The notes below the pieces were generated by a model. The model was not told the DNA's origin and searched no databases. It saw nothing but the letters and a program-made list of their open reading frames with translations. 64,000 bases of DNA. Source: an uncultured Cohaesibacter sp. GTDB taxonomy: Bacteria > Pseudomonadota > Alphaproteobacteria > Rhizobiales > Cohaesibacteraceae. Where the stretch lies: the NCBI RefSeq assembly GCF_963677725.1, contig NZ_OY782507.1, positions 3,197,001-3,261,000 of the forward strand, in the 5' to 3' direction. A program made the position numbers and the translations under genes. Position 1 is the first letter of the stretch, and each line of letters starts with the position of its first letter. Shown here piece by piece: positions 1 through 64,000 of the stretch.

Positions 1-450
1 GATGCAGACCAGACGATCAAGGCGATCCTGACCGGGCTGCATCTGGGCTCGACGGCTCCGTCGATTTATCGGGCCTTGATCGAGGCAACGGCCTTTGGCT
101 CGCGCGCAATCGTCGAGCGGTTTGAATCCGAAGGCATTGCGGTCAAGAGCATCGTTGGTATAGGCGGCATTGCCCGCAAGTCCGATCTTGTCTCGCAGAT
201 TTGTGCCGATGTGCTCAATCGTGAAATCAGCGTTGTCGACTCAGACGAATGTTGTGCGCGAGGCGCGGCGATCTTTGCTGCTACGGCAGCTGGGGCCTAT
301 GACGATATTGAAGCTGCGAAAACGGCCATGCACAGCCCGGTTGAGAAAGTCTTCAAACCCGATCCGGAAGCACACAAGGCCTATGAAGCCATTTATGCTG
401 ATTACAAGCGGCTGGGGGCCTTCTCCGAGGAGCTGTCAAACCGTGACTAA
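1..450 (+). CDS. araB: L-ribulokinase, C-terminal part (cut by window start)
   Basis: The frame is open from base 1 and ends at TAA 448-450, giving 149 residues of a FGGY-family carbohydrate kinase C-terminal domain. The segments GLHLGSTAPSIYRALIEAT and GIGGIARKSDLVSQICADV match the ATP-binding fold of ribulokinases, including the conserved G-G-x-x-x-K-S pattern. The enzyme phosphorylates L-ribulose (or ribitol) in the cytoplasm in pentose catabolism. The start lies outside the window, so operon partners are unknown. A strong terminator follows 41 bases after the stop, so this is the last gene of its transcript. A different FGGY kinase specificity cannot be fully excluded. Confidence 0.85.
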   Translation, partial: DADQTIKAILTGLHLGSTAPSIYRALIEATAFGSRAIVERFESEGIAVKSIVGIGGIARKSDLVSQICADVLNREISVVDSDECCARGAAIFAATAAGAYDDIEAAKTAMHSPVEKVFKPDPEAHKAYEAIYADYKRLGAFSEELSNRD

Positions 451-490
451 GTCTCTCCCAGGCCTCTGATCTCTTCCCAGGGCCAAAGTG

Positions 491-536
491 GCGGCGGGTT
501 TTCCTGATTATAGTCAGGCAAACCCGCTGCTTTTTT
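491..536 (+). terminator. Rho-independent terminator after araB
   Basis: An 11-bp GC-rich stem (GCGGCGGGTTT pairing with AAACCCGCTGC, one G-U pair) with an inner TCCTGA/TCAGG stem is followed directly by six T. This is a textbook intrinsic terminator for the upstream kinase gene. Confidence 0.9.
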
Positions 537-597
537 ATGGGGGCTTGAGAAGAACGATCTGCTTGCCTGCCAGACAACCTTGATGATCTTTCGAATA

Positions 598-948
598 TCA
601 CGTCTTGCGGCTGTCTTGCGGTACTTGCGCCCGGTCGAATTTGCCGTAATCGCGCAGCACGCTTGCGACACGCAGGCGATAATCGTCAAAAACAGCCTCT
701 TGCCCTTGTGTGCGTCCCTTGCTTTGAGCTTGGCGGTGGGCGGTCAGATTGCGCCACTGGGCGACTGCCTCTTCCGTCTTGAAAAATGACAAGGAGAGCA
801 GCTTGTTGGGGTCGCTCAGGCTTTGAAATCGCTCAACCGATAGAAAGCCATCAATCTCTTCGAGTATTGGGCGGATTGCTGCGGCTATGGCAAGATAGTC
901 ATCCTTGCGGCCCTCGGTGGCATAGACCTCGAAAATCACCGCTATCAT
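598..948 (-). CDS. Antibiotic biosynthesis monooxygenase (ABM)-like protein
   Basis: The 116-residue product starts MIAVIFEVYATEGR and has the dimeric alpha/beta-barrel pattern of ABM-domain proteins: a first strand, the segment FLSVERFQSLSDPNKLLSL, and a helix containing WRNLTAHRQAQ. Many such proteins are small heme-degrading or quinol oxygenases, but no specific substrate can be read here. Its start overlaps the stop of the upstream NIPSNAP gene (ATGA-type overlap, 945-948), so the two are co-transcribed and translationally coupled. Family assignment is fairly secure; the role is unknown. Confidence 0.7.
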   Translation of the reverse strand: MIAVIFEVYATEGRKDDYLAIAAAIRPILEEIDGFLSVERFQSLSDPNKLLSLSFFKTEEAVAQWRNLTAHRQAQSKGRTQGQEAVFDDYRLRVASVLRDYGKFDRAQVPQDSRKT

Positions 949-1274
949 GACTTGGTTCCTTCATAAATGGGCGTTGAAACGCATTTGAGGAAGGTCCTGT
1001 CTTCGCGCAGCAGGAACTTCTCCTTCTGGGCAAAGGCATAATTTTCCCGTCCCAGCGGGTCGGCAGCCAACCGCTCGCGATAGGTCTCATAAGCGGCGAG
1101 GCTCGGAATATTATAGATGCCATAAGCCAGCGTCGAGGAGCCTTCATGGGGTGCATAATAGCCGATCAGGTCCGCGCCGCAGCGGGGAATGGCTTGACCC
1201 CAATTGCGCGCATAGTCGATGAAGTGCTGCTTTTTGGTCGGGTCGATGTGATAGCGGATGATGCAGGTCAGCAT
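945..1274 (-). CDS. NIPSNAP family protein
   Basis: The 109-residue protein begins MLTCIIRYHIDPTKKQHF and contains LIGYYAPHEGSSTLAYGIYN, the typical NIPSNAP pattern of a ferredoxin-like fold related to ABM proteins. A TAGGAG ribosome site lies 7 bases before the ATG. It is the first gene of a two-gene operon with the ABM-like gene and is divergent from an ArsR-family regulator 74 bases away, which is the obvious candidate controller. No enzymatic activity is established for most bacterial members. Confidence 0.75.
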   Translation of the reverse strand: MLTCIIRYHIDPTKKQHFIDYARNWGQAIPRCGADLIGYYAPHEGSSTLAYGIYNIPSLAAYETYRERLAADPLGRENYAFAQKEKFLLREDRTFLKCVSTPIYEGTKS

Positions 1275-1348
1275 GTAAGGCTCCTAAGGTTGATTTTGTT
1301 GCAGATTAGCCCATTGTCTGACGTTGATGCTTCGGCTAAGATCGAACT

Positions 1349-2041
1349 ATGAAAGAAGGACCCAACATAGCCCAAATTGCTGCCCTGATCGGCGACCCGG
1401 CACGTGCCAACATGCTGACGGCCCTGATGTCAGGCAAGGCCCTGACCGCAAGCGAGTTGGCGGCTGAAGCCGGTGTGACCTTGCAGACGGCCAGCGCCCA
1501 TCTGTCCAAGCTTGACAAGGGTGGCTTGTTGCGCCCGCGCAAACAGGGGCGATACAAATACTTCTCGCTGGCCAATGACGATGTCGCCCATGTGCTTGAA
1601 GGTCTGATGGGGCTTGCTGCGGGCGCGGGTCACTTGCGCAAGCGGACCGGGCCCAAGGACGATGCGCTGCGGCGGGCTCGGGTCTGCTATAATCATCTGG
1701 CGGGCGACAGGGGCACGCAAATGTTTGGCAGCCTCATTGCCCAAGGTCATTTGGCCTTTGATGGGGACGCGCTGTTTCTCACCGATGCGGGGGCTGCCTT
1801 TGTTGCTGATCTTGGCATTGATCTTGATGCTCTTAGCAAGGGACGGGCGTCGCTTTGCCGTGAATGCCTTGACTGGAGTGAGCGTCGGTCGCATTTGGCA
1901 GGCAGTCTTGGGCGAGCCATGCTTTCCCATTTCGAGGCTTTGGGCTGGCTCCGCCGGGATCAGAAAACCCGTGTCATTGCTTTCTCGCCAAAGGGGGAAA
2001 AGGCCTTTGCGGCTTTGTTTCCGAAGCTTCCGGCAGCTTGA
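1349..2041 (+). CDS. ArsR-family winged-helix transcriptional regulator
   Basis: The 230-residue protein has an N-terminal winged helix at about residues 5-85. ALIGDPARANMLTALM is the first helix pair, ELAAEAGVTLQTASAHLSKL the recognition region and GRYKYFSL the wing. This is followed by about 140 residues that are not part of the minimal ArsR fold and may form an effector domain. That C-terminal part has three cysteines but no clear metal site such as the ArsR ELCVCDL motif. It is divergent from the NIPSNAP/ABM operon and probably regulates it. The ligand is unknown. Confidence 0.75.
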   Translation: MKEGPNIAQIAALIGDPARANMLTALMSGKALTASELAAEAGVTLQTASAHLSKLDKGGLLRPRKQGRYKYFSLANDDVAHVLEGLMGLAAGAGHLRKRTGPKDDALRRARVCYNHLAGDRGTQMFGSLIAQGHLAFDGDALFLTDAGAAFVADLGIDLDALSKGRASLCRECLDWSERRSHLAGSLGRAMLSHFEALGWLRRDQKTRVIAFSPKGEKAFAALFPKLPAA

Positions 2042-2100
2042 AGGGCGGCTGCGTGCAGACTGGCACAAACCATGGATTGATGAGATCAGGTTTGCCGCTT

Positions 2101-2255
2101 AAGAAAGCCAAAGAGCTGGTTGCCATGCTGGCCGAAAGCCCGACCAAGTTTTGGAAACGAGGGTGTCGAATGATCCCTGCATCTATCGCTTCTATGAGAG
2201 TGTTGGGGTCTATGGCCCGACCCTGAAGGCTCTGATCCAAGGGGAGCATCGCTAG
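2101..2255 (+). pseudogene. Decayed, truncated cyanase (cynS) remnant
   Basis: One frame reads KKAKELVAMLAESPTKFW (2101-2154), resembling the N-terminal helix region of cyanases. After a frame change the next reads SNDPCIYRFYESVGVYGPTL and KALIQGEHR and then stops at 2253-2255. The second piece matches the cyanase active-site stretch (E. coli [22 protein letters not shown]), keeping the catalytic Arg and Glu of YRFYE. The middle is deleted, and the C-terminal part with the catalytic Ser is missing. This is a broken gene wedged between the ArsR gene and rnfH. The identification rests on remembered family sequence. Confidence 0.55.
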
Positions 2256-2259
2256 CAGT

Positions 2260-2282
2260 GGGGCACCTAAGCCCCGTCTTCT
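2260..2282. terminator. Possible weak terminator between cyanase remnant and rnfH
   Basis: A 5-bp stem GGGGC/GCCCC with a 6-base loop is followed on the plus strand by GTCTTCTCTT. It sits between convergent units and could end rnf transcription, but it is short and lacks a clean U-run. Confidence 0.3.
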
Positions 2283-2283
2283 C

Positions 2284-2544
2284 TTACATATCCCGGCGTT
2301 CCACCTGATCGGGATCGACGGTGATGGGGCGATAGATTTCGACCCGGTCGCCGTCTTCCAGTGTTTGGCTGAGCCTGACGATGCGACCAAAGATTCCGAC
2401 CTTCTGCGCGCTGAGATCAATGTCCGGGAATTGGGTCAGGACACCGGACCGGGTGATCGCCTCTTCGACCGAGCAGCCATCTGGCATTTCCATGCGGATC
2501 CAGACCTTGTGAATGGGGGTGACATAAGCAACGCCAATATTCAT
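2284..2544 (-). CDS. rnfH: RnfH, ubiquitin-like accessory protein of the Rnf complex
   Basis: The 86-residue protein is the last gene of the rnf operon. It begins MNIGVAYVTPIHKVWIRMEM and ends VEIYRPITVDPDQVERRDM. The segment DGDRVEIYRP is characteristic of RnfH, a small beta-grasp protein whose biochemical role is unsettled. An AGGAG site lies 6 bases before the ATG and the gap to rnfE is 9 bases. Its presence completes the rnfABCDGEH order known from Rhodobacter capsulatus, where the genes are required for nitrogen fixation. Confidence 0.85.
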   Translation of the reverse strand: MNIGVAYVTPIHKVWIRMEMPDGCSVEEAITRSGVLTQFPDIDLSAQKVGIFGRIVRLSQTLEDGDRVEIYRPITVDPDQVERRDM

Positions 2545-2553
2545 GGGAAGCTC

Positions 2554-3243
2554 CTATAGAGTGATCTGCTTGCCAACCGGCTTTTCAGGAATCGTCTGAG
2601 GTTTGGACCTTTCCTCGATGGCCTTGTCGATCAGGCGCTTGCCGACAAGGATCAGGCCAAGCAAGATGAATCCGCCGGGGGGCAGGACAAACAGCAAAAA
2701 GCCGTCATAATTGGGGATGACTTCAAGCTCCAGAAAGCCCAGAGACGGCCCCAACAACAGCGAAGCCCCCGCGAACAAGGTGCCGGAGCCGAGGATCTCG
2801 CGCACCGAGCCGAGCAGCACCAGCGCAATGGTAAAGCCGGCTCCCATCATCAGGCCATCAAACATGGCGGGCAGGATTTGGGCTTTGGAAGCAAAGCTTT
2901 CAGCGCGGCCAAGAATGGCGCAGTTGGTGACGATCAGAGGAATGAAAAGGCCCAGAATCTTGTAAAGATCGTGCAGATAGGCATTCATATAGAGATCGAC
3001 GATGGTAACCAGAGCGGCGATGATCAGCACGAAGGCCGGGATGCGAATTTCCGGTTCGATCATGTTGCGCAGCAAGGCAATGACAAAGGCGGAAGCCACC
3101 AGAACCGCCGTCGTTGCCAGTCCAAGGCCAAGGCCGTTGGTCGCGGTACTGGTGACTGCCAGCAGAGGGCAGAGGGCCAAGGTCTGGGAGAAGACGATGG
3201 TGTTTGTCCAAAGGCCTTCCAATGTGATCTCGCGGTAGCGCAT
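2554..3243 (-). CDS. rnfE: RnfE, integral membrane subunit of the Rnf complex
   Basis: The 229-residue protein has six predicted membrane segments. It is paralogous to RnfA and has the two family cysteines, C25 (LALCPLLAV) and C108 (IVTNCAILG), which are thought to share a membrane-embedded 2Fe-2S cluster with RnfA. Rnf couples an ion gradient to electron transfer between NADH and ferredoxin; in diazotrophs it is proposed to drive reduction of the ferredoxin that feeds nitrogenase. It lies 6 bases downstream of rnfG in one operon. Confidence 0.92.
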   Translation of the reverse strand: MRYREITLEGLWTNTIVFSQTLALCPLLAVTSTATNGLGLGLATTAVLVASAFVIALLRNMIEPEIRIPAFVLIIAALVTIVDLYMNAYLHDLYKILGLFIPLIVTNCAILGRAESFASKAQILPAMFDGLMMGAGFTIALVLLGSVREILGSGTLFAGASLLLGPSLGFLELEVIPNYDGFLLFVLPPGGFILLGLILVGKRLIDKAIEERSKPQTIPEKPVGKQITL

Positions 3244-3249
3244 GATCCT

Positions 3250-3984
3250 TTATCCTTTCCCTTGTTTTGATGGTCGGGCCAGCAGCTGCGATTTGTGGTC
3301 CTCGAAGAATTGGAGGCCGTGCTTGACCGACCGGACAACGGCGCGCGGGGTGATGGTGGCACCTGAAAATTGATCAAACTGACCGCCATCCTTTTTCACC
3401 GCCCACTTTTCAGGCAAGAGACTGCCAAGGGAGAGGCCATCAAAGCGCGTGATCCAGTCGCTGCGGCTGGCTTCGATCTTGTCGCCCAGCCCCGGGGTTT
3501 CTGAATGCTGCAGAACGCGGACGCCAAGCAATTGGCCATCCTTGTCAACGCCGAGCAAGATCAGGATCGGGCCGCCATAGCCCAAGGCCGTGGTCTGATA
3601 GGCGACGGCTTGTATCTGTCCTGCGCGATAGGCCGGATAGACCAGTGTTTCTTCGCCATCTTTGCTTTTCAAGGTGAAGGAAGAGGCAACCAGATCATTG
3701 TCGTGGAGCGTTTGAGGGATAACCAGCGAGAGAGACTTTTGCAGGTCTTCCTTTTGGCGCAGCTCAATGGCGGCTTCGGTGGCAAGAAAGGCCGATGACA
3801 GGGTCAGGGCGCTGACAACCGAAAAGAAGCCAAGCAACAAGGCCAGATAGAGCGGATTGCTGCGGATAGCTTCAAAGCGCGTACCGAGCCAGGCGCCGAA
3901 CGCGCGGGCCTTTTGCGTAAGGCCCGTTTGCTGATCTGCAAGCACCGCTTCTGGGGCGCTGTTGCTTTCTGCCTCCCCGCTCAT
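3250..3984 (-). CDS. rnfG: RnfG, FMN-binding electron transport subunit
   Basis: The 244-residue product starts at the ATG at 3984, which overlaps the rnfD stop (ATGA). A longer open frame upstream is only a shadow of rnfD. The protein has an N-terminal membrane anchor (about residues 45-68) and a periplasmic FMN-binding domain. The motif DQFSGAT ends at Thr210, the site where ApbE-type enzymes attach FMN covalently. A 40-residue cytoplasmic extension rich in Ala and Gln precedes the anchor. No apbE gene is in the window. Confidence 0.92.
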   Translation of the reverse strand: MSGEAESNSAPEAVLADQQTGLTQKARAFGAWLGTRFEAIRSNPLYLALLLGFFSVVSALTLSSAFLATEAAIELRQKEDLQKSLSLVIPQTLHDNDLVASSFTLKSKDGEETLVYPAYRAGQIQAVAYQTTALGYGGPILILLGVDKDGQLLGVRVLQHSETPGLGDKIEASRSDWITRFDGLSLGSLLPEKWAVKKDGGQFDQFSGATITPRAVVRSVKHGLQFFEDHKSQLLARPSKQGKG

Positions 3985-5090
3985 GGCCTTGTTCCTTTTG
4001 ACTGATCGCCGGATTTGGTGCTTGGGGGATAGCTGAGCGGGGTGCCTTTGCGGGTGCGGCCATAGATGCGCGGTTTGACATAGGCATCGATCAGCGGCGC
4101 GGTGGCGTTCATCAACAGAACTGCAAAAGCGACTCCTTCGGGATAGGCTGCCCATGTCCGGATGACAAATGTGAGGATTCCGATGCCTGCCCCGAAAATG
4201 ATCTTGCCCATATCGGTTCCCGGTGCGGTGACATAATCCGTCGCAATGAAAAAGGCCGAGAAGAGGAAGGCTCCGGTCAGCAGATGCACATCCGGCCCAA
4301 GATAGAGATCGGGGTTGAGGCTGTGGCAAAGGCTGGAAAGCGCAACCATCGCCGCGATCATCGAGACTGGGATGTGCCAGCTGATCACGCGGGTGGCGAG
4401 CAGAAACAGCCCGCCAACAAGGGCCAGAAGTGCAGACGTTTCGCCCATGGATCCGGCAATCGTACCCATGGCTGCGGCTTTCAGGTCAAACAGGCCGGAC
4501 AGAATGGAGGACAGGGTTTCCCCCTGTCCCAATTGTGTCTTGATGGCCCCAAGCAGGGACGCACCGGACAGGGCATCCATGTCAGCATGACCCTTGAGGA
4601 CCACGCCGATCCCTTCCACCAGATTAGGCGCGCTGGCGCTGCTGATCGGCATGGGGGGGAGGAATTGGGTCATTTGCACCGGAAAGGAAATCAGCAGCAC
4701 GGTGCGGGCAATTATCGCCGGGTTGAAAATATTCTGCCCAAGGCCACCAAAGGCATGCTTGGCCAGCAGGATAGCGATCATCGAGCCAAGAAATCCGATC
4801 CACCAAGGGGCCCATGGGGGCAGCGTCATGGCCAACAGCCAACCGGTCAACAGTGCGGAGCCGTCGGTGAGAAAAGGCAGGATCGGCTTTCCCGCCAGTT
4901 TGAGGGCGATAGCCTCGAACAAAAGGGCGGAGCTGATCGTTACCAGAAACAATGTTATCGCTGGCCAGCCATAAAGATACAGCCCAAAGGCCGTTGAGGG
5001 CACCAGTGCAAGGATGACAAGCCCCATCGTGCGGGAGACGCTCGCGCCGGAATGGAGGAATGGGCCACTGGTTACGTCGATCATGCTCAT
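3981..5090 (-). CDS. rnfD: RnfD, integral membrane flavoprotein subunit
   Basis: The 369-residue NqrB/RnfD-family protein has about nine membrane segments. Conserved stretches include FGGLGQNIFNPAIIARTV (residues 114-131) and TDYVTAPGTDMGKIIFGAGIG near the C-terminus. The flavinylation motif reads D-x-x-S-G-A-S (residues 172-178), with Ser178 where Thr is usual. The gene overlaps rnfC upstream and rnfG downstream by 4 bases each, so translation is coupled. Confidence 0.92.
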   Translation of the reverse strand: MSMIDVTSGPFLHSGASVSRTMGLVILALVPSTAFGLYLYGWPAITLFLVTISSALLFEAIALKLAGKPILPFLTDGSALLTGWLLAMTLPPWAPWWIGFLGSMIAILLAKHAFGGLGQNIFNPAIIARTVLLISFPVQMTQFLPPMPISSASAPNLVEGIGVVLKGHADMDALSGASLLGAIKTQLGQGETLSSILSGLFDLKAAAMGTIAGSMGETSALLALVGGLFLLATRVISWHIPVSMIAAMVALSSLCHSLNPDLYLGPDVHLLTGAFLFSAFFIATDYVTAPGTDMGKIIFGAGIGILTFVIRTWAAYPEGVAFAVLLMNATAPLIDAYVKPRIYGRTRKGTPLSYPPSTKSGDQSKGTRP

Positions 5091-6616
5091 GCTTCAACCT
5101 TGATTTTGTCACTTGCCTCAGCGCCCAGAGCGGCAGTGGCGGCTTGTTTTTCCTGCTCTTCCTTTTTCTTTTTTGCCGCGCGCTCCGCCTTCATTCGGGC
5201 CATGGCGGCCTGTTTTTCACGCCGCATCTTTTCCATGCGCGCATCGCGTTTTTGCACCAGACGTTTGGTCTCTTCCTGTTTGTGCTCGGCGCGCTGTTTG
5301 GCAGTCAGGCTGCCCTTGGCATAATTGAAATATTGGACAAGGGGGATTTTCGACGGGCAGACATAGGCGCAGGAGCCGCAGCCGATACAATCGAGCAGGC
5401 CGATGTCGAGGGCACTTTCAAGATCGTCACTGCGGATTCGCTGAGCCATGTCGAAGGGCGTGAGGCCACAAGGGCAGGCAGACGCACAGGCGGTGCAGCG
5501 AATGCAGGGCATGGGTGGTGGTGGGGCCTGTTTCTGTTTTTGCCCCAGCGCCAAAATGCCGTTGATCCCCTTGATGATTGGTGCGCGCATGCTGGAAAGG
5601 GGCTGGCCCATCATTGGTCCGCCGATAATCAGGCGATCCGGCTCATGGGCAAAGCCGCCGGATTGTTCGATCAGATGGGAGACCGGTGTGCCAAGCAAGA
5701 TCTCAAAATTGCCGCTTTCAGCCATAGCTTCACCGCTGAGCGTGACAATGCGTGATATGAGAGGGCGGCCATGACAGACCGCCTGCTGAATGGCATAGGC
5801 GGTGGCGACATTATGGACCACAACACCGATATCGGCAGTCAGGGCGCGGGCCGGGGTTTCCTTGCCGGTCAAGGTCTGGACCAGATGCTTTTCCGAACCC
5901 ATGGGATAGCGGGCGGGCACTTCGACAATCTCGATCGCCGGGTCTCCTTTTGCCTTGGCGGCGGCCTTCAATGCGGTGGCTGCTTCGGGCTTGTTGGATT
6001 CGATGGCGATGATCGCGCGTTCAACCTCTAGCGTGCGGGCCATGATACGCACGCCGCTCAAAACATCCGTGGCGCGCTCACGCATCAGGCGATCATCGCA
6101 CGTCAAATAGGGTTCGCATTCGGCGGCATTGATGACGAGCAGTTTGAGGTCATAGCGATTGCGCAGATTGAGTTTGACCCCGGAGGGGAAGGTCGCCCCG
6201 CCCAAGCCGACAATGCCACAATCAGCGACCCGCTTGGCCAACTCGTCAATGGACGCCGTGTCCGGGTCAAGGGGTGGCGGCAAATCAGTCCATGCTTCTT
6301 CGCCATCAGGGCGCAAGGTGATGGTGATGCCGGGCAGGCCAGACGCATGGGGGGCGATGAAACGGCCAATGGCAATGACGCGGCCGGACGTCGGCGCGTG
6401 GATATTGGCCGACACCGCGCCACGGGCCTTGGCCAGTAATTGCCCCTTTTTGACCTGATCCCCCTTTTCGACCAGAGCATTGGCCGGTGCTCCAATATGC
6501 TGTTGCAGAGGGATCCGGAGCATGGTTGGCAGGGGAATTGGGCGGATCGCTTTGTCGGCCGTTGCTTCCTTGCGCCCCTTGGGGTGGATACCGCCTTTGA
6601 TCTTGAACAGTTTCAT
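5087..6616 (-). CDS. rnfC: RnfC, NADH- and ferredoxin-linked Fe-S/FMN subunit
   Basis: The 509-residue protein has an N-terminal domain (residues 1-110), then an NADH/FMN-binding domain with GLGGATFPSGVKLN (about 137-150), an SLBB-like segment, and two 4Fe-4S motifs (CIRCTACASACPCGLTP and CIGCGSCAYVCPSKIP). A highly charged Lys/Glu/Ala-rich coiled tail fills roughly residues 440-509. RnfC is the likely site of NADH oxidation or of ferredoxin exchange. The gene sits 12 bases downstream of rnfB. Confidence 0.93.
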   Translation of the reverse strand: MKLFKIKGGIHPKGRKEATADKAIRPIPLPTMLRIPLQQHIGAPANALVEKGDQVKKGQLLAKARGAVSANIHAPTSGRVIAIGRFIAPHASGLPGITITLRPDGEEAWTDLPPPLDPDTASIDELAKRVADCGIVGLGGATFPSGVKLNLRNRYDLKLLVINAAECEPYLTCDDRLMRERATDVLSGVRIMARTLEVERAIIAIESNKPEAATALKAAAKAKGDPAIEIVEVPARYPMGSEKHLVQTLTGKETPARALTADIGVVVHNVATAYAIQQAVCHGRPLISRIVTLSGEAMAESGNFEILLGTPVSHLIEQSGGFAHEPDRLIIGGPMMGQPLSSMRAPIIKGINGILALGQKQKQAPPPPMPCIRCTACASACPCGLTPFDMAQRIRSDDLESALDIGLLDCIGCGSCAYVCPSKIPLVQYFNYAKGSLTAKQRAEHKQEETKRLVQKRDARMEKMRREKQAAMARMKAERAAKKKKEEQEKQAATAALGAEASDKIKVEA

Positions 6617-6628
6617 CGCCAGCTCCTG

Positions 6629-7165
6629 TCAGCTTGCCAAGGGCAAATCGGGTTTAGGCCAATGCCATGTTTGCAGGGTGGCATTTTCCCTGCGCATGGT
6701 GATGGCTCCGGTGGGGCAGGCATCGGCGCATTTTTGGCACCCGGTGCAGGCATCATCGACCACTCCGTGCAATTGCTTGGAGGCGCCGATGATCGCGTCG
6801 GTCGGGCATCTCTTGATGCATTTGGTGCAGCCGATGCAGAGATCTTCAAAGACAAAGGCAATCATTGGCCCGCTGTCGCCGACATCGGACAGATCAGCCT
6901 CGATGCCCAATTTGTCGGCGAGGCCTGCAGCCAGCGTTTTGCCGCCGGGTGGGCACAGGGTGACGCTTGCTTCTTTGGCCGCCAGCGCATTGGCGGCGGC
7001 CGCACAACCCAAAAAGCCGCATTGGCCGCAATTGGTGCCGGGCATCATGGTTTCCAGCTCGCTTGCGATGGGGTTGCCCTCGACGCGTAAATAGAGGGCG
7101 GCAAGGCCCAGGCATCCACCCAACACCAGCCCCAGCGTCAACAGGGTTATCGTTGCTTCCATCAT
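6629..7165 (-). CDS. rnfB: RnfB, membrane-anchored polyferredoxin subunit
   Basis: The start MMEATITLL at 7165 is chosen because GGAG stands 8 bases upstream; an in-frame extension to 7210 has no such site and would overlap rnfA. The product is 178 residues. It has an N-terminal membrane helix (4-26), a 4Fe-4S domain using C46, C49, C54 and C71, and two ferredoxin-type clusters, C110/113/116/120 and C140/143/146/150. RnfB passes electrons between the membrane complex and soluble ferredoxin. Confidence 0.92.
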   Translation of the reverse strand: MMEATITLLTLGLVLGGCLGLAALYLRVEGNPIASELETMMPGTNCGQCGFLGCAAAANALAAKEASVTLCPPGGKTLAAGLADKLGIEADLSDVGDSGPMIAFVFEDLCIGCTKCIKRCPTDAIIGASKQLHGVVDDACTGCQKCADACPTGAITMRRENATLQTWHWPKPDLPLAS

Positions 7166-7187
7166 TTGCTTTGCTCCAATCCGGTGA

Positions 7188-7769
7188 CTAGTGAGAGACA
7201 AGCCCGGCAAAGCCCATGAAGGACAGGCTGAGGAAACCGGCAGTCAGAAAGGCAATGGGGGTGCCTGAGAAGATTGCGGGCACGTCGGCGAATTTCAGTC
7301 GCTCACGCAAACCAGCAAACAGCACCAGCACCAGGGTGAAGCCCATGGCTGCACCAAAGCCAAACAACAGGCTTTCGAGAAAGGAATGCTGTTCTTGAAT
7401 GTTGAGAAGGGCGACGCCCAGAACCGCGCAATTGGTGGTGATCAGCGGCAGGAAAATACCCAAGCCCTGATGCAGAAAGGGCGATAGCTTCTTGATTGCC
7501 AATTCGGTGAATTGCACAACAGAGGCGATCACCAGAATAAGCGTGAGGATGCGCAGATAGCCAAGGCCGAAGGGCTGGAGCACCATACGTTCGATTGTCC
7601 AACTGGCCGTTGCGGCAATGGTCAGCACAAAGGTGGTGGCAAATCCCATGCCGATGGCCGAGGACAATTTGTTCGACACCCCAAGGAACGGACAAAGCCC
7701 GAGAAACTTGACCAGTACAACATTGTTGACCAGTGCGGTTTCCAGCAGAATGAGCAACAAATTTTCCAT
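7188..7769 (-). CDS. rnfA: RnfA, integral membrane subunit of the Rnf complex
   Basis: The 193-residue, six-helix protein is the first gene of the rnf operon. The cysteines C26 ([10 protein letters not shown]) and C114 (TTNCAVLG) are the family's proposed shared 2Fe-2S ligands with RnfE. A sigma54 promoter lies about 50-65 bases upstream, so the whole rnf operon looks NifA-controlled. Confidence 0.93.
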
Positions 7770-7818
7770 AATGCACCTAGCCGATTGCTTGTGAGTTTCA
7801 AGTCATCGACTGGTGATG

Positions 7819-7834
7819 TGCATTAAGCGTGCCA
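7819..7834 (-). promoter_or_regulatory. Sigma54 (-24/-12) promoter of the rnf operon
   Basis: Read on the minus strand this is TGGCACGCTTAATGCA, with GG and GC separated by exactly 10 bases. The -24 half matches the consensus TGGCACG perfectly. Predicted transcription starts near 7807, giving a leader of about 40 bases before rnfA. Confidence 0.85.
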
Positions 7835-7911
7835 AGTTTCGCTCGCCTTTCATAGTTGGTTGAAAGGTGGCGGAAACCTTGAATCGATAAATGCTTAGTG
7901 AAAATACGTAT

Positions 7912-7931
7912 TTGTAGACCAATTGCTACAA
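7912..7931. promoter_or_regulatory. Inverted repeat resembling a NifA site but with wider spacing
   Basis: TTGTAG and CTACAA are separated by 8 bases, giving TGT-N12-ACA instead of the canonical N10. It lies 79 bases from the rnf -24 element and 25 bases from a perfect NifA site. It could be a weak NifA site or an operator for another dimeric regulator. Confidence 0.35.
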
Positions 7932-7955
7932 TATTGGATTTGGTTGGCCCGATTT

Positions 7956-7971
7956 TGTAGCAAATCCTACA
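7956..7971. promoter_or_regulatory. NifA upstream activator site shared by rnf and nifL/nifA
   Basis: A perfect TGT-N10-ACA lies inside the palindrome TTGTAG-CAAATC-CTACAA. It is 43 bases upstream of the nifL/nifA -24 element and about 120 bases from the divergent rnf -24 element, so it can serve both directions. Confidence 0.85.
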
Positions 7972-8012
7972 AATCTTTCGAGAAATACATAAAGAATTCA
8001 ATGAATTTTCTT

Positions 8013-8028
8013 CGGCATGTAATTTGCA
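8013..8028 (+). promoter_or_regulatory. Sigma54 (-24/-12) promoter of the nifL-like/nifA operon
   Basis: CGGCATGTAATTTGCA has GG (8014-8015) and GC (8026-8027) at the correct spacing. With the NifA site upstream this implies autoactivation of nifA. A sigma70 promoter may also exist but was not recognised. Confidence 0.75.
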
Positions 8029-8069
8029 TTGCTTTTCTGGTGAATGATCAAAGAGAAGCTGCATAGACC

Positions 8070-8936
8070 ATGTCAGACCTATCAATCAAGCAAATGTCAG
8101 TGCCGGTTATTTCCGCCAACCCTGCTCTGGGCGCTTCGAGCGGCCCTTCGAAGGAATGCGCGACCCAATGCCAATTGGTCGACTTTCAGAAGCAGCAATA
8201 TGAAAAAGCAAGGCTGCATGCGATCCGGGCGCGTATGGCGGAGACCGAGATGGAATATCGCACCCGCGAGATGATCGATGGGGCGCTCTATCTTTTGCAG
8301 AAGCCGCTGAATGTGGTGCAGGCCATGGCAAACAATCTCAATCGCTGTGACTGGAAGAGCAAAGAACACCAGTGCACTCCAATGGAATATGCCCTTGATG
8401 AAGCGTTGGAGTCCGGGCATGCGGCGATTGAGACCCTGAGGCTATCCGAGCCGGACAAGAAGCATGTGGTCCATGGGCCGGTCAATGTGAATGAAGCCAT
8501 TCGCGATTGCCTTGTCATCATGGCCGATGATCTTGCCTATAATGGCATTCTTGTTGACTGGCGAGCCAAGTCCGATCTGCCAATGACCTATGGCGATGAA
8601 ATCGGGCTGAGAATCCTGCTTCGCATCTTGCTGTCCAACGCGATTGTCGCGGTGGGGCAAGAGGGTGCCAAGGGGCGGGATGTTTCCATTCGCTCCACAA
8701 CGGCACCAGATGGCATGATCGAGATTTGTATCCATGACAGTGGCCCTGGCATAGAAAAATCCATGCGTTCCAAAGTATTTGAGCCCTTTTTCACTGCTTG
8801 GCGAGGGACCAAGCATCGCTCGGGTATCGGGTTGGCAATTGCCCATCAGATTTTAACCGAACTCCATGGGGAGATGGAGATCAGAAGCAACGGCAGCCCA
8901 GGCTGCTTCCTCTGCATCACAATGCCTGCTTGTTGA
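8070..8936 (+). CDS. NifL-like GHKL protein lacking PAS sensor domains
   Basis: The 288-residue protein has a GHKL ATPase domain: N-box Asn190 (RILLSNAIVAV), G1 box DSGPG (223-227), F-box FEPFF (237-241) and G2 box SGIGL (251-255). The dimerisation region around REMIDGALYLLQKPLNVVQ (66-85) resembles NifL but has no phospho-accepting His in the H-box position. Gammaproteobacterial NifL has about 500 residues with two N-terminal PAS domains, the first binding FAD. Here only about 65 unstructured-looking residues precede the helix. It sits 23 bases upstream of nifA in a NifA-type operon, so it probably modulates NifA by binding it. A degenerate sensor kinase of another kind is the alternative. 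Confidence 0.7.
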   Translation: MSDLSIKQMSVPVISANPALGASSGPSKECATQCQLVDFQKQQYEKARLHAIRARMAETEMEYRTREMIDGALYLLQKPLNVVQAMANNLNRCDWKSKEHQCTPMEYALDEALESGHAAIETLRLSEPDKKHVVHGPVNVNEAIRDCLVIMADDLAYNGILVDWRAKSDLPMTYGDEIGLRILLRILLSNAIVAVGQEGAKGRDVSIRSTTAPDGMIEICIHDSGPGIEKSMRSKVFEPFFTAWRGTKHRSGIGLAIAHQILTELHGEMEIRSNGSPGCFLCITMPAC

Positions 8937-8959
8937 CCAGAACAGAGAATGCGAGTGTT

Positions 8960-10600
8960 ATGAGAGTTGATCCATCCTCTAGAGCAAACCCACCTAACAA
9001 GGCAGAGGGCGTGTGCCTTCATCCTGTTTATTGTTCCTTCTATCGGCAAGAGCTGGATACCCTGTATCAGGTCAGCCAACTGCTTGGGCGCTCCCTTAAT
9101 CTTGAGGAAACCTCGCAGGAGGTCCTCAAACTGTTGCATGAGGAAGGGCGTCTTCACTATGGCATGATCTGTCTGGCCGATGAGGCGAGTGGAGATCTGA
9201 AGATCACCGACATGCATCAGGATCACTCGATCTATACCAAGAATGTGCGCTATCAGCCCGGCGAAGGGATTGTCGGGACCATTCTGCGGGAGAATAAACT
9301 GATTTTGGTGCGCCGGATTGCTGACGAACCAAGATTTCTTGATCGTCTGGGCATGTATGATCCCGACCGTCCCTTCATCGGTGCGCCGATCTTTACCGGT
9401 GGTGATGGTGCGGTGGGCGTGCTTGCGGTGCAGCCCAATAATGGTGATCGCTTTCTGGAAGACAATGCCAAACTGGTGCAGATGATCGCCTCCCTCATCG
9501 GTCGTGTGCTGCAGCTGTCCAGCGCTGTGCAGGCGGAGCAGAATGAATTGCGGGCCGAGCGGGACAGTCTGCGTCGCCGGGTCAAACGACAACATGGCTT
9601 TGAGAATATCGTGGGCGAGACAGAAGCCATGCGGATGGTGTTCGATCAGGTGCGCCTGGTTGCCAAATGGAACACCACGGTGCTGATCCGGGGCGAAAGC
9701 GGGACGGGCAAGGAGCTGATTGCCAATGCCATTCATTACAATTCGCCGCGGGCGCCGGAACCAATCCTGAAGCTCAATTGTGCGGCCTTGCCGGATAATC
9801 TGCTTGAATCGGAATTGTTCGGCCATGAAAAAGGGGCCTTTACCGGCGCGACCTCGATGCGCAAGGGGCGGTTTGAGGAGGCGGATGGGGGCACCTTGTT
9901 CCTTGATGAGATTGGCGAAATCTCGCCGGCCTTTCAGTCCAAGCTGTTGCGCGTGTTGCAGGAAGGCGAGTTTGAACGGGTGGGCGGCAACAAGACCATC
10001 AAGGTCGATGTGCGCATCATTGCCGCGACCAACAAGGATCTGGAAGCCTCCATTGAGAATGGTGATTTTCGCGAGGATCTCTATTATCGTCTCAATGTGA
10101 TGGCAATCAAAATGCCCTCCTTGCAGGACCGGATGGATGACATTCCCGAACTGGCGCGCTTTCTGATTGCCAAGATCGGCAACCAGCAAGGCCGTCCTCT
10201 GACGCTGAAGGATAGCGCGATCCGGCTGCTCATGCGTCACACATGGCCGGGCAATGTGCGGGAGTTGGAAAATTGTCTGGAGCGGGCGAGCGTGATGAGT
10301 CCGAATGGCGTCATCGATCGGGAAACGGTGTCTTTGACCGGACTGCCTGAGAAGGCGTTGGTCGGGGTGCCGTCTCAGCCCTTGCCGCCGATCCTGAAGA
10401 ATTCTGCGTCAGCATCCGAGCATGCGCCCAATCCTGCCAAGGCCTGGCAGGATGAGGAACTTGATGAGCGCGAGCGGGTAATTGCCGCTTTGGAAGAGGC
10501 TGGATGGGTGCAGGCCAAAGCGGCACGCCTTCTCGACATGACACCACGCCAGATCGCCTATCGGATCAAGATTTTGGGGATCTCGGTGCGCAAGATCTAA
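8960..10600 (+). CDS. nifA: NifA, sigma54-dependent activator of nif genes
   Basis: The 546-residue protein starts at the ATG at 8960; the frame upstream overlaps the NifL-like gene and is not coding. It has a GAF domain (about 30-185), then an AAA+ domain with Walker A GESGTGKE (245-252), the sigma54-contacting GAFTGA (292-297) and Walker B LFLDE (313-317). A Fis-type helix-turn-helix lies at the end (about 500-546, with [20 protein letters not shown]-like spacing). The linker after [10 protein letters not shown] has no cysteine, so the oxygen-sensing Cys cluster of rhizobial NifA is absent, as in NifL-dependent NifA of Azotobacter and Klebsiella. It is expected to bind the six TGT-N10-ACA sites in this window. 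Confidence 0.95.
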
Positions 10601-10654
10601 GGCATGAAGGGGAAGAGGATTGTTGTGAAACGTGCATACATCCTTCCCCGGGAT

Positions 10655-10670
10655 TGTCAGATAGTCGACA
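10655..10670. promoter_or_regulatory. NifA upstream activator site of nifB
   Basis: A perfect TGT-N10-ACA within TTGTC-N8-GACAA lies 67 bases before the -24 element of nifB. An IHF-like sequence with one mismatch to WATCAANNNNTTR lies between them at 10706-10718. Confidence 0.85.
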
Positions 10671-10735
10671 ATCCTGATTTGTTCGAATTTTAAATTGTCC
10701 ATTTAATTCAATCTATTAAAGCGAAAATGATTTGC

Positions 10736-10751
10736 TGGCACGGCCCTTGCA
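10736..10751 (+). promoter_or_regulatory. Sigma54 (-24/-12) promoter of the nifB operon
   Basis: TGGCACGGCCCTTGCA is a perfect match to the consensus TGGCACG-N4-TTGCA. It should drive nifB-fdxN-fprA-fdx-FeSII-nifQ. Confidence 0.93.
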
Positions 10752-10796
10752 AAGTCTCAATCGACTTTGACTTTTGGCAACAAGGGGACGCGGACC

Positions 10797-12386
10797 ATGA
10801 ATTTGTTCGGGCCAGACCAGCAGACAGATGCAGACGGATGCGCGCAGGTGTCCTGTGGCAGTTCCAAGGATCATCTCGCAGAACTTCCCGACAGCATCCG
10901 GGACCGGGTCAAGGATCATCCCTGTTATTCAGAAGACGCCCATCATCATTATGCCCGTATGCATGTGGCGGTTGCGCCCGCTTGCAACATTCAGTGCAAT
11001 TATTGCAATCGCAAATATGATTGCGCCAATGAAAGCCGTCCGGGTGTTGTCTCCGAGTTGTTAACGCCGGATCAGGCGGTCAAGAAGACGCTCGCTGTTG
11101 CCGCTTCGATCCCTCAGATGACGGTGCTGGGTGTGGCCGGGCCCGGTGACCCTCTTGCCAACCCGGCGCGGACCTTTGAAACCTTTCGTCAATTGAGTGA
11201 GAAAGCGCCCGATATCAAGCTTTGCGTCTCGACGAATGGCTTGTCCTTGCCTGATTGCGTCGAGGAACTGGCCAAGCACAATGTTGATCATGTGACCATC
11301 ACCATCAATGCGGTGGACCCGGAGGTTGGCGCACAGATTTATTCGTGGATCTATTGGAAGAACCGGCGCATTCGTGGCATCAAGGCAGCCCGGATCCTGA
11401 TAGAGCGCCAGCTGCTCGGTCTCGACATGCTGATTGAGAAAGGCATTCTGGTCAAAGTCAATTCCGTGATGATCCCCGGCGTCAATGACAGCCATCTCAA
11501 AGAGGTCAGCAAGGTCATCCGCGCCAAGGGGGCATTCCTGCATAACGTCATGCCACTGATCGCGGAAGCCAAACATGGCACCTATTACGGGGTGATGGGG
11601 CAACGCGCACCGACACAGGACGAATTGACGGCCCTGCAAGACGCCTGTGGCGACATGAATATGATGCGCCATTGCCGCCAGTGCCGCGCTGATGCGGTCG
11701 GGCTTCTGGGCGAGGATCGCGGCGAAGACTTCACGCTTGCCAAGATCGAAGGGCTGGAGATCGATTATGAGGCGGCGATGAAAGAGCGCGCTGCGGTTCA
11801 TGCGCAGATCGAAGCTGACCGGGCGCAAAAGAAAAACCGGGACGCCGCACTCAAGTTGCAGATGCTCTCGGCAGGGGACCGGACCCTTTTCACTTATAAC
11901 GGCAGGACGGTCAACGAGCACAGCAAGGCGCTTGCAATGATCTCTGACCCTGCTGCTCCTCAGTCTAATCTGTCGGCCCTGCCTGCGGATCTGCGCCCGG
12001 TTCATATGGCGGTGGCCAGCAGCGGTCAGGGGCGGATCAATCAGCATTTCGGCCATGCCAAGGAATTCATGATTTATGAAGCTTCGCCCAAGGGTGCCCG
12101 ACTGATCGGTCATCGCAAGACCGCCCAATATTGCAGCGGCGATACCAGCTGTGGTGACGGGGAGAGCGTGTTGCAAACGACCATTCGCTTGCTTGCGGGA
12201 TGCGAAGCGGTTCTGTGCTCCAGGATCGGGTTTGAACCATGGGACCAACTGGAAGCGGCAGGCATCACGCCCAATGGCGAGCATGCCATGGAGCCGATTG
12301 CTCAGGCGGTTATGGACGTCTATCGCGAATTGTACGAAAGCGGATCTCTTGGGGTCGCAACATCAGACGAACCTGTCTGCGCCTGA
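10797..12386 (+). CDS. nifB: NifB, radical SAM synthase of NifB-co with fused NifX-like domain
   Basis: The 529-residue protein starts at the ATG at 10797 behind an AAGGGG site. The radical SAM cluster is C63-x3-C67-x2-C70 in APACNIQCNYCNRKYDC. The NifX-like domain from about residue 400 shows the NQHFGHAKEF segment. NifB joins two 4Fe-4S clusters and inserts carbide from SAM to make NifB-co, the FeMo-co precursor. The fused C-terminal domain is usual in proteobacteria and probably holds product for transfer. It is first in a six-gene operon. Confidence 0.96.
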   Translation: MNLFGPDQQTDADGCAQVSCGSSKDHLAELPDSIRDRVKDHPCYSEDAHHHYARMHVAVAPACNIQCNYCNRKYDCANESRPGVVSELLTPDQAVKKTLAVAASIPQMTVLGVAGPGDPLANPARTFETFRQLSEKAPDIKLCVSTNGLSLPDCVEELAKHNVDHVTITINAVDPEVGAQIYSWIYWKNRRIRGIKAARILIERQLLGLDMLIEKGILVKVNSVMIPGVNDSHLKEVSKVIRAKGAFLHNVMPLIAEAKHGTYYGVMGQRAPTQDELTALQDACGDMNMMRHCRQCRADAVGLLGEDRGEDFTLAKIEGLEIDYEAAMKERAAVHAQIEADRAQKKNRDAALKLQMLSAGDRTLFTYNGRTVNEHSKALAMISDPAAPQSNLSALPADLRPVHMAVASSGQGRINQHFGHAKEFMIYEASPKGARLIGHRKTAQYCSGDTSCGDGESVLQTTIRLLAGCEAVLCSRIGFEPWDQLEAAGITPNGEHAMEPIAQAVMDVYRELYESGSLGVATSDEPVCA

Positions 12387-12410
12387 AGAGGAACCTATGA
12401 GGAGAGCTGC

Positions 12411-12686
12411 ATGAGCTATCAAATCACCGATCTTTGTGTGTCCTGCCATGCCTGCATGGATGTGTGCCCGTCTGATGCGATCGAGCGCGGCGACAGCCGG
12501 TTTGTGATTGCCTCTCAGGCTTGCACCCATTGCGATGGCGATTATGCAGTGTCGCAATGCGCCAGCATTTGCCCTGTTGAGGGGGCAATCCTCAATGAGT
12601 TTGGCGAGGTGGTCAATCCTGCGGGGTCGTTGACCGGCATCCCGCCGGACCGCATTGCCGAGCTGGTGGCGCAAGGGATCCTGTAG
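12411..12686 (+). CDS. fdxN: FdxN-type 2[4Fe-4S] ferredoxin
   Basis: The 91-residue protein has one C-x2-C-x2-C-x3-CP motif (CVSCHACMDVCP) and a second, widened cluster motif (CTHCDGDYAVSQCASICP), as in FdxN/NifB-associated ferredoxins. It lies 24 bases after nifB. In Azotobacter and rhizobia the ferredoxin downstream of nifB supports NifB-co formation or electron supply to nitrogenase. Confidence 0.9.
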   Translation: MSYQITDLCVSCHACMDVCPSDAIERGDSRFVIASQACTHCDGDYAVSQCASICPVEGAILNEFGEVVNPAGSLTGIPPDRIAELVAQGIL

Positions 12687-12697
12687 GGAGCGTGACG

Positions 12698-13957
12698 ATG
12701 AATTCCAACGCCAAACCAGTCGAGATCGCCAGAGACATCCATTGGATCGGGGCCTTTGATCCGGACTTGCGCGTGTTTGACCTGATTTTGAAGACCGCCA
12801 ATGGCACCACCTACAATGCCTATGTGGTGCGGGGCAGTGAAGGGGTTGCGATCATCGATACGGTGAAGGAGGAGTTTTCCGACGCTTTCTTTGAACGCCT
12901 CGAACAACTGGTTGCCTATGAGGACATTACCGCGGTCATACTCAACCACCTCGAACCGGACCATGTGGGCGCCGCACCGGAATTGATGCGCCGCGCACCG
13001 CAGGCCCGGATCTATGTCTCCAACCGGGGCCTTAAGTTGCTCAATGCGACACTGAAGGACGAGCTGGAAGATTATGCCTATACGTTGACCTGTGACGGAG
13101 ATCAGGTGTCGCTGGGTGACCGGACCCTGACATTCGTTCACACGCCCTATCTGCATTGGCCTGAGACCAAATGCACCTGGATAGAGGATGAGAAAATCCT
13201 GTTTTCCTGCGATGTCTTCGGCAGCCATTTCTGCGATGAGCGGCTCTATAACGATCTGGTCGGGGATTTCCGTTTTTCGTTTGAATATTATTTCAAGCAT
13301 ATCATGCGGCCCTTCAAGCGGTTTGTGCTGGAGGCGATGGACAAGATCGAGCCGCTAGCACCGGCCCTGATTGCCCCCTCCCATGGCCCGATCCTCAGGG
13401 ACAATCCGATGGACTATGTGCGGAGCTATCGCTCGCTGTCGGCCTCGCGGTTGCCCAACGAGCTGGAGGGCACAGACAAGAGCCTGCTGATCTTTTACAT
13501 GAGCGCCTATGGCGCTACCGCCGATATGGCCAGATCGGTCTATGAAGGGGCGAGCGCCGTCGGTGGCGTGCGTGTCTCGCTCTATGATTTGCAAGGGGGC
13601 GAGACCGAACCCTTCGTTGACCTGATCGAGGAAGCGGATTGTCTGGTTTTTGGCTCGCCGACCATCAATGGCGACGCGGTCAAACCGGTCTGGGACGTGC
13701 TGGCATCACTCATTTCCATCGACACCAAAGGCAAGATGGGAGGCGCGTTCGGCTCCTATGGCTGGTCCGGGGAAGCCGTGCCGATGATCGAGGACCGCTT
13801 GCGCGGCCTCAAGATGCGGGTGCCGGAAAAAGGCGTTCGGATCAAATTTCATCCAACCGATCAGGAGCTTGAAGATTGCTCGGCCTTCGGCCGGTCGATT
13901 GCCGAGTCCCTGTCCGGCAAGGCGAAGCCGAAAGTTGTCGACTTCGCAGACCTTTAG
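12698..13957 (+). CDS. fprA: Flavodiiron protein (FprA-type O2/NO reductase)
   Basis: The 419-residue protein starts at 12698, 7 bases after GGGAG. It has an N-terminal metallo-beta-lactamase-fold diiron domain (1-250) with H84-x-E86-x-D88-H89, H148/H153 in HTPYLHWPE, D172 and H229. A flavodoxin domain (about 257-405) follows, with FYMSAYGAT as the FMN phosphate loop. All expected diiron ligands are present, so it should reduce O2 (or NO) to water using FMN. It lies 11 bases after fdxN in the nifB operon, which makes nitrogenase protection or redox balancing the likely job. A similar nif-linked protein is known from Rhodobacter capsulatus. Confidence 0.9.
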   Translation: MNSNAKPVEIARDIHWIGAFDPDLRVFDLILKTANGTTYNAYVVRGSEGVAIIDTVKEEFSDAFFERLEQLVAYEDITAVILNHLEPDHVGAAPELMRRAPQARIYVSNRGLKLLNATLKDELEDYAYTLTCDGDQVSLGDRTLTFVHTPYLHWPETKCTWIEDEKILFSCDVFGSHFCDERLYNDLVGDFRFSFEYYFKHIMRPFKRFVLEAMDKIEPLAPALIAPSHGPILRDNPMDYVRSYRSLSASRLPNELEGTDKSLLIFYMSAYGATADMARSVYEGASAVGGVRVSLYDLQGGETEPFVDLIEEADCLVFGSPTINGDAVKPVWDVLASLISIDTKGKMGGAFGSYGWSGEAVPMIEDRLRGLKMRVPEKGVRIKFHPTDQELEDCSAFGRSIAESLSGKAKPKVVDFADL

Positions 13958-14368
<411 letters not shown>

Positions 14369-14393
14369 TTTCCTCCAACCATGAAGGACAGAA

Positions 14394-14756
14394 ATGATGC
14401 CGAAAATCATCTTCCAGCATCCCGAATTTGACGAGATGGAAATTTACGCGCCTGCGGGCAGTCACAAGAAAACCGTTCTGTCGCTGGCCAAGGAGTTCAA
14501 GGTGCCCATCGCTTTTGATTGCGGTGATGGCGAATGCGGCTCTTGCGTGATCAGGGTGACTGATCTTGATGGTGGCCCGACCCATATGGGCGTGCATATG
14601 ACCGACAAGGAGAAGACTGTTCTGCGCGAGATTGGCAAAGTGAGCAAGGACGAGCTTGAACAGATCATCGTCAATGACATGCCAAGCGACTGGCGGCTGG
14701 CCTGTCAGATGATCGTGCGCGATGAAGATATTCGCGTCACCTATGAGCGTGCCTGA
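14394..14756 (+). CDS. Shethna protein II (FeSII)-like [2Fe-2S] ferredoxin, nitrogenase-protective
   Basis: The 120-residue protein has ligands C43, C48, C51 and C104. Beyond the cluster it carries the long insert typical of Azotobacter vinelandii FeSII: HMTDKEKTVLREIGKVSKDE followed by DMPSDWRLACQMIVRDED aligns with the remembered FeSII segments [20 protein letters not shown] and DLPPTYRLACQTIVTDED. FeSII binds oxidised nitrogenase components and locks them in an inactive oxygen-tolerant complex. Position in the nifB operon, directly before nifQ, fits that role. Start choice between ATG 14394 and 14397 is open. An ordinary ferredoxin function remains possible. Confidence 0.8.
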   Translation: MMPKIIFQHPEFDEMEIYAPAGSHKKTVLSLAKEFKVPIAFDCGDGECGSCVIRVTDLDGGPTHMGVHMTDKEKTVLREIGKVSKDELEQIIVNDMPSDWRLACQMIVRDEDIRVTYERA

Positions 14757-15352
14757 TGGTGAGCAGCTCTCCTGCCTTGACACAGGATCAGACCGTCAGT
14801 CCTCAGGAGCATTATGTGCTTCTGAGGGCCGCTGCGCGGCCTGATCCGAATGTTGACTGGCTCGCTCAGATTCTGACCAGCTGGATGGCGGGCCAAGGCA
14901 CGATGCCTCGCTATCTTGGGCTGGAACTCAGCCAGTTCGAAGCCTTGCTGGCGTTCCATTTCCCGCATCTGGACCGGTTTGAGATGGATATTCATCTTGA
15001 GATCGAACCGGAGCGGGCACCCGAGCTTGATGATGTGCGCAGCCTGCTGCTTGAGCATCGCAGCGGGCAATCAGAGAGCGAGATCTGGATTGCCCAGATT
15101 GTGGCGACCGGTTGCATGGGATCGGACCATTTGTGGTCGGATCTGGGATTGTTTTCGCGGAAAGCTCTAGGGCAGATGTTGATGGAGAATTTCCGTCCGT
15201 TGGCCGCGCTAAATGACAAGAATATGCGCTGGAAGAAATTCTTCTATCGCCAGCTATGCGCCAAAGAGGGCTTCATCCTGTGTCGCTCGCCCTCTTGCGA
15301 GACCTGTTCGGAATATAAGGTCTGCTTTGCCGAGGATGGCATGTTCGAGTGA
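14756..15352 (+). CDS. nifQ: NifQ, molybdenum donor for FeMo-co synthesis
   Basis: The 198-residue protein ends with the NifQ signature C176-x4-C181-x2-C184-x5-C190 (CRSPSCETCSEYKVC), which ligates the Fe-S cluster where molybdenum is loaded. The middle part contains WIAQIVATGCMGSDHLW, also conserved in NifQ. The start codon shares one base with the preceding stop (TGATG), so translation is coupled. It is the last gene of the nifB operon and delivers Mo to NifE-NifN. Confidence 0.93.
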   Translation: MVSSSPALTQDQTVSPQEHYVLLRAAARPDPNVDWLAQILTSWMAGQGTMPRYLGLELSQFEALLAFHFPHLDRFEMDIHLEIEPERAPELDDVRSLLLEHRSGQSESEIWIAQIVATGCMGSDHLWSDLGLFSRKALGQMLMENFRPLAALNDKNMRWKKFFYRQLCAKEGFILCRSPSCETCSEYKVCFAEDGMFE

Positions 15353-15370
15353 TGGGCAATGCAACGAAAC

Positions 15371-15404
15371 AAAAAAGGCACAGCCGATGAAACCGGCCAT
15401 GCCC
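15371..15404 (-). terminator. Terminator of the YjdM gene (possibly bidirectional)
   Basis: On the minus strand a 10-bp stem (GGCATGGCCG with CGGCTGTGCC, two wobble pairs) precedes six T. It lies between the convergent nifQ and YjdM genes. Confidence 0.75.
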
Positions 15405-15435
15405 TTTGTTTGATAGTCCTGCGCCTTGACTGTGG

Positions 15436-15780
15436 TCAGTCGGCGACTTTCTTGACGAATTCCGATTTCAGACCCATTGGCCCGATGCCTGGAATCTTGC
15501 AGTCAATATCGTGATCGCCACCAACAACGCGGATATTCTTCACCTTGGTGCCAACCTTGACCACGTCATTGGTGCCACGGATTTTCAGATCCTTGATGAC
15601 GGTGACGGTGTCGCCATCGGTAAGCGGCGTGCCATTGGCATCGCGAATGACATTGGCCGCTTCTTCGGCGGCGGCAGCGGCTGGCGACCATTCATGGGCG
15701 CATTCAGGGCAGATGATCAGGGGGCCATCTTCATAACAATAGGCCGAGCCGCATTTGGGGCAGGGTGGCAATTCGCTCAT
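15436..15780 (-). CDS. yjdM: YjdM/PhnA-type zinc-ribbon protein
   Basis: The 114-residue protein has an N-terminal zinc ribbon, [21 protein letters not shown], and a C-terminal beta domain with [15 protein letters not shown]. This is the pattern of E. coli YjdM, formerly PhnA, whose function is unclear despite its old phosphonate name. No NifA or sigma54 signal was seen upstream. It is inserted between nifQ and the SIR2-like gene and may be unrelated to nitrogen fixation. Confidence 0.88.
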
Positions 15781-15924
15781 TTTGTCGTCCTTTGGGTCAG
15801 GTCCTTTGGGGCTGAAGCCGGTTTTGCACGTCCGGTTGGGTGCTTGATGTGCTTTTCAGCCCAATTCTTGCCTGTTCCCTTGCATGTTCCTTGTTGATGC
15901 GCAACCGGTTTTTAGACCATTTCT

Positions 15925-16776
15925 TCAGGCAAAGGCTGCCGCGTGGGCGATATCGAGGAAGGCGGGCAGCTCCATTTCGATGATCTTGACGCCTTTTTTA
16001 GCGCAGTAGCGGCGCTCCTTGTCAGTGGGATTGGCAATCAAGGCCCAGCCCGCGTCTTGCCTTGCTGCGTGAATGATGTCCGACATCACCATCCGCTCGG
16101 TGTCACGGGTGAAGCGCATGCCCAGAAACAGATATTGTTTGGCCTTGCGGTAGTCCTTGAGGAAGGCTGGCACTCCGAAGCCGCCCATCAATTCGGTGAG
16201 ATAATCGACAAAATCCGCGTCCGACGCGATGTAGGTGGGGCGGGGCAGGGGCGAACCGAGCGGCTTGAACAGGACGGGCAGACTGGAATCTGCATCCTCA
16301 AGCGATTTGGTTTCGTAGCGCTCGCCGTCAAATTGATCGAGGATGAAGCGATAGTCCGTGCCGCCGATCCGGGCGATCCCCCTGACCAGCAGATGGGGCA
16401 CATCCTGATAGCTTTGCTGCAATTGCAGATCGCGGTTGATGTCGATGACATAGGCGGGCTTGAGGCTGGCCAGCCAGTCATGCAGGGCAGCGCGGCTCCA
16501 TTTTTCCTCGCCATAGAGTTTGGTCAGGAATTGTTCGATAAAGCGCCTGCCGCGTTTCAGCTCGATATTCATCGCGGCGCGGGGAAACTCATACATCAAT
16601 TTGGGTGCCATCGGCCGCCCTCTATTCATCGCCAGGATCAGGCTGTCGCTGTCGGCGGGCATCGGTTCGCCGCTCGGGTCGTGGCGTACATCAAACAGGA
16701 CGCCGGGGCCGAGATAGGGCACCACCGTGCCGGCTTTGACTTTTTCAATGATGGTTTCGATGTCTAACCGCTCCAT
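15925..16776 (-). CDS. SIR2-like protein with degenerate active site, under NifA/sigma54 control
   Basis: The 283-residue protein has a SIR2-type Rossmann pattern: VVPYLGPGV (18-26) in place of the sirtuin GAGIS loop, FKPLGSPL (170-177) where SIR2 domains usually have K-L-H-G-S, and YLFLGMRFTRDTER (215-228) as the late NAD-fold strand. The catalytic His is replaced by Pro-Leu, so classical deacetylase or NADase chemistry is doubtful, although NAD or ADP-ribose binding remains possible. A sigma54 promoter (16817-16832) and a perfect NifA site (16891-16906) precede it. It is divergent from nifH. The function is unknown, and the SIR2 assignment rests on motif pattern only. Confidence 0.65.
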   Translation of the reverse strand: MERLDIETIIEKVKAGTVVPYLGPGVLFDVRHDPSGEPMPADSDSLILAMNRGRPMAPKLMYEFPRAAMNIELKRGRRFIEQFLTKLYGEEKWSRAALHDWLASLKPAYVIDINRDLQLQQSYQDVPHLLVRGIARIGGTDYRFILDQFDGERYETKSLEDADSSLPVLFKPLGSPLPRPTYIASDADFVDYLTELMGGFGVPAFLKDYRKAKQYLFLGMRFTRDTERMVMSDIIHAARQDAGWALIANPTDKERRYCAKKGVKIIEMELPAFLDIAHAAAFA

Positions 16777-16816
16777 ATCGCCCTCTTTGACTGTTGATCT
16801 TCTGTGTCATTGAATG

Positions 16817-16832
16817 AGCAAGTTTCGGACCA
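16817..16832 (-). promoter_or_regulatory. Sigma54 (-24/-12) promoter of the SIR2-like gene
   Basis: On the minus strand it reads TGGTCCGAAACTTGCT, with GG-N10-GC and a perfect TTGCT -12 half. It lies 40-55 bases upstream of the SIR2-like start codon and about 60 bases from a perfect NifA site. Confidence 0.7.
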
Positions 16833-16890
16833 AGAGGGCGGGTTCTGGTTAAGTGACTGATTGGGATGGATAAAGTTGATTTTTGGTGAT

Positions 16891-16906
16891 TGTCGCAAAA
16901 CGGACA
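16891..16906. promoter_or_regulatory. NifA upstream activator site for the SIR2-like gene (and perhaps nifH)
   Basis: A perfect TGT-N10-ACA within TTGTC...GACAA. Its distance fits the SIR2-like promoter (about 60 bases). It is about 200 bases from the nifH -24 element. Confidence 0.8.
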
Positions 16907-16990
16907 ATAAGGGCGATCCGGGAGGATTGTCGGCGACATTGTTGGTCAGGGCGACACTATTGAGTGATGCGCGACAATGGACAGACATTC

Positions 16991-17006
16991 TGTGAATTCT
17001 ACGACA
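16991..17006. promoter_or_regulatory. NifA upstream activator site of nifH
   Basis: A perfect TGT-N10-ACA (CTGTGAATTCTACGACAA context) lies 102 bases upstream of the nifH -24 element. An IHF-like sequence with one mismatch (17077-17089) lies between. Confidence 0.85.
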
Positions 17007-17098
17007 AAGAAGGATCAGGATTGTCGGGTCTATGTCTTTTAGTGGAAATGCGTATACGAGAAAAATTTTATTTTAATATCAATTGGATAAATGGATAA

Positions 17099-18088
<990 letters not shown>

Positions 18089-18130
18089 TCGCGTCAGCCT
18101 GTCTCTACCAGACACCCTGAAATGTTGCAC

Positions 18131-18159
18131 AAGGTGTGGGACGGATTGCTCCCCACCTT
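18131..18159 (+). other. Stem-loop between nifH and nifD
   Basis: AAGGTGTGGG pairs with CCCCACCTT (one bulge) around a 10-base loop. Such a hairpin after nifH can stabilise the nifH message or attenuate read-through, giving more NifH than NifDK. Confidence 0.5.
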
Positions 18160-18176
18160 CACAATGGGGAACACCT

Positions 18177-19649
18177 ATGTCACATCTGACAAAAGAAGAA
18201 ACCGAAGCTCTCATCCAGGAGGTGCTTGAGGTTTATCCGGAGAAAGCGCAGCAGGATCGCGCCAAACATCTGGCGATCAACGATCCGACGGTTGAAAAAT
18301 CGAGCAAATGCATCACCTCCAACCGCAAGTCCCTGCCCGGCGTTATGACCATTCGTGGCTGCGCTTATGCGGGATCCAAGGGCGTGGTCTGGGGACCGGT
18401 CAAGGATATGATTCATATCTCCCATGGCCCGGTTGGCTGTGGCCAATATTCCCGTGCTGGGCGCCGCAACTATTATGTCGGTGACACGGGTGTGAATACC
18501 TTCGGCACCATGAATTTCACCTCCGATTTTCAGGAAAAAGACATCGTCTTTGGCGGCGACAAGAAGCTCGGCAAGCTGATTGACGAGATCGAGATGCTGT
18601 TCCCGCTCGCCAAAGGCATCACCGTGCAGTCTGAATGCCCGATCGGACTGATTGGGGACGATATCGAAGCTATTTCCAAGCAGAAGGCTGAAGCGCTGGA
18701 CAAACCGGTCGTGCCGGTGCGCTGCGAAGGCTTTCGTGGCGTGTCCCAGTCGCTGGGGCACCATATTGCTAATGATGCCATTCGCGACTGGGTCATTGAT
18801 CCGGCGACGGGCAAGGAATTTGAAGCGACCGATTATGATGTCACCATCATCGGCGATTACAATATTGGTGGTGACGCCTGGGCCTCGCGCATCATGCTTG
18901 AGGAAATGGGCCTGAGGGTGATTGCCCAATGGTCTGGCGATGGCACGCTGGCCGAGATGGAGCAGACGCCGAAAGCCAAGCTCAACCTTCTGCATTGCTA
19001 CCGCTCAATGAACTATATCTCGCGCTATATGGAAGAGAAGTTCGGCGTGCCGTGGATGGAATATAACTTCTTTGGCCCGACCAAGATCGAAGAAGCCCTG
19101 CGGGACATTGCCTCGCATTTCGACGACAAGATCAAGGAAGGTGCCGAGCGGGTTATCGAGAAATATCGCCCCGAATGGCAGGCGGTGGTCGACAAATATC
19201 GTCCGCGTCTGGAAGGCAAGAAAGTCATGCTCTATGTGGGCGGCTTGCGCTCGCGCCACATTATCGGGGCCTATGAAGATCTGGGCATGGAAGTGGTCGG
19301 CACCGGCTATGAGTTTGCGCATAACGACGATTATGACCGGACGATCCCCGAAATGGGCAATGCGACCCTCATCTATGATGATGTGACCGGCTATGAGTTC
19401 GAAGAATTCGTCAAGCGGGTCAAACCGGATCTGATCGGCTCCGGGATCAAGGAAAAATACATTTTCCAGAAAATGGGTATCCCGTTCCGGCAGATGCATA
19501 GCTGGGACTATTCAGGCCCTTATCACGGCTATGACGGCTTTGCGATCTTTGCGCGCGACATGGACATGACCCTCAACAATCCGTGCTGGGACAACCTGAC
19601 GCCGCCTTGGAAGCGTGGTGACGAGCCAGCAGCGATTGCAGCTGAATAA
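18177..19649 (+). CDS. nifD: NifD, molybdenum-iron protein alpha chain
   Basis: The 490-residue protein has P-cluster ligands C62, C88 and C154, and V70, Q191 and H195 near the active site, all at the Azotobacter numbering. FeMo-co ligands are C274 ([10 protein letters not shown]) and H441 (QMHSWDYSG). One oddity is GGLRSRH (355-361), where most NifD have GGLRPRH: Ser replaces the Pro next to the FeMo-co Arg. The N-terminus begins [20 protein letters not shown], like the Azotobacter form. Confidence 0.98.
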
Positions 19650-19659
19650 GCCCTCATTG

Positions 19660-19687
19660 CGGCCAGAGCCGAGATGGGGTCTGGCCG
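19660..19687 (+). other. Stem-loop between nifD and nifK
   Basis: A perfect 8-bp stem CGGCCAGA/TCTGGCCG with a 12-base loop lies in the 96-base nifD-nifK gap. No U-run follows, so a processing or stability role is more likely than termination. Confidence 0.55.
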
Positions 19688-19745
19688 AACGCATTTTCTC
19701 TAACACTTCGCCTGTTCACGCATTGGTGGCGCGAAGGAGGACCAA

Positions 19746-21317
19746 ATGAGTCAGACTGTAGAGACTATCAAACCCAGCTATCCTCTCTTCCGGGAAGAGG
19801 AATACAAAAAGTCCCTTGGCGACAAGCAGGCCTTGTTTGAAAACCGGGTCGATCAGGACAAGATCGATGAAGTGTTCGAGTGGACAACCACCGAGGAATA
19901 TAAGGATCTCAATTTCTCGCGCGAGGCGTTGACGATCAACCCGGCCAAGGCCTGCCAGCCTCTGGGAGCTGTGCTTTGTTCCCTCGGCTTCGAGAAGTCC
20001 TTGCCCTATGTGCATGGGTCGCAAGGCTGCGTTGCTTATTTCCGGACCTATTTCAACCGCCACTTCAAGGAACCGATTGCCTGCGTCTCGGATTCGATGA
20101 TCGAGGATGCGGCGGTGTTCGGTGGCCAGAAAAACATGTTTGACGGGCTGGAAAATGCCAAGGCACTCTACAAGCCGGACATGATCATGGTGTCGACCAC
20201 CTGCATGGCCGAGGTGATTGGTGATGACCTCAATGCCTTTATTGGTAATGCCAAGAAAGAGGGGCATATCGAAGCGGATTTCCCGACGCCCTTTGCCCAT
20301 ACGCCAAGCTTTGTCGGCTCGCATACGACGGGCTGGGACAATATGTTTGAAGGCACGATCCGCTATTTCACGCTCAATAGCATGGATGACAAGGAAGTCG
20401 GATCGAACGGCAAGATCAACATCGTGCCGGGCTTTGAAACCTACCTTGGCAACTATCGCGTGATGCATCGTTACATGCAGGAAATGGGCGTTGAATATTC
20501 TCTGCTCTGCGACCCGTCCGAAGTGCTGGATACGCCTGCCGATGGCAAATACCGGATGTATTCCGGCGGCACGACGCAGGCGGAAGTGAAAGACGCTCCC
20601 AACGCCAAGGACACCTTGCTGCTACAGCCATGGCAATCGGTCAAGACGCGCAAATTCACCAAGAATACCTGGAAGCATGACACACCGGCCATCAATATCC
20701 CGATGGGCCTGAAATCGACCGATGAATTTCTGATGACCATTGCCGAGATCACCGGCAAGGAGATCCCGGCGTCCATTGAGACCGAACGCGGCCGTCTGGT
20801 TGACATGATGACCGACAGTCACGCCTGGCTTCATGGCAAGAAATATGCGCTGTGGGGCGATGCCGATTTCGTCATGGGTATGACGGCCTTCCTGCTCGAA
20901 TTGGGGGCTGAACCACGGCATATCCTCTGCCACCATGCCAACAAACGCTGGAAGAAGGCGATGGACAAGATGCTCGCTGACAGCCCGTATGGGGCCGAGT
21001 GCGAGGTGCATGTGGGCAAGGATTTGTGGCATATGCGGTCGCTGATCTTCACCAACCGTCCAGACTTCATGATCGGCAACAGTTACGGCAAGTTCATTGA
21101 GCGTGACACGATGCGCAAAGGGGAAGATTTCCGGGTGCCTTTGATCCGGATCGGTTTCCCGATCTTTGATCGCCATCACCTGCATCGGGCGACGACGCTT
21201 GGATATGAAGGGGCCATGACCATTCTGACCACCTTGACCAATGCGGTGCTCGAACAGCTCGACAGGGAAACCATGGTCATGGGCAAGACCGACTTCAACT
21301 ATGATCTGGTGCGCTAA
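19746..21317 (+). CDS. nifK: NifK, molybdenum-iron protein beta chain
   Basis: The 523-residue protein has P-cluster ligands C70, C95 and C153 and the Ser188 ligand, at the same numbers as Azotobacter vinelandii. Conserved stretches include GSQGCVAYFRTYFNRHFKEP and STTCMAEVIGDDL. The length and the N-terminal extension of about 50 residues are of the long group I beta-chain type. GAAGGAG precedes the start. Confidence 0.98.
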   Translation: MSQTVETIKPSYPLFREEEYKKSLGDKQALFENRVDQDKIDEVFEWTTTEEYKDLNFSREALTINPAKACQPLGAVLCSLGFEKSLPYVHGSQGCVAYFRTYFNRHFKEPIACVSDSMIEDAAVFGGQKNMFDGLENAKALYKPDMIMVSTTCMAEVIGDDLNAFIGNAKKEGHIEADFPTPFAHTPSFVGSHTTGWDNMFEGTIRYFTLNSMDDKEVGSNGKINIVPGFETYLGNYRVMHRYMQEMGVEYSLLCDPSEVLDTPADGKYRMYSGGTTQAEVKDAPNAKDTLLLQPWQSVKTRKFTKNTWKHDTPAINIPMGLKSTDEFLMTIAEITGKEIPASIETERGRLVDMMTDSHAWLHGKKYALWGDADFVMGMTAFLLELGAEPRHILCHHANKRWKKAMDKMLADSPYGAECEVHVGKDLWHMRSLIFTNRPDFMIGNSYGKFIERDTMRKGEDFRVPLIRIGFPIFDRHHLHRATTLGYEGAMTILTTLTNAVLEQLDRETMVMGKTDFNYDLVR

Positions 21318-21396
21318 GGCGCTGTCATAAGTCCCCCTTGCTCCCCCGCTGTCAGCTTTGATGGCGGGGGATGCGGGTGCGGCGAAGGAGGCTCCA

Positions 21397-21609
21397 ATGC
21401 CAAATGTCATGCTTCGGCACAACGACAAGGGCGAACTGCTCTTTTATGTCGCCAAAAAGGATCTCGAAGAGGTCATCGCGTCCGTCGAGACCGATACCGG
21501 GGATGCCTGGGGCGGGGTGATCGAGCTATCGGATGGGTCAAAATATTATATCGACCCGATTTCCCCACCGCCCGCCTTTCCAACGACCCTGCGCTTCAAG
21601 CGTGGATAG
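21397..21609 (+). CDS. nifT: NifT/FixU small protein
   Basis: The 70-residue protein begins [20 protein letters not shown] and contains [17 protein letters not shown], the NifT/FixU signature. The start at 21397 follows AAGGAGG; an in-frame extension upstream lacks a site. NifT sits after nifK in many diazotrophs and is not essential in tested strains. A role in nitrogenase maturation is suspected. Confidence 0.9.
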
Positions 21610-21638
21610 TCCTTCCTCTCAATGAAAGGAGCCAGACC

Positions 21639-21836
21639 ATGGCCATGATGATTAACGCTGATATTTGCACCGCCTGTGGTGATTGCGAACCGGAATGTCC
21701 GACCGGGGCAATTTCCCCGTCCAAGGGTGTCTATGCGATTGATGCAGCCAAATGCACTGAATGCGAAGGCAGCTTTGATGCGCCGAAATGCGTTGAGCTG
21801 TGTTTCGAGGATGGTTGCATCATTCCAGCTGAATGA
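21639..21836 (+). CDS. Small 4Fe-4S ferredoxin between nifT and nifY
   Basis: The 65-residue protein has C-x2-C-x2-C-x3-C ([11 protein letters not shown]) and a second cysteine set ([17 protein letters not shown]) with the widened spacing of FdxN-type ferredoxins. It lies 29 bases after nifT. Ferredoxins at this position occur in Azotobacter-type clusters. The electron partner is unknown. Confidence 0.85.
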
Positions 21837-21940
21837 ATGCGACGAAGGGGTGCGTCTTGGCAATTGCTTCCTGGTTGGCAAGCGCACGCCTTCACCTATT
21901 GAAATTCCTTTTTAACGGCTCACCATCAGGGGAGATGCCA

Positions 21941-22642
21941 ATGACCGCGACATTGTCCAGAGAAATGGCCCTGCGCATCGGGCTTGCGGCACAAGAATTG
22001 CCCAATGTGGATGCAGGCGCGCTGATTGGCCTCCTGACTGAGGCAATCGGGTTGCCGCTGACCGAGGAGAAAATCTCCAAGCTGGGCATGAAGGCCTTTC
22101 GCAAGGCAGGCGGAGAGGCGCTGATCCCGATTCCCTCTGAACAGCTCAAAGCGGCCCTGCGAATCCTCAAAGGGGAAGGGGTGAGCGCGGATGGTGATGA
22201 TTTCACTCTTGATGCCTATCAGGACGGGGATATGCCCGGCTCAATCCGGGTGGCGTGCGCGTCCAATGGTGCCGAGGAACTGGACGGCCATTTTGGCTCC
22301 TGTCGACGCTTTTTGGTCTATCAGGTATCGGGGGCGGAGCTGCGGCTGATTGATGTGCGGCGCACCGAGGAGCCGGAGGACAACGACGACAAGAATAAAT
22401 GGCGCGCATCCCTGATCGCGGATTGTGATGTGCTGGTGGTCGTTTCGATTGGCGGACCGGCAGCGGCGAAGGTCGTGCGGGCCAATATTCATCCGATCAA
22501 GCATCCGCAAGGGGGATTGGCGCGGGATCTCTTGATGAAATTGCAAGCGGTTTTGGCTGGCACGCCGCCGCCTTGGCTGGCGCGGGTGATGGGGCAGGAA
22601 GCCCAGACCTTGTCCGGCTTTCTGGAGGAGCAAGAGGCATGA
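21941..22642 (+). CDS. nifY: NifY/NafY-type FeMo-co or apo-nitrogenase chaperone
   Basis: The 233-residue product starts at 21941, with AGGGGAG 7 bases upstream. The N-terminal helical domain (about 1-70, SREMALRIGLAAQELPNVDA onward) resembles the NafY core-binding domain. The C-terminal domain (about 105-225) is NifX-like, with LDGHFGSCRRF. NafY binds FeMo-co and apo-NifDK to help cofactor insertion. It overlaps the next gene by ATGA, so the two are coupled. Confidence 0.85.
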   Translation: MTATLSREMALRIGLAAQELPNVDAGALIGLLTEAIGLPLTEEKISKLGMKAFRKAGGEALIPIPSEQLKAALRILKGEGVSADGDDFTLDAYQDGDMPGSIRVACASNGAEELDGHFGSCRRFLVYQVSGAELRLIDVRRTEEPEDNDDKNKWRASLIADCDVLVVVSIGGPAAAKVVRANIHPIKHPQGGLARDLLMKLQAVLAGTPPPWLARVMGQEAQTLSGFLEEQEA

Positions 22643-22929
22643 TCAGCGACGCTGTTCTTGACAAGGTCACGCAAGCGGTGGCGGACAGCGTTCTTGAGGA
22701 GGGGCTTTCAGCGCGCCTCAGAGCGCTCTGGCCCGACATTCATTTCACCTATTGTCAGGATGACGACATAACAGCGGCGCACCCTGTGCGCGAGCAGGGG
22801 CAGTTCAATTTGTATCTGGTCTCAAGTGGCGAGGGCTGCATTGCCTTTACCAGCCACGGGGAGCGCGCAACGGGAATCGTGATTGCCGAAATTGAAGACG
22901 AAGGGGAGGTGGAAGAACAGCCATCATGA
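22639..22929 (+). CDS. Small conserved nif-associated protein of unknown function
   Basis: The 96-residue acidic protein begins MISDAVLDKVTQAVADSVLE and ends in a Glu-rich tail. A core strand pattern (FNLYLVSSGEGCIAFTS) suggests a small alpha/beta fold. There is no metal motif beyond two isolated cysteines. It overlaps nifY upstream and the 318-residue gene downstream by 4 bases each, so the three form a coupled unit under the nifH promoter. I do not recognise a characterised function. Confidence 0.75.
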   Translation: MISDAVLDKVTQAVADSVLEEGLSARLRALWPDIHFTYCQDDDITAAHPVREQGQFNLYLVSSGEGCIAFTSHGERATGIVIAEIEDEGEVEEQPS

Positions 22930-23882
22930 TCGTGACAGACATGCAGCCGCGCACCAAATCGCTGGAGAGGATTTGCCGGATGGTTCCTCCCGGGGTGCAT
23001 CACGTGTCTCTGGTCGAGGCCGTCAGCACTATTTTGCCTGATTACACCTTTCGCTATCGCACCACCCGATCCGACTGGCACCGGATTGGAGGTGTCGTGG
23101 ATGCCAATTTCAACCGGATCGCAATGAATCTGCGCCAATGGGCAGAGGATGAATGCGATCATGATGTCTTTGCCCTTTATGAGAAATTTGGCGCAGAAGG
23201 CTATTTCACCACTCGCTTTGATGGTCAGACCCATTATTTCGTCGCTCCGAACGGAGACGGGGCGGCGGGTTTCGTGCAGCTTGAGGTCGAGGAACTGACC
23301 GAAGTGGTCGACCATCCTTTATTCATCGATGATCAGGTGCCCGACGATATCGAGGACCTGCTCGATCCGGTCGGTGCGTTTGCCGCCCGGGTAGAGGCGA
23401 GGCCCCTTGGGGCATCAAAATATGATTTTCGCTCGATCACCGATATTGGCGATCTGGTCTCCCGTCAGGTGTCCTCGGAAGGGTCTGACTTGCGCTATAT
23501 CCGGTTTTTGGAAGAATGGGACAAATCGAGCGCGGCATCCAAGGGGCGCTTTTGCGACCATTTCGTCTTGAAGCTCCTGTCCTTCATGGATCGTTTCGGT
23601 GAGCACAAGATCGAGGCGACTCCGCTGCCGATCAAGTCGCTGCCTGTACCGGGGCCGTCGGTTCTGGCGCTTTCGGGGTCAGAGCTATCGAACTATCTGC
23701 ATGATTATGACCGCAAGGCGGGCTTTCCCATGGCCTGGTATTTCGCCATGCTGACCGAGAAGAAGATCTGGCCCCAGATCGCGACGACCGTCTATTCGGA
23801 TCATCGCGATGACTATCGCTATTTGCCAGAGAAGGATCTGGCGGTGCTGGAACATTGGATCCGCTATCCCTACAGTTTCTGA
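22926..23882 (+). CDS. Uncharacterised nif-associated protein, 318 aa
   Basis: The protein begins MIVTDMQPRTKSLERICRMV and looks soluble, acidic and mostly alpha/beta, with no signal peptide or membrane segment. Three cysteines are present but no cluster motif. The C-terminal half holds RYIRFLEEWDKSSAASKGRF and ends HWIRYPYSF. Coupling to the 96-residue gene and placement between nifY and nifE suggest a job in cofactor delivery or nitrogenase quality control. That is inference from context, and no family is recognised. Confidence 0.75.
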   Translation: MIVTDMQPRTKSLERICRMVPPGVHHVSLVEAVSTILPDYTFRYRTTRSDWHRIGGVVDANFNRIAMNLRQWAEDECDHDVFALYEKFGAEGYFTTRFDGQTHYFVAPNGDGAAGFVQLEVEELTEVVDHPLFIDDQVPDDIEDLLDPVGAFAARVEARPLGASKYDFRSITDIGDLVSRQVSSEGSDLRYIRFLEEWDKSSAASKGRFCDHFVLKLLSFMDRFGEHKIEATPLPIKSLPVPGPSVLALSGSELSNYLHDYDRKAGFPMAWYFAMLTEKKIWPQIATTVYSDHRDDYRYLPEKDLAVLEHWIRYPYSF

Positions 23883-23900
23883 TGGATTGGCGGAGCTTCT

Positions 23901-23916
23901 GTCGCGTTTGCGACAA
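23901..23916. promoter_or_regulatory. NifA upstream activator site of nifE
   Basis: A perfect TGT-N10-ACA with the strong palindrome TGTCGC-GTTT-GCGACA, only 45 bases from the nifE -24 element. Confidence 0.85.
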
Positions 23917-23941
23917 TTCCCTTTTTCTTAAAGTGATTTTA

Positions 23942-23954
23942 AATCAATACTTTA
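23942..23954 (+). promoter_or_regulatory. Candidate IHF site between the NifA site and nifE promoter
   Basis: AATCAATACTTTA matches the consensus WATCAANNNNTTR at every position. It lies between activator site and promoter, where IHF bending is known to help NifA reach sigma54 polymerase. Confidence 0.6.
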
Positions 23955-23959
23955 GAGTT

Positions 23960-23975
23960 TGGCATAGGCCTTGCA
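23960..23975 (+). promoter_or_regulatory. Sigma54 (-24/-12) promoter of nifENX
   Basis: TGGCATAGGCCTTGCA has GG (23961-23962) and GC (23973-23974) at N10 spacing. It should drive nifE through fdxB, which ends at a strong terminator. Confidence 0.92.
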
Positions 23976-24028
23976 AAGCTTTTGCAAATTGATTGCGACA
24001 TGCATTTGACAAGCGGGGTTTGTGGCAG

Positions 24029-25432
24029 ATGAAACAAAGCGAGATTGCAGAGCTTCTGGATGAGCCGGCCTGCGAGCATAATCACCAGTCCAAGTCCGGC
24101 TGTGCGCGGCCAAAGCCCGGTGCGGCTGCGGGCGGGTGCTGTTTCGACGGTGCCCAAATTGCGCTTTTGCCGATTGCTGACGTGGCCCATATCGTCCATG
24201 GATCGATCGCTTGTGCGGGCAGTGCGTGGGACAATCGGGGAAGCAAATCTTCCGGTGAGCAGCTCTACAAGCTTGGCTTTACCACCGATATGACCGAGCA
24301 GGATGTGATCATGGGACGCGGCGAAAAGCGCCTGTTCCACTCCATCAAGCAAGCTATTGATAGCCATCGGCCCGAGGCGGTCTTTGTCTATAATACCTGT
24401 GTGCCTGCGTTGATTGGCGATGATATCGCAGCGGTCTGCAAGGCTGCGGAAAAGCGCTGGGGGGTGCCGGTTGTGCCCGTTGACGCGGCTGGCTTTTATG
24501 GCACCAAGAATCTTGGCAACCGGATCGCCGGCGATGCGATGGTCCGCCATGTGATCGGCACCCGCGAGCCTGATCCCGTGCCCGATCATCTCCAGAGGGA
24601 AGGCATTGCGGTCCATGATATCAGCCTGATCGGCGAATATAATATTGCAGGTGAGCTGTGGCACGTCCTGCCGCTGTTTGACGAACTGGGCCTGCGGGTG
24701 CTCGGCTCCTTGTCCGGGGATGCCCGGTTCCGCGACATTCAGTGCATGCATCGGGCCGAAGTCAATATGATGGTCTGCTCGAAGGCCATGCTCAATGTTG
24801 CGCGAAAGCTCAAGGATAGCTATGGCACCCCTTGGTTCGAGGGCAGCTTTTATGGTGTCCGCGACATGAGCCTTGCCTTGCGGGATTTTGCCCATCTGAT
24901 TGATGATCCGGATTTGTCCGAGCGGACCGAAGCCCTGATTGCACGCGAAGAAGCGCGGATTGCGGTGGCCCTTGATCCGTGGCGCGAGAAGCTCCGTGGC
25001 AAAAAGGCCCTGCTTTATACCGGCGGCGTGAAAGCTTGGTCGATTGTCTCGGCCTTGCAGGATCTGGGCATGGAGGTGGTAGCCACCTCGACCCGCAAAT
25101 CAACCGAAGCCGACAAACAGAAAATCCGCGAGCTGATGGGTGACAAGACCCGGATGCTTGATGAAAGTCAGGGCCCCAGAGCCTTGATCGACATGGTCTA
25201 TGAAACCGGCACCGATGTCCTGATTGCGGGCGGGCGCAATATGTATACGGCGCTCAAGGCCCGGATACCTTTCCTGCATATCAATCAGGAGCGTGAGCAT
25301 GCCTATGCGGGCTATGACGGCATGATCACCTTTGCCGAACAGATCGCCCAAGCGATGGAAAGCCCTGTCTGGGCGGCGGCGCGCGCGCCTGCGCCATGGA
25401 AAGCAACGGCTACAATCGAAGCAGCGGAGTGA
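24029..25432 (+). CDS. nifE: NifE, FeMo-co assembly scaffold alpha-like chain
   Basis: The 467-residue protein starts at the ATG at 24029 ([10 protein letters not shown]). It is a NifD paralogue with Cys near [26 protein letters not shown] and [14 protein letters not shown]. With NifN it forms the tetramer on which NifB-co receives Mo and homocitrate. It ends AATIEAAE-like after a Pro/Ala-rich tail, 4 bases before nifN. Confidence 0.96.
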
Positions 25433-25436
25433 GATC

Positions 25437-26816
25437 ATGACAGAGATACTCAAACGCAACAAAGCGCTATCCGTCAGCCCTTTGAAGGCCAGCAGTACGC
25501 TGGGCGCGGCGCTGGCTTTCCTTGGCATTCGCAATGCCATTGCCATGCTGCACGGGGCGCAGGGTTGCACGGCGTATGGGAAAATTTTTCTTATTGGCCA
25601 CTTCCGCGAACCGGTGCCGCTGCAAACCACCGCGATGGATCAGGTCAGCGCCGTGATGGGGGCTGATGAGAATGTGGTCGAGGGACTGAAGGTCTTGCAT
25701 GAGAAATTTGCCCCGGCGCTGATCGGCTTGCCGACCACCGGTCTGTCGGAGACGCAAGGCTCGGACGTGCACGGCCTCGTTTCTGTTTTCCGCAAGGCGC
25801 ATCCCGAATGTGGGGCAACCGCCGTGGTGCCTGTGGAAACACCCGATTATGTCGGCTCGATGGAAAGCGGCTTTGCCAAGGCGGTCCATCAAATGATCAA
25901 TCGGCTGGTGCCCGAGTCCGAGGTCAAGGGGGGCGTGGCAAGCAACCGGCAGGTCAATATTCTGGTCAATGGCTCGATGACCCCTGCCGACATCGACGAA
26001 GTGAAGGAACTAGTGGAAGCCTTTGGCCTGATCCCGCTGGTTCTGCCGGACATTTCAACGAGCCTTGATGGTCATCTCAATGAGCGGGATTTCAATCCGC
26101 TGACGACCGGGGGCACCTGTGTCGGCGATTTTGACATTCTACATAAGGCGCGGGCGACGTTGGTGATTGGCGATAGCCTGACGCAGGCTGCCGATTTGCT
26201 GTTTGAGCGCACCGGCGTGCCGGATATTCGCTTTGACCATTTGATGGGGCTGGATGCGACCGATCGCCTGATTAGCCGTTTGCATGAAATTTCGGGCCAG
26301 CCGGTGCCCGCCCGTCTGGAGCGCCAGCGCCAGCAATTGCAGGATGCGATGCTGGATAGTCATTTCCATCTCGGCGGCAGTCGCGTGGCGCTGGCTGCCG
26401 AACCGGATCTGCTCAAGGCACTGAGTGATTTGTTGGTTGGCATGGGGGCGCGCGTGGTAACGGCCATCGCCCCGTCCAACGCGCCCCTTCTCAAGCGGAT
26501 GATGACCGATCAGGTGAAGATTGGTGATCTCGAAGAGCTGGAAATCTTTGCGGCGCAAGAGGGCGCTGAACTGGTGATTGGCAATTCCCATTGTGTTGCC
26601 AGCGCCGAGCGCCTTGGGGTTCCGTTGTTGCGGGCCGGTTTCCCGCAGTTCGATCACTTTGGCGCACCTGCCAAATGCTGGGTCGGCTATCGGGGCAGCC
26701 GCCAGACGCTGTTCGATATCGCCAATCTGCTGGTGTCTGCCGATCATGGTTCGGTCGCGCCCTATCGCTCGATCTATGCGCAGGGCGCGGATGCCAAGTC
26801 TTGGGAAGGGGCGTGA
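25437..26816 (+). CDS. nifN: NifN, FeMo-co assembly scaffold beta-like chain
   Basis: The 459-residue NifK paralogue begins MTEILKRNKALSVSPLKAS. It has the conserved LHGAQGCTAYGKIFLIGHFR stretch and TTGLSETQGSDV, which stands where NifK has its third P-cluster Cys. The start at 25437 follows nifE by 4 bases, so expression is coupled. It partners NifE in cofactor maturation. Confidence 0.96.
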   Translation: MTEILKRNKALSVSPLKASSTLGAALAFLGIRNAIAMLHGAQGCTAYGKIFLIGHFREPVPLQTTAMDQVSAVMGADENVVEGLKVLHEKFAPALIGLPTTGLSETQGSDVHGLVSVFRKAHPECGATAVVPVETPDYVGSMESGFAKAVHQMINRLVPESEVKGGVASNRQVNILVNGSMTPADIDEVKELVEAFGLIPLVLPDISTSLDGHLNERDFNPLTTGGTCVGDFDILHKARATLVIGDSLTQAADLLFERTGVPDIRFDHLMGLDATDRLISRLHEISGQPVPARLERQRQQLQDAMLDSHFHLGGSRVALAAEPDLLKALSDLLVGMGARVVTAIAPSNAPLLKRMMTDQVKIGDLEELEIFAAQEGAELVIGNSHCVASAERLGVPLLRAGFPQFDHFGAPAKCWVGYRGSRQTLFDIANLLVSADHGSVAPYRSIYAQGADAKSWEGA

Positions 26817-26821
26817 CGATC

Positions 26822-27316
26822 ATGGCCCAGTTCATGCGAACATTCACTTTGCTGGATCAAGACATGGAAGACGGTTTTGCAGACTGCGCTTTGCGGGTGG
26901 CCTTTGCCACCTCGGATCAGAAGCATGTGGACCAGCATTTTGGCACCTGTGCCTATCTGGCCATCTTTCTGGTCAATCGTGATGAGGTGCATTTCCACCA
27001 GACCATCGGCTTTGGTGAGGCGCAGATGGATGGCAATGAGGACAAGCTGGCGGTGCGGGTTAAGGCCCTTAAAGAGTGTGCTGCTGTCTATTGCCGGGCT
27101 GTGGGGGCCTCTGCCATCGGGCAGTTGAAACAGGCCGGAGTGCAGCCGGTCAAGGTGGCCGATGGCACCAATATCAAGGCCCAGCTGGCGCTGTTGCAGG
27201 ACGAATTGCGCGAGGATCCTGCAATCTGGATCTTGCGTGCCTTGAAGGCAGCCGGTGGTGTCGGGGCAGATGCCAAGCGGTTTGACGCAATGGAAGAGGA
27301 AGGTTGGAGTGAGTGA
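26822..27316 (+). CDS. nifX: NifX, FeMo-co precursor carrier
   Basis: The 164-residue protein starts at 26822 and has the NifX core: LRVAFATSDQKHVDQHFG followed by TCAYLAIFLV. A C-terminal stretch of about 40 residues (EDPAIWILRALKAAGG) is typical. NifX carries NifB-co and VK-cluster between NifB, NifEN and NifDK. It lies 5 bases after nifN. Confidence 0.92.
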   Translation: MAQFMRTFTLLDQDMEDGFADCALRVAFATSDQKHVDQHFGTCAYLAIFLVNRDEVHFHQTIGFGEAQMDGNEDKLAVRVKALKECAAVYCRAVGASAIGQLKQAGVQPVKVADGTNIKAQLALLQDELREDPAIWILRALKAAGGVGADAKRFDAMEEEGWSE

Positions 27317-27318
27317 CA

Positions 27319-27801
27319 ATGCTGATTGAAATGGATGACGACCTGGTGGTCGACAAGGATGATCCTGCGCTGAAATCGCCCTTTGTTGTCGAGATTCTGC
27401 GTCAGATGCGGGCCATCGACTCCTACGGTGTATGGGATCAGGTGGGGGCGCATGAAATCATCGATCCCTTCATCATGACCAAGGAACGCAAGCGTGCGGT
27501 GCCGATCATTGGCGACCCGGATGAGGAACTCATGGCGCGGATCAAGGCTTGGTACAACGCCTTGTCTGCCAGCGTCGAGGCCAAAACGGGCCTGATGGCG
27601 GTGCCCATTGTCAATATTACCCATGAAGGCTTTGGCCGCGCGCTAATCGCGGTGGGCAAGCTGATTGTCTATGACAAAAATCTCCGTGATGTCCATCGCT
27701 TTGGCTTCAAATCGCTCGAAGCGATGCAAGGGGAAGCGGACAAGGTGATCGAACGGGCCGCAGCCCTCATCGATGCCCATCGGGATGTCGCCAAATTGTG
27801 A
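27319..27801 (+). CDS. NifX-associated protein (DUF269 type)
   Basis: The product is 160 residues from the ATG at 27319, chosen because GGAG stands 9 bases before it; a GTG at 27313 overlapping the nifX stop is the alternative. It contains FVVEILRQMRAIDSYGVWD and WYNALSASVEAKTGLMAVPI, typical of the family found directly after nifX. Its biochemical role is not established; it accompanies FeMo-co assembly genes widely. Confidence 0.85.
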   Translation: MLIEMDDDLVVDKDDPALKSPFVVEILRQMRAIDSYGVWDQVGAHEIIDPFIMTKERKRAVPIIGDPDEELMARIKAWYNALSASVEAKTGLMAVPIVNITHEGFGRALIAVGKLIVYDKNLRDVHRFGFKSLEAMQGEADKVIERAAALIDAHRDVAKL

Positions 27802-27814
27802 GGACCTTAGAAAG

Positions 27815-28036
27815 ATGGATGAAACGGATAGGAAGGCCCTGACCAAGAGTGTCAGGAAAGCCAAGAGGATCGCATCGGAAAAAGCAATGGCGCTGCATGA
27901 TCTGGTTGAAGATCGGCTGCCCGGAGCCTTTGAGGAATTGCCAGCGCTGGCAGAGGAAACCTATCAGGCCTGCAAGAACTGGAGCGAGGCGGACGCCATG
28001 CTCCAACAGGCTGAAGCCAAGATGGAAAGGGCGTGA
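27815..28036 (+). CDS. DUF683 (CCE_0567-like) small helical nif protein
   Basis: The 73-residue, all-helical protein has KKAKR-like basic residues early (SVRKAKRIASEKAMALHDLV) and ends QQAEAKMERA. This matches the small protein usually found between the DUF269 gene and fdxB. It lies 13 bases after the DUF269 gene. The function is unknown, though it may bind metal or interact with FdxB. Confidence 0.8.
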   Translation: MDETDRKALTKSVRKAKRIASEKAMALHDLVEDRLPGAFEELPALAEETYQACKNWSEADAMLQQAEAKMERA

Positions 28037-28037
28037 G

Positions 28038-28376
28038 ATGAGCGCGATTGTTGGACTGACCCTTGGTGGTGACGAATGGGTGCCTCAATTTGTCGAGGCG
28101 CTTGACTCCACGAAGTGCATTGGCTGTGGCCGCTGTTTTCGCGTCTGTTCGCGCGATGTCTTCGAGTTGGTCGAGCGTGAAAGCTTGGGACTCGATGATG
28201 AGGATGACTTTGACGATGATGATCCTTTTGGGGATGACGATGATGATGATGGTTTTTCTGATGATACCAGCATGGTCATGGCGCTGAAAAATCGCGACGA
28301 CTGCATTGGTTGTGAGGCTTGTTCCAAAATTTGCCCGAAGGGTTGCTTCACGCACATGACAGGGGAAGCTGCCTAA
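28038..28376 (+). CDS. fdxB: FdxB, ferredoxin III, nif-specific 2[4Fe-4S]
   Basis: The 112-residue protein has cluster motifs C27-x2-C30-x2-C33-x3-C37 (CIGCGRCFRVC) and C89-x2-C92-x2-C95-x3-C99 (CIGCEACSKIC). Between them lies an extreme acidic run at residues 52-76, almost only Asp with Phe and Gly, encoded by GAT/GAC repeats (28194-28268). FdxB supports nitrogenase activity in several diazotrophs. It is the last gene before a strong terminator. Confidence 0.93.
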   Translation: MSAIVGLTLGGDEWVPQFVEALDSTKCIGCGRCFRVCSRDVFELVERESLGLDDEDDFDDDDPFGDDDDDDGFSDDTSMVMALKNRDDCIGCEACSKICPKGCFTHMTGEAA

Positions 28377-28424
28377 TTGGTCAACCTGATTGGCTCACTT
28401 GTTTGGCCATGGCAGCTGACAGGC

Positions 28425-28457
28425 AAAAAGGGGGCGACATGTGTCTGCCCCCTTTTT
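28425..28457 (+). terminator. Rho-independent terminator of the nifENX operon
   Basis: The stem AAAAAGGGGGC pairs with GCCCCCTTTTT and ends in a T-run. It lies 48 bases after the fdxB stop. Confidence 0.93.
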
Positions 28458-28499
28458 GTATCTTATCTCGGAAGGTTTCTGTCGAGAATGCAGTCTGTT

Positions 28500-28515
28500 T
28501 GTCGCAAATCCGACA
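28500..28515. promoter_or_regulatory. NifA upstream activator site of the iscA-nifUSV operon
   Basis: A perfect TGT-N10-ACA (TTGTCGCAAATCCGACAA context) lies 70 bases upstream of the -24 element. Confidence 0.85.
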
Positions 28516-28583
28516 ACGGTTACACCAAGGTGATTTGTTGTTTTAAGTAGTTATTTCATATAGTTAATCTATATTTTCTGCCT

Positions 28584-28599
28584 TGGCATAGCCCTTGCA
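28584..28599 (+). promoter_or_regulatory. Sigma54 (-24/-12) promoter of the iscA-nifUSVWZM operon
   Basis: TGGCATAGCCCTTGCA has GG (28585-28586) and GC (28597-28598) at N10 spacing. No further promoter was recognised up to nifM, so one transcript of about 4.9 kb is likely. Confidence 0.92.
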
Positions 28600-28641
28600 G
28601 CGCTCTGATCAATTGGATTGACAGATTGCAAGGATGACAGA

Positions 28642-28965
28642 ATGCTCACACTTTCTCACAAAGCTCAGGACGTCTTGCAACGGCTAATGGCCGAGGCATC
28701 AGAGCCACTCTCCGGCCTCCGTATCGCCGCGATTTCCGGTGGCTGTGCAGGTCTTCAATATAAGCTCGCATTGGTCGCTGGCCCCCAAGAGGGGGATCAT
28801 GTGGTCGAGACGGGTGCCGTCACACTCTATGTCGTTCCGGACAATGCCGAGATGCTGATCGGCACTGTTATCGACTTTGCAGAGAGCCTTGAGGGCTCCG
28901 GCTTCACCTTCAACAACCCCAATGCCGCATCAATGTGTTCTTGCGGTAAGAGTTTTGCCGCTTGA
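28642..28965 (+). CDS. IscA/HesB-type Fe-S carrier (nif-specific)
   Basis: The 107-residue protein starts at 28642, 7 bases after AAGGA. It has the A-type carrier cysteines: one in SGGCAGLQYKL and the C-terminal pair in MCSCGKSF. It should carry Fe-S clusters or iron to nitrogenase proteins. An iscA-like gene upstream of nifU is also known from Azotobacter. Confidence 0.9.
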   Translation: MLTLSHKAQDVLQRLMAEASEPLSGLRIAAISGGCAGLQYKLALVAGPQEGDHVVETGAVTLYVVPDNAEMLIGTVIDFAESLEGSGFTFNNPNAASMCSCGKSFAA

Positions 28966-29005
28966 TCGCAATGGATCGGCTGGTTGGCCTTTCAAGGAGA
29001 CCGTC

Positions 29006-29323
29006 ATGAGAAAGCATTTGGAGCCCGTCAAGGACCCAGCCCCCCAAGGGCGCATTGAGATGATCGAAGCGGTGATCGAGACATTTCGGCCAATGCTGCA
29101 GGCCGACAGGGGGGACATGGAGCTGGTCGAGGTGGATGGCAAGAAGGTGTTCGTCTCCATGAAGGGCGCTTGCGTCGGTTGCCAGTTGGCATCCGTCACC
29201 CTGTCGCGGGTGCAGGACAAAATGGTCGAGGCGCTGGGGGAATTTGTCCAGGTGCTGCCTGCAAGCCAGCTGAAAAAGACATCACCGGCGATGGTTTCCC
29301 TTAGCGCTCTGTCCAAGGATTGA
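29006..29323 (+). CDS. nifU: Short NifU: Nfu-type C-terminal domain only
   Basis: The 105-residue protein starts at 29006, 5 bases after AAGGAGA. It contains only the Nfu domain with the cluster-binding pair GACVGC and the preceding FRPMLQADRGDMELVEVDG. Canonical NifU is near 300 residues, with an IscU scaffold, a central 2Fe-2S domain and then Nfu. The first two are missing, and no remnant of them is visible upstream. Neighbouring iscA and nifS imply it still works in nif Fe-S assembly, perhaps with a housekeeping IscU/SufU elsewhere. Confidence 0.88.
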   Translation: MRKHLEPVKDPAPQGRIEMIEAVIETFRPMLQADRGDMELVEVDGKKVFVSMKGACVGCQLASVTLSRVQDKMVEALGEFVQVLPASQLKKTSPAMVSLSALSKD

Positions 29324-29334
29324 GGCCGGCAATC

Positions 29335-30543
29335 ATGGGCAGCATCTATCTTGACAACAATGCCACCACGCAGGTCGATGACGCGGTCGTCGAAGCGATG
29401 TTGCCCTATTTCACCGAGCAGTTTGGCAACCCGTCCAGCCTGCATCAGTTCGGCAATCGGGTGGCACGTGCGGTCAAGACAGCCCGCCAGCAGGTGCAGG
29501 CCTTGCTGGGCGCGGCTCATGAGAGTGAAATTATCTTCACCTCCTGCGGCACGGAAGCGGACAATATGGCCATTCTGTCGGCCTTGAAAGCGCAGCCGTC
29601 ACGGCGGGAAATCATAACCACGCGCGTCGAGCATCCAGCTATTCTGTCCCTGTGTCAGAGCCTCGAGCAAGACGGCTATGTCATCCATTATCTCAAGGTG
29701 GACCAACGCGGACGTCTCGATCTTGACGCCTATCAGGCTTTGCTGTCGGACAGGATCGCGCTCGTTTCGGTGATGTGGGCCAACAATGAGGCTGGTACCC
29801 TGTTCCCAATCGCCGCGATGGCGGAGCGAGCCCGGGCTGCGGGTGTGTTGTTTCACACTGATGCGGTGCAGGCGGTCGGCAAGGTTCCGATGGATCTGAA
29901 ATCGCTGCCAATCGACATGTTGTCCCTGTCGGGCCACAAACTGCATGGGCCAAAGGGCGTCGGGGTGTTGTATCTCAAACGCGGCACCCGCTTCACGCCT
30001 TTGATCGTTGGCGGGCCACAGGAACGTGGACGCAGGGCAGGCACGGAAAATGTCCCATCCATCGTCGGACTTGGGAAGGCTTGTCATTTGGCGCTGGCGT
30101 TCATGAGCGACGAGGTGACCCGCGTCAAGGCGTTGAGGGACCGGCTGGAGGGCGGCATCCTGTCCGCTGTGCCCCAGTGTTCTGTGATTGGTGATCCCGT
30201 TTATCGATTGCCCAATACCAGCATGATCGCCTTTGACGCTGTCAAAGGCGACGACATCTTGCTGCTCCTCAACAAAATGGGCGTTGCAGCCTCCTCTGGT
30301 TCTGCCTGCAGCGCAGGGGCGCAGGAACCTTCACATGTGATGCGGGCGATGAACATCCCCGCCACCGCGGCGTATGGAGCGATCCGTTTTTCCCTCTCGC
30401 GCTATACGAGCGAAGCAGAGATTGACCGGGTGATTGAGATCGTGCCGCCGATCCTCACCCAATTGCGCCAGTTTTCGCCCTGTTGGGGCGCCAATGGACC
30501 GGTTGAGACGCCCGAAAAGGCCTTCAACCCTGCCTACGTTTGA
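29335..30543 (+). CDS. nifS: NifS, cysteine desulfurase
   Basis: The 402-residue PLP enzyme begins MGSIYLDNNATTQVD. The PLP lysine is in SLSGHKLHGPKG and the catalytic Cys in SSGSACSAG. It mobilises sulfur from cysteine for Fe-S clusters of nitrogenase and its maturation proteins. It lies 11 bases after the short nifU gene. Start at 29335. Confidence 0.96.
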   Translation: MGSIYLDNNATTQVDDAVVEAMLPYFTEQFGNPSSLHQFGNRVARAVKTARQQVQALLGAAHESEIIFTSCGTEADNMAILSALKAQPSRREIITTRVEHPAILSLCQSLEQDGYVIHYLKVDQRGRLDLDAYQALLSDRIALVSVMWANNEAGTLFPIAAMAERARAAGVLFHTDAVQAVGKVPMDLKSLPIDMLSLSGHKLHGPKGVGVLYLKRGTRFTPLIVGGPQERGRRAGTENVPSIVGLGKACHLALAFMSDEVTRVKALRDRLEGGILSAVPQCSVIGDPVYRLPNTSMIAFDAVKGDDILLLLNKMGVAASSGSACSAGAQEPSHVMRAMNIPATAAYGAIRFSLSRYTSEAEIDRVIEIVPPILTQLRQFSPCWGANGPVETPEKAFNPAYV

Positions 30544-30558
30544 CAAGGAGTGTGTGTG

Positions 30559-31701
30559 ATGAGCGAGCGACGAACAATCGTGATTGATGATACCACCCTG
30601 CGCGATGGGGAGCAGTCGGCTGGCGTCGCCTTCACGCAGCAGGAAAAATGCGAAATTGCGCGCAATCTGGCCGCAGCCGGTGTGCCGGAGCTTGAGATTG
30701 GCATTCCGGCAATGGGCCATGAGGAGCAGGAGACAATCCGCTCGATCACGGCGCTTGATCTTGATCTTCGCACCATCGTCTGGTGCCGGATGTGTGAAGA
30801 GGATCTAAAGGCTGCCAAGGGTCTTGGGGTGACAATGATCGATCTGTCGATCCCGATGTCCGATCAGCAGATCAAGCACAAATTGCAACGGGATCGCGAC
30901 CATGTGCTTGCCCAGATTGCCCGGATGGTGCCAATGGCACTGGATGCGGGTTTTGAGGTGCTGGTGGGGGGCGAGGATGCCTCCCGCGCCGATCTTGATT
31001 TTGTGCTGTCGGTTCTGGACGTGGCCCAACAGGCAGGGGCCCAGAGATTCCGGTTTGCCGATACGGTGGGCATTCTGGAGCCCTTTGGCACGGCGGAGAT
31101 ATTTCGCACGCTGCGGCAGAATTCCGATCTGGAGCTGGAAATGCATGCCCATGACGATTACGGACTGGCAACAGCCAACAGTCTGGCCGCCGCGCTGGGT
31201 GGTGCGACTCATGTCAACACCACGGTGAATGGACTTGGAGAGCGGGCGGGCAATGCCTCGCTTGAGGAATTTGTCGCCTCGGCTGCTAGCCTTTACGGCT
31301 TTGAGACGGGCATTGACCAGCGGCATTTTCATGCCTTGTCTGAGCTGGTGGCAAAGGCCTCGGGCCGACCAGTGCCCCACCAGAAAAGCCTGGTGGGCTC
31401 CTTCGTCTTTACCCATGAAAGCGGCATTCATGTGGACGGGTTGGTCAAGGATCCCAAAAACTATCAGGGCCTCGACCCTGTGTCGTTGGGGCGTCAGCAT
31501 GAATTGGTGCTCGGTAAGCATTCGGGCACGCGAGCGGTGCTCCATGTCTATGAAAAGCTGGGTCTGACCCTATCGGTGGCTGAGGCGATGGATATTCTGG
31601 CGCGTGTGCGGCGCTTTGCGGAAATCTACAAAAGGTCACCGGATGAGGCGGATCTTTTGGCCTTTCACCGTGACCTGATGGCCCAAGGGCATGCCGCCTA
31701 G
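30559..31701 (+). CDS. nifV: NifV, homocitrate synthase
   Basis: The 380-residue protein starts at 30559 after AAGGAG. It has the DRE-TIM metallolyase features DDTTLRDGEQSAG near the N-terminus, the metal site MHAHDDYGLATAN and GLGERAGNASLEE. It makes homocitrate from 2-oxoglutarate and acetyl-CoA, the organic ligand of FeMo-co. It lies 15 bases after nifS. Confidence 0.95.
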   Translation: MSERRTIVIDDTTLRDGEQSAGVAFTQQEKCEIARNLAAAGVPELEIGIPAMGHEEQETIRSITALDLDLRTIVWCRMCEEDLKAAKGLGVTMIDLSIPMSDQQIKHKLQRDRDHVLAQIARMVPMALDAGFEVLVGGEDASRADLDFVLSVLDVAQQAGAQRFRFADTVGILEPFGTAEIFRTLRQNSDLELEMHAHDDYGLATANSLAAALGGATHVNTTVNGLGERAGNASLEEFVASAASLYGFETGIDQRHFHALSELVAKASGRPVPHQKSLVGSFVFTHESGIHVDGLVKDPKNYQGLDPVSLGRQHELVLGKHSGTRAVLHVYEKLGLTLSVAEAMDILARVRRFAEIYKRSPDEADLLAFHRDLMAQGHAA

Positions 31702-31734
31702 GCGTGGGGATGCAGACATGCACAGGAGAGACGG

Positions 31735-32049
31735 ATGAGAAATGAAGAGATTGAAGCGGATCTGGTGGATCTGTCGAGCGCAGAGGACTTTCTGGACTAT
31801 TTCGACATTGCCTATGATCCGCACGTTGTCACGGTCAATCGGCTGCATATCCTGCAGCGCTTTCATGACTATCTCACATTGGACCAAGACGGGCCCGCTG
31901 CAGGTGAAGAATGGTGGGACTATTATACCCGTCAATTGAGCCTTGCCTATCATGACTTCGTCAAATCCGATGCCCAGACCGAGAAGGTGTTCAAGGTCTT
32001 CAAGGCCTCCGAGCCTGCCTTCGTTCCGATTGAGGAGTTGTTGAAGTGA
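31735..32049 (+). CDS. nifW: NifW, nitrogenase-stabilising protein
   Basis: The 104-residue protein begins MRNEEIEADLVDLSSAEDFL and contains FFDIAYDPHVV-like and FHDYLTLDQDG stretches typical of NifW. NifW binds the MoFe protein and protects or matures it. It overlaps nifZ by 4 bases. Confidence 0.9.
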   Translation: MRNEEIEADLVDLSSAEDFLDYFDIAYDPHVVTVNRLHILQRFHDYLTLDQDGPAAGEEWWDYYTRQLSLAYHDFVKSDAQTEKVFKVFKASEPAFVPIEELLK

Positions 32050-32534
32050 GTGACACTGCTTTGCCCCCGCCGCGATTTGACTATGGAGATGTTGTCCGCG
32101 TTCAGCGCAATGTGCGCAATGACGGCACTTTCCCCGGTGAAAAGACCGGGGCCTTGCTGATCCGGCGCGGCTCGACAGGGGTGGTTAGAGATGTTGGCAC
32201 CTTCTTGCAGGATCAGGTGATCTATACGGTCCATTTCACTGATGAAGACAAGATTGTCGGCTGTCGTGACCGGGAATTGCTGTCGATTGACGAGGATTGG
32301 ACGCCGAGCCGCTACGAATTTGGCGAGAAGGTTACCGCCCGTCTGCCGCTGGGCATCCAGGGCGATGTCATCGTGGAAAAGGGAGCAGAAGGGGAAGTTC
32401 TCAAAGTCTTGCGCAACGAGGCCATGGTCGAGGCGGTCGGATCTGTGGCCTATCATGTGCGGTTTCCCGGCAGGACATTGTTGGTGCCCGAAAGTGCGCT
32501 TGATGGCTTTGCCAGTGAGGATCAGGATGATTGA
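32046..32534 (+). CDS. nifZ: NifZ, P-cluster maturation factor with two NifZ repeats
   Basis: The 162-residue protein has two copies of the NifZ beta domain: one at about residues 6-80 (FDYGDVVRVQRNVRNDGTFP, then QVIYTVHF) and one at about 84-150 (YEFGEKVTARLPLGIQGDV, then VAYHVRFPGR). NifZ acts in formation of the second P-cluster. It overlaps nifW upstream and nifM downstream. Confidence 0.9.
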   Translation: MSDTALPPPRFDYGDVVRVQRNVRNDGTFPGEKTGALLIRRGSTGVVRDVGTFLQDQVIYTVHFTDEDKIVGCRDRELLSIDEDWTPSRYEFGEKVTARLPLGIQGDVIVEKGAEGEVLKVLRNEAMVEAVGSVAYHVRFPGRTLLVPESALDGFASEDQDD

Positions 32535-33432
32535 GGGTTGTGTAATTGGTGTGGGTCTGCATGACGAGGACAAAAGTGAGGACGGTGTTCTTGCCCATCA
32601 TCTGATGCGGGCGTCGCTGGCGGCCTTTCAGTGTCGGTTTGACCAACTGACCCCTGAGCAACAGCAAGCTGTTGAGGCGACTGCTCGAAAAGCCATGGCG
32701 ATCGAGAGCGCGGTTCTGGCGAGCCGGGAGGCATGGGATATTTTCCTGCCTGAGACAATGATCGTTGAGGCCGTGGAAACCGTCCGGGCGCGCTATGACT
32801 CCCATCAGGACTTTGAGTGTGATCTGGCAGCGAATGGGCTGGATGAACAGACGCTGGCGCTGGCGCTTTCCCGTGACATGTGGGTGGATGCGGTTCTGAG
32901 CCGTGTGGTGAAGGATATTGCACCCCCAAGCGTGGTGGATGCCAAAGGTTGGTATGACAGTCATCCAGCGCATTTTGCCGTGCCTGAACGACGGACGGCG
33001 CGTCACATATTGATCACCATCAATGAAGATTTTGCAGACAATCACCGTGACACAGCGCAGCTGAACATCGAATCGATCTGCAATCAGCTGGATGGTTCTG
33101 TGGATCAGTTCGCGCAGCTTGCCAAACAACATTCCGAATGTCCGACGGCTATGGATGGTGGAAAGCTTGGCGCGGTGCCACGCGGAACGCTGTATAAAAG
33201 CCTTGATGAGATGCTTTTCAAAATGGGCGAGGGGGCCGTCAGCTGTGTGCTGGAAAGCGAGATGGGCTTTCATATTCTGCTGTGCGAGGCGATCCATCAT
33301 GCGGAGATCATACCCTTTGCCAAAGCCAAAGACCGGATTGTTGATCGGCTCTTTGCACGAAAGCGTCAAATTGCCCAGCGGCAGTGGATTGAAAGTCTCA
33401 GCCTTCAAGGTGTTGCCTTGCGGGAGGCATGA
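32527..33432 (+). CDS. nifM: NifM, PpiC-type prolyl isomerase for NifH maturation
   Basis: The 301-residue protein starts at 32527 inside the nifZ end, after a GAGGAT site. It has an N-terminal helical region (1-140) and a parvulin domain with RRTARHILITINEDF, GGKLGAVPRGTLYKSLDEML and MGFHILLCEAI. NifM is needed for active NifH in Azotobacter and Klebsiella and is rare outside gammaproteobacteria. It is the last nif gene; no clean terminator follows. Confidence 0.92.
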   Translation: MIEGCVIGVGLHDEDKSEDGVLAHHLMRASLAAFQCRFDQLTPEQQQAVEATARKAMAIESAVLASREAWDIFLPETMIVEAVETVRARYDSHQDFECDLAANGLDEQTLALALSRDMWVDAVLSRVVKDIAPPSVVDAKGWYDSHPAHFAVPERRTARHILITINEDFADNHRDTAQLNIESICNQLDGSVDQFAQLAKQHSECPTAMDGGKLGAVPRGTLYKSLDEMLFKMGEGAVSCVLESEMGFHILLCEAIHHAEIIPFAKAKDRIVDRLFARKRQIAQRQWIESLSLQGVALREA

Positions 33433-33572
33433 AACCCAATCTGTCCTGCCAGCATCTACGAAGTGCAAAAAAGCAAAATGCAGACACGTGCGTGATGCTG
33501 GCGCTTTGTCGGGCTTTCTGGTCGTCCTCTTCCTCTATAGTCTGTCCATAAGCCCCATGATGCGGGCATGGT

Positions 33573-33592
33573 CCTTTGCGCTTTTGCAAAGG
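33573..33592 (+). other. Stem-loop before the beta-hydroxyacid dehydrogenase gene
   Basis: A perfect 7-bp stem CCTTTGC/GCAAAGG with a 6-base loop lies 20 bases before the start codon. It may influence expression of the downstream gene. No U-run is present. Confidence 0.3.
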
Positions 33593-33612
33593 GCAACAAG
33601 AAGGAATGGACA

Positions 33613-34503
33613 ATGGCGAAAATCGGATTTCTGGGGCTGGGCCTGATGGGGCGCGGCATGGCTGCCTGCCTTTTGCAGGCCGGTCATGAGGTGACGGTGT
33701 GGAACCGCTCGGCGGACAAATGTACGGCGCTTGAAGCGTTGGGGGCCAATGTGGGCCACAATCCTGCGGCGGCGGCGAAGGGGGCCGATATGGTCATCTC
33801 CATGGTTGCTGATGATTTTGCCTCCGAGCGGGTCTGGATGGCCGAAGATGGCGCATTATCAGAGGCCAAGCCCGGCATGATGGCTGTTGAATGCTCGACC
33901 ATTTCTCACACCCATGTGAGCCGTCTTCATGAAGCCGCAAAGGCACGTGATGTGCACTATATCGATTGTCCGGTGCTTGGGCCGCCTGCGAGCGCTGCCA
34001 ATGGCAGCCTCGTTCTGCTGGTCGGAACACAAGGGGATGTGCTCACCAGGGCGCGGCCTATCCTTGAGGTGATCTCGGAGTCCATTCTGCATTTTGGAAA
34101 GGTGGGTACTGGCACCAGCTTCAAGCTGATCAACAATATGCTGGGGGCTGTTCATGTCGCGGCGATTGCCGAGGCAACCCACCTGGCGCACAAGCTGGCG
34201 CTCGATCCCGATACGCTGGTGACGGCGGTGGAAAGTGGACCATGTGCCAGCCGTCACACGGTGCGGATGATCCGGGCCATGGCACATAACAAATTGTCTG
34301 ATCAGGCAGGGCTTGCCATCGGTTTGCGTGAGAAAGACACCCGCTATTGCATGGCCATGGCCAAGGCCAACGAGACGGGCCTGTCGATCGGCGAGACGGC
34401 TTATGGTTGGTACAAAGAGGCTTTGAGCAGTGTTGCCGGGGAGGATGATTCCGCCATGTTGCAGGTGATTACCGAGCATAATGGCTTTGTGCCGAAAGGC
34501 TGA
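33613..34503 (+). CDS. NAD(P)-dependent beta-hydroxyacid dehydrogenase
   Basis: The 296-residue protein starts at 33613 after AAGGA. It has the Rossmann motif GFLGLGLMGRGMA (5-17), the substrate loop DCPVLGPPASAANGSLVLLVG and the catalytic Lys in FKLINNMLG. This is the 3-hydroxyisobutyrate / tartronate-semialdehyde reductase superfamily. The substrate is not readable. It begins the catabolic region after nifM and is convergent with tcuB. Confidence 0.85.
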   Translation: MAKIGFLGLGLMGRGMAACLLQAGHEVTVWNRSADKCTALEALGANVGHNPAAAAKGADMVISMVADDFASERVWMAEDGALSEAKPGMMAVECSTISHTHVSRLHEAAKARDVHYIDCPVLGPPASAANGSLVLLVGTQGDVLTRARPILEVISESILHFGKVGTGTSFKLINNMLGAVHVAAIAEATHLAHKLALDPDTLVTAVESGPCASRHTVRMIRAMAHNKLSDQAGLAIGLREKDTRYCMAMAKANETGLSIGETAYGWYKEALSSVAGEDDSAMLQVITEHNGFVPKG

Positions 34504-34527
34504 CACTGGGTCAGTTTCCTGTCACCA

Positions 34528-34565
34528 TACCCGCAATTCGCGATGATGTGAGCGACTTGCGGGTA
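34528..34565. terminator. Long symmetric stem-loop between convergent genes
   Basis: A perfect 9-bp stem TACCCGCAA/TTGCGGGTA encloses a second TCGC/GCGA pairing. It separates the dehydrogenase gene from tcuB. It lacks U-runs on both strands, so termination is only a suggestion. Confidence 0.4.
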
Positions 34566-34595
34566 CGGCAATGGGTTGGATCCATTTGGAGGCAA

Positions 34596-35672
34596 TCAGG
34601 CTTTCGCCAATCGCTGCTTCTGGGCTTCCTTGATCAAAGCGGCCAGACGATAAAAGCCATGGGCCATTTTGGTGAAGGGGGTGAGCAGGAAAAAGGCCAG
34701 CACGCTGCCAAGATGGAGAGCCAGCAACAAAGGCATCAGAGGGCTTGATCCAAGCGCATAAAGCAGCAGGCCTGAGAGTGCGACAAAGCCCAGCAGCAGA
34801 ATGAAGCCGATCTCGCCGCTCCATGCAGAGGGGGCGCCCAGATCCCGATCGGACCTGAGCTTGAGATACAGCATGAAGCCGCAGCCAATCGTCAGCAGAA
34901 TGCCTCCGGTCAAGCCGAGCAATTTGGGAGCAGAAAAGAGGCCATAGGGGGCGGGCATATCCAATAGATAATGCATCAAAGTGGCGACAGATGTCGCGGC
35001 AAAGCAGAGAAGGAAGCCATACATGATTGCGTGATGGGCCTGGCGTCTGGCTTGGGAGAATTTGTCCTCTTCCTCAAAATTGCAACCCTGACCATGGCCT
35101 GCGGCCAAATCCGTCATTTTAGCGGCCATGCCAAAGGCTTGTTTGATGTCGGCGAATTGGATCGCGCCACCTCCCACTGCTTGCCAATAGCGGCGGAGAC
35201 TGACGATCAGGCTGACAATCGGCAACAGGAAAGCCGGGGCGAAGATCGCGACCATCATATTGTGGGACAAGACCGCATAAAATCCCGCGCCACCTGCCTG
35301 ATTGCCGAGCAGTTTGGCAAGGCCGAAGAGAACCGCAAAAGCCAGCATGGTGGCAATCGCGATCAGGGTGCCACGGGTCTGGAAGGTCCGGGCAACGCTT
35401 GCTGGATAGGCGAATTCCTGCCAGCTTTCCGCCCGCAATTCGGCCATCGCTTTGGGGAAATTGAGGTTGAATTCATGCGGCGCGGTATATTGGCATGCAT
35501 AATAGCAACCACGGCAATTGTGACAAAGATTGGCCAGTTGCGTCAGATCGGCATCGGAGAATGCGCGTTCACGATGCAGGGCCGGGAAGACCGAACAATA
35601 GCCCTCGCAATAGCGGCAGGCATTGCAGATTTCGGACTGGCGGCGGGCTTCGGCGAGAAGATCAGTGAGCAT
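34596..35672 (-). CDS. tcuB: TcuB-like membrane Fe-S protein (tricarballylate utilisation)
   Basis: The 358-residue protein has two N-terminal 4Fe-4S motifs (C16/19/22/26 and C50/53/56/60), then about six membrane helices with several His. TcuB is proposed to reoxidise the flavin of TcuA and pass electrons to the membrane pool. It overlaps tcuA by 11 bases and shares its operon. Confidence 0.88.
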   Translation of the reverse strand: MLTDLLAEARRQSEICNACRYCEGYCSVFPALHRERAFSDADLTQLANLCHNCRGCYYACQYTAPHEFNLNFPKAMAELRAESWQEFAYPASVARTFQTRGTLIAIATMLAFAVLFGLAKLLGNQAGGAGFYAVLSHNMMVAIFAPAFLLPIVSLIVSLRRYWQAVGGGAIQFADIKQAFGMAAKMTDLAAGHGQGCNFEEEDKFSQARRQAHHAIMYGFLLCFAATSVATLMHYLLDMPAPYGLFSAPKLLGLTGGILLTIGCGFMLYLKLRSDRDLGAPSAWSGEIGFILLLGFVALSGLLLYALGSSPLMPLLLALHLGSVLAFFLLTPFTKMAHGFYRLAALIKEAQKQRLAKA

Positions 35673-37047
35673 GTTTGGCGGCCTCCCGACCTGCTATGCG
35701 TCCGAATACGGTTCCAATTGTCATGCCGAAGCCGGCAAGATAGCCTTGGCTGAGAATGGAGCCTGCCATGGTTTCGCCCGCGGCCCAGAGGTTTTTGACC
35801 TTGCCGCTGGCTATGCTGCATTGGGCATTTTCATCGACCTTGAGGCCGAGATAGGTAAAGGTCACACCGGTGCGCAGACTGTATCCATAATAGGGTGGCT
35901 GGTTGATGGGGCGTGCCCAGTTGGTTTTGGGTGGTTCAATGCCTTGTGTGGTGACGCCATCCAGTTCGGTCGGGTGAAAGTTGCTGTCGTCGCCACAGGC
36001 GGCGTTGAACCGGGAGACCGTCTCGGTCAGGCGGGCAGGCTCCAGTCCCAGTTTTTCCGCCAGCTCTTCAAGGCTGTCCGCCTTAATGGGTGGGAAGACC
36101 GAAGGCATGAAAAGATTGATCGATTTGTTGTCAATGATCACATAACCCACCTGTTCAGGCTGGGCCGCAACAAGGCGGCCCCAGATGGCATAGCGTTTCG
36201 GCCAGACATCTTCGCCTTCATTGTAAAAGCGCTCGCCATGCTTGTTGACGACAATGGAGAATGGAACGCAGTCAAGGCGGGTGACGATGCCGCCATCGAA
36301 TTTCGGTGCGCGACCATCAATCGCGACTGCGTGGCACTGTGTTGGGTCGCCAACGGATGCTATGCCCTGATCGAGCAGATCGGCCAACACGACGCCCCGA
36401 TTGTAAGGCGTGCCACGAATGAGGAAATTCTCTGCTGCGGGGCCCCAGGCGCGCGCCAGCCATTCTGTGTCTGCCTGAAAGCCGCCAGAGGCGACAATCA
36501 CCGACTTTGCGTGGATGCGTTGGTCCTTGCCATTGTGGTCATAGTCGATCCATTGGATTTCATCGTTGGTCAGTTCCAGATGGGTGACATGGGCTTCATA
36601 CAACACCTTGACGCCGAGAGACTCGGCGGTGCGGTAATAGGCATTGACCAGGCTTTTGCCGCCACCCATGAAAAAGGCATTGGTGCGGGCCAGCGACAGG
36701 GTGCCGGACAGGGAGGGTTGGAAATGCACGCCATGAGCCTGCATCCATGGCAGGCACTCCTCAGAGGTGCGAATGGCAAGGCGTGCCAATTTTTCGTCGG
36801 TCTTGCCCTGAGTGACCTTGAGCAAATCCTCAAAATATTCATCCTCGCTATAATCATCGACCAGCGGCCCCAAGGGGCCTTGATGCATACAGCGGAAATT
36901 GCGGGTATGGCGTGAGTTTCCGCCGCGATAGGCTTTGGGTGCGGTTTCCAAAATCAGGACTTTGCTGCCTGCCTCTGCTGCGGTGATGGCCGCGCAAAGG
37001 GCAGCATTGCCGCCGCCGATAACCACGATGTCTGTTTCTTGTTCCAT
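35662..37047 (-). CDS. tcuA: TcuA-like FAD-dependent tricarballylate dehydrogenase
   Basis: The 461-residue flavoprotein starts at the ATG at 37047 (MEQETDIVVIGGG); AGGG stands just upstream, while a GTG 15 bases earlier is less likely. The dinucleotide loop is GGGNAALCAA, and the C-terminus has the FAD site LWAAGETMAGSILSQGYLAG. The family oxidises tricarballylate to cis-aconitate; fumarate-reductase-like relatives are the alternative. It is divergent from a LysR regulator. Confidence 0.85.
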   Translation of the reverse strand: MEQETDIVVIGGGNAALCAAITAAEAGSKVLILETAPKAYRGGNSRHTRNFRCMHQGPLGPLVDDYSEDEYFEDLLKVTQGKTDEKLARLAIRTSEECLPWMQAHGVHFQPSLSGTLSLARTNAFFMGGGKSLVNAYYRTAESLGVKVLYEAHVTHLELTNDEIQWIDYDHNGKDQRIHAKSVIVASGGFQADTEWLARAWGPAAENFLIRGTPYNRGVVLADLLDQGIASVGDPTQCHAVAIDGRAPKFDGGIVTRLDCVPFSIVVNKHGERFYNEGEDVWPKRYAIWGRLVAAQPEQVGYVIIDNKSINLFMPSVFPPIKADSLEELAEKLGLEPARLTETVSRFNAACGDDSNFHPTELDGVTTQGIEPPKTNWARPINQPPYYGYSLRTGVTFTYLGLKVDENAQCSIASGKVKNLWAAGETMAGSILSQGYLAGFGMTIGTVFGRIAGREAAKHAH

Positions 37048-37162
37048 GATTGGCCCTGACACGGTTCTTATGGGTCTATTTTTGGGGGTCTGGTTCCTTT
37101 GGGTGACGATACCATGGGGTAATTTATTTGACTAATGAGATGTTTTTCATGATTATTGCAGT

Positions 37163-38083
37163 ATGCGCATTAATCTTGATATTTTCGATCTGGAGGTCTT
37201 CCTTGCGGTCAAGGAAAGTGGCTCCTTTCATCAGGCGGCAGAGCAGTTGGGGCTGTCGCAATCGGCGGTAACGCGGCGGATCAAGAAGCTGGAAGAGGAA
37301 TTGCAATCGCTTCTGTTTGAGCGGACGACCCGGGCGGTCCATCCGACCTTGGCAGCCAAGCGGTTGGAGGCCCGTGCCGAGAGCATTTTGGCCGATGTGC
37401 GCGAAACGGCACTGGCCATGCGTGATGCCAGCGTTGCCCATGCCTATCAGCGCAATGCGATTGTGATGGTTGCTTTGGTGCCTAGCATTTTGTCAAAATT
37501 GGTGACCAAAGCCATCGACATACTGCGGCAGGAAGGTGATGCGCCGCGCTTGCGGCTGCTGGATTTGAGTGCAAACGAAGTGGCGGAATGTGTCAGCAAG
37601 GGAGAGGCGGATTTCGGCATCAGCTCTCTACCTTCCCTTGAACCGAATATCGAGTTTGAATCGCTGGTGGTCGATAGGATTGCGCTTGCCTTGCCGCAGA
37701 TGCATGACTTGGCTGGGCAGGGTGTGATCCGTTGGGCTGATCTGGAGGGGGAAGATCTTATCGTTCCTGCGCGCGGCATGGGCAACCGGTTGCTGATTGA
37801 TGAGGCCTTTGCCAGCCAGAGAATTGCCTTGCGCTGGACTTATGAAGTCAATCGCACGACAAGTGCGCTGGAAATGGTGGCCCATGGCATTGGTTTAGCC
37901 TTGGTGCCGGAAACAGCCAAGGGGACCGCGGAGTCCTTTGGCCTTGTTTGCCGTCCAATGGATGATCCGATCATCAGCCGTTCGATTGGCCTTATAATGC
38001 GTAGCGGTCAGCGCCATACTGAGGCGGCTTCTGCCTTGATGCAAGCGGTGCGTTCCGTCGCCTTGCAGTCCGGGGCTAGGTGA
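37163..38083 (+). CDS. LysR-family regulator, TcuR-like
   Basis: The 306-residue protein has a winged helix at residues 1-65 (SGSFHQAAEQLGLSQSAVTR) and a substrate-binding co-inducer domain (about 95-300). It is divergent from tcuAB with 115 bases between, the usual LysR arrangement, so it probably controls tcuAB in response to a tricarboxylate. It overlaps the convergent GntR gene end by 8 bases. Confidence 0.85.
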   Translation: MRINLDIFDLEVFLAVKESGSFHQAAEQLGLSQSAVTRRIKKLEEELQSLLFERTTRAVHPTLAAKRLEARAESILADVRETALAMRDASVAHAYQRNAIVMVALVPSILSKLVTKAIDILRQEGDAPRLRLLDLSANEVAECVSKGEADFGISSLPSLEPNIEFESLVVDRIALALPQMHDLAGQGVIRWADLEGEDLIVPARGMGNRLLIDEAFASQRIALRWTYEVNRTTSALEMVAHGIGLALVPETAKGTAESFGLVCRPMDDPIISRSIGLIMRSGQRHTEAASALMQAVRSVALQSGAR

Positions 38084-38795
38084 CGCCAGTTTGCCAATAG
38101 GAATCGTCGTTGAAGCCTTGGGCCTGCGCCCGCAACGCCCGGACGCGCACCCGCTGGGCGGCTTCGATATGGGCGCGCATGGCCGCTTCAGCCAGGCGAC
38201 CATCACGCTGCCGGATGGCTTCCAGTATGCCAAAATGCTCTTCGATTGCTTTATGCGTCCGGTCGGCTTCGGTCAGGCTGGTCGGGCCCAAAATCATCAG
38301 GGTCTTGGACAGGCTTATCATTGAGCGGGTAAGAAAGCGGTTCTTTGCGGCGTCCAGAATGGCGGCATGGAGGCGGCGGTTGAGCCGGAAGGCCTCCATC
38401 GGGTCTGCTGCATCTGCGCCTTGTCCGTTGAGGGCGAATAGCTCCTCGATTTCGACTTCGGACGCGGAGCGGGCGGCGAGGCGGGCGGCGGTGCCTTCCA
38501 TGACGACGCGCATCTCATAGAGTTCCATCACCTCGGTATAATCGAGCGAGCGAATGCAGGCACCTTGTCGCGGCATGTGGGTGACGAGCCCTTCGGCCTC
38601 CAATTGGCGGATGGCTTCGCGCACGGGTGTGCGGCTGACCCCCAAACGGTCGGCAAGTTCCGTTTCGCGCAGGCGGTCCCCTGCATTGAGGTGCCCGGAG
38701 CGAATTTCATTCATCAGATCGCGATAGACATTGTTGCCTTGTGGCTCGCCGCCGTCCCGATCTTTTGTTTTCGCATTCTTCTTCTTTGCAAGCAT
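38076..38795 (-). CDS. GntR-family (FadR/FCD) regulator
   Basis: The 239-residue protein has a 35-residue charged N-terminus, then the winged helix with LRETELADRLGVSRTPVREA (about 43-62) and an FCD effector domain with several His and Asp metal ligands. Effectors of this subfamily are usually carboxylic acids. It is divergent from the AbrB-type membrane gene. A possible operator lies at 38878-38887. Confidence 0.88.
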   Translation of the reverse strand: MLAKKKNAKTKDRDGGEPQGNNVYRDLMNEIRSGHLNAGDRLRETELADRLGVSRTPVREAIRQLEAEGLVTHMPRQGACIRSLDYTEVMELYEMRVVMEGTAARLAARSASEVEIEELFALNGQGADAADPMEAFRLNRRLHAAILDAAKNRFLTRSMISLSKTLMILGPTSLTEADRTHKAIEEHFGILEAIRQRDGRLAEAAMRAHIEAAQRVRVRALRAQAQGFNDDSYWQTGVT

Positions 38796-38877
38796 CGCTG
38801 CCTTCTCCTATCGATCGGGGCTGCCTGAGGGCATCACATGCCTTCGAGGGGAGGGGAGTTTGAATAATGTATCCTAT

Positions 38878-38887
38878 TGTATACGAG
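38878..38887. promoter_or_regulatory. Candidate GntR operator
   Basis: TTGTATACGA resembles the T-x-GT-x3-AC-x-A pattern used by FadR-type regulators. It is in the GntR-AbrB intergenic region, with a second GTAT half-site just upstream. Confidence 0.35.
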
Positions 38888-39006
38888 CGCATTCAATGCT
38901 ACAAGCCGAAAGGTAACCCTTTCTGATCGGTGGAGTGTTTCTAAGGAGCTGAGGGGCTTTTCATTGCGACGTCCTTTAAGGCATTCCTAAAGGTGAGGTG
39001 CGAAAG

Positions 39007-40134
39007 ATGGCAAACAGACAAATTGAAGCCACTCAGCAGGCTGAGCAAAAAGCCGCCCAAGCTGCCCAAGCAGCAGGATGGCGGCATCGGTTTCTCACTT
39101 TGGGAATATCCCTTGTCGGTGTGGCGATCTTCTGGGGCGCTGGCATGCCGTTGCCCTTTCTCTTCGGGCCAATGTTTGCCTGTCTCGTGGCGTCCTTGCT
39201 GGGGATGCCGCTCGAAAAGTTCGGCGTAATCTCCAAAGGCGCAAGAACCATTTTGGGGGTGGCCATTGGCACCTCCCTCACCCCTGCCGTCATTGCCATG
39301 TTGCCGCAAATGGGGGCGTCGATCCTCTTGGTGCCGATCTTCATATTGGTGATCGGGCTGGTGGGCGTGCCCTTCTTTCGCAAGGTCTGGGGCTTTGATC
39401 CGGCGACCGCTTATTATGCGGCGATGCCCGGCGGCTTGCAGGATATGGTGATTTTCGGCATTGAGGCGGGGGGCAATCCGCGGGCCCTGTCGCTCATTCA
39501 TGCGACGCGGGTCTTGCTGATCCTGACCATCGCGCCGATCCTGCTAACGCATCTTTACGGGGCAAGCCTTGATCAGCCCTTGGGAGAGAATGTGAGCCAG
39601 TTGCCGCTGTCTGACATCTTTCTTATGGTGATCGCGGCGCTTGTGGGATGGAAAGGGGCCGAGAGGATCGGTCTGTTCGGGGCGACGATTCTGGGGCCGA
39701 TGATTGTCGCTGCTATCTTTTCGCTCACCGGTCTGATCGGCGAGCGTCCACCAAAGGAAGCCATTCTGTTTGCTCAATTCTTCATCGGCTCGGGGATCGG
39801 TGTCTATTTTGTCGGCGTGACGCTGGCTGAGCTGCGCCGAGTGGTGGTGGCCGGGATGGCCTATGTTCTGTTGCTGGCGGTGTTGAGCTGGATTTTCAGC
39901 CATATCGTTACCGGGCTTGGTTTTGGTCAGCCAATTGAGGCCTTTCTTGCCTTTGCGCCCGGTGGACAGGCGGAAATGACCATTTTGGCGATCACGTCCG
40001 GGGCGGATCTGGGCTATGTGGTGACCCATCATCTGACCCGCATCATGATTGTGATTTCAGGTGCGCCGCTGGTGGCGGCCTTCATCAATCGGCGTCAGTC
40101 TGATAGGCGCTCTAAGTCCAAATCTCGGGATTGA
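39007..40134 (+). CDS. AbrB-family membrane protein (putative transporter)
   Basis: The 375-residue protein has about ten membrane segments in two repeats. GPMFACLVASLLGMPLE and AMPGGLQDMVIFGIEAGG are in the first, LAFAPGGQAEMTILAITSGAD in the second. This matches the AbrB family, once annotated as ammonia monooxygenase and unrelated to that enzyme. The start at 39007 follows GAGGTG; a GTG at 38998 is an alternative. The last 23 bases overlap the convergent dehydrogenase gene. Substrate unknown. Confidence 0.8.
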   Translation: MANRQIEATQQAEQKAAQAAQAAGWRHRFLTLGISLVGVAIFWGAGMPLPFLFGPMFACLVASLLGMPLEKFGVISKGARTILGVAIGTSLTPAVIAMLPQMGASILLVPIFILVIGLVGVPFFRKVWGFDPATAYYAAMPGGLQDMVIFGIEAGGNPRALSLIHATRVLLILTIAPILLTHLYGASLDQPLGENVSQLPLSDIFLMVIAALVGWKGAERIGLFGATILGPMIVAAIFSLTGLIGERPPKEAILFAQFFIGSGIGVYFVGVTLAELRRVVVAGMAYVLLLAVLSWIFSHIVTGLGFGQPIEAFLAFAPGGQAEMTILAITSGADLGYVVTHHLTRIMIVISGAPLVAAFINRRQSDRRSKSKSRD

Positions 40135-41083
40135 TCATATGGATCGGCTTGCCGTCGGCAAAGGCGTTGATCTGATCGAATATATCGCCGAACTGGATGT
40201 CAAATTCATCCTCGGTGACAAAACCGATATGCGGTGTGGCAATGAGATTGGGGTGGGAGAGAAGCGGATCGTCTGGATCGCTCTGGGGTTCCTTGTCGAA
40301 CACATCCACAGCCGCCATGCCGGGTCGCCCCTGATTGAGTGCATCGAGTAGCACGCCGGGCGATATCAGCCCTGAGCGGGATGTGTTGACCAGCACGGAG
40401 CCGGGTTTCATTCGGGCCAGATCGTCGGCGGTGACAATGCCTTTGGTTGCAGGTGTCAGGCGCACATGCAGGGACACGACATCACTGTCTGCAAAGAAGC
40501 TTTCTCGGCTTTGTGCTACGGTCTCACCATCTTCGAAAGCGCGCGCGCGGCCTTCGTCGGAGGCCCACCAGACCACCTTCATGCCAAAGCTGTTTGCATA
40601 GTGCGCGACTGCCTTTGCGATCTTGCCATAGCCATAGAGCCCCAATGTGCGATGGCGCAGACCTTTGCCGACGCCCATTTGCCATTGCCCAGCCTTTACG
40701 GAGGCCATTTGCTGGGGCAATTGCCGCATGGCGGAGAGGATGAGGGCGAAGGTCAGCTCGGCTGCCGAAAAATTCGGTTGTTCGGCTGGCATTTTCGAGC
40801 ATAGAAGGATGCCATGATCGGTGAGTGCCGGGACATCCACATGGGGATAGCCGCTGCGCTGGCTGATCAGTTTGAGATTTGGCAATTGTTCAACCAAAGC
40901 GCGGGTGATGGTCGTGCGTTCGCGAAACAGGACCAGCGCTTCGGCATCTTTCAGGCGTTCGGCCAGAAGGTTCACATCCTCGACATGATCTGTCCAGACT
41001 GTCACTTGATGCTGGTTTAGTTTTTTATAGCATGGCAGATCTTTCAAGGTATCGAACCAATCGTCGAGAATGTGAACCTTCAT
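40112..41083 (-). CDS. D-2-hydroxyacid dehydrogenase, NAD-dependent
   Basis: The 323-residue protein starts at the ATG at 41083 (MKVHILDDWF). The NAD loop is GLYGYGKIAKAVA, the catalytic Arg is in VNTSRSGL, the Glu in FDKEPQ and the His in TPHIGF. It belongs to the phosphoglycerate dehydrogenase superfamily, but the substrate is not readable. It is last in the minus-strand tct operon. Confidence 0.88.
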   Translation of the reverse strand: MKVHILDDWFDTLKDLPCYKKLNQHQVTVWTDHVEDVNLLAERLKDAEALVLFRERTTITRALVEQLPNLKLISQRSGYPHVDVPALTDHGILLCSKMPAEQPNFSAAELTFALILSAMRQLPQQMASVKAGQWQMGVGKGLRHRTLGLYGYGKIAKAVAHYANSFGMKVVWWASDEGRARAFEDGETVAQSRESFFADSDVVSLHVRLTPATKGIVTADDLARMKPGSVLVNTSRSGLISPGVLLDALNQGRPGMAAVDVFDKEPQSDPDDPLLSHPNLIATPHIGFVTEDEFDIQFGDIFDQINAFADGKPIHMINPEIWT

Positions 41084-41103
41084 GTCGGACCCCGAGGTTG
41101 CCG

Positions 41104-41925
41104 TTAATGGGAGAGCAGGACAGGGATGGTGATTTCGTTCATCACTGATGCGGTGATGCCGCCCAAAAAGTCTTCGCGGAATTTGGAATGCTCGTAAGCT
41201 CCCATCACCAGAAGACACGGATCCTGCTCGGCGCAATAGTTGAGCAATGTGGTGCCGACATTATGGTCAAGAGTCAAGGATTGGTGTCGGGCATCTACGC
41301 CATGGCGAACAAGATGGTTCATCACCTCGCTTAGCGGGCGGGCCGTAGGGTCGTTGCCGACGGTGAGGATGGACACTTTTCCGCCATTCTCAAGCAATTG
41401 CAACGCATCCGATACGGCCCGAGCCACAGCCCGGCCTCCATCCCATGCCACAGCGGCGTGATTATGAACCGCTTCAGCGTCGTAGCCTGCGGGCACCATC
41501 AGGACGGGGCGACCCGACATGAGTGCGATCCGATCCGGATGGATCAAGACATGCTCATCGGTTTCCTGTCGATATTGCTGGCCGACAATCAGCAAGTCAA
41601 AGCTGCGGGCGCATTCTGACAAAACGGCATCGACACGGCCCGCTTCGCGCAGGAAATGCAGTCGTTCGCCCAGACCCAATTGGTCTTTGAGCTGGTTGAA
41701 ACGGGCTTCAATACCGTCAATGATTTCCGCATTGGCGGCCTTGATGATTTCGCGCGCCTTGAGGGGCACATAGGCTGCTCCGCTGGCGACGACTTCATGT
41801 TTGGAATAGGCGATCAGAGCGGTGACATGGGCTTCATGCTTTTTGGCCAATGAGGTCGCATATTTGAGAGCGGAGACCGCACTGTCCGAACCGTTGAAGG
41901 CGACCAGAATATTGCGAATGGACAT
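41104..41925 (-). CDS. Tandem universal stress protein (UspA)
   Basis: The 273-residue protein consists of two Usp domains. The first begins MSIRNILVAFNGSDSAVSAL, and the second ends with LLVMGAYEHSKFREDFLGG, the ATP-binding G-x2-G-x9-G type loop. The role here is unclear. Its stop is 20 bases before the dehydrogenase start, and its start touches the prpF stop, so it is part of the tct operon. Confidence 0.88.
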   Translation of the reverse strand: MSIRNILVAFNGSDSAVSALKYATSLAKKHEAHVTALIAYSKHEVVASGAAYVPLKAREIIKAANAEIIDGIEARFNQLKDQLGLGERLHFLREAGRVDAVLSECARSFDLLIVGQQYRQETDEHVLIHPDRIALMSGRPVLMVPAGYDAEAVHNHAAVAWDGGRAVARAVSDALQLLENGGKVSILTVGNDPTARPLSEVMNHLVRHGVDARHQSLTLDHNVGTTLLNYCAEQDPCLLVMGAYEHSKFREDFLGGITASVMNEITIPVLLSH

Positions 41926-43034
41926 CAGGAATCTCCCTTGTCTGCGTCAGGGCCAGCCCAGACGGATTTTGGCACAAAGACGTGACCGGCCGCCAGTTTG
42001 CGCGCGGTTCGCGTCAGGCCTGCAGAATTCAGTGTGAAATCGCCGTCATTGGCAAAGTCAACAAGCACATCAATCATGCCAGAGGCATGTTCGAGCAGCA
42101 CCGTGGCCGGGCTTTCGGTGGGGCGTTCGAGCAGACCGTCGGACACGGTGCCCGGCGTCAGGGCGCAGGAGGCCAAGCATTGCGCCCCGGTGACGGCCAT
42201 TGAGGGATGGGTTTTCCATGGCATGAAATAGCGCACGCAAAGGGTGCCTCCGTCCCTGGCCGGGGCAAGAATGGCGAATTTGGGTGTCACGGATTTGGTG
42301 ACGTCGCCCATCCCCATCAGGTCTCCTGCCTTGATCCGGACTTTTTCAAAATGTGCGAAAAACGCCTTGTTGTCATCCAGTTCCTGCGCACTTTCATAGC
42401 CGGTAAGGCCAAAGGCGCTGGCTTTTGCAATGACAATTGGCATGGCGACATCCATGCAGGTGACTTCGATGCCGTCAATTTCATCTCTCAGATTGCCGGT
42501 TGGCAGGAATGCACCGGTGGAAGAGCCGACAACACCCATGAAACTAAGGGCGATCGGAGCCGATGCGCCCGGTGCTCCGGCGATGACTGTATCGCCTTCA
42601 TAGCTTAATGCGCCATCCTTGGTTTGTACCTTGGCGACCACCTGTGCACCGGTATTGACGGCGCGGATCCTGATTTCGGTGACCTCGCCGTCCGGTTCCA
42701 TCAGCCCCATTTCCAAGGCGGCAGGACCAACACCGGAGAGAATATTACCGCAGGTCGGCTTGAAATCGACGCTTCTTTCTTCGACAGAAACCTGCGCGAA
42801 GAAATAATCGATATCGGCCCAGTCATCGTCCGAGCGGGACAGAATGGCGACTTTGGTGGTGACCGCTGCGCCGCCACCAATGCCGTCAATGTTGAGATTA
42901 TGGCCCGCACCAATCACCGAGATCAGCACTTCGGCCAGTGTTTCGCGGTCTTGTGGCAGATCCTTGGCATTGAAGTATGGGCCCTTCGAGGTGCCCCCAC
43001 GCATGAATATGTAGGGAATGGCTGTTTGCGTCAT
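41925..43034 (-). CDS. PrpF-family isomerase/tautomerase
   Basis: The 369-residue protein begins TAIPYIFMRGGTSKGPYFN, the PrpF signature with the catalytic Lys region, and has DFKPTCGNILSGVGP with the family's essential Cys. Relatives are PrpF aconitate isomerase and 4-oxalomesaconate tautomerase. In this neighbourhood aconitate or related tricarboxylate isomerisation is the best guess. It lies 4 bases after the TctAB gene. Confidence 0.85.
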   Translation of the reverse strand: MTQTAIPYIFMRGGTSKGPYFNAKDLPQDRETLAEVLISVIGAGHNLNIDGIGGGAAVTTKVAILSRSDDDWADIDYFFAQVSVEERSVDFKPTCGNILSGVGPAALEMGLMEPDGEVTEIRIRAVNTGAQVVAKVQTKDGALSYEGDTVIAGAPGASAPIALSFMGVVGSSTGAFLPTGNLRDEIDGIEVTCMDVAMPIVIAKASAFGLTGYESAQELDDNKAFFAHFEKVRIKAGDLMGMGDVTKSVTPKFAILAPARDGGTLCVRYFMPWKTHPSMAVTGAQCLASCALTPGTVSDGLLERPTESPATVLLEHASGMIDVLVDFANDGDFTLNSAGLTRTARKLAAGHVFVPKSVWAGPDADKGDS

Positions 43035-43038
43035 CGGA

Positions 43039-45075
43039 TTATGCCCCTCCCAGAGGCCAGGGAAGGTCGACCATGCTTTGCAACAAACCCGGAGGGAAGT
43101 CGCGGTTCAGCGCACCGGCCATCACCAGCATCAGGGTGATGCCTGCTGCGGTCAGAATGAAGGTTTTGGCCCAGCCAGCGCCGGCTCTAACGCGCAAGAA
43201 GGTGATGAGGAAGCCGATCAGGGCGAGAATGAAACCGACAAACCAGGTGGCGATGATCAGGCTGGCAAACCAGGCCAGTGTCGACCAGAGGCCAAAGGGG
43301 GCATCTGCATCTTCGCCGGATATTTCCTTGTCAGCGAAAATGCTGTCGCCTTCGTCTCTGCGGATCATCTGGACAAACAGGATCAGGCAGCAAAGCAGGG
43401 ACAGGCCGCCGACGACCAGCGGGATGATCTTGTCGGTCATGTTATAGTCAGGGATGAGTTGGGCATTGATCAGAGCGACGAGCAGGTAGCCTGCGATGAC
43501 GAACAGGAAAATCATCGGTGCACGCTTTGTACCCGACTGAACGTCGCCTTCGGTCATGATGCTCTTTGCCTGGCGCAGCCCAAGGACAATCGATACCAGC
43601 GTGATGATGATCAGGATGATGACGATCGGGCTGAAGATATAATCGATGCCTTCCTCAAAGCTTTTGCGGAAGCGGAAGGAGGCGATCTGGAAGGCCTGAT
43701 TGGTGAATTTTTCAACCGGGTTGGAGAGCACAAAGCCGATCAGGAAGGCTGGGCGGGACCAGTCGAACCGCCGCAGGAAAATTCCGATCAGGCCAATTGT
43801 GAACAGCGCCAGCAGATCTTCGAAATTCTGCCCGGACTGGAAAGCGGCAAAGCTGATCAGCATGAACAGGAAGGGCGCAAGGTAGGTGAAGCGGATGGTG
43901 GTCAGCTTGGCAATGCCACCCGAGGCCGCGATACAAAGAATGGTGCCCACCACATTGGCCAGTGCCAACAGCCAGACAATCGAATAGGTGATATCGAGAT
44001 TGTCCTTGAGCATGTTGGGGCCGACTTCGATTTCGCCAGACCCCAACAGGGCAACCGCACCGATGAAGATGGCCATGGAGCCGGAACCGGGAATGCCGAA
44101 CAACAGGGTCGGGACGAGACCGCCGCCCTCTTTGGCATTGTTGGAGCTTTCCGGGCCAATCACACCGCGCACTTCGCCCTTGCCAAATTTGCTCTTGTCC
44201 TTTGTGGTCTGTACGGCGTGGCCATAGGCGATCCAGTCAACCACCGAGCCGCCGAGGCCGGGGATGATGCCGACAATGACGCCGATGATTGAGCAACGTA
44301 CCGACAGCCAGATGTTGGCCATCCAGTCGCGGACACCATCGAGCCAGCCACCCCCAAGGCTTGCCCCTTTGGCAATGGAGCGATCCTGACGCAAAAGCGA
44401 AATGATTTCGGGAATGGCAAAAATGCCCAAGCCGACGATCACCAGTTTAAGGCCGTCAGTCAGGTAGGGAATGTCATAGGTGGCCATGCGCAGACTGCCA
44501 CCGGCATCGGCTTCGCCAATGGTGCCGACCATCAGGCCAAGACCGGCGGCGGCCAAACCCTTCAACGGGATGCGACCGGCCAGAATGGAGACCATCGACA
44601 GGCCCAGAATTGTCACCATCAGCATTTCGGGCAGACCAAAAGCCAGCACGATGGGACGGGCAACAAGAATGAACAGGGTCAGGAAGCTCGCCCCAACCAG
44701 ACCGCCAAATAGCGATGAGGCAAAGGCAGCAGACAGGGCACGGGCTGCCTCTCCCTTCTTGGCCATTGGGAAGCCATCAAGCACCGTTGCCTGGCTGGCC
44801 GAACTGCCCGGGATGCCCATTAGAACCGAAGCGAAGGTGTCGGAGGTGGGAACGACGGCGACCATGCCGATCATCAAGGCAAGGCCAAGCACTGGTTCCA
44901 TGCCGAACATGAAGGGAAGCAGAAGGGAAAGACCGGCAATACCACCCAGCCCGGGGAAGACCCCAACGGCAAGTCCCATCACCACACCGAGAATGAGATA
45001 GCCCAAAACCACGGGCTGTAGAATGAGCCCCCACGCTTCTCCAAGCGCAGGAAGAGCCGTTGCGAGAATCTCCAT
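43039..45075 (-). CDS. Fused TctA-TctB tripartite tricarboxylate transporter permease
   Basis: The 678-residue protein has an N-terminal TctA part of about 500 residues, with GVFPGLGGIAGLSLLLPF and a second related loop GIIPGLGGSVVDWIAYGHA plus about twelve helices. A C-terminal TctB part of about 160 residues with four helices starts near RAPMIFLFVIAGYLLVALI. TctA and TctB are usually separate genes. It imports a tricarboxylate delivered by TctC. Confidence 0.9.
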   Translation of the reverse strand: MEILATALPALGEAWGLILQPVVLGYLILGVVMGLAVGVFPGLGGIAGLSLLLPFMFGMEPVLGLALMIGMVAVVPTSDTFASVLMGIPGSSASQATVLDGFPMAKKGEAARALSAAFASSLFGGLVGASFLTLFILVARPIVLAFGLPEMLMVTILGLSMVSILAGRIPLKGLAAAGLGLMVGTIGEADAGGSLRMATYDIPYLTDGLKLVIVGLGIFAIPEIISLLRQDRSIAKGASLGGGWLDGVRDWMANIWLSVRCSIIGVIVGIIPGLGGSVVDWIAYGHAVQTTKDKSKFGKGEVRGVIGPESSNNAKEGGGLVPTLLFGIPGSGSMAIFIGAVALLGSGEIEVGPNMLKDNLDITYSIVWLLALANVVGTILCIAASGGIAKLTTIRFTYLAPFLFMLISFAAFQSGQNFEDLLALFTIGLIGIFLRRFDWSRPAFLIGFVLSNPVEKFTNQAFQIASFRFRKSFEEGIDYIFSPIVIILIIITLVSIVLGLRQAKSIMTEGDVQSGTKRAPMIFLFVIAGYLLVALINAQLIPDYNMTDKIIPLVVGGLSLLCCLILFVQMIRRDEGDSIFADKEISGEDADAPFGLWSTLAWFASLIIATWFVGFILALIGFLITFLRVRAGAGWAKTFILTAAGITLMLVMAGALNRDFPPGLLQSMVDLPWPLGGA

Positions 45076-45115
45076 GGGAGTCGCTTTCTAAATATACCGG
45101 AATTGTAGGAAGGAA

Positions 45116-45149
45116 GATGGCCTCGCGCGGGGACTATCGCGAGGCCATC
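45116..45149 (-). other. Strong intercistronic stem-loop between tctC and tctAB
   Basis: A perfect 12-bp stem GATGGCCTCGCG/CGCGAGGCCATC with a 10-base loop. On the minus strand it follows the tctC stop by 13 bases and has no U-run. Such hairpins let binding protein accumulate above permease levels. Confidence 0.75.
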
Positions 45150-45162
45150 GGATAGGAAGACG

Positions 45163-46251
45163 TTACTTCAGCGAGACGCCGTAATCTTCCTTGAGCCAAT
45201 TCTGCACGAAGGTCTTGGCGCTATCGGACACCGTGATTGCGGTGTCGAGAGCCTTCTTGGCGCCTGCGCCGGTGAAGACTGGATATTTCCCGACCTGCTT
45301 GGCAGACATGGCCTTGAAATCAGGGCGGGCTTTCACCGCGGCAAATGCGTCGGCATAGGTTTTGACCACGTCGTCCGGAGCGCCCTGTGGCAGGAAGGCG
45401 AGCTTCTGAACCGGGAAGCCGGACACGAAGAAGGCTTTCCAGGCATCCCATTCTTCACCAGAGGTTTCACAGCCATCGGTGGCTTCGCAAACTTCCTTAA
45501 AGGAAGGGATATCCGGGAAGGTTGGGTCGCGAACAATGTTGCCCTCATCATCAAGTGCACCCCAGGTCATCATTGGCACAGCCTTGCCAGCCTCTACCAG
45601 CGCAGCGGATCCACCAAGATAGCCCGATGAGGTTTGGTAATCGATGGTGGCCTCACCCCGTTCGAACATCAGGCGGCCATCGCCTCGGCCCTTGATGCCA
45701 AAGACGGGTTCCACATTGAGGCCGAGCATTTTCCAAGCCAGCAGTGGCACGAGGTCAAGGCGGGTTGCGCCCTGCGAACCATAGATGAAGTTGACGCCTT
45801 TGAGGCCATTGGCCGAACCGTCGAACTTTTTGCCATCTTCTGCATTGAGGTAAGCCACACCGCCGGTGCCGGACGCCATGACAGGAACCCAGTCCTTATA
45901 TTCGTAGCGGACGCGTGGATCACCCAGCAAATAGGGGAATTGGGTTGAGCCAGAGCTGCCGAACAGCAGGGTGCCGTCTTTATATTCCTGCGACTGGAAC
46001 CAGTTGGCGCCTTTGGTGGAGCCTGCGCCTGGCATGAATTTCACCACAACGGTTGGGTTGCCCGGAAGTGCTTCTGCGAGCAGTGGAGCAAAGAAATTGG
46101 CCCATTTGGCAGAGCCGCCCGTTTCGGAGAAGGGGATGACCCACTCAATGGTTTTGCCTGCAAAATCCACTTCAGCAGATGCTGCATTGGTCAGAGCCGT
46201 GGATGTAATAAGGGCTGCGACGGCAGCGATGCCGATATTTTTAATGGTCAT
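45163..46251 (-). CDS. tctC: TctC tricarboxylate-binding periplasmic protein
   Basis: The 362-residue protein has a signal peptide (1-26, cut after TNAASA) and a Bug/TctC binding fold beginning VDFAGKTIEWVIPFSETGGS. It is the first gene of the operon and divergent from TctD/E. It captures the substrate and presents it to TctAB. The ligand (citrate, aconitate, tricarballylate) cannot be read from sequence. Confidence 0.9.
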   Translation of the reverse strand: MTIKNIGIAAVAALITSTALTNAASAEVDFAGKTIEWVIPFSETGGSAKWANFFAPLLAEALPGNPTVVVKFMPGAGSTKGANWFQSQEYKDGTLLFGSSGSTQFPYLLGDPRVRYEYKDWVPVMASGTGGVAYLNAEDGKKFDGSANGLKGVNFIYGSQGATRLDLVPLLAWKMLGLNVEPVFGIKGRGDGRLMFERGEATIDYQTSSGYLGGSAALVEAGKAVPMMTWGALDDEGNIVRDPTFPDIPSFKEVCEATDGCETSGEEWDAWKAFFVSGFPVQKLAFLPQGAPDDVVKTYADAFAAVKARPDFKAMSAKQVGKYPVFTGAGAKKALDTAITVSDSAKTFVQNWLKEDYGVSLK

Positions 46252-46393
46252 TGTTTCCTCCCAAAAGACCAGTCCAACATGATGCCATCCTCACGGTCAT
46301 CATGTTTCTATTTTTTTTGCGGGGCTTTTGTTCCCTCCGCGTGGTCGCTATAGTCGGACGCTAACCTTGTGCGAAGCTTGCGGGCCGAAAAAA

Positions 46394-47062
46394 ATGCGAA
46401 TTGTTATTGTAGAAGACAATGAAACACTTTCACATGCCATTTCTTACAGGCTGAAAGATCGCGGGCATTCAACCGATATTTTGCATGATGGCACCGAGGC
46501 GGATCAGTTTCTGCGTCAGGAAGGGGCGGATCTGGTCATTCTGGATATCAATCTGCCGGGAATGGATGGTCTGGCAATCCTGAAGGGGATCCGTTCGCGT
46601 GGTGATGGATGTCCGGTTCTGTTGCTGACGGCCCGAGGCGATACGCAGGATCTGGTGACGGGGCTTGATTCCGGTGCTGACGATTATCTGGTCAAACCGT
46701 TTGAAATGGATGAGCTTGAAGCCCGAATAAGGGCTTTGTCGCGGCGCAAGAATCTCGAATTTGGTGCGCGGGAGAAATTCGGGGCTCTCGAATTTGACCG
46801 AACCCATTGGCAGGTGTTGGCCGATGGCAAGGCATTGGACATTCCCCGCAAGGAATTGGCGACGCTCGAATGTCTGCTTGAGCGGCGAGGGCGGCTGGTC
46901 TCCAAGGCGCAATTGACCGATCATGTCTACGGGGTTGGAGCCGAGGTCGATGACACAGCGATCGAGCCGCACATTTCCCGCCTGCGCAAGCGTCTTGCTG
47001 TTTATGGCATCAAGATCAAGACCGCTCGCGGTCTGGGCTACATGATCGAGAGCACGCCATGA
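46394..47062 (+). CDS. tctD: TctD-like response regulator (OmpR type)
   Basis: The 222-residue protein starts at 46394 (MRIVIVEDNE). The receiver domain has acidic E-D, phospho-acceptor Asp51 in VILDINLPGMDG and Lys in LVKPFEMDE. A winged helix follows (about 130-220). No good ribosome site is seen. It probably activates the divergent tctC operon. Confidence 0.88.
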   Translation: MRIVIVEDNETLSHAISYRLKDRGHSTDILHDGTEADQFLRQEGADLVILDINLPGMDGLAILKGIRSRGDGCPVLLLTARGDTQDLVTGLDSGADDYLVKPFEMDELEARIRALSRRKNLEFGAREKFGALEFDRTHWQVLADGKALDIPRKELATLECLLERRGRLVSKAQLTDHVYGVGAEVDDTAIEPHISRLRKRLAVYGIKIKTARGLGYMIESTP

Positions 47063-48459
47063 TGAGGGTCGTGGTCCGGGCCATGTTGCGGGCGCGTTCC
47101 CTTCGCATTCGTCTCTTCAGTCTGATCATGGTGCCGCTGATCCTGATGACCAGTCTGCTGGGTTATTGGCGCTATCAATCAGCGCAGGAAACCGTCCAGG
47201 AACTGTTCGACCGCTCCCTTTTGTCAGCGGCTCTGGCGATCTCGCGCGATGTGGCCAATTCCAGCGGTGACAGCCTGTTGCCCTCGACCCGGACCCTTAT
47301 TCAGGATGCCACCGGTGGAAAGATTTTTTATCACGTCACAGGGCCGGGCGGGATTTATGTCACCGGCTATGCCTATCCGCCAGCCCCGCCAAGAGGTATG
47401 CACTTCAAGAAGGGGGAGCCGCACTATTTCGAAGCGCGCTATCGTGATCGTTCGGTCCGGGTGCTCAAGATTGTTGAGGATCTGGTCTATGAGGATCTGG
47501 TTGGCGAGACCATTGTCACGGTTTGGCAGGAGCTGTCGGACCGCAATGTCTTCGCCCGGCAACTGGCGGTACGGACCTTTGGTCTTTTCATGATTTTGTT
47601 GGTTACCTTAGGGTTGGTTGTCTGGTTTGGTGTGCAAAAGGGCCTGTCGCCTTTGACCGATTTGCAAAATGCCATTGCGGCGCGCTCACCAGATGATCTG
47701 AGCATCATCAAAAGGCCCGTGCCAATTGAGGTGAAAGGAGTGGTTCAAACGCTCAACCGGCTGTTGCAGCAACTGGAAAAGAGTATCAAGGATCATCAGG
47801 TTTTCATTTCCGATGCTGCCCATCAATTGCGCAATCCTGCCAACGCCGTGCAGTCGATGGCCGAAGCGGTGCGTGACGCGGGCAGTGATGAAGAGCGGCA
47901 AACCAGAATGGTGGACTTGATCAAGGCCGCGCATGTGTCTGCGCGCACCGCAGAACAATTGCTGTCCCTTGATCGCCTCAGACACAGCCGGCTTGAATCG
48001 GCACGAACCGTGTTTGACCTCACACAATTGGCCGCGGACATTTGCACCGACTTTGCGCCCCATTTGATGGGCATGGATATCGAGTTTGAATTCAACCCTT
48101 ATGACGGCAGGTTGCCGGTTGAGGCTGACAGTGTTTTTGTCTCCGAGGCCATCAAGAATTTGCTGGATAATGCGCAAAAGCATGGTGGTCCGGATTTATC
48201 GAGAGTTCGGGTTGAGACGTCACGCAAGGGCGCCTTTGCTGCTCTCACCGTGGCCAATGATGGCAAGGCCTTGAAACCGGAGGACGAAGCAAAGGCCTTT
48301 GGGCGTTTTTCTCAGGTTGAGCCGTCTCAGGGCAGTGGCATCGGGTTGGCAATTGTTGCGTCGGTGGCAGAGACCCATGGCGGAGCCATCCGGATTGATC
48401 CTTGCGAAGCAGGGGCCAGCCTGACGCTGTCGCTGCCGATCAAATCGCCGGTAACATGA
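47059..48459 (+). CDS. tctE: TctE-like sensor histidine kinase
   Basis: The 466-residue protein has two membrane helices (about 15-35 and 170-195) flanking a periplasmic sensor, then a HAMP-like linker and the H-box SDAAHQLRNPANAVQ with phospho-His. Its ATPase has Asn in AIKNLLDNAQKHGG and G-box GSGIGLAIV. It overlaps tctD by ATGA. It senses an extracellular tricarboxylate. Confidence 0.88.
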   Translation: MMRVVVRAMLRARSLRIRLFSLIMVPLILMTSLLGYWRYQSAQETVQELFDRSLLSAALAISRDVANSSGDSLLPSTRTLIQDATGGKIFYHVTGPGGIYVTGYAYPPAPPRGMHFKKGEPHYFEARYRDRSVRVLKIVEDLVYEDLVGETIVTVWQELSDRNVFARQLAVRTFGLFMILLVTLGLVVWFGVQKGLSPLTDLQNAIAARSPDDLSIIKRPVPIEVKGVVQTLNRLLQQLEKSIKDHQVFISDAAHQLRNPANAVQSMAEAVRDAGSDEERQTRMVDLIKAAHVSARTAEQLLSLDRLRHSRLESARTVFDLTQLAADICTDFAPHLMGMDIEFEFNPYDGRLPVEADSVFVSEAIKNLLDNAQKHGGPDLSRVRVETSRKGAFAALTVANDGKALKPEDEAKAFGRFSQVEPSQGSGIGLAIVASVAETHGGAIRIDPCEAGASLTLSLPIKSPVT

Positions 48460-48464
48460 CCGGC
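48447..48464 (+). terminator. Short stem-loop over the tctE stop
   Basis: A 6-bp stem GCCGGT/ACCGGC spans the stop codon and is followed by TTTATG. It is weak, possibly a terminator. Confidence 0.35.
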
Positions 48465-48524
48465 TTTATGCGGTTTGCTGATCGGCAAAGCATGCCTGAC
48501 TGTGGGCTTGCCCTCGCCGTTGCC

Positions 48525-49532
48525 TTATCTGAAGAGCGCCAGATTGGACGCCCAGATGGCGAAGAGGCAAAGCGCGCCGAATGCCAGATAGGCGGCGATT
48601 GAATATCCGACATAGCGAGAGACGGCTTGCGGCAGGTGGGATTTCAGGCTCTGAGCTCTGGTGGCCTTGATGGGCAGCGACAGAAACCCTGCTGCCAGCG
48701 CGAATCCGGTGCCAATGAACAAGCTGAGATAGAGCCCATAACCGATAAAGTCATATTCGGGCTTTAGGATGCAAAACGGGCAATGATGGTGCGGTTGTGC
48801 GTAGATATAGGGGGCAATGACCGAGATGATTGCTGTGATGGCTGCAACGAAATAAAAGGGGCAGGCAAGGGCATAAAGCGCAGACAGACGCGCGCGCCAC
48901 AGGCTGAGCGTTGCCAGCAAGGTCAGGAGACCAAGGCCAGCAAACAGCAACCACAGAGCCAATTCAGGGTCCATGGAGGCCAGTTGGGCTTCAATGCCGG
49001 AAACCTCAGGGGTGAAAAGGCGTGAGCAGCAGGATGTGATCACCTCCGTTTGAAGATTGAGGAAATAGGCCAGTTGCAGCCCGGCGCTGGCGAGCATCAC
49101 GGGAGCCAGACCGATCAGGAAGGCATATTTGAAGCGGGTGAGGGGATAATCGCGCGCCTTGCCATCCACTTTGTTGAGAATGAGCCAGACAAACGCCCCG
49201 AAGAAGGCTGCCAGTTTGAACAGCAATGCGGGGAAGCCATAAGCATTGACATTGAGGGTGCCCACCGCGCACATGGCGCCGGTGAACAACACGGCCATCC
49301 GGTCCGCATTATAGACAAACAACAGCAGGCTGATCAGCTCGATCCCCATGACAAAAGCAAGCGCCGTGGAGACGAGATAAGTCTTGCGTTCCATATGGAT
49401 CTGGCTTGCATGGCCGCTTTCCAGATCCCAGCTCTTCAAGATCCGATAGGAGAAATGCGCCGCCCAGAGCAGGATGAGGCTGGAAAGGCTCGCCACCAAC
49501 AGGAGCGCGAGAATTGTGCTCTGAAAAATCAT
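48525..49532 (-). CDS. Polytopic membrane protein of the NosL-type cluster
   Basis: The 335-residue protein starts at the ATG at 49532, overlapping the ABC ATPase stop. It has about eight membrane helices. Two cysteine sites stand out: VITSCCSRLF and PHHHCPFCILKPE, the latter a His-rich C-x2-C that may bind copper or undergo redox change. The family is not recognised. Position at the end of the NosL/ABC operon suggests a role in metal or redox handling at the membrane. Confidence 0.7.
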   Translation of the reverse strand: MIFQSTILALLLVASLSSLILLWAAHFSYRILKSWDLESGHASQIHMERKTYLVSTALAFVMGIELISLLLFVYNADRMAVLFTGAMCAVGTLNVNAYGFPALLFKLAAFFGAFVWLILNKVDGKARDYPLTRFKYAFLIGLAPVMLASAGLQLAYFLNLQTEVITSCCSRLFTPEVSGIEAQLASMDPELALWLLFAGLGLLTLLATLSLWRARLSALYALACPFYFVAAITAIISVIAPYIYAQPHHHCPFCILKPEYDFIGYGLYLSLFIGTGFALAAGFLSLPIKATRAQSLKSHLPQAVSRYVGYSIAAYLAFGALCLFAIWASNLALFR

Positions 49533-50236
49533 GCGTGGGCCTGTCCGGTTTGGGTTCCCATTTCGATTCCGGTCACGCACCCGTCTTCCATACTGACAAT
49601 CCGGTCGACGAGAGGAGCCTGCCAGATGCGTGGATCATGGCTGGTCATCAAAAGGGTTTTGCCGGTCTGGCGCAATGCCTCCATGGTCGTCAGGAACTCG
49701 GCTGTCAGGGCGGTGTCGAGATTGGCGGTTGGTTCGTCGGCGATGATGATAGCGGGGTCATTGATCAGGGCGCGGGCAATGGCGACCCGTTGCGCCTCTC
49801 CGCCCGATAGAAGTTCGGATGCGGCAGAGGCCCGGTGATCGAGCTTCATTTGGCCAAGCAAATCAAGGGCTCTTTGCTTGAGTGCGGCATGATCCAGCCC
49901 CAAAGGCAAGGCGGGAGCCATGACATTTTCGAGCGCCGTCATGCCACGGATGAGATTGAAGCGCTGGAAAATGAAGCCGAATGTCTGACGTCTGATGTCC
50001 GTCATGAATTTTTCGGGCAACCCGGAGATCAGCTCTTCTTTGAGATAGATTCGGCCGGTTGTCGGCCGTGCGAGGCAGCCAATCAAGCTCAGAAGGGTTG
50101 TTTTGCCCGAGCCACTTGGCCCCTTGAAGACCGTGGTTTGATCAAGCGGCAGGGAAAGGGAAACAGACCGAACCGCATGCACCTCATTGGGATGGCCGTC
50201 ATTGTAGCTCTTGGTCACGTTGTCGAGTGTGATCAT
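49529..50236 (-). CDS. ABC transporter ATPase (LolD/MacB type)
   Basis: The 235-residue protein has Walker A GPSGSGKTTL, signature LLSGGEAQRVAIARAL, Walker B IIIADEPTANLD and the switch His in MTSHDPR. It pairs with the FtsX-type permease, whose stop it overlaps. Such pairs act as mechanotransmitters or lipoprotein extractors, not classic importers. Confidence 0.9.
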   Translation of the reverse strand: MITLDNVTKSYNDGHPNEVHAVRSVSLSLPLDQTTVFKGPSGSGKTTLLSLIGCLARPTTGRIYLKEELISGLPEKFMTDIRRQTFGFIFQRFNLIRGMTALENVMAPALPLGLDHAALKQRALDLLGQMKLDHRASAASELLSGGEAQRVAIARALINDPAIIIADEPTANLDTALTAEFLTTMEALRQTGKTLLMTSHDPRIWQAPLVDRIVSMEDGCVTGIEMGTQTGQAHA

Positions 50237-51381
50237 CGCATCACCTGTTCCGGGTCGGTTATCGCGACGCGCCAGATGGGCACGATGGTGGCAATGGTGA
50301 AAGGCACAATGGTGAAGAAGCCAAGGGTCGCCAATTGCAGGCCATCAATGGCGGGGGGGAGGGCAAAATCAGGATAGAGGATACCCCATCCCTGCAAAAC
50401 CGGTTTGAGCATTTGGGCATCCAGCACGAAGACATGGATGTAGGCCGCCACGGTGCCCACCAGAAAAGACAGACCGGAGACCACTGCGCCTTCCCAGAAT
50501 TTCATTGCCAGAATATCACTGGTATCCCAACCAATGGCTTTAAGGATCCCGATTTCGCGTTTTTCTTCGCCTGACAGACCGGAGGCCTTGTCGAAGACGA
50601 AAATGGTGAAGGCAATGATGGAAGTGCCAAGCAGGGCCAATAACAGGCCTTCACGCCATGAGAAAATGGCCTCATAGGTGCGCAGAATGTCGTCTCGGGT
50701 GACGATCCGAGCATCGGGCAGGCGGTAGGAGACCTTTCCAACAATGGTCGGAACCTCCCGTTCGTTGCGGACTTTCAGAACCAGATCGGTATAGACATCT
50801 TGCGGCAGATTGAAAAAGTTGCGGAAGTCCGCTTCGCTGACCAGCACCAGATCCGAGCTTACCAACGCGGAATCGCTGGTCAGGATGTCCTTGATCCGCA
50901 GCACGAGAGGTTTGCCGGTTGGCGAGCTGAGCGCCAAAATGCGGCCCTTCTGGGCATGGCGCAGGCGAGCAACGCCTTCGCCGAGGATGGTCTGGCCCTT
51001 TTCCAGTTTTAAACCTGTTGCGTCTTTGCCCGGCACCATCAGGGTATAGTTGGCCTTGGTGCCGCGGTCATAAAAATAGCCCCAGAGGCGACCTTCGGCG
51101 GACCGCACGCCCCGGATTCTACCGAGTTTGTCGAGATAGGAGAGCGGCACCATGTCGTGACGGCCCATAACGAGCCGCTGGATGATGATCTCCGGTGCAT
51201 CTGCCAGCATCAAGGATGCTTCACGCCTGATTGCATGAGAGAAGAACATGACAGATGCCAGCAGAAACGTGACGAGCACATAAACGGCAAAGAGAATCAC
51301 ATTGCGCCCAATGCGGCGACGCATGGCGGCGAGCGTGAAGTCGATCAGGTTCAATTGTCGCCGCATTGACGAGAGGATCAT
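50233..51381 (-). CDS. ABC transporter permease (FtsX/MacB type)
   Basis: The 382-residue protein has one N-terminal helix (RNVILFAVYVLVTFLLASV), a large periplasmic domain (about 50-245) and three C-terminal helices, as in MacB and LolC. It contains the FtsX stretch KREIGILKAIGWDTSDILAM. It overlaps the small protein gene upstream and the ATPase gene downstream by 4 bases each. Confidence 0.88.
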   Translation of the reverse strand: MILSSMRRQLNLIDFTLAAMRRRIGRNVILFAVYVLVTFLLASVMFFSHAIRREASLMLADAPEIIIQRLVMGRHDMVPLSYLDKLGRIRGVRSAEGRLWGYFYDRGTKANYTLMVPGKDATGLKLEKGQTILGEGVARLRHAQKGRILALSSPTGKPLVLRIKDILTSDSALVSSDLVLVSEADFRNFFNLPQDVYTDLVLKVRNEREVPTIVGKVSYRLPDARIVTRDDILRTYEAIFSWREGLLLALLGTSIIAFTIFVFDKASGLSGEEKREIGILKAIGWDTSDILAMKFWEGAVVSGLSFLVGTVAAYIHVFVLDAQMLKPVLQGWGILYPDFALPPAIDGLQLATLGFFTIVPFTIATIVPIWRVAITDPEQVMR

Positions 51382-51701
51382 GGCAATGGCTCGCTCTTGA
51401 CAATCATCTGGCCGCCTGTGCTTTGCAAATGCTTCGGTGGACCGATCAGGGAGCCTGCGGGAAAGTGATCAATGGAGACAGGATGATCCTGAAAAGGAGA
51501 ATGGAGATCGGCCATCGAAGGATGTCGTGTATAGCGGGCTTCGGTCAAAAGGGACAGATCACTCAATCCCAGTTGACTGACCAGTGATCGTCCCTGTTGG
51601 CTGCTGGCGGGCGCAAGGAACGCATGGGCCATGGCCACGCACAGCAGGATGGTCAGAAAGCCGAGCAATGACAGAATCACGACAGAGGGCCGGGCGGTCA
51701 T
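51378..51701 (-). CDS. Small single-helix protein of the NosL cluster
   Basis: The 107-residue protein has an N-terminal membrane or signal helix (SVVILSLLGFLTILLCVAMA) and then a short, polar, periplasmic-looking tail. It has no recognised domain. Overlaps with both neighbours (ATGA type) support it as a real gene of the operon. Confidence 0.65.
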   Translation of the reverse strand: MTARPSVVILSLLGFLTILLCVAMAHAFLAPASSQQGRSLVSQLGLSDLSLLTEARYTRHPSMADLHSPFQDHPVSIDHFPAGSLIGPPKHLQSTGGQMIVKSEPLP

Positions 51702-52243
51702 GTGAGGATAAACTCCCCCTTGTCGAGACCGAGCAGAATCGCCATTGTCACCTCCTCAAAGGCCATAAGGCGTTTGCCCTGGTGATCCTTGAGGAATTCG
51801 TCTGCATCATACTGGTCTGGATGGGGGATGAGTTCATGACCCATTGGACCTAGAATGTCCGAGCCAATGACATAGAGTGCTGTGCGGGCGTCAATCCGCT
51901 TGGTCGCGTAATAGTCTGTGACAGCCAGACGCTCTATGTCCGCTGCCTTGCGGCCTGACGCATATTTTTCCATGTCGAGCAGATATTTGAACATGTCTTT
52001 GGCACCGTCGAAGTGATCGGCGTGGCCATCTTTATAGAGCACGGTGGCAATCCAGTCCGGATAACGTGCGGGAAACATGCCGCAAACAGGACAGGCATCA
52101 CGATCATGGGGCATGGGGACGCCAAAGGGCGTGGAAAGCGTGTCCGAGGCGATTGCCATCTTGCAGCTTGCCATCAAGGGAAAAGCCAGCCCGGCGCCAA
52201 GCAAGCCGCGTCTGGTCAGTTTGGGTTTGGTGCACATGGGCAT
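51698..52243 (-). CDS. nosL: NosL-family copper-binding lipoprotein
   Basis: The 181-residue protein has a Tat-like RRGLLGAG and a lipobox LMASC (about residues 23-27), followed by the copper site region CPVCGMFPARYPDWIA. NosL delivers copper to N2O reductase. No nosZ is in the window, so its client may be different. It heads a tightly overlapped five-gene stretch. Confidence 0.88.
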   Translation of the reverse strand: MPMCTKPKLTRRGLLGAGLAFPLMASCKMAIASDTLSTPFGVPMPHDRDACPVCGMFPARYPDWIATVLYKDGHADHFDGAKDMFKYLLDMEKYASGRKAADIERLAVTDYYATKRIDARTALYVIGSDILGPMGHELIPHPDQYDADEFLKDHQGKRLMAFEEVTMAILLGLDKGEFILT

Positions 52244-52285
52244 TCCTGAACGAAGAATTTGGCCTGAAGGACGATTGTGCGGATA

Positions 52286-52330
52286 AGGGACAAGCCGTGG
52301 CGGGGCTCACTCCACCAGTGGCTTGTCCCT
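52286..52330. other. Long stem-loop between the two NosL genes
   Basis: An 11-bp perfect stem AGGGACAAGCC/GGCTTGTCCCT with an inner GTGG/CCAC pairing. There is no U-run. It may balance expression between the two NosL genes. Confidence 0.65.
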
Positions 52331-52358
52331 CATTCCATCAACAGATGGATGGGTCGGC

Positions 52359-52982
52359 TTAGTTGTCCTTGCCTTTCATCGATTTCATTTTCTTGGCCAT
52401 GTGGGCGCGCTTTTCTGCCCGACGTTTGCGGATCATCAGCGTGTTTTTCGCCATATCTGCATAAGCGGTCTCCAGCGCTTCTTCGAAGGGGACCGCGCGC
52501 TCTGCACCGACAGAAGCCGCTTTGGCCGCATCAGCATAGGCCCATTTGCGCGTCGCCGACATGGTGCCGGGCTTGCTTGGGTCAATTGCGTAATGGGCGT
52601 CTTCGACCTTGATCAGCGGCTTGATTTCTGCGTCCGAGCCAGCGTCACCCACCCAGATATTTTTGGGCGCGCGGTCCATATTCAGGCCCAGCGACAGGGA
52701 TGCACAATGGATGGAACAGGTGCCTTCGGTTGAGTCATCGTCATATTGAATGAGATGGCGCGAATGGCTCCATTGCTTGCGTACCATGCCGCAATAGGGG
52801 CAGCGCGGATATTTTTCAAATTCCTTGTCGGTTGGATTGGCGTCTTTTTTCATATTGCCTGTGACGCCATTTTTGTTCGTCCATTCCCAGGGGGGGACCA
52901 TTTTGGCAGAGGCGGCAAGGGACGACAGGGCCAGAGCGACAGGCGCAAGCGTGGCTGAGGTCAAAAGGGTACGACGGTCCAT
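52359..52982 (-). CDS. Second NosL-like protein, Tat-exported
   Basis: The 207-residue protein has a signal DRRTLLTSATLAPVALALSS ending near SLAASAK, and the NosL pattern YPRCPYCGMVRKQWSHSRHL, with later GTCSIHCASLSLGL adding more Cys and His. The C-terminus is Lys/Arg-rich. It is longer than usual NosL and may bind copper in the periplasm. It is upstream of nosL on the minus strand. Confidence 0.8.
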   Translation of the reverse strand: MDRRTLLTSATLAPVALALSSLAASAKMVPPWEWTNKNGVTGNMKKDANPTDKEFEKYPRCPYCGMVRKQWSHSRHLIQYDDDSTEGTCSIHCASLSLGLNMDRAPKNIWVGDAGSDAEIKPLIKVEDAHYAIDPSKPGTMSATRKWAYADAAKAASVGAERAVPFEEALETAYADMAKNTLMIRKRRAEKRAHMAKKMKSMKGKDN

Positions 52983-53126
52983 GAGGTGGTCTCTCTATTC
53001 TTTTCAAACGTGAAATGGGAAATGGCAAGACCAACCGCAGGCAGGTGCCAACGATGGCTCAATATCGGACGCCTGCGCCCCCAATGGGATGTGAGGGGTG
53101 CAGTTGGTCTGGCCTTGCTTCAAATT

Positions 53127-53531
53127 TCAGGAAAAGAGCGGAGGGCCGCGTGCAAAGCGGATTTTTGCCTGTCTTGGTACACCAATCTGGTCAGATAGGT
53201 GATACTGAATGGTCGCAAAATGGTGTTGACCCAGAGGCAGAAGCGGTTGTTCGGCGTCAAGGGTTTGCGCGGATGCGGCAGAAGAACAAACCGAGCAAAG
53301 GCTCGGGTCGGCTGTTCCTGAGCCTTCGTTCTCCTCATCAAGGGTGATAAGGCCACCGGCCGAACAAATCTGAAGGAAATTATAGGCAACCGATCCGGCT
53401 TCGACTTGTGCGATGGGACCGGCGGCTGCGGTCCAGATCGATGTCGCATGGACAATGCCAAAAAACATCTGGCTGATCAGTGCGATCAGCGTGATGCATA
53501 ATGCCAAAATGTCCTTGCGAAGTTCATGCAT
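53127..53531 (-). CDS. DUF2946-like small membrane protein with C-x2-C
   Basis: The 134-residue protein starts at the ATG at 53531 (MHELRKDILALC). It has one membrane helix and then the pair CSVCSSAA near the middle and a His-containing tail. This fits the DUF2946 pattern often found beside copper or TonB genes. The function is unknown. Confidence 0.6.
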   Translation of the reverse strand: MHELRKDILALCITLIALISQMFFGIVHATSIWTAAAGPIAQVEAGSVAYNFLQICSAGGLITLDEENEGSGTADPSLCSVCSSAASAQTLDAEQPLLPLGQHHFATIQYHLSDQIGVPRQAKIRFARGPPLFS

Positions 53532-53702
53532 TGTGAGAACAAGGAGCCGGGAAGGACCGGACTCCACCTTCATTTCATTGATTTGAGTCTAGCAAACAGG
53601 ATGGGCGGGCGCGATGAAATTATACGAAAGTTAAAAGTGACCACAATATTCATCGTTTCTTCTGCGTCATTTTGCCCATTTCTGCTGGCGATTCTGGTCA
53701 GC

Positions 53703-54074
53703 CTACCACCCCGGACGGTCAAATTGGCCATCATAAATGTAGCCTGCAATTTTTAATGCGTCTTCCTGGGAAATCTCGATCGCTGGCATAAGATCGAACC
53801 GACGGATGGCACCGGGCATGCGCGCACGGGCTTCATCGGGCTCTTTGGCCCACGCAGCAATCGCTTTAACGAACGCGTCCTTGTCCGGGTAGGCAGACAA
53901 ATAGTGTCCCTGAACCGCGAACATTGGCGGTGCTACGCGGTCATCGCCTCTTTCTTTGCCTCCATGGCAGGCGGCGCAATTTTCTTCATAAAGCTCTTTT
54001 CCGCCATCCGCAAAGGCTGGTTGCGAAAGACAGGCGGCGGTTAACAGCGCCAAAAAACTGAATTTGCTGGTCAT
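53703..54074 (-). CDS. Small periplasmic cytochrome c
   Basis: The 123-residue protein starts at 54074 (MTSKFSFLAL). It has a signal peptide (1-22) and the heme motif CAACH with a distal Met in RRFDLMPAIE. It is a class I c-type cytochrome, the first gene of the minus-strand NosL-type group. It may supply electrons to an unknown reductase. Confidence 0.88.
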   Translation of the reverse strand: MTSKFSFLALLTAACLSQPAFADGGKELYEENCAACHGGKERGDDRVAPPMFAVQGHYLSAYPDKDAFVKAIAAWAKEPDEARARMPGAIRRFDLMPAIEISQEDALKIAGYIYDGQFDRPGW

Positions 54075-54429
54075 GCAATCTGGTCCGGTCACTAGCTTTA
54101 ATGATTCTAATATTCGACTATTTGCATATTTTCTTCATTTGTCCAGCTTGGACGAAGACTATTCTAGCAATCTGCCTGAAAGTGAGCTGTTTGCCACAGT
54201 TCGTTGGCGCTCATGTTTCCTGCCATTTTTCGCCCCTGACTTGCTGCCATTGCGTGGGTTGGGACGGCCCAGTGTTGGTCGCAGTCTACCTCCAATTGAT
54301 TACAAAGCGTTACGTTTGGTTACCGTTTGCGCCTTGAGGCTCTATGGTTATTACAGTATTTTCGAAACAAGATGACATGGTCGCGGTTGCGCGATTTCCC
54401 TTTTCCATCGCTGCGCAAAGAATTTCGAT
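54075..54429. other. Divergent intergenic region, cytochrome c / HlyD
   Basis: The 355-base AT-richer gap must hold promoters for the two divergent groups. The open frames in it lack ribosome sites and protein-like composition. No specific operator was recognised. Confidence 0.6.
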
Positions 54430-55770
54430 ATGAGTATCCTGAAAAAAATTCTGATCGTTCCACCGGTTGCGATTGCGATCGGTCTGTTTCTGGCCTCCGG
54501 GCAATCTGCCAAATCGCCTCGGGCTGCAACGCAAAGCAAGGAAAAACCGACGCCGGTCAAAGTCATCGGCGCCAAGCCAATGACGGTTGTCCCCTCCGTG
54601 TCAGCCTATGGCAAGGTTCAGCCGGATCGCACATGGGACGCCGTGGCGCAGGTGGCCGGTCCGGTTATCTGGACGGCGGACAGTCTCAAGGAAGGCTTGC
54701 TCATTGGCAAGGGCACCAGTCTGATCAAGATCGACGAGCGGGAATATGAGTTGGTGCTCGCCCAGATCGGAGCCCAGATCGAAGCGCTTGAAACGAAAAC
54801 CGAAACCACAACGGCTTCCTTGAAGATCGAAGAAAGAGCCTTGGCGCTGCTTGAGGAAGATCTGGGACGCAAAAAGTCTCTGCAGGCCCGAGGGTCGTCC
54901 TCGCAAGCCAATGTTGATGCATCGGAACGCACCTTGCTGACCCAGAATGCCAAGGTGCAAACGCTTCAAAGCACGTTGAAACTCAATCATGCAGAAGAAA
55001 ATGTTTTGCAGCAGCAGCGCGAAATAGCGCTGCTCAATATCCAGCGAACCGAACTAAAGGCGCCGTTTGATGTGCGGCTGTCGTCGGTCGATATTTCGGT
55101 GGGCCAGTATGTCAACAAGGGACAGAAGCTGTTCTCCGGGGATGGCATAGCTGTTGCCGAGATTATCGCCCAATTGCCCATCGGTGCATTGCGGCCGCTT
55201 TTGGGGGCTCCGGGCAAGGAAGCCAAGTCTGCGCGCCAAGCTTCGCAGCAGGCCGGAGTGGTGTCTGATCGGCATGCGGCTTTGAAAGCCAAAGTGGTTC
55301 TGCATACGCCGCGCTCGGATATCATGTGGGATGCCAAGGTTGATCGCGTGACGGCTGCGATGGATCCCAAAACCCGAACGCGCGGCATTGTGCTCACAGT
55401 TCAGGATCCTTATGGACAGGCCAGCCCCGGTCAGAAGCCCCCTTTGGTCACTGATACGGCGGTGCACGTTATTCTTCAGGGGCGGCCTCGAAAAGGCAAA
55501 ATTGCTCTTCCCGCCTCTGCCATTCGAAAAGGCACGGTGATGGTGGTCGATGCTGAAAAGCGTCTTCGCTTTAAACCGGTCAAGGTGGAGTATATTCAAG
55601 GAGATATTGCCGTTTTGGGGTCAGGCCTGGCACCCAAGGAGAAAGTCATTGTCTCGGATTTGCCCGCCCCTGTTGACGGCATGCTGGTGAAGCCGAAGCC
55701 TGATAAAAAGTTGCTCGCACGCGTCATGGCGGAAGCTTCTGGCAAGACGCCAAGCAAAGGGGCAAACTGA
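54430..55770 (+). CDS. HlyD/MFP periplasmic adaptor of an RND pump
   Basis: The 446-residue protein has an N-terminal anchor (SILKKILIVPPVAIAIGLFL), a lipoyl-type half, a coiled hairpin (about 110-205, with LEEDLGRKKSLQARGSSSQA) and beta-barrel domains. It is 2 bases before the RND gene and forms an efflux pair. No outer-membrane channel gene is next to it. Confidence 0.88.
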   Translation: MSILKKILIVPPVAIAIGLFLASGQSAKSPRAATQSKEKPTPVKVIGAKPMTVVPSVSAYGKVQPDRTWDAVAQVAGPVIWTADSLKEGLLIGKGTSLIKIDEREYELVLAQIGAQIEALETKTETTTASLKIEERALALLEEDLGRKKSLQARGSSSQANVDASERTLLTQNAKVQTLQSTLKLNHAEENVLQQQREIALLNIQRTELKAPFDVRLSSVDISVGQYVNKGQKLFSGDGIAVAEIIAQLPIGALRPLLGAPGKEAKSARQASQQAGVVSDRHAALKAKVVLHTPRSDIMWDAKVDRVTAAMDPKTRTRGIVLTVQDPYGQASPGQKPPLVTDTAVHVILQGRPRKGKIALPASAIRKGTVMVVDAEKRLRFKPVKVEYIQGDIAVLGSGLAPKEKVIVSDLPAPVDGMLVKPKPDKKLLARVMAEASGKTPSKGAN

Positions 55771-55772
55771 TC

Positions 55773-58700
55773 ATGATCCGCTATTTTGCCAAGCATCCCA
55801 CAGCAGCCAACCTGCTGATGGTTGCCATTCTGCTTGTCGGCGTGCTGTCGCTGCCCAAGCTGCAACGCGATACCTTCCCCATTATTGATCCTACTCAGGT
55901 GGAAGTGCGCGTCACCTACCCGGGCGCAACAGCGCTTGATGTGGAGGAAGCGGTCTGTCTGCGCGTCGAGGAAGCTCTTGGGATCATCCCCGACAAGCTG
56001 GAACTGACCTGTGAGGCGCGGGAAAATCTGGCCATCGCCGTTGTCACGATGATCGAAGGACGGGACTTTGACACATTCTACAACGACATAAAGAGCGAAA
56101 TCGAAGCCATTACCGGCTTCCCGGCCAATGTGGAGCGACCTGCCGTCACCAAGATGGAGCGGACTGCTACCATCTCCACCATCGCCATCACGGGCATTGA
56201 AGAGCCGGGCCGACTGTTCGCTTATGCGGACAAGGTGTTGTCGCGGGTGATGCGCAACAAGCAAATTGCCCAAGCCACCATGAAAGGCTTCTCCGATCCC
56301 CTGATCGATATTCGGGTGTCTGAAGCGGCGCTTCGGAATCTGGGCATGAGCATCACGGATGTTTCAAATGCCATCAAGCTTCAGAGTGTGGATTTGCCAT
56401 CAGGCACATTGGAGACCAAAAGCGGGGATCTGGTGTTGCGCTATGCAGACCAGCGCAGAAAACCGCGCGAACTTGCAGAGATTGTCGTCAAAAGCTCGGC
56501 TAATGGTGGCCTGGTGCGGCTCAAGGATATTGCGAGCGTTGCCCGCACCTTCGAATTTGCCGAAGACAAGGTGACTTTTAATGGCCAACGCGCCGCCCTG
56601 ATCGAGATTGCCAAGACGCCCAACCAAGACACGCTGAAGGTCAAGGCGCTGATTGACACTCTTCTTGAAAATGAGCGTGCCATGGCTCCTCCGGGTGTCA
56701 GCCTCAATATCTCGCAGGATGTTTCTCCCAATATTGTCGATCGACTGCGCATTCTGACCGAGAATGGCATTCAGGGGCTGGTTCTTGTCTTCCTTGTGAT
56801 GTGGATCTTCTTTTCCCTGCGTTACAGTTTCTGGGTGGCGATGGGGCTGCCGGTTTCCTTTCTTGGTGCCATTTTTGCCATGCATGGATTGGGATATACC
56901 CTGAACACCATGACCATGGTCGGGTTGATCGTGTCCACCGGTTTGCTGATGGATGACGCCATCGTCATTTCGGAGAATATCGGTGCACGCCTCAACAAGG
57001 GGGAAGACGAACTGGAAGCGGCTGTCAATGGCACCTTGCAGGTTATGCCAAGCGTCATTTCGTCTTTCCTGACGACAATTTTGATCGTTGGTCCGCTGGC
57101 ATTGATGGCTGGCAAGATCGGGGCGGTGCTGAAGGTTTTGCCGGTCATTTTGGTCATAACGCTGGCTATCAGCCTGATCGAGGCCTTTTTGATCCTGCCG
57201 TCCCATCTGTATCACTCCTTGAAGAAACAGGGCGACAGAAAACCGTCGCGGTTCCATGCGGCCCTTGACCGGGGCTTTGAGGGATTTCGCAATGGGGTTT
57301 TTGGCCGCATGATCGATTGGGCCATTTCATGGCGCTACCTGACCACGGGCCTGATCATTGCGATGCTCATTCTTTCCTTTGGGGCCTTTACCAGCGGCAT
57401 GCTGAAATTCCGCTCCTTCCCGAAGCTGGAAAGCGACACCATTCAGGCGCGTATCCTGTTGCCTCAGGGCACCCCCCTTGCCGAGACCGAAGAGGCCGTG
57501 CAACAGGTTGTTGCTGCCCTCAAGAAGGTCAATGAGAAATTCAAACCCATGCAGACCGAGCAGCGCGATCTGGTCAATAATATTCTGGTTTATTATGGGG
57601 TGAATGCCGACTCCCACGAGAAGGGGTCGCATCAGGCGACTATCAGCGCTGACCTGATCCGGGCACAGAAGCGAAAAGGGTCTTTGCAGCAAATGCTTTC
57701 GAGTTGGCGCAAATTCACCGGACCTGTGCCGGGCAGCCTTGCCATGAAGTTCACCGACAAGGAGCGGGGTGTTGCGGGCAATGCCATCGACCTGCGTTTG
57801 CGTGGCGGCAATCTGGAGCAGATCAAGAAAGCGGGTGATGAACTCAAGGCCTTCCTCTATGGCTATGACGGGGTTGTCGATGTGCTGGATGATCTGCGGC
57901 CCGGCAAGCCAGAATATGTGGTCAAATTGCGCGATGATGCGGGCAGCCTGGGCTTGACTGGTAAGAGCGTGGCAGAAGAACTGCGTTCCATTGTACAGGG
58001 CAATACCGGCCTTGAAATCCAGACCGGTCGCTATGGGGTCGATGTGCGTGTGCGGCTGGCTGATGGTGCCATTGACAGCCGTGGTGGCATCAACACGATT
58101 TATGTGACCGCTGCAGACGGATCCAAAATTCCGCTCTCCACGGTGGCCGATGTGACCGAAAGCCGAGGCTATGCCCGGATCAATCGCGTGGATGGCATGC
58201 GGACCGTCTCGGTGGTCGGGGCCATTAAGCCCAATATTGTCAATGCGCGTGAATTGATGATGGAGGTGAAGACCAAGTTCGCGCCCGCGATGAAGAAAAA
58301 ATATCCCGGCGTGTCCCTGGCCTTTAACGGGCAAGGCAAAGAAGCCGCGAAGACGGGCGGATCCTTGCTGACCAATTTCTATATCGGTCTTGCCTTTGTC
58401 TACATTCTGCTTAGTTTCCAGTTCCGCAGCTATGTCTTGCCGATCATTGTGCTGGCCGCCATTCCGCTTGGTGCGATTGGCATGGTCATCGGGCATTTGG
58501 CGATGGGGCTTAATATCTCCATTCCAAGTCTGGTTGGCCTTGCCACTTTGTCAGGGGTCGTCGTCAACAACTCCATCCTTCTGGTTTCCTTCATTCATGG
58601 AGAAATGGAGGTCGGGCAGGACCCGATGAATGCTGCCAAGCAAGCTGCCAAAGCCCGGTTCAGGGCGGTTGTGATGACGTCTCTGACGACGATTGCGGGT

Positions 58701-58868
58701 TTGTTGCCATTGCTGGCTGAAACCAGCACGCAGGCGCAGTTCCTGATCCCGCTGGTCAATAGTCTTGCTTTTGGACTGCTGACGGCTACCGTCCTGTCCC
58801 TGTTCCTCGTGCCAAGCCTGTTCGCCATTTTGACCGACTTTGGCTATGGCAAAAGGAAAAATGGATGA
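55773..58868 (+). CDS. RND-family efflux transporter
   Basis: The 1031-residue protein has twelve expected membrane helices and two large periplasmic loops. It begins MIRYFAKHPTAANLLMVAIL, and the helix-4 region has STGLLMDDAIVISENIG with the paired Asp used in proton relay. The C-terminal half has LSGVVVNNSILLVSFIHGE. It most resembles AcrB/MexB-like exporters of hydrophobic compounds; the substrate is unknown. Confidence 0.9.
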   Translation: MIRYFAKHPTAANLLMVAILLVGVLSLPKLQRDTFPIIDPTQVEVRVTYPGATALDVEEAVCLRVEEALGIIPDKLELTCEARENLAIAVVTMIEGRDFDTFYNDIKSEIEAITGFPANVERPAVTKMERTATISTIAITGIEEPGRLFAYADKVLSRVMRNKQIAQATMKGFSDPLIDIRVSEAALRNLGMSITDVSNAIKLQSVDLPSGTLETKSGDLVLRYADQRRKPRELAEIVVKSSANGGLVRLKDIASVARTFEFAEDKVTFNGQRAALIEIAKTPNQDTLKVKALIDTLLENERAMAPPGVSLNISQDVSPNIVDRLRILTENGIQGLVLVFLVMWIFFSLRYSFWVAMGLPVSFLGAIFAMHGLGYTLNTMTMVGLIVSTGLLMDDAIVISENIGARLNKGEDELEAAVNGTLQVMPSVISSFLTTILIVGPLALMAGKIGAVLKVLPVILVITLAISLIEAFLILPSHLYHSLKKQGDRKPSRFHAALDRGFEGFRNGVFGRMIDWAISWRYLTTGLIIAMLILSFGAFTSGMLKFRSFPKLESDTIQARILLPQGTPLAETEEAVQQVVAALKKVNEKFKPMQTEQRDLVNNILVYYGVNADSHEKGSHQATISADLIRAQKRKGSLQQMLSSWRKFTGPVPGSLAMKFTDKERGVAGNAIDLRLRGGNLEQIKKAGDELKAFLYGYDGVVDVLDDLRPGKPEYVVKLRDDAGSLGLTGKSVAEELRSIVQGNTGLEIQTGRYGVDVRVRLADGAIDSRGGINTIYVTAADGSKIPLSTVADVTESRGYARINRVDGMRTVSVVGAIKPNIVNARELMMEVKTKFAPAMKKKYPGVSLAFNGQGKEAAKTGGSLLTNFYIGLAFVYILLSFQFRSYVLPIIVLAAIPLGAIGMVIGHLAMGLNISIPSLVGLATLSGVVVNNSILLVSFIHGEMEVGQDPMNAAKQAAKARFRAVVMTSLTTIAGLLPLLAETSTQAQFLIPLVNSLAFGLLTATVLSLFLVPSLFAILTDFGYGKRKNG

Positions 58869-59494
58869 GGTCACGGATATCGTGATCTGCTGATCTGCGC
58901 GCCCCTTCTTCCCTTCAAGGGATGGAGGGGCGATGCATTATGTCGGCGAGCGATCTTTGTCAGTACGGGCTGCCTGATGTTCGCCGTCCGATCACGCCTG
59001 TCTGGGGTGGGCGATAGTGGCTACTTTATAGCACTCAAAATAAAACTTAATCATCTGGTTAGATATTCTTAATTTACTAAAGGTGCTTGGCAGTGTTTTC
59101 TGTCGGCGCAGGCTGGTTTTTAAGCCCCATCAGGAAGCGCGATTTAGTTGTTTCCTGTTTTTATTCAATTATTTCAATATATTAAATTTAAGTTGGAGCC
59201 TCGTTTTTGGCATCTTGGCCTCAACGAGCATTGCTCGGTGTTCAGTCTATATCCGATTTATATGAATCTAATTCATTTGTATGACAATTTAATTTGATTG
59301 AATTCACAATCTCTCGATCTCAGTATCTGCCCAGCAAATGACGCGGGCCGCCCCATCCCCAATCGGGTCCAATCGGGTTTCCAAACGTTCCTTGAGCATT
59401 GCGGTCGTCCGGGAAGGCATGAGTGAGCGGGTGCTTGGTAGCGCCCTTGGGATGCTGCAGCGCTTGACACCACACATACGAGCAGGAGAAAGAG
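58869..59494. other. Gene-poor stretch with stem-loops after the RND gene
   Basis: It holds a TCACG/CGTGA hairpin (58871-58885) and a CGCCCC/GGGGCG hairpin (58900-58932) that may end the RND transcript. Then follow about 300 AT-rich bases. Small open frames at 59083-59265 and 59338-59562 lack ribosome sites and resemble nothing. The promoter of the isomerase gene is expected here. Confidence 0.5.
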
Positions 59495-60295
59495 ATGAAA
59501 CTTGGACTTGGAAGTTATGCCTTCCGTTGGTCGATCGGGATCAAGGATCGTGTTCCGGCTAAACCAATGACTGCCTTTGATGTGCTGGAAGCCGCGCATG
59601 GTTATGGCTTGGGTGTCGTGCAATATGCCGACAATATGCCCCTTGATCGTTTGACTGAAGCGGATCACCATCGCCTGTATGAGATGGCTCAGGAAATCGG
59701 GATCGCCCTTGAACTGGGAACGCAGAGCTTCCACGCCGAAGAGATTGAGCGATATTTGGTCATTGCCAAGCGCCTTGACGCGCGCATCATGCGGGTGGCG
59801 CTGGATGCTGCCGATGCTCAGATGCCGGTGCCTCAGTTGGTCGAGCAAATGCGCCCGTTGTTGGAGACGGCGCGGGATGCGGGCATCCGGATCGCGATTG
59901 AAAACCACTTCAATTTCCCGTCGCCCCGAATGGTGGAGGTTCTGGAAACCGTCAAGGATGACACCCTCGGTGTCTGTCTCGATGTGGCCAATTCCATTTG
60001 CGCAGGAGAGTGGCCTGAAGAAACGATCACCCTGCTCGCGCCCTACACGATCAATTTCCACCTCAAGGATTATGTGATCATTCCCGATGACTATGGCGTT
60101 GGTTTTACCATCAGGGGCGTGCCTCTGGGGCAGGGTCGTGCGCCGATCCCCTGGATCCTTGATCAGTTGACCCATTGCGATCCCGACATGAGTGTCCTTC
60201 TGGAGCATTGGCTGCCCTACGACATGGCGAGCGAGGAAACGCAATGGCTTGATCAGACCGTTGCTGAGGCGAAGAAAGTTGTAAGAGGACGATAA
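59495..60295 (+). CDS. Sugar phosphate isomerase/epimerase (TIM barrel, AP endonuclease 2 fold)
   Basis: The 266-residue protein begins MKLGLGSYAFRWSIG. It contains IRIAIENHFNFPSPRMVEVL with a metal Glu, LGVCLDVANSI and VLLEHWLPYD, the usual Glu/His/Asp metal pattern. It is one base before the kinase gene. Together they suggest catabolism of a short sugar or of tetrose/erythrulose. Substrate not readable. Confidence 0.85.
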   Translation: MKLGLGSYAFRWSIGIKDRVPAKPMTAFDVLEAAHGYGLGVVQYADNMPLDRLTEADHHRLYEMAQEIGIALELGTQSFHAEEIERYLVIAKRLDARIMRVALDAADAQMPVPQLVEQMRPLLETARDAGIRIAIENHFNFPSPRMVEVLETVKDDTLGVCLDVANSICAGEWPEETITLLAPYTINFHLKDYVIIPDDYGVGFTIRGVPLGQGRAPIPWILDQLTHCDPDMSVLLEHWLPYDMASEETQWLDQTVAEAKKVVRGR

Positions 60296-60296
60296 A

Positions 60297-62042
60297 ATGA
60301 GTGACATCAAGACCAAGAAACTCATTAACGAACCCGAAGGGATCATTGCCGAAGCGATTGAAGGTATGGTGCTTGCCCATCCGGATATGTTGCGCGTTGA
60401 AGGGGCCACAGGCCGTGCGGTGGTCGCCGTCAATGGCCCGCGCGATGGCAAGGTCGGCATCATCACCGGCGGCGGGTCGGGTCATGAGCCGATGTTTGCG
60501 GGCTATGTTGGTCGTGGGCTGGCAGATGCCGCAGCTGTTGGCAATGTCTTTGCATCTCCAAGTCCGGAGCATATCATGGACGCCGCCCGCGCTGTCGATG
60601 GCGGCGCTGGTGTCTTGTTCCTTTATGGCAACTATACCGGCGATGTTCTGAATTTTGACATGGCCGTGGAAGAATGCATCGAGAATGGTATTCCCGCCCG
60701 TTCCATTGCGGTGAATGATGATGTGGCAAGCGCTCCGCCTGAGCGGGCTGAAGAGCGTCGCGGCGTGGCTGGTGATTTCTTTGTCTTCAAGGTTGCCGGA
60801 GCCGCCGCTGAAGAGGGGCGCAGTCTCAATGATTGCGAAGCCGCCGCGCGGCATGCCCTTGCCAATACCCGCTCGATGGGGGTAGCGCTCACTGCCTGTT
60901 CTTTGCCACAAACCGGCAAGCCCAATTTCGAAATTGGCCATGATGAAATGGAAGTCGGCATGGGCGTCCATGGCGAGCCCGGTATGCGGCGGGGTCCGTT
61001 GAAAAAGGCAGACGATGTTACTGACGAACTGCTGGACACCATTCTTGAAGACATGAAGCTGGAGAAAGGAGACACTGTTTCCGTTCTGGTCAACGGGCTT
61101 GGAGCCACTGGCCAGCTTGAGCTTTATATTCTACATCGCCGCGTGGCCAAACGGCTTGAGGCGATGGGTGTTTCCATCTTCAAAAGCTGGGTCGGGGAAT
61201 ATGCCACCTCACTTGAGATGGCCGGAGCGTCGATCTCGTTGATGAAAATGGATGGCGATCTTAAAAAGCTGCTCGCCGCGCCATGCCAGACCCCTTGTCT
61301 GACCATTTCCGGTGTATTGGCACCGCGTGGCATTCACACACGCCGATCTGTGGGCCCCATTTCGAATTCCAATGCGATTGATCGATCAAAACTGATCGCC
61401 GAGGGCGCGGTGACGCCGGACATCTTCCGCAAGGCCATGCTGTCTGTCGCTGACGCAATTGCTGAGAATCGCGACTGGCTGTCGGAACTTGATGGCGTGA
61501 TTGGGGATGGTGACCATGGCGTGACCATGGATATCGGCTGGGCGGCGGTCCGGGCTAAGCTTTCTGATGGGGGCGATGACACAATCACCGAGCTATCAAA
61601 CCAAATGGCGAAGGCCTTTCTTGATGCGGTGGGTGCTTCCACCGGGCCGCTCTATGCGAGCGCCTTCAAGGCTGCCGGGGCAAAGGTCGAGGATCGTCTC
61701 AATCTTGATGCGGAGGCCATGGTCGCATGGATCGATGGCATCTGCTCGGGTATCCTGTCACGGGGTGGTGCCAGTTGCGGCGACAAGACAATGATCGACG
61801 CCTGGGTTCCTGCCGTGGCGCATGCGAAAGGGGCGCTTGAGGGCGGGGCGGATCTTCTGGCTTGCCTTGATGCAGCCTGCGAGGGCGCTTTGCAGGGGCG
61901 GGACCATACTGCCACGATCGAGAGCAATCGCGGGCGGTCGAAAAAGCTCGGCGCGCGGTCGATCGGGCATATGGATCCGGGTGCGGCATCGGCGCACCTC
62001 ATATTGGTTGCCATGACCCGATCCATGCGGTCAGCGCTCTGA
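60297..62042 (+). CDS. Fused DhaK-DhaL dihydroxyacetone-type kinase
   Basis: The 581-residue protein has a DhaK domain (about 1-330) with GGGSGHEPMFAGYVG and the substrate-binding His in MGVHGEPGM, and an ATP-binding DhaL domain (about 365-575) with GVIGDGDHGVTMDIG and GASTGPLY. Single-chain kinases of this kind use ATP on dihydroxyacetone; close relatives phosphorylate D- or L-erythrulose. Pairing with an epimerase favours the latter as a possibility. Confidence 0.92.
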   Translation: MSDIKTKKLINEPEGIIAEAIEGMVLAHPDMLRVEGATGRAVVAVNGPRDGKVGIITGGGSGHEPMFAGYVGRGLADAAAVGNVFASPSPEHIMDAARAVDGGAGVLFLYGNYTGDVLNFDMAVEECIENGIPARSIAVNDDVASAPPERAEERRGVAGDFFVFKVAGAAAEEGRSLNDCEAAARHALANTRSMGVALTACSLPQTGKPNFEIGHDEMEVGMGVHGEPGMRRGPLKKADDVTDELLDTILEDMKLEKGDTVSVLVNGLGATGQLELYILHRRVAKRLEAMGVSIFKSWVGEYATSLEMAGASISLMKMDGDLKKLLAAPCQTPCLTISGVLAPRGIHTRRSVGPISNSNAIDRSKLIAEGAVTPDIFRKAMLSVADAIAENRDWLSELDGVIGDGDHGVTMDIGWAAVRAKLSDGGDDTITELSNQMAKAFLDAVGASTGPLYASAFKAAGAKVEDRLNLDAEAMVAWIDGICSGILSRGGASCGDKTMIDAWVPAVAHAKGALEGGADLLACLDAACEGALQGRDHTATIESNRGRSKKLGARSIGHMDPGAASAHLILVAMTRSMRSAL

Positions 62043-62323
62043 TCAAGCCGATCCTGCTCAGGCTTTCATGCTTTGCGCCATGGAAGCCTGAGCACTGGCC
62101 AGCCGGTTTGCAGCTCAATACCTTATGCAAGGTGCTTTCTGCACAGCTCTCCTAAGAGCATGGTTTCAAACCGGATCCGACCCTTCGAATGTATTGGCAC
62201 TGATCGGTGGGCCGATCCCTTTGCCGCACAGAATTGCGATCAAACAGTAAGACATCTGGCTGCGGGGTGGTTATAGTGTGGGCAATAAAGGCCAATCAGG
62301 ACAAGGCGATCCGATTCACGACT
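62043..62323. other. Intergenic stretch before the LysR pair
   Basis: 281 bases without a credible gene. It must contain the promoter of the tandem LysR genes. No clear terminator for the kinase gene was recognised. Confidence 0.5.
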
Positions 62324-63226
62324 ATGAGAAAGCTTCCCTCTCTCAAAGCGCTTCAGGCATTCGATGCCGCAGCAAGGCTCGGCTCCTTCTCTGCGGCGGC
62401 AGAGGAAATGAGCGTCTCTCCCTCGGCGGTGAGCCATCAAATCCGTTCGCTGGAAGGAGAATTGGGTGTTCTTCTGTTTGAGCGTATCAACCGCACGATT
62501 GTTCTCACTGATCTTGGCAAGGCTTTTGCGGAAAGGGTGGCACGGGGTTTCAGTGAACTTGAAGCGGCCTCGGTAGCGATCGGGCGCACGACCCGGTTTG
62601 ACATTCTGACGATCCACTGTGCACCTAGTCTTGCCAAGCAATGGCTCATGCCACGCCTCAAGCATTTCTGCGAAGCCCATCCCGATTTCGATGTTCGGCT
62701 CAACGCCACACCCAATCCGGCCAATCTTCTGGCCATCGAAGCTGATTTCGATATTCGCTTTGGGCATGTGCCTTCACAGCCGGGCGTTCGGCGTATCGCC
62801 TTTCCGCCGGAGACCATGCTGGTTCTCTGTGCGCCACAATTGCTGCAGGGTGACTCTGCGATCCGGGCTCCGATTGATATGGCCCATCAGGCTCTTATTC
62901 ATTCAGAACTCAATCTGTTCAAGTGGTATGACTGGTTTAAGGCAGAAGGATTGTCCGATCTCTATGAGGAAAAGGGATTGCGCTTTGATCATTCCTACAT
63001 GTCGATTGATGCTGCGATAGACGGGCAGGGGGCGATCCTTGAGAGCTATCTGCATGTTCAGACCGAATTGGAGAGAAATCAGCTCGTGGCTCCCTTTGGC
63101 CTTGCCGGATATGCAATTCAGGGGCATAGCCTGAATTTCGTTCAATCCAGAACGAGACTGCCAAAGGTGCAAGCGTTCAAAAGCTGGATCCTTACCGAAT
63201 TGGGCATTGATGATGAAGACAAGTAA
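62324..63226 (+). CDS. LysR-family regulator (GcvA-like), first of a tandem pair
   Basis: The 300-residue protein starts at 62324 (MRKLPSLKALQAFD). It has a winged helix with GSFSAAAEEMSVSPSAVSHQ and a co-inducer domain. The open frame extends upstream but without a ribosome site. Its stop is 1 base before the next LysR start, so the two are co-transcribed. They may control the kinase operon. Confidence 0.88.
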   Translation: MRKLPSLKALQAFDAAARLGSFSAAAEEMSVSPSAVSHQIRSLEGELGVLLFERINRTIVLTDLGKAFAERVARGFSELEAASVAIGRTTRFDILTIHCAPSLAKQWLMPRLKHFCEAHPDFDVRLNATPNPANLLAIEADFDIRFGHVPSQPGVRRIAFPPETMLVLCAPQLLQGDSAIRAPIDMAHQALIHSELNLFKWYDWFKAEGLSDLYEEKGLRFDHSYMSIDAAIDGQGAILESYLHVQTELERNQLVAPFGLAGYAIQGHSLNFVQSRTRLPKVQAFKSWILTELGIDDEDK

Positions 63227-63227
63227 A

Positions 63228-64000
63228 ATGATGCATTTGAGTTCGCGTCTTCCCCTGAAAGCCATTGTCTATTTTGAAGCCGTTGCGCGCCACCGGGCTT
63301 TGACGCGGGCGTCTGAGGAATTGTCCGTTTCTTCCTCGGCGATCAGCCAGCAGATCAAGTTGCTGGAGAATTCTCTCGGTATTGCTTTGTTTCGGCGCGT
63401 GAAGCGCAAACTGGTCTTGACGGAAGACGGGGAGCGCTTGTTCAAGGCAACCTCGGAGGCGCTCGCCATCATCCAGAGAAGCGAGCGACAGATCTCGCGC
63501 AGGACGCGTCAGAGGCCGCTTGTGGTAAGGGTGGCCCCGACCTTCGGGGCTTTATGGCTCACCAAGCGACTGCCGGATTTCATTCGCGCCAACCCCGAAA
63601 TTGACATTCGCATCGATGCCACGTCAGAATTGACGGACTTTGAAAAGGAACAGGTCGATATCGAAATCCGGTATGGGCGAGAGACCATCGACCGGCAGTC
63701 ATCGCAATTGCTGATCGAGGACACCGTACTGCCGCTTTGCAATCAGGAAGTCTACCGTCATTTTGCCTATCGAGACCCGGTTGAGGTGCTGCAGTCGACG
63801 CGGTTGATACAGTCGATGAAGTCCGATGTTTCCTGGGAACTATGGATGGCTGAAAATAATCTCAACGTGGACACTATCGAACGGTTTCTTCAATTTGACC
63901 GATCTTCTATGTCTATTTACATGGCACAACAGGGCCTAGGTGTCGCTCTGGAGAGCACCACGCTGGCGCGTGAAGCAATCCTTGATGGCAGCCTGCGTCC
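63228..64000 (+). CDS. Second LysR-family regulator, partial (cut by window end)
   Basis: The frame starts at ATGATG 63228 (MMHLSSRLPLKAIVYFEAVA) and stays open to the last base, giving 257 residues. The helix-turn-helix is ALTRASEELSVSSSAISQQI. The binding domain contains VRVAPTFGALWLTKRLPDF, typical of GcvA-type regulators. It is a paralogue of the preceding gene. Confidence 0.88.
   Translation, partial: MMHLSSRLPLKAIVYFEAVARHRALTRASEELSVSSSAISQQIKLLENSLGIALFRRVKRKLVLTEDGERLFKATSEALAIIQRSERQISRRTRQRPLVVRVAPTFGALWLTKRLPDFIRANPEIDIRIDATSELTDFEKEQVDIEIRYGRETIDRQSSQLLIEDTVLPLCNQEVYRHFAYRDPVEVLQSTRLIQSMKSDVSWELWMAENNLNVDTIERFLQFDRSSMSIYMAQQGLGVALESTTLAREAILDGSLR

Follow-up and report, generated by a model that had tools for sequence, protein, structure and literature searches.

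A probable pnfA-type member of the nif regulon in Cohaesibacter encodes a predicted SIR2-fold protein with an incomplete catalytic dyad

A minus-strand gene beside nifH (15925..16776) in DNA from an uncultured Cohaesibacter sp. encodes a 283-aa protein with a predicted SIR2 fold. Its best explanation, which we hold on balance to be probably correct, is that it is a pnfA-type pseudoenzyme of the nif regulon, activated by NifA and sigma54 and giving post-transcriptional support to nitrogenase in respiring cells. The stretch analyzed (hereafter, the window) is 64,000 nt long and corresponds to positions 3,197,001-3,261,000 of NZ_OY782507.1 in assembly GCF_963677725.1. The gene appears to be largely known already, the window gene being a new member of the pnfA-type genes. 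What is new here, judging from aligned sequences, is that the nif-linked SIR2 proteins seem to form one clade of two subfamilies, each of which has probably lost the catalytic dyad in a different way. Separate threads of the literature, on pnfA, Rcc03262, Msi351 and perhaps ZMO1821, appear to be joined in this one SIR2-fold nif-regulon clade. We found no open-licence PubMed Central paper that unites these nif-linked genes or notes the missing dyad, and the contribution made here is the pseudo-sirtuin identity, together with the split of the dyad loss between two sister subfamilies.

Promoter pair and genomic context

The initial annotation had placed a -24/-12 promoter and a NifA site of its own ahead of the gene, and both are there. 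The sigma54 -24/-12 promoter-like site, TGGTCCGAAACTTGCT, lies on the minus strand (16817..16832), 40 bases ahead of the start codon; it carries 10 of the 12 fixed consensus bases, and its position is conserved in relatives. The NifA upstream activator-type site TGT-N10-ACA, TGTCGCAAAACGGACA, is found at 16891..16906. The divergent neighbor, nifH, occupies 17204..18088 on the plus strand (TIGR01287, E 5.6e-143), and a motif scan located its -24/-12 site, TGGCATACCCCTTGCA (17107..17122, plus strand), and a second TGT-N10-ACA site on the nifH side of the gap (16991..17006). The 427-base gap between the two genes thus holds one promoter pair for each. Elsewhere in the window, further TGT-N10-ACA sites at 10655, 23900 and 28500 precede -24/-12-like sites at 10736, 23960 and 28584, respectively, and these pairs resemble promoters that would serve nifB, nifE and the genes beyond 28600.

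Single motifs of these kinds are common (48 -24/-12 sites with at least 9/12 matches on both strands of the window, and 520 occurrences of TGT-N10-ACA genome-wide); they are therefore weak alone, and conservation in relatives decides. We examined 80 relatives, 58-73% identical to the window protein, with start codons assigned by script; they are the best 80 of 280 found, a choice that favors subfamily I and leaves out weak relatives. Within 350 bases upstream, a -24/-12 site was present in 62/80 and a NifA site in 70/80, and the pair, with the NifA site 30-200 bases upstream of the -24/-12 site, preceded 59/80, compared with 6.94, 5.62 and 0.16 of 80, respectively, expected from first-order Markov shuffles. 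The pair also stands before four of five further subfamily I loci. Among the loci that lack it are some from methanotrophs, where the gene is preceded on its own strand by nifQ and ferredoxin genes and may therefore be transcribed from an operon promoter. For subfamily II, none of the 12 upstream regions examined (L090-L094 left out) had a promoter pair of its own.

As the initial annotation had suggested, we surveyed whether homologues sit beside nifH. Gene clusters around the loci were built from mechanical open reading frames, antisense ones included, the named ones being checked by Pfam and c0 (see below) by alignment. A nif or dra marker occurred in 65/80 related loci; nifH was in view at 49/80 and was divergent from the SIR2-like gene at all 49, and 13 of the 15 marker-free loci belong to genomes that have nifH. 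In the class sample, a relative (E up to 1e-10) was present in 6/289 genomes and nifH in 9/289, all six falling within the nine (hypergeometric p 1e-10). In the phylum sample, the corresponding numbers were 21/397 and 43/397 with an overlap of 18 (Fisher p 1e-16). Each sample counts the genome of the window itself, and the two share G000, G034, G035, G041 and G207; because related genomes are not independent, these p values overstate the case. Two of the three carriers without a nifH match (G322 and G473) have nifA, nifB and nifT around the SIR2-like gene, and the third (G345) lacks any nif gene in the 12-kb stretch read, while its copy has the promoter pair. The gene was absent from 25/43 nifH genomes of the phylum sample and is therefore accessory rather than core.

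In the genomic stretches read for subfamily II, nifB and/or nifT were nearby. Rhizobium etli p42d has, in this order, nifA, nifB, a gene for a 4Fe-4S protein (ferredoxin), nifZ, nifT and the SIR2 gene, whose product is 27% identical to the window protein and 55% to a subfamily II member, L093. Among plasmids, 72 records matched the window protein, all below 60% identity and mostly from Rhizobium. In Rhodobacter capsulatus, the SIR2-like Rcc03262 is reported as the last gene of the operon nifB1-rcc03265-nifZT-rcc03262, with values in the wild type and the entry NF, which we take as not found, in a nifA mutant (PMC6925177). Similarly, Msi351 of Mesorhizobium loti R7A, described as prokaryotic sirtuin-like, belongs to the operon nifB-fdxN-nifZ-fixU-msi351 (PMC3538637), and Rhodovulum nif operons are reported to contain a SIR2-like gene (PMC9412634). 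The conserved promoter pair, the co-occurrence with nifH and the published NifA dependence of PST1325/pnfA and Rcc03262 together suggest that the window gene is, as was originally proposed, a true member of the nif regulon.

Several neighbors were recorded as well. In many beta- and gamma-proteobacterial loci, the SIR2-like gene is followed by a gene of about 185 codons that we call c0 (e.g. L038:8847-9404; 28/80 loci); its product matched nothing in Pfam and, at E 0.001, no fold in the PDB, and its model had a pLDDT of 86.5. Directly downstream of the window gene is a YjdM/PhnA-type zinc-ribbon gene (15436-15780, minus strand; TIGR00686, 142.7 bits), for which tblastn at E 1e-8 found no match in the 80 related loci, and which therefore looks like a local neighbor. 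A hemerythrin-domain gene adjoins or lies near the SIR2-like gene in other loci (L050:9415-9792; also L010 and L012), with an Hr match in 30/80; these loci include close relatives of the window; in the window itself, the YjdM-type gene occupies that place. A gene located between nifB and those for the nif ferredoxins encodes a flavodiiron-type protein (12692-13957, plus strand), whose best NCBIfam match, below its cut-off, is the anaerobic nitric oxide reductase flavorubredoxin and whose relatives occur in 25/80 loci; it may serve the nif cluster by removing O2 or NO.

Predicted fold and catalytic positions

The 283-residue open reading frame is present on the minus strand as described in the initial annotation, and starts with ATG. 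PF13289 (SIR2_2) matched the window protein with 29.3 bits, against a curated cut-off of 24.5, and also matched 36/39 aligned family members; searches up to E 10 returned nothing else from Pfam and no match from NCBIfam. An AlphaFold2 model built from a 39-row alignment had a pLDDT of 93.7 and a pTM of 0.92. Structure prediction followed by a fold search had been proposed as a check on the SIR2-like character, and with an E limit of 0.001 Foldseek gave 95 matches in the PDB, of which the best 50 were all DSR2, ThsA or KomC; among these 50, the best E was 3.7e-10, TMq was 0.54-0.66, rmsd 4.4-7.1 and identity 12-15%. The PDB had no match to the window protein by sequence alone, a search with the family profile gave only weak matches (KomC, E 0.034-0.055), and a viral fold library gave nothing at E 0.001. 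The Pfam match above its cut-off and the fold of the model agree with the SIR2-like character first noted, and we consider the predicted resemblance in fold to be real. The dN/dS ratio was 0.017-0.319 in 12/13 family pairs, several with a saturated dS (>1), the remaining pair giving no dS; such low values indicate that the gene is under constraint (purifying selection).

SIR2 NADases use an Asn and a His for catalysis (N112/H152 in ThsA, equivalent to N133/H171 in DSR2), and mutating the His is reported to decrease DSR2 activity (PMC11263360). In the window protein, the Asn is retained as N114 within D112-I-N-R-D116 (codons at 16429..16443, minus strand), which replaces the T-T-N-Y-D loop. The K-x-H-G motif is replaced by K171-P-L-G-S175 (codons at 16252..16266, minus strand), with Leu at position 173, a position assigned as the catalytic His column by the alignment, where K-P-H-G of subfamily II fills these columns, rather than by superposition. 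The earlier reading of K-L-H-G-S as K-P-L-G-S, with loss of the His, therefore holds.

The same positions were then compared across a family alignment of 102 members, counted after removal of the window copy L089 and the repeats L101-L104, with the near-identical pairs L105/L106 and L109/L110 retained. Subfamily I (86/102, window included) has Asn at residue 114 in 86/86, and at residue 173 Met in 71, Leu in 13, Val in one, Thr in one and His in none. Subfamily II (16/102) has Trp at residue 114 in 16/16, and at residue 173 His in eight, Leu in three, Tyr in two, and Ser, Trp and Ile in one each. The full Asn-His dyad was thus found in 0/102 members. Pro172 is invariant (102/102), as are G23, E72, R77, H99, G174, R210, G219 and R228; D112 is present in 100/102 and D116 in 101/102. 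In the tree, the nif-linked members form one group (100/99), with subfamily I supported at 100/98 and subfamily II at 96/99; its 45 rows comprise 14 subfamily I, 13 subfamily II and 18 other proteins, several of the latter long-branched, and the root is arbitrary. Among the non-nif SIR2_2 proteins of the class sample, both catalytic motifs occurred in 14/26, the Asn motif in 18 and a K-x-H-G-type motif in 19 (one being K-L-N-G), by a coarse motif test on open reading frames chosen by position, which used 30 of 31 SIR2_2 matches (one was without a locus), 4/30 of them nif members. A second SIR2_2 protein of the same genome, outside the window (G000:C1:268926-269360, L155), keeps T-T-N-Y-D and K-I-H-G-S and offers a natural contrast to the nif-linked copy.

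These counts bear on the idea that the protein is a working NAD-dependent deacylase or NADase with nitrogenase or NifA as its target, as has been proposed for ZMO1821 of Zymomonas mobilis. The Zymomonas protein, also SIR2-like, is encoded in a nif island between nifA and nifHDK, and its authors guess that it is a deacetylase (PMC8600466, PMC8594446); its level increases during N2 fixation, and in that organism acetylation is seen on NifA and on nitrogenase subunits (PMC8600466). Besides these reports, the SIR2 annotation speaks for such activity, ZMO1821 itself being compared by description. However, Asn and His never occur together in the 102 members, although 8/16 subfamily II members keep the His, and the effect of the His mutation on DSR2 points the same way. 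In addition, the classical sirtuin Pfam model was unmatched by the window protein up to E 10, and a single Cys among its 283 residues leaves no zinc tetrad of the classical sirtuins. The incomplete dyad in 102/102 argues against the published deacetylase guess, and we regard an active enzyme as improbable. The related suggestion in the initial annotation, a nitrogenase modifier acting by sirtuin chemistry, likewise seems unlikely because the dyad is broken. This cautions against calling nif-linked SIR2 proteins deacetylases.

Since the closest folds, taken from the best 50 of the 95 matches, are those of the defence NADases DSR2, ThsA and KomC, the ancestor of the protein may have been one. 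A phage-defence NADase captured beside nif, as had also been suggested, is nevertheless very improbable: the window protein matched 0 families of the PADLOC defence models up to E 10, the dyad is incomplete in 102/102, the members form one nif-linked clade found mostly in nif contexts, and the promoter is of NifA type.

A possible role in respiring cells

The gene resembles pnfA (PST1325) of Pseudomonas stutzeri A1501, which is described as lying opposite to nifH with a -24/-12 site and TGT-N10-ACA, and as NifA/RpoN-dependent by qRT-PCR (PMC2820453). In the same report, a non-polar pnfA mutant had 23% nitrogenase activity, the lowest among nine mutants (complementation is given as data not shown), the nifH transcript was unchanged, and nitrogen-free medium still supported growth. 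Activity was wild-type-like in plain anaerobiosis but fell sharply at 0.5% O2 and in the presence of nitrate (PMC2820453). The pnfA phenotype is therefore one that requires an electron acceptor and not O2 as such. The authors distinguished two PnfA subfamilies, saw a likeness of the protein to UspA/ETF-alpha and suggested a part in electron transfer or in protection against oxygen; we found no mention of SIR2 in that paper's text (PMC2820453). A later paper calls PST_1325 a SIR2 family protein (PMC11332353), and in engineered Escherichia coli PST1325 was up 9-fold under fixation conditions (PMC6053447). In two related loci (L053 and L068), the order nifH, SIR2-like gene, c0-type gene and nifY/X-type gene corresponds to PST1326, 1325, 1324 and 1322. 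From position, promoter, annotation and gene order, rather than from a sequence comparison, we infer that the window gene is the ortholog of PST1325.

On this basis, we propose that NifA and sigma54 would turn on the SIR2-like gene together with nifH. Given that the full Asn-His dyad is missing, the product would most likely work as a binding protein, that is, a pseudoenzyme, rather than hydrolyze NAD or remove acyl groups. In line with the NAD or ADP-ribose sensor suggested in the initial annotation, the retained pocket may bind NAD(H) or ADP-ribose as a gauge of the respiratory state, and the ligand-bound protein may contact nitrogenase or its electron supply; acting after transcription, it would keep nitrogenase fully active during respiration with O2 or nitrate. 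A nucleotide-binding pseudoenzyme fits both a PnfA defect that is post-transcriptional and acceptor-dependent and a SIR2 fold with an incomplete dyad. The direction of the effect, the ligand and the partner in this sensor model are those that we infer. However, three facts count against it: Msi351, which belongs to subfamily II by context, is reported to be disruptable, the mutant being fully effective and without a symbiotic phenotype (PMC3538637); the pnfA mutant still grows without fixed nitrogen; and the gene is missing from more than half of the nifH genomes in the phylum sample.

The strongest competing reading is that the protein matures or protects the nitrogenase proteins, in a way similar to NifZ or NifW; the SIR2 fold would then be a mere scaffold and nucleotide binding irrelevant. 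Subfamily II genes accompany nifB, nifZ and nifT in R. etli p42d, R. capsulatus, M. loti and other genomes, a setting as compatible with maturation as with a sensor, and the P. stutzeri defect, which is post-transcriptional and appears with O2, is also in favor. On the other hand, a role purely in O2 protection fails to explain this defect, because nitrate without O2 also causes it, and the invariance of the pocket glycines and charged residues also speaks against it. We treat this rival as possible but doubtful.

A different view of the same conserved residues is that the clade is re-tooled rather than dead, with E72, R77, H99, R210, R228, D112 and D116 forming either an NAD pocket that senses redox state or a novel active site, for NAD-linked, DraT-independent control of nitrogenase. 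Such control would account for the restriction of the PnfA effect to conditions with an electron acceptor, and for the 10/18 nifH-bearing carriers of the phylum sample, this genome included, that have no DRAT match; even so, we think it rather unlikely. The A1501 paper reports finding neither DraT nor DraG in that strain (PMC2820453). In beta-proteobacterial loci, draT and draG are often near the gene (DraT in 24/80, DraG in 22/80 and both in 17/80). Among the 43 nifH genomes, DRAT was found in 8/18 carriers and 18/25 non-carriers (Fisher p 0.11), which shows neither dependence on DraT/DraG nor exclusion.

If the pnfA-type pseudoenzyme reading is correct, an uncharacterised nif gene becomes a testable claim, namely that a catalytically incomplete sirtuin supports nitrogenase in respiring cells. 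The transfer of nif clusters to new hosts may also need an accessory gene of the pnfA type, since the P. stutzeri mutant had only 23% of wild-type activity (PMC2820453).

Comparison with known systems

PnfA is the closest known system. It shares with the window gene the divergent position from nifH, the -24/-12 site with TGT-N10-ACA, a mass of about 31.7 kDa, the SIR2 annotation and the occurrence in diazotrophs (18/21 carriers in the phylum sample and 6/6 in the class sample have nifH), although the window genome belongs to another class. Rcc03262 and Msi351 are likewise SIR2-like and lie in NifA-controlled operons; unlike the window gene, they end operons of the nifB-nifZ-nifT type and belong to subfamily II by context, with R. 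etli p42d as the sequence stand-in. ZMO1821 can be likened to the window gene by description, as a SIR2-like gene of a nif island that is up under N2 fixation. Finally, DSR2, ThsA and KomC share the predicted fold of the window protein (Foldseek E down to 3.7e-10), whereas the window protein has neither the catalytic His nor an extra effector or sensor domain, and its gene has a NifA-type promoter.
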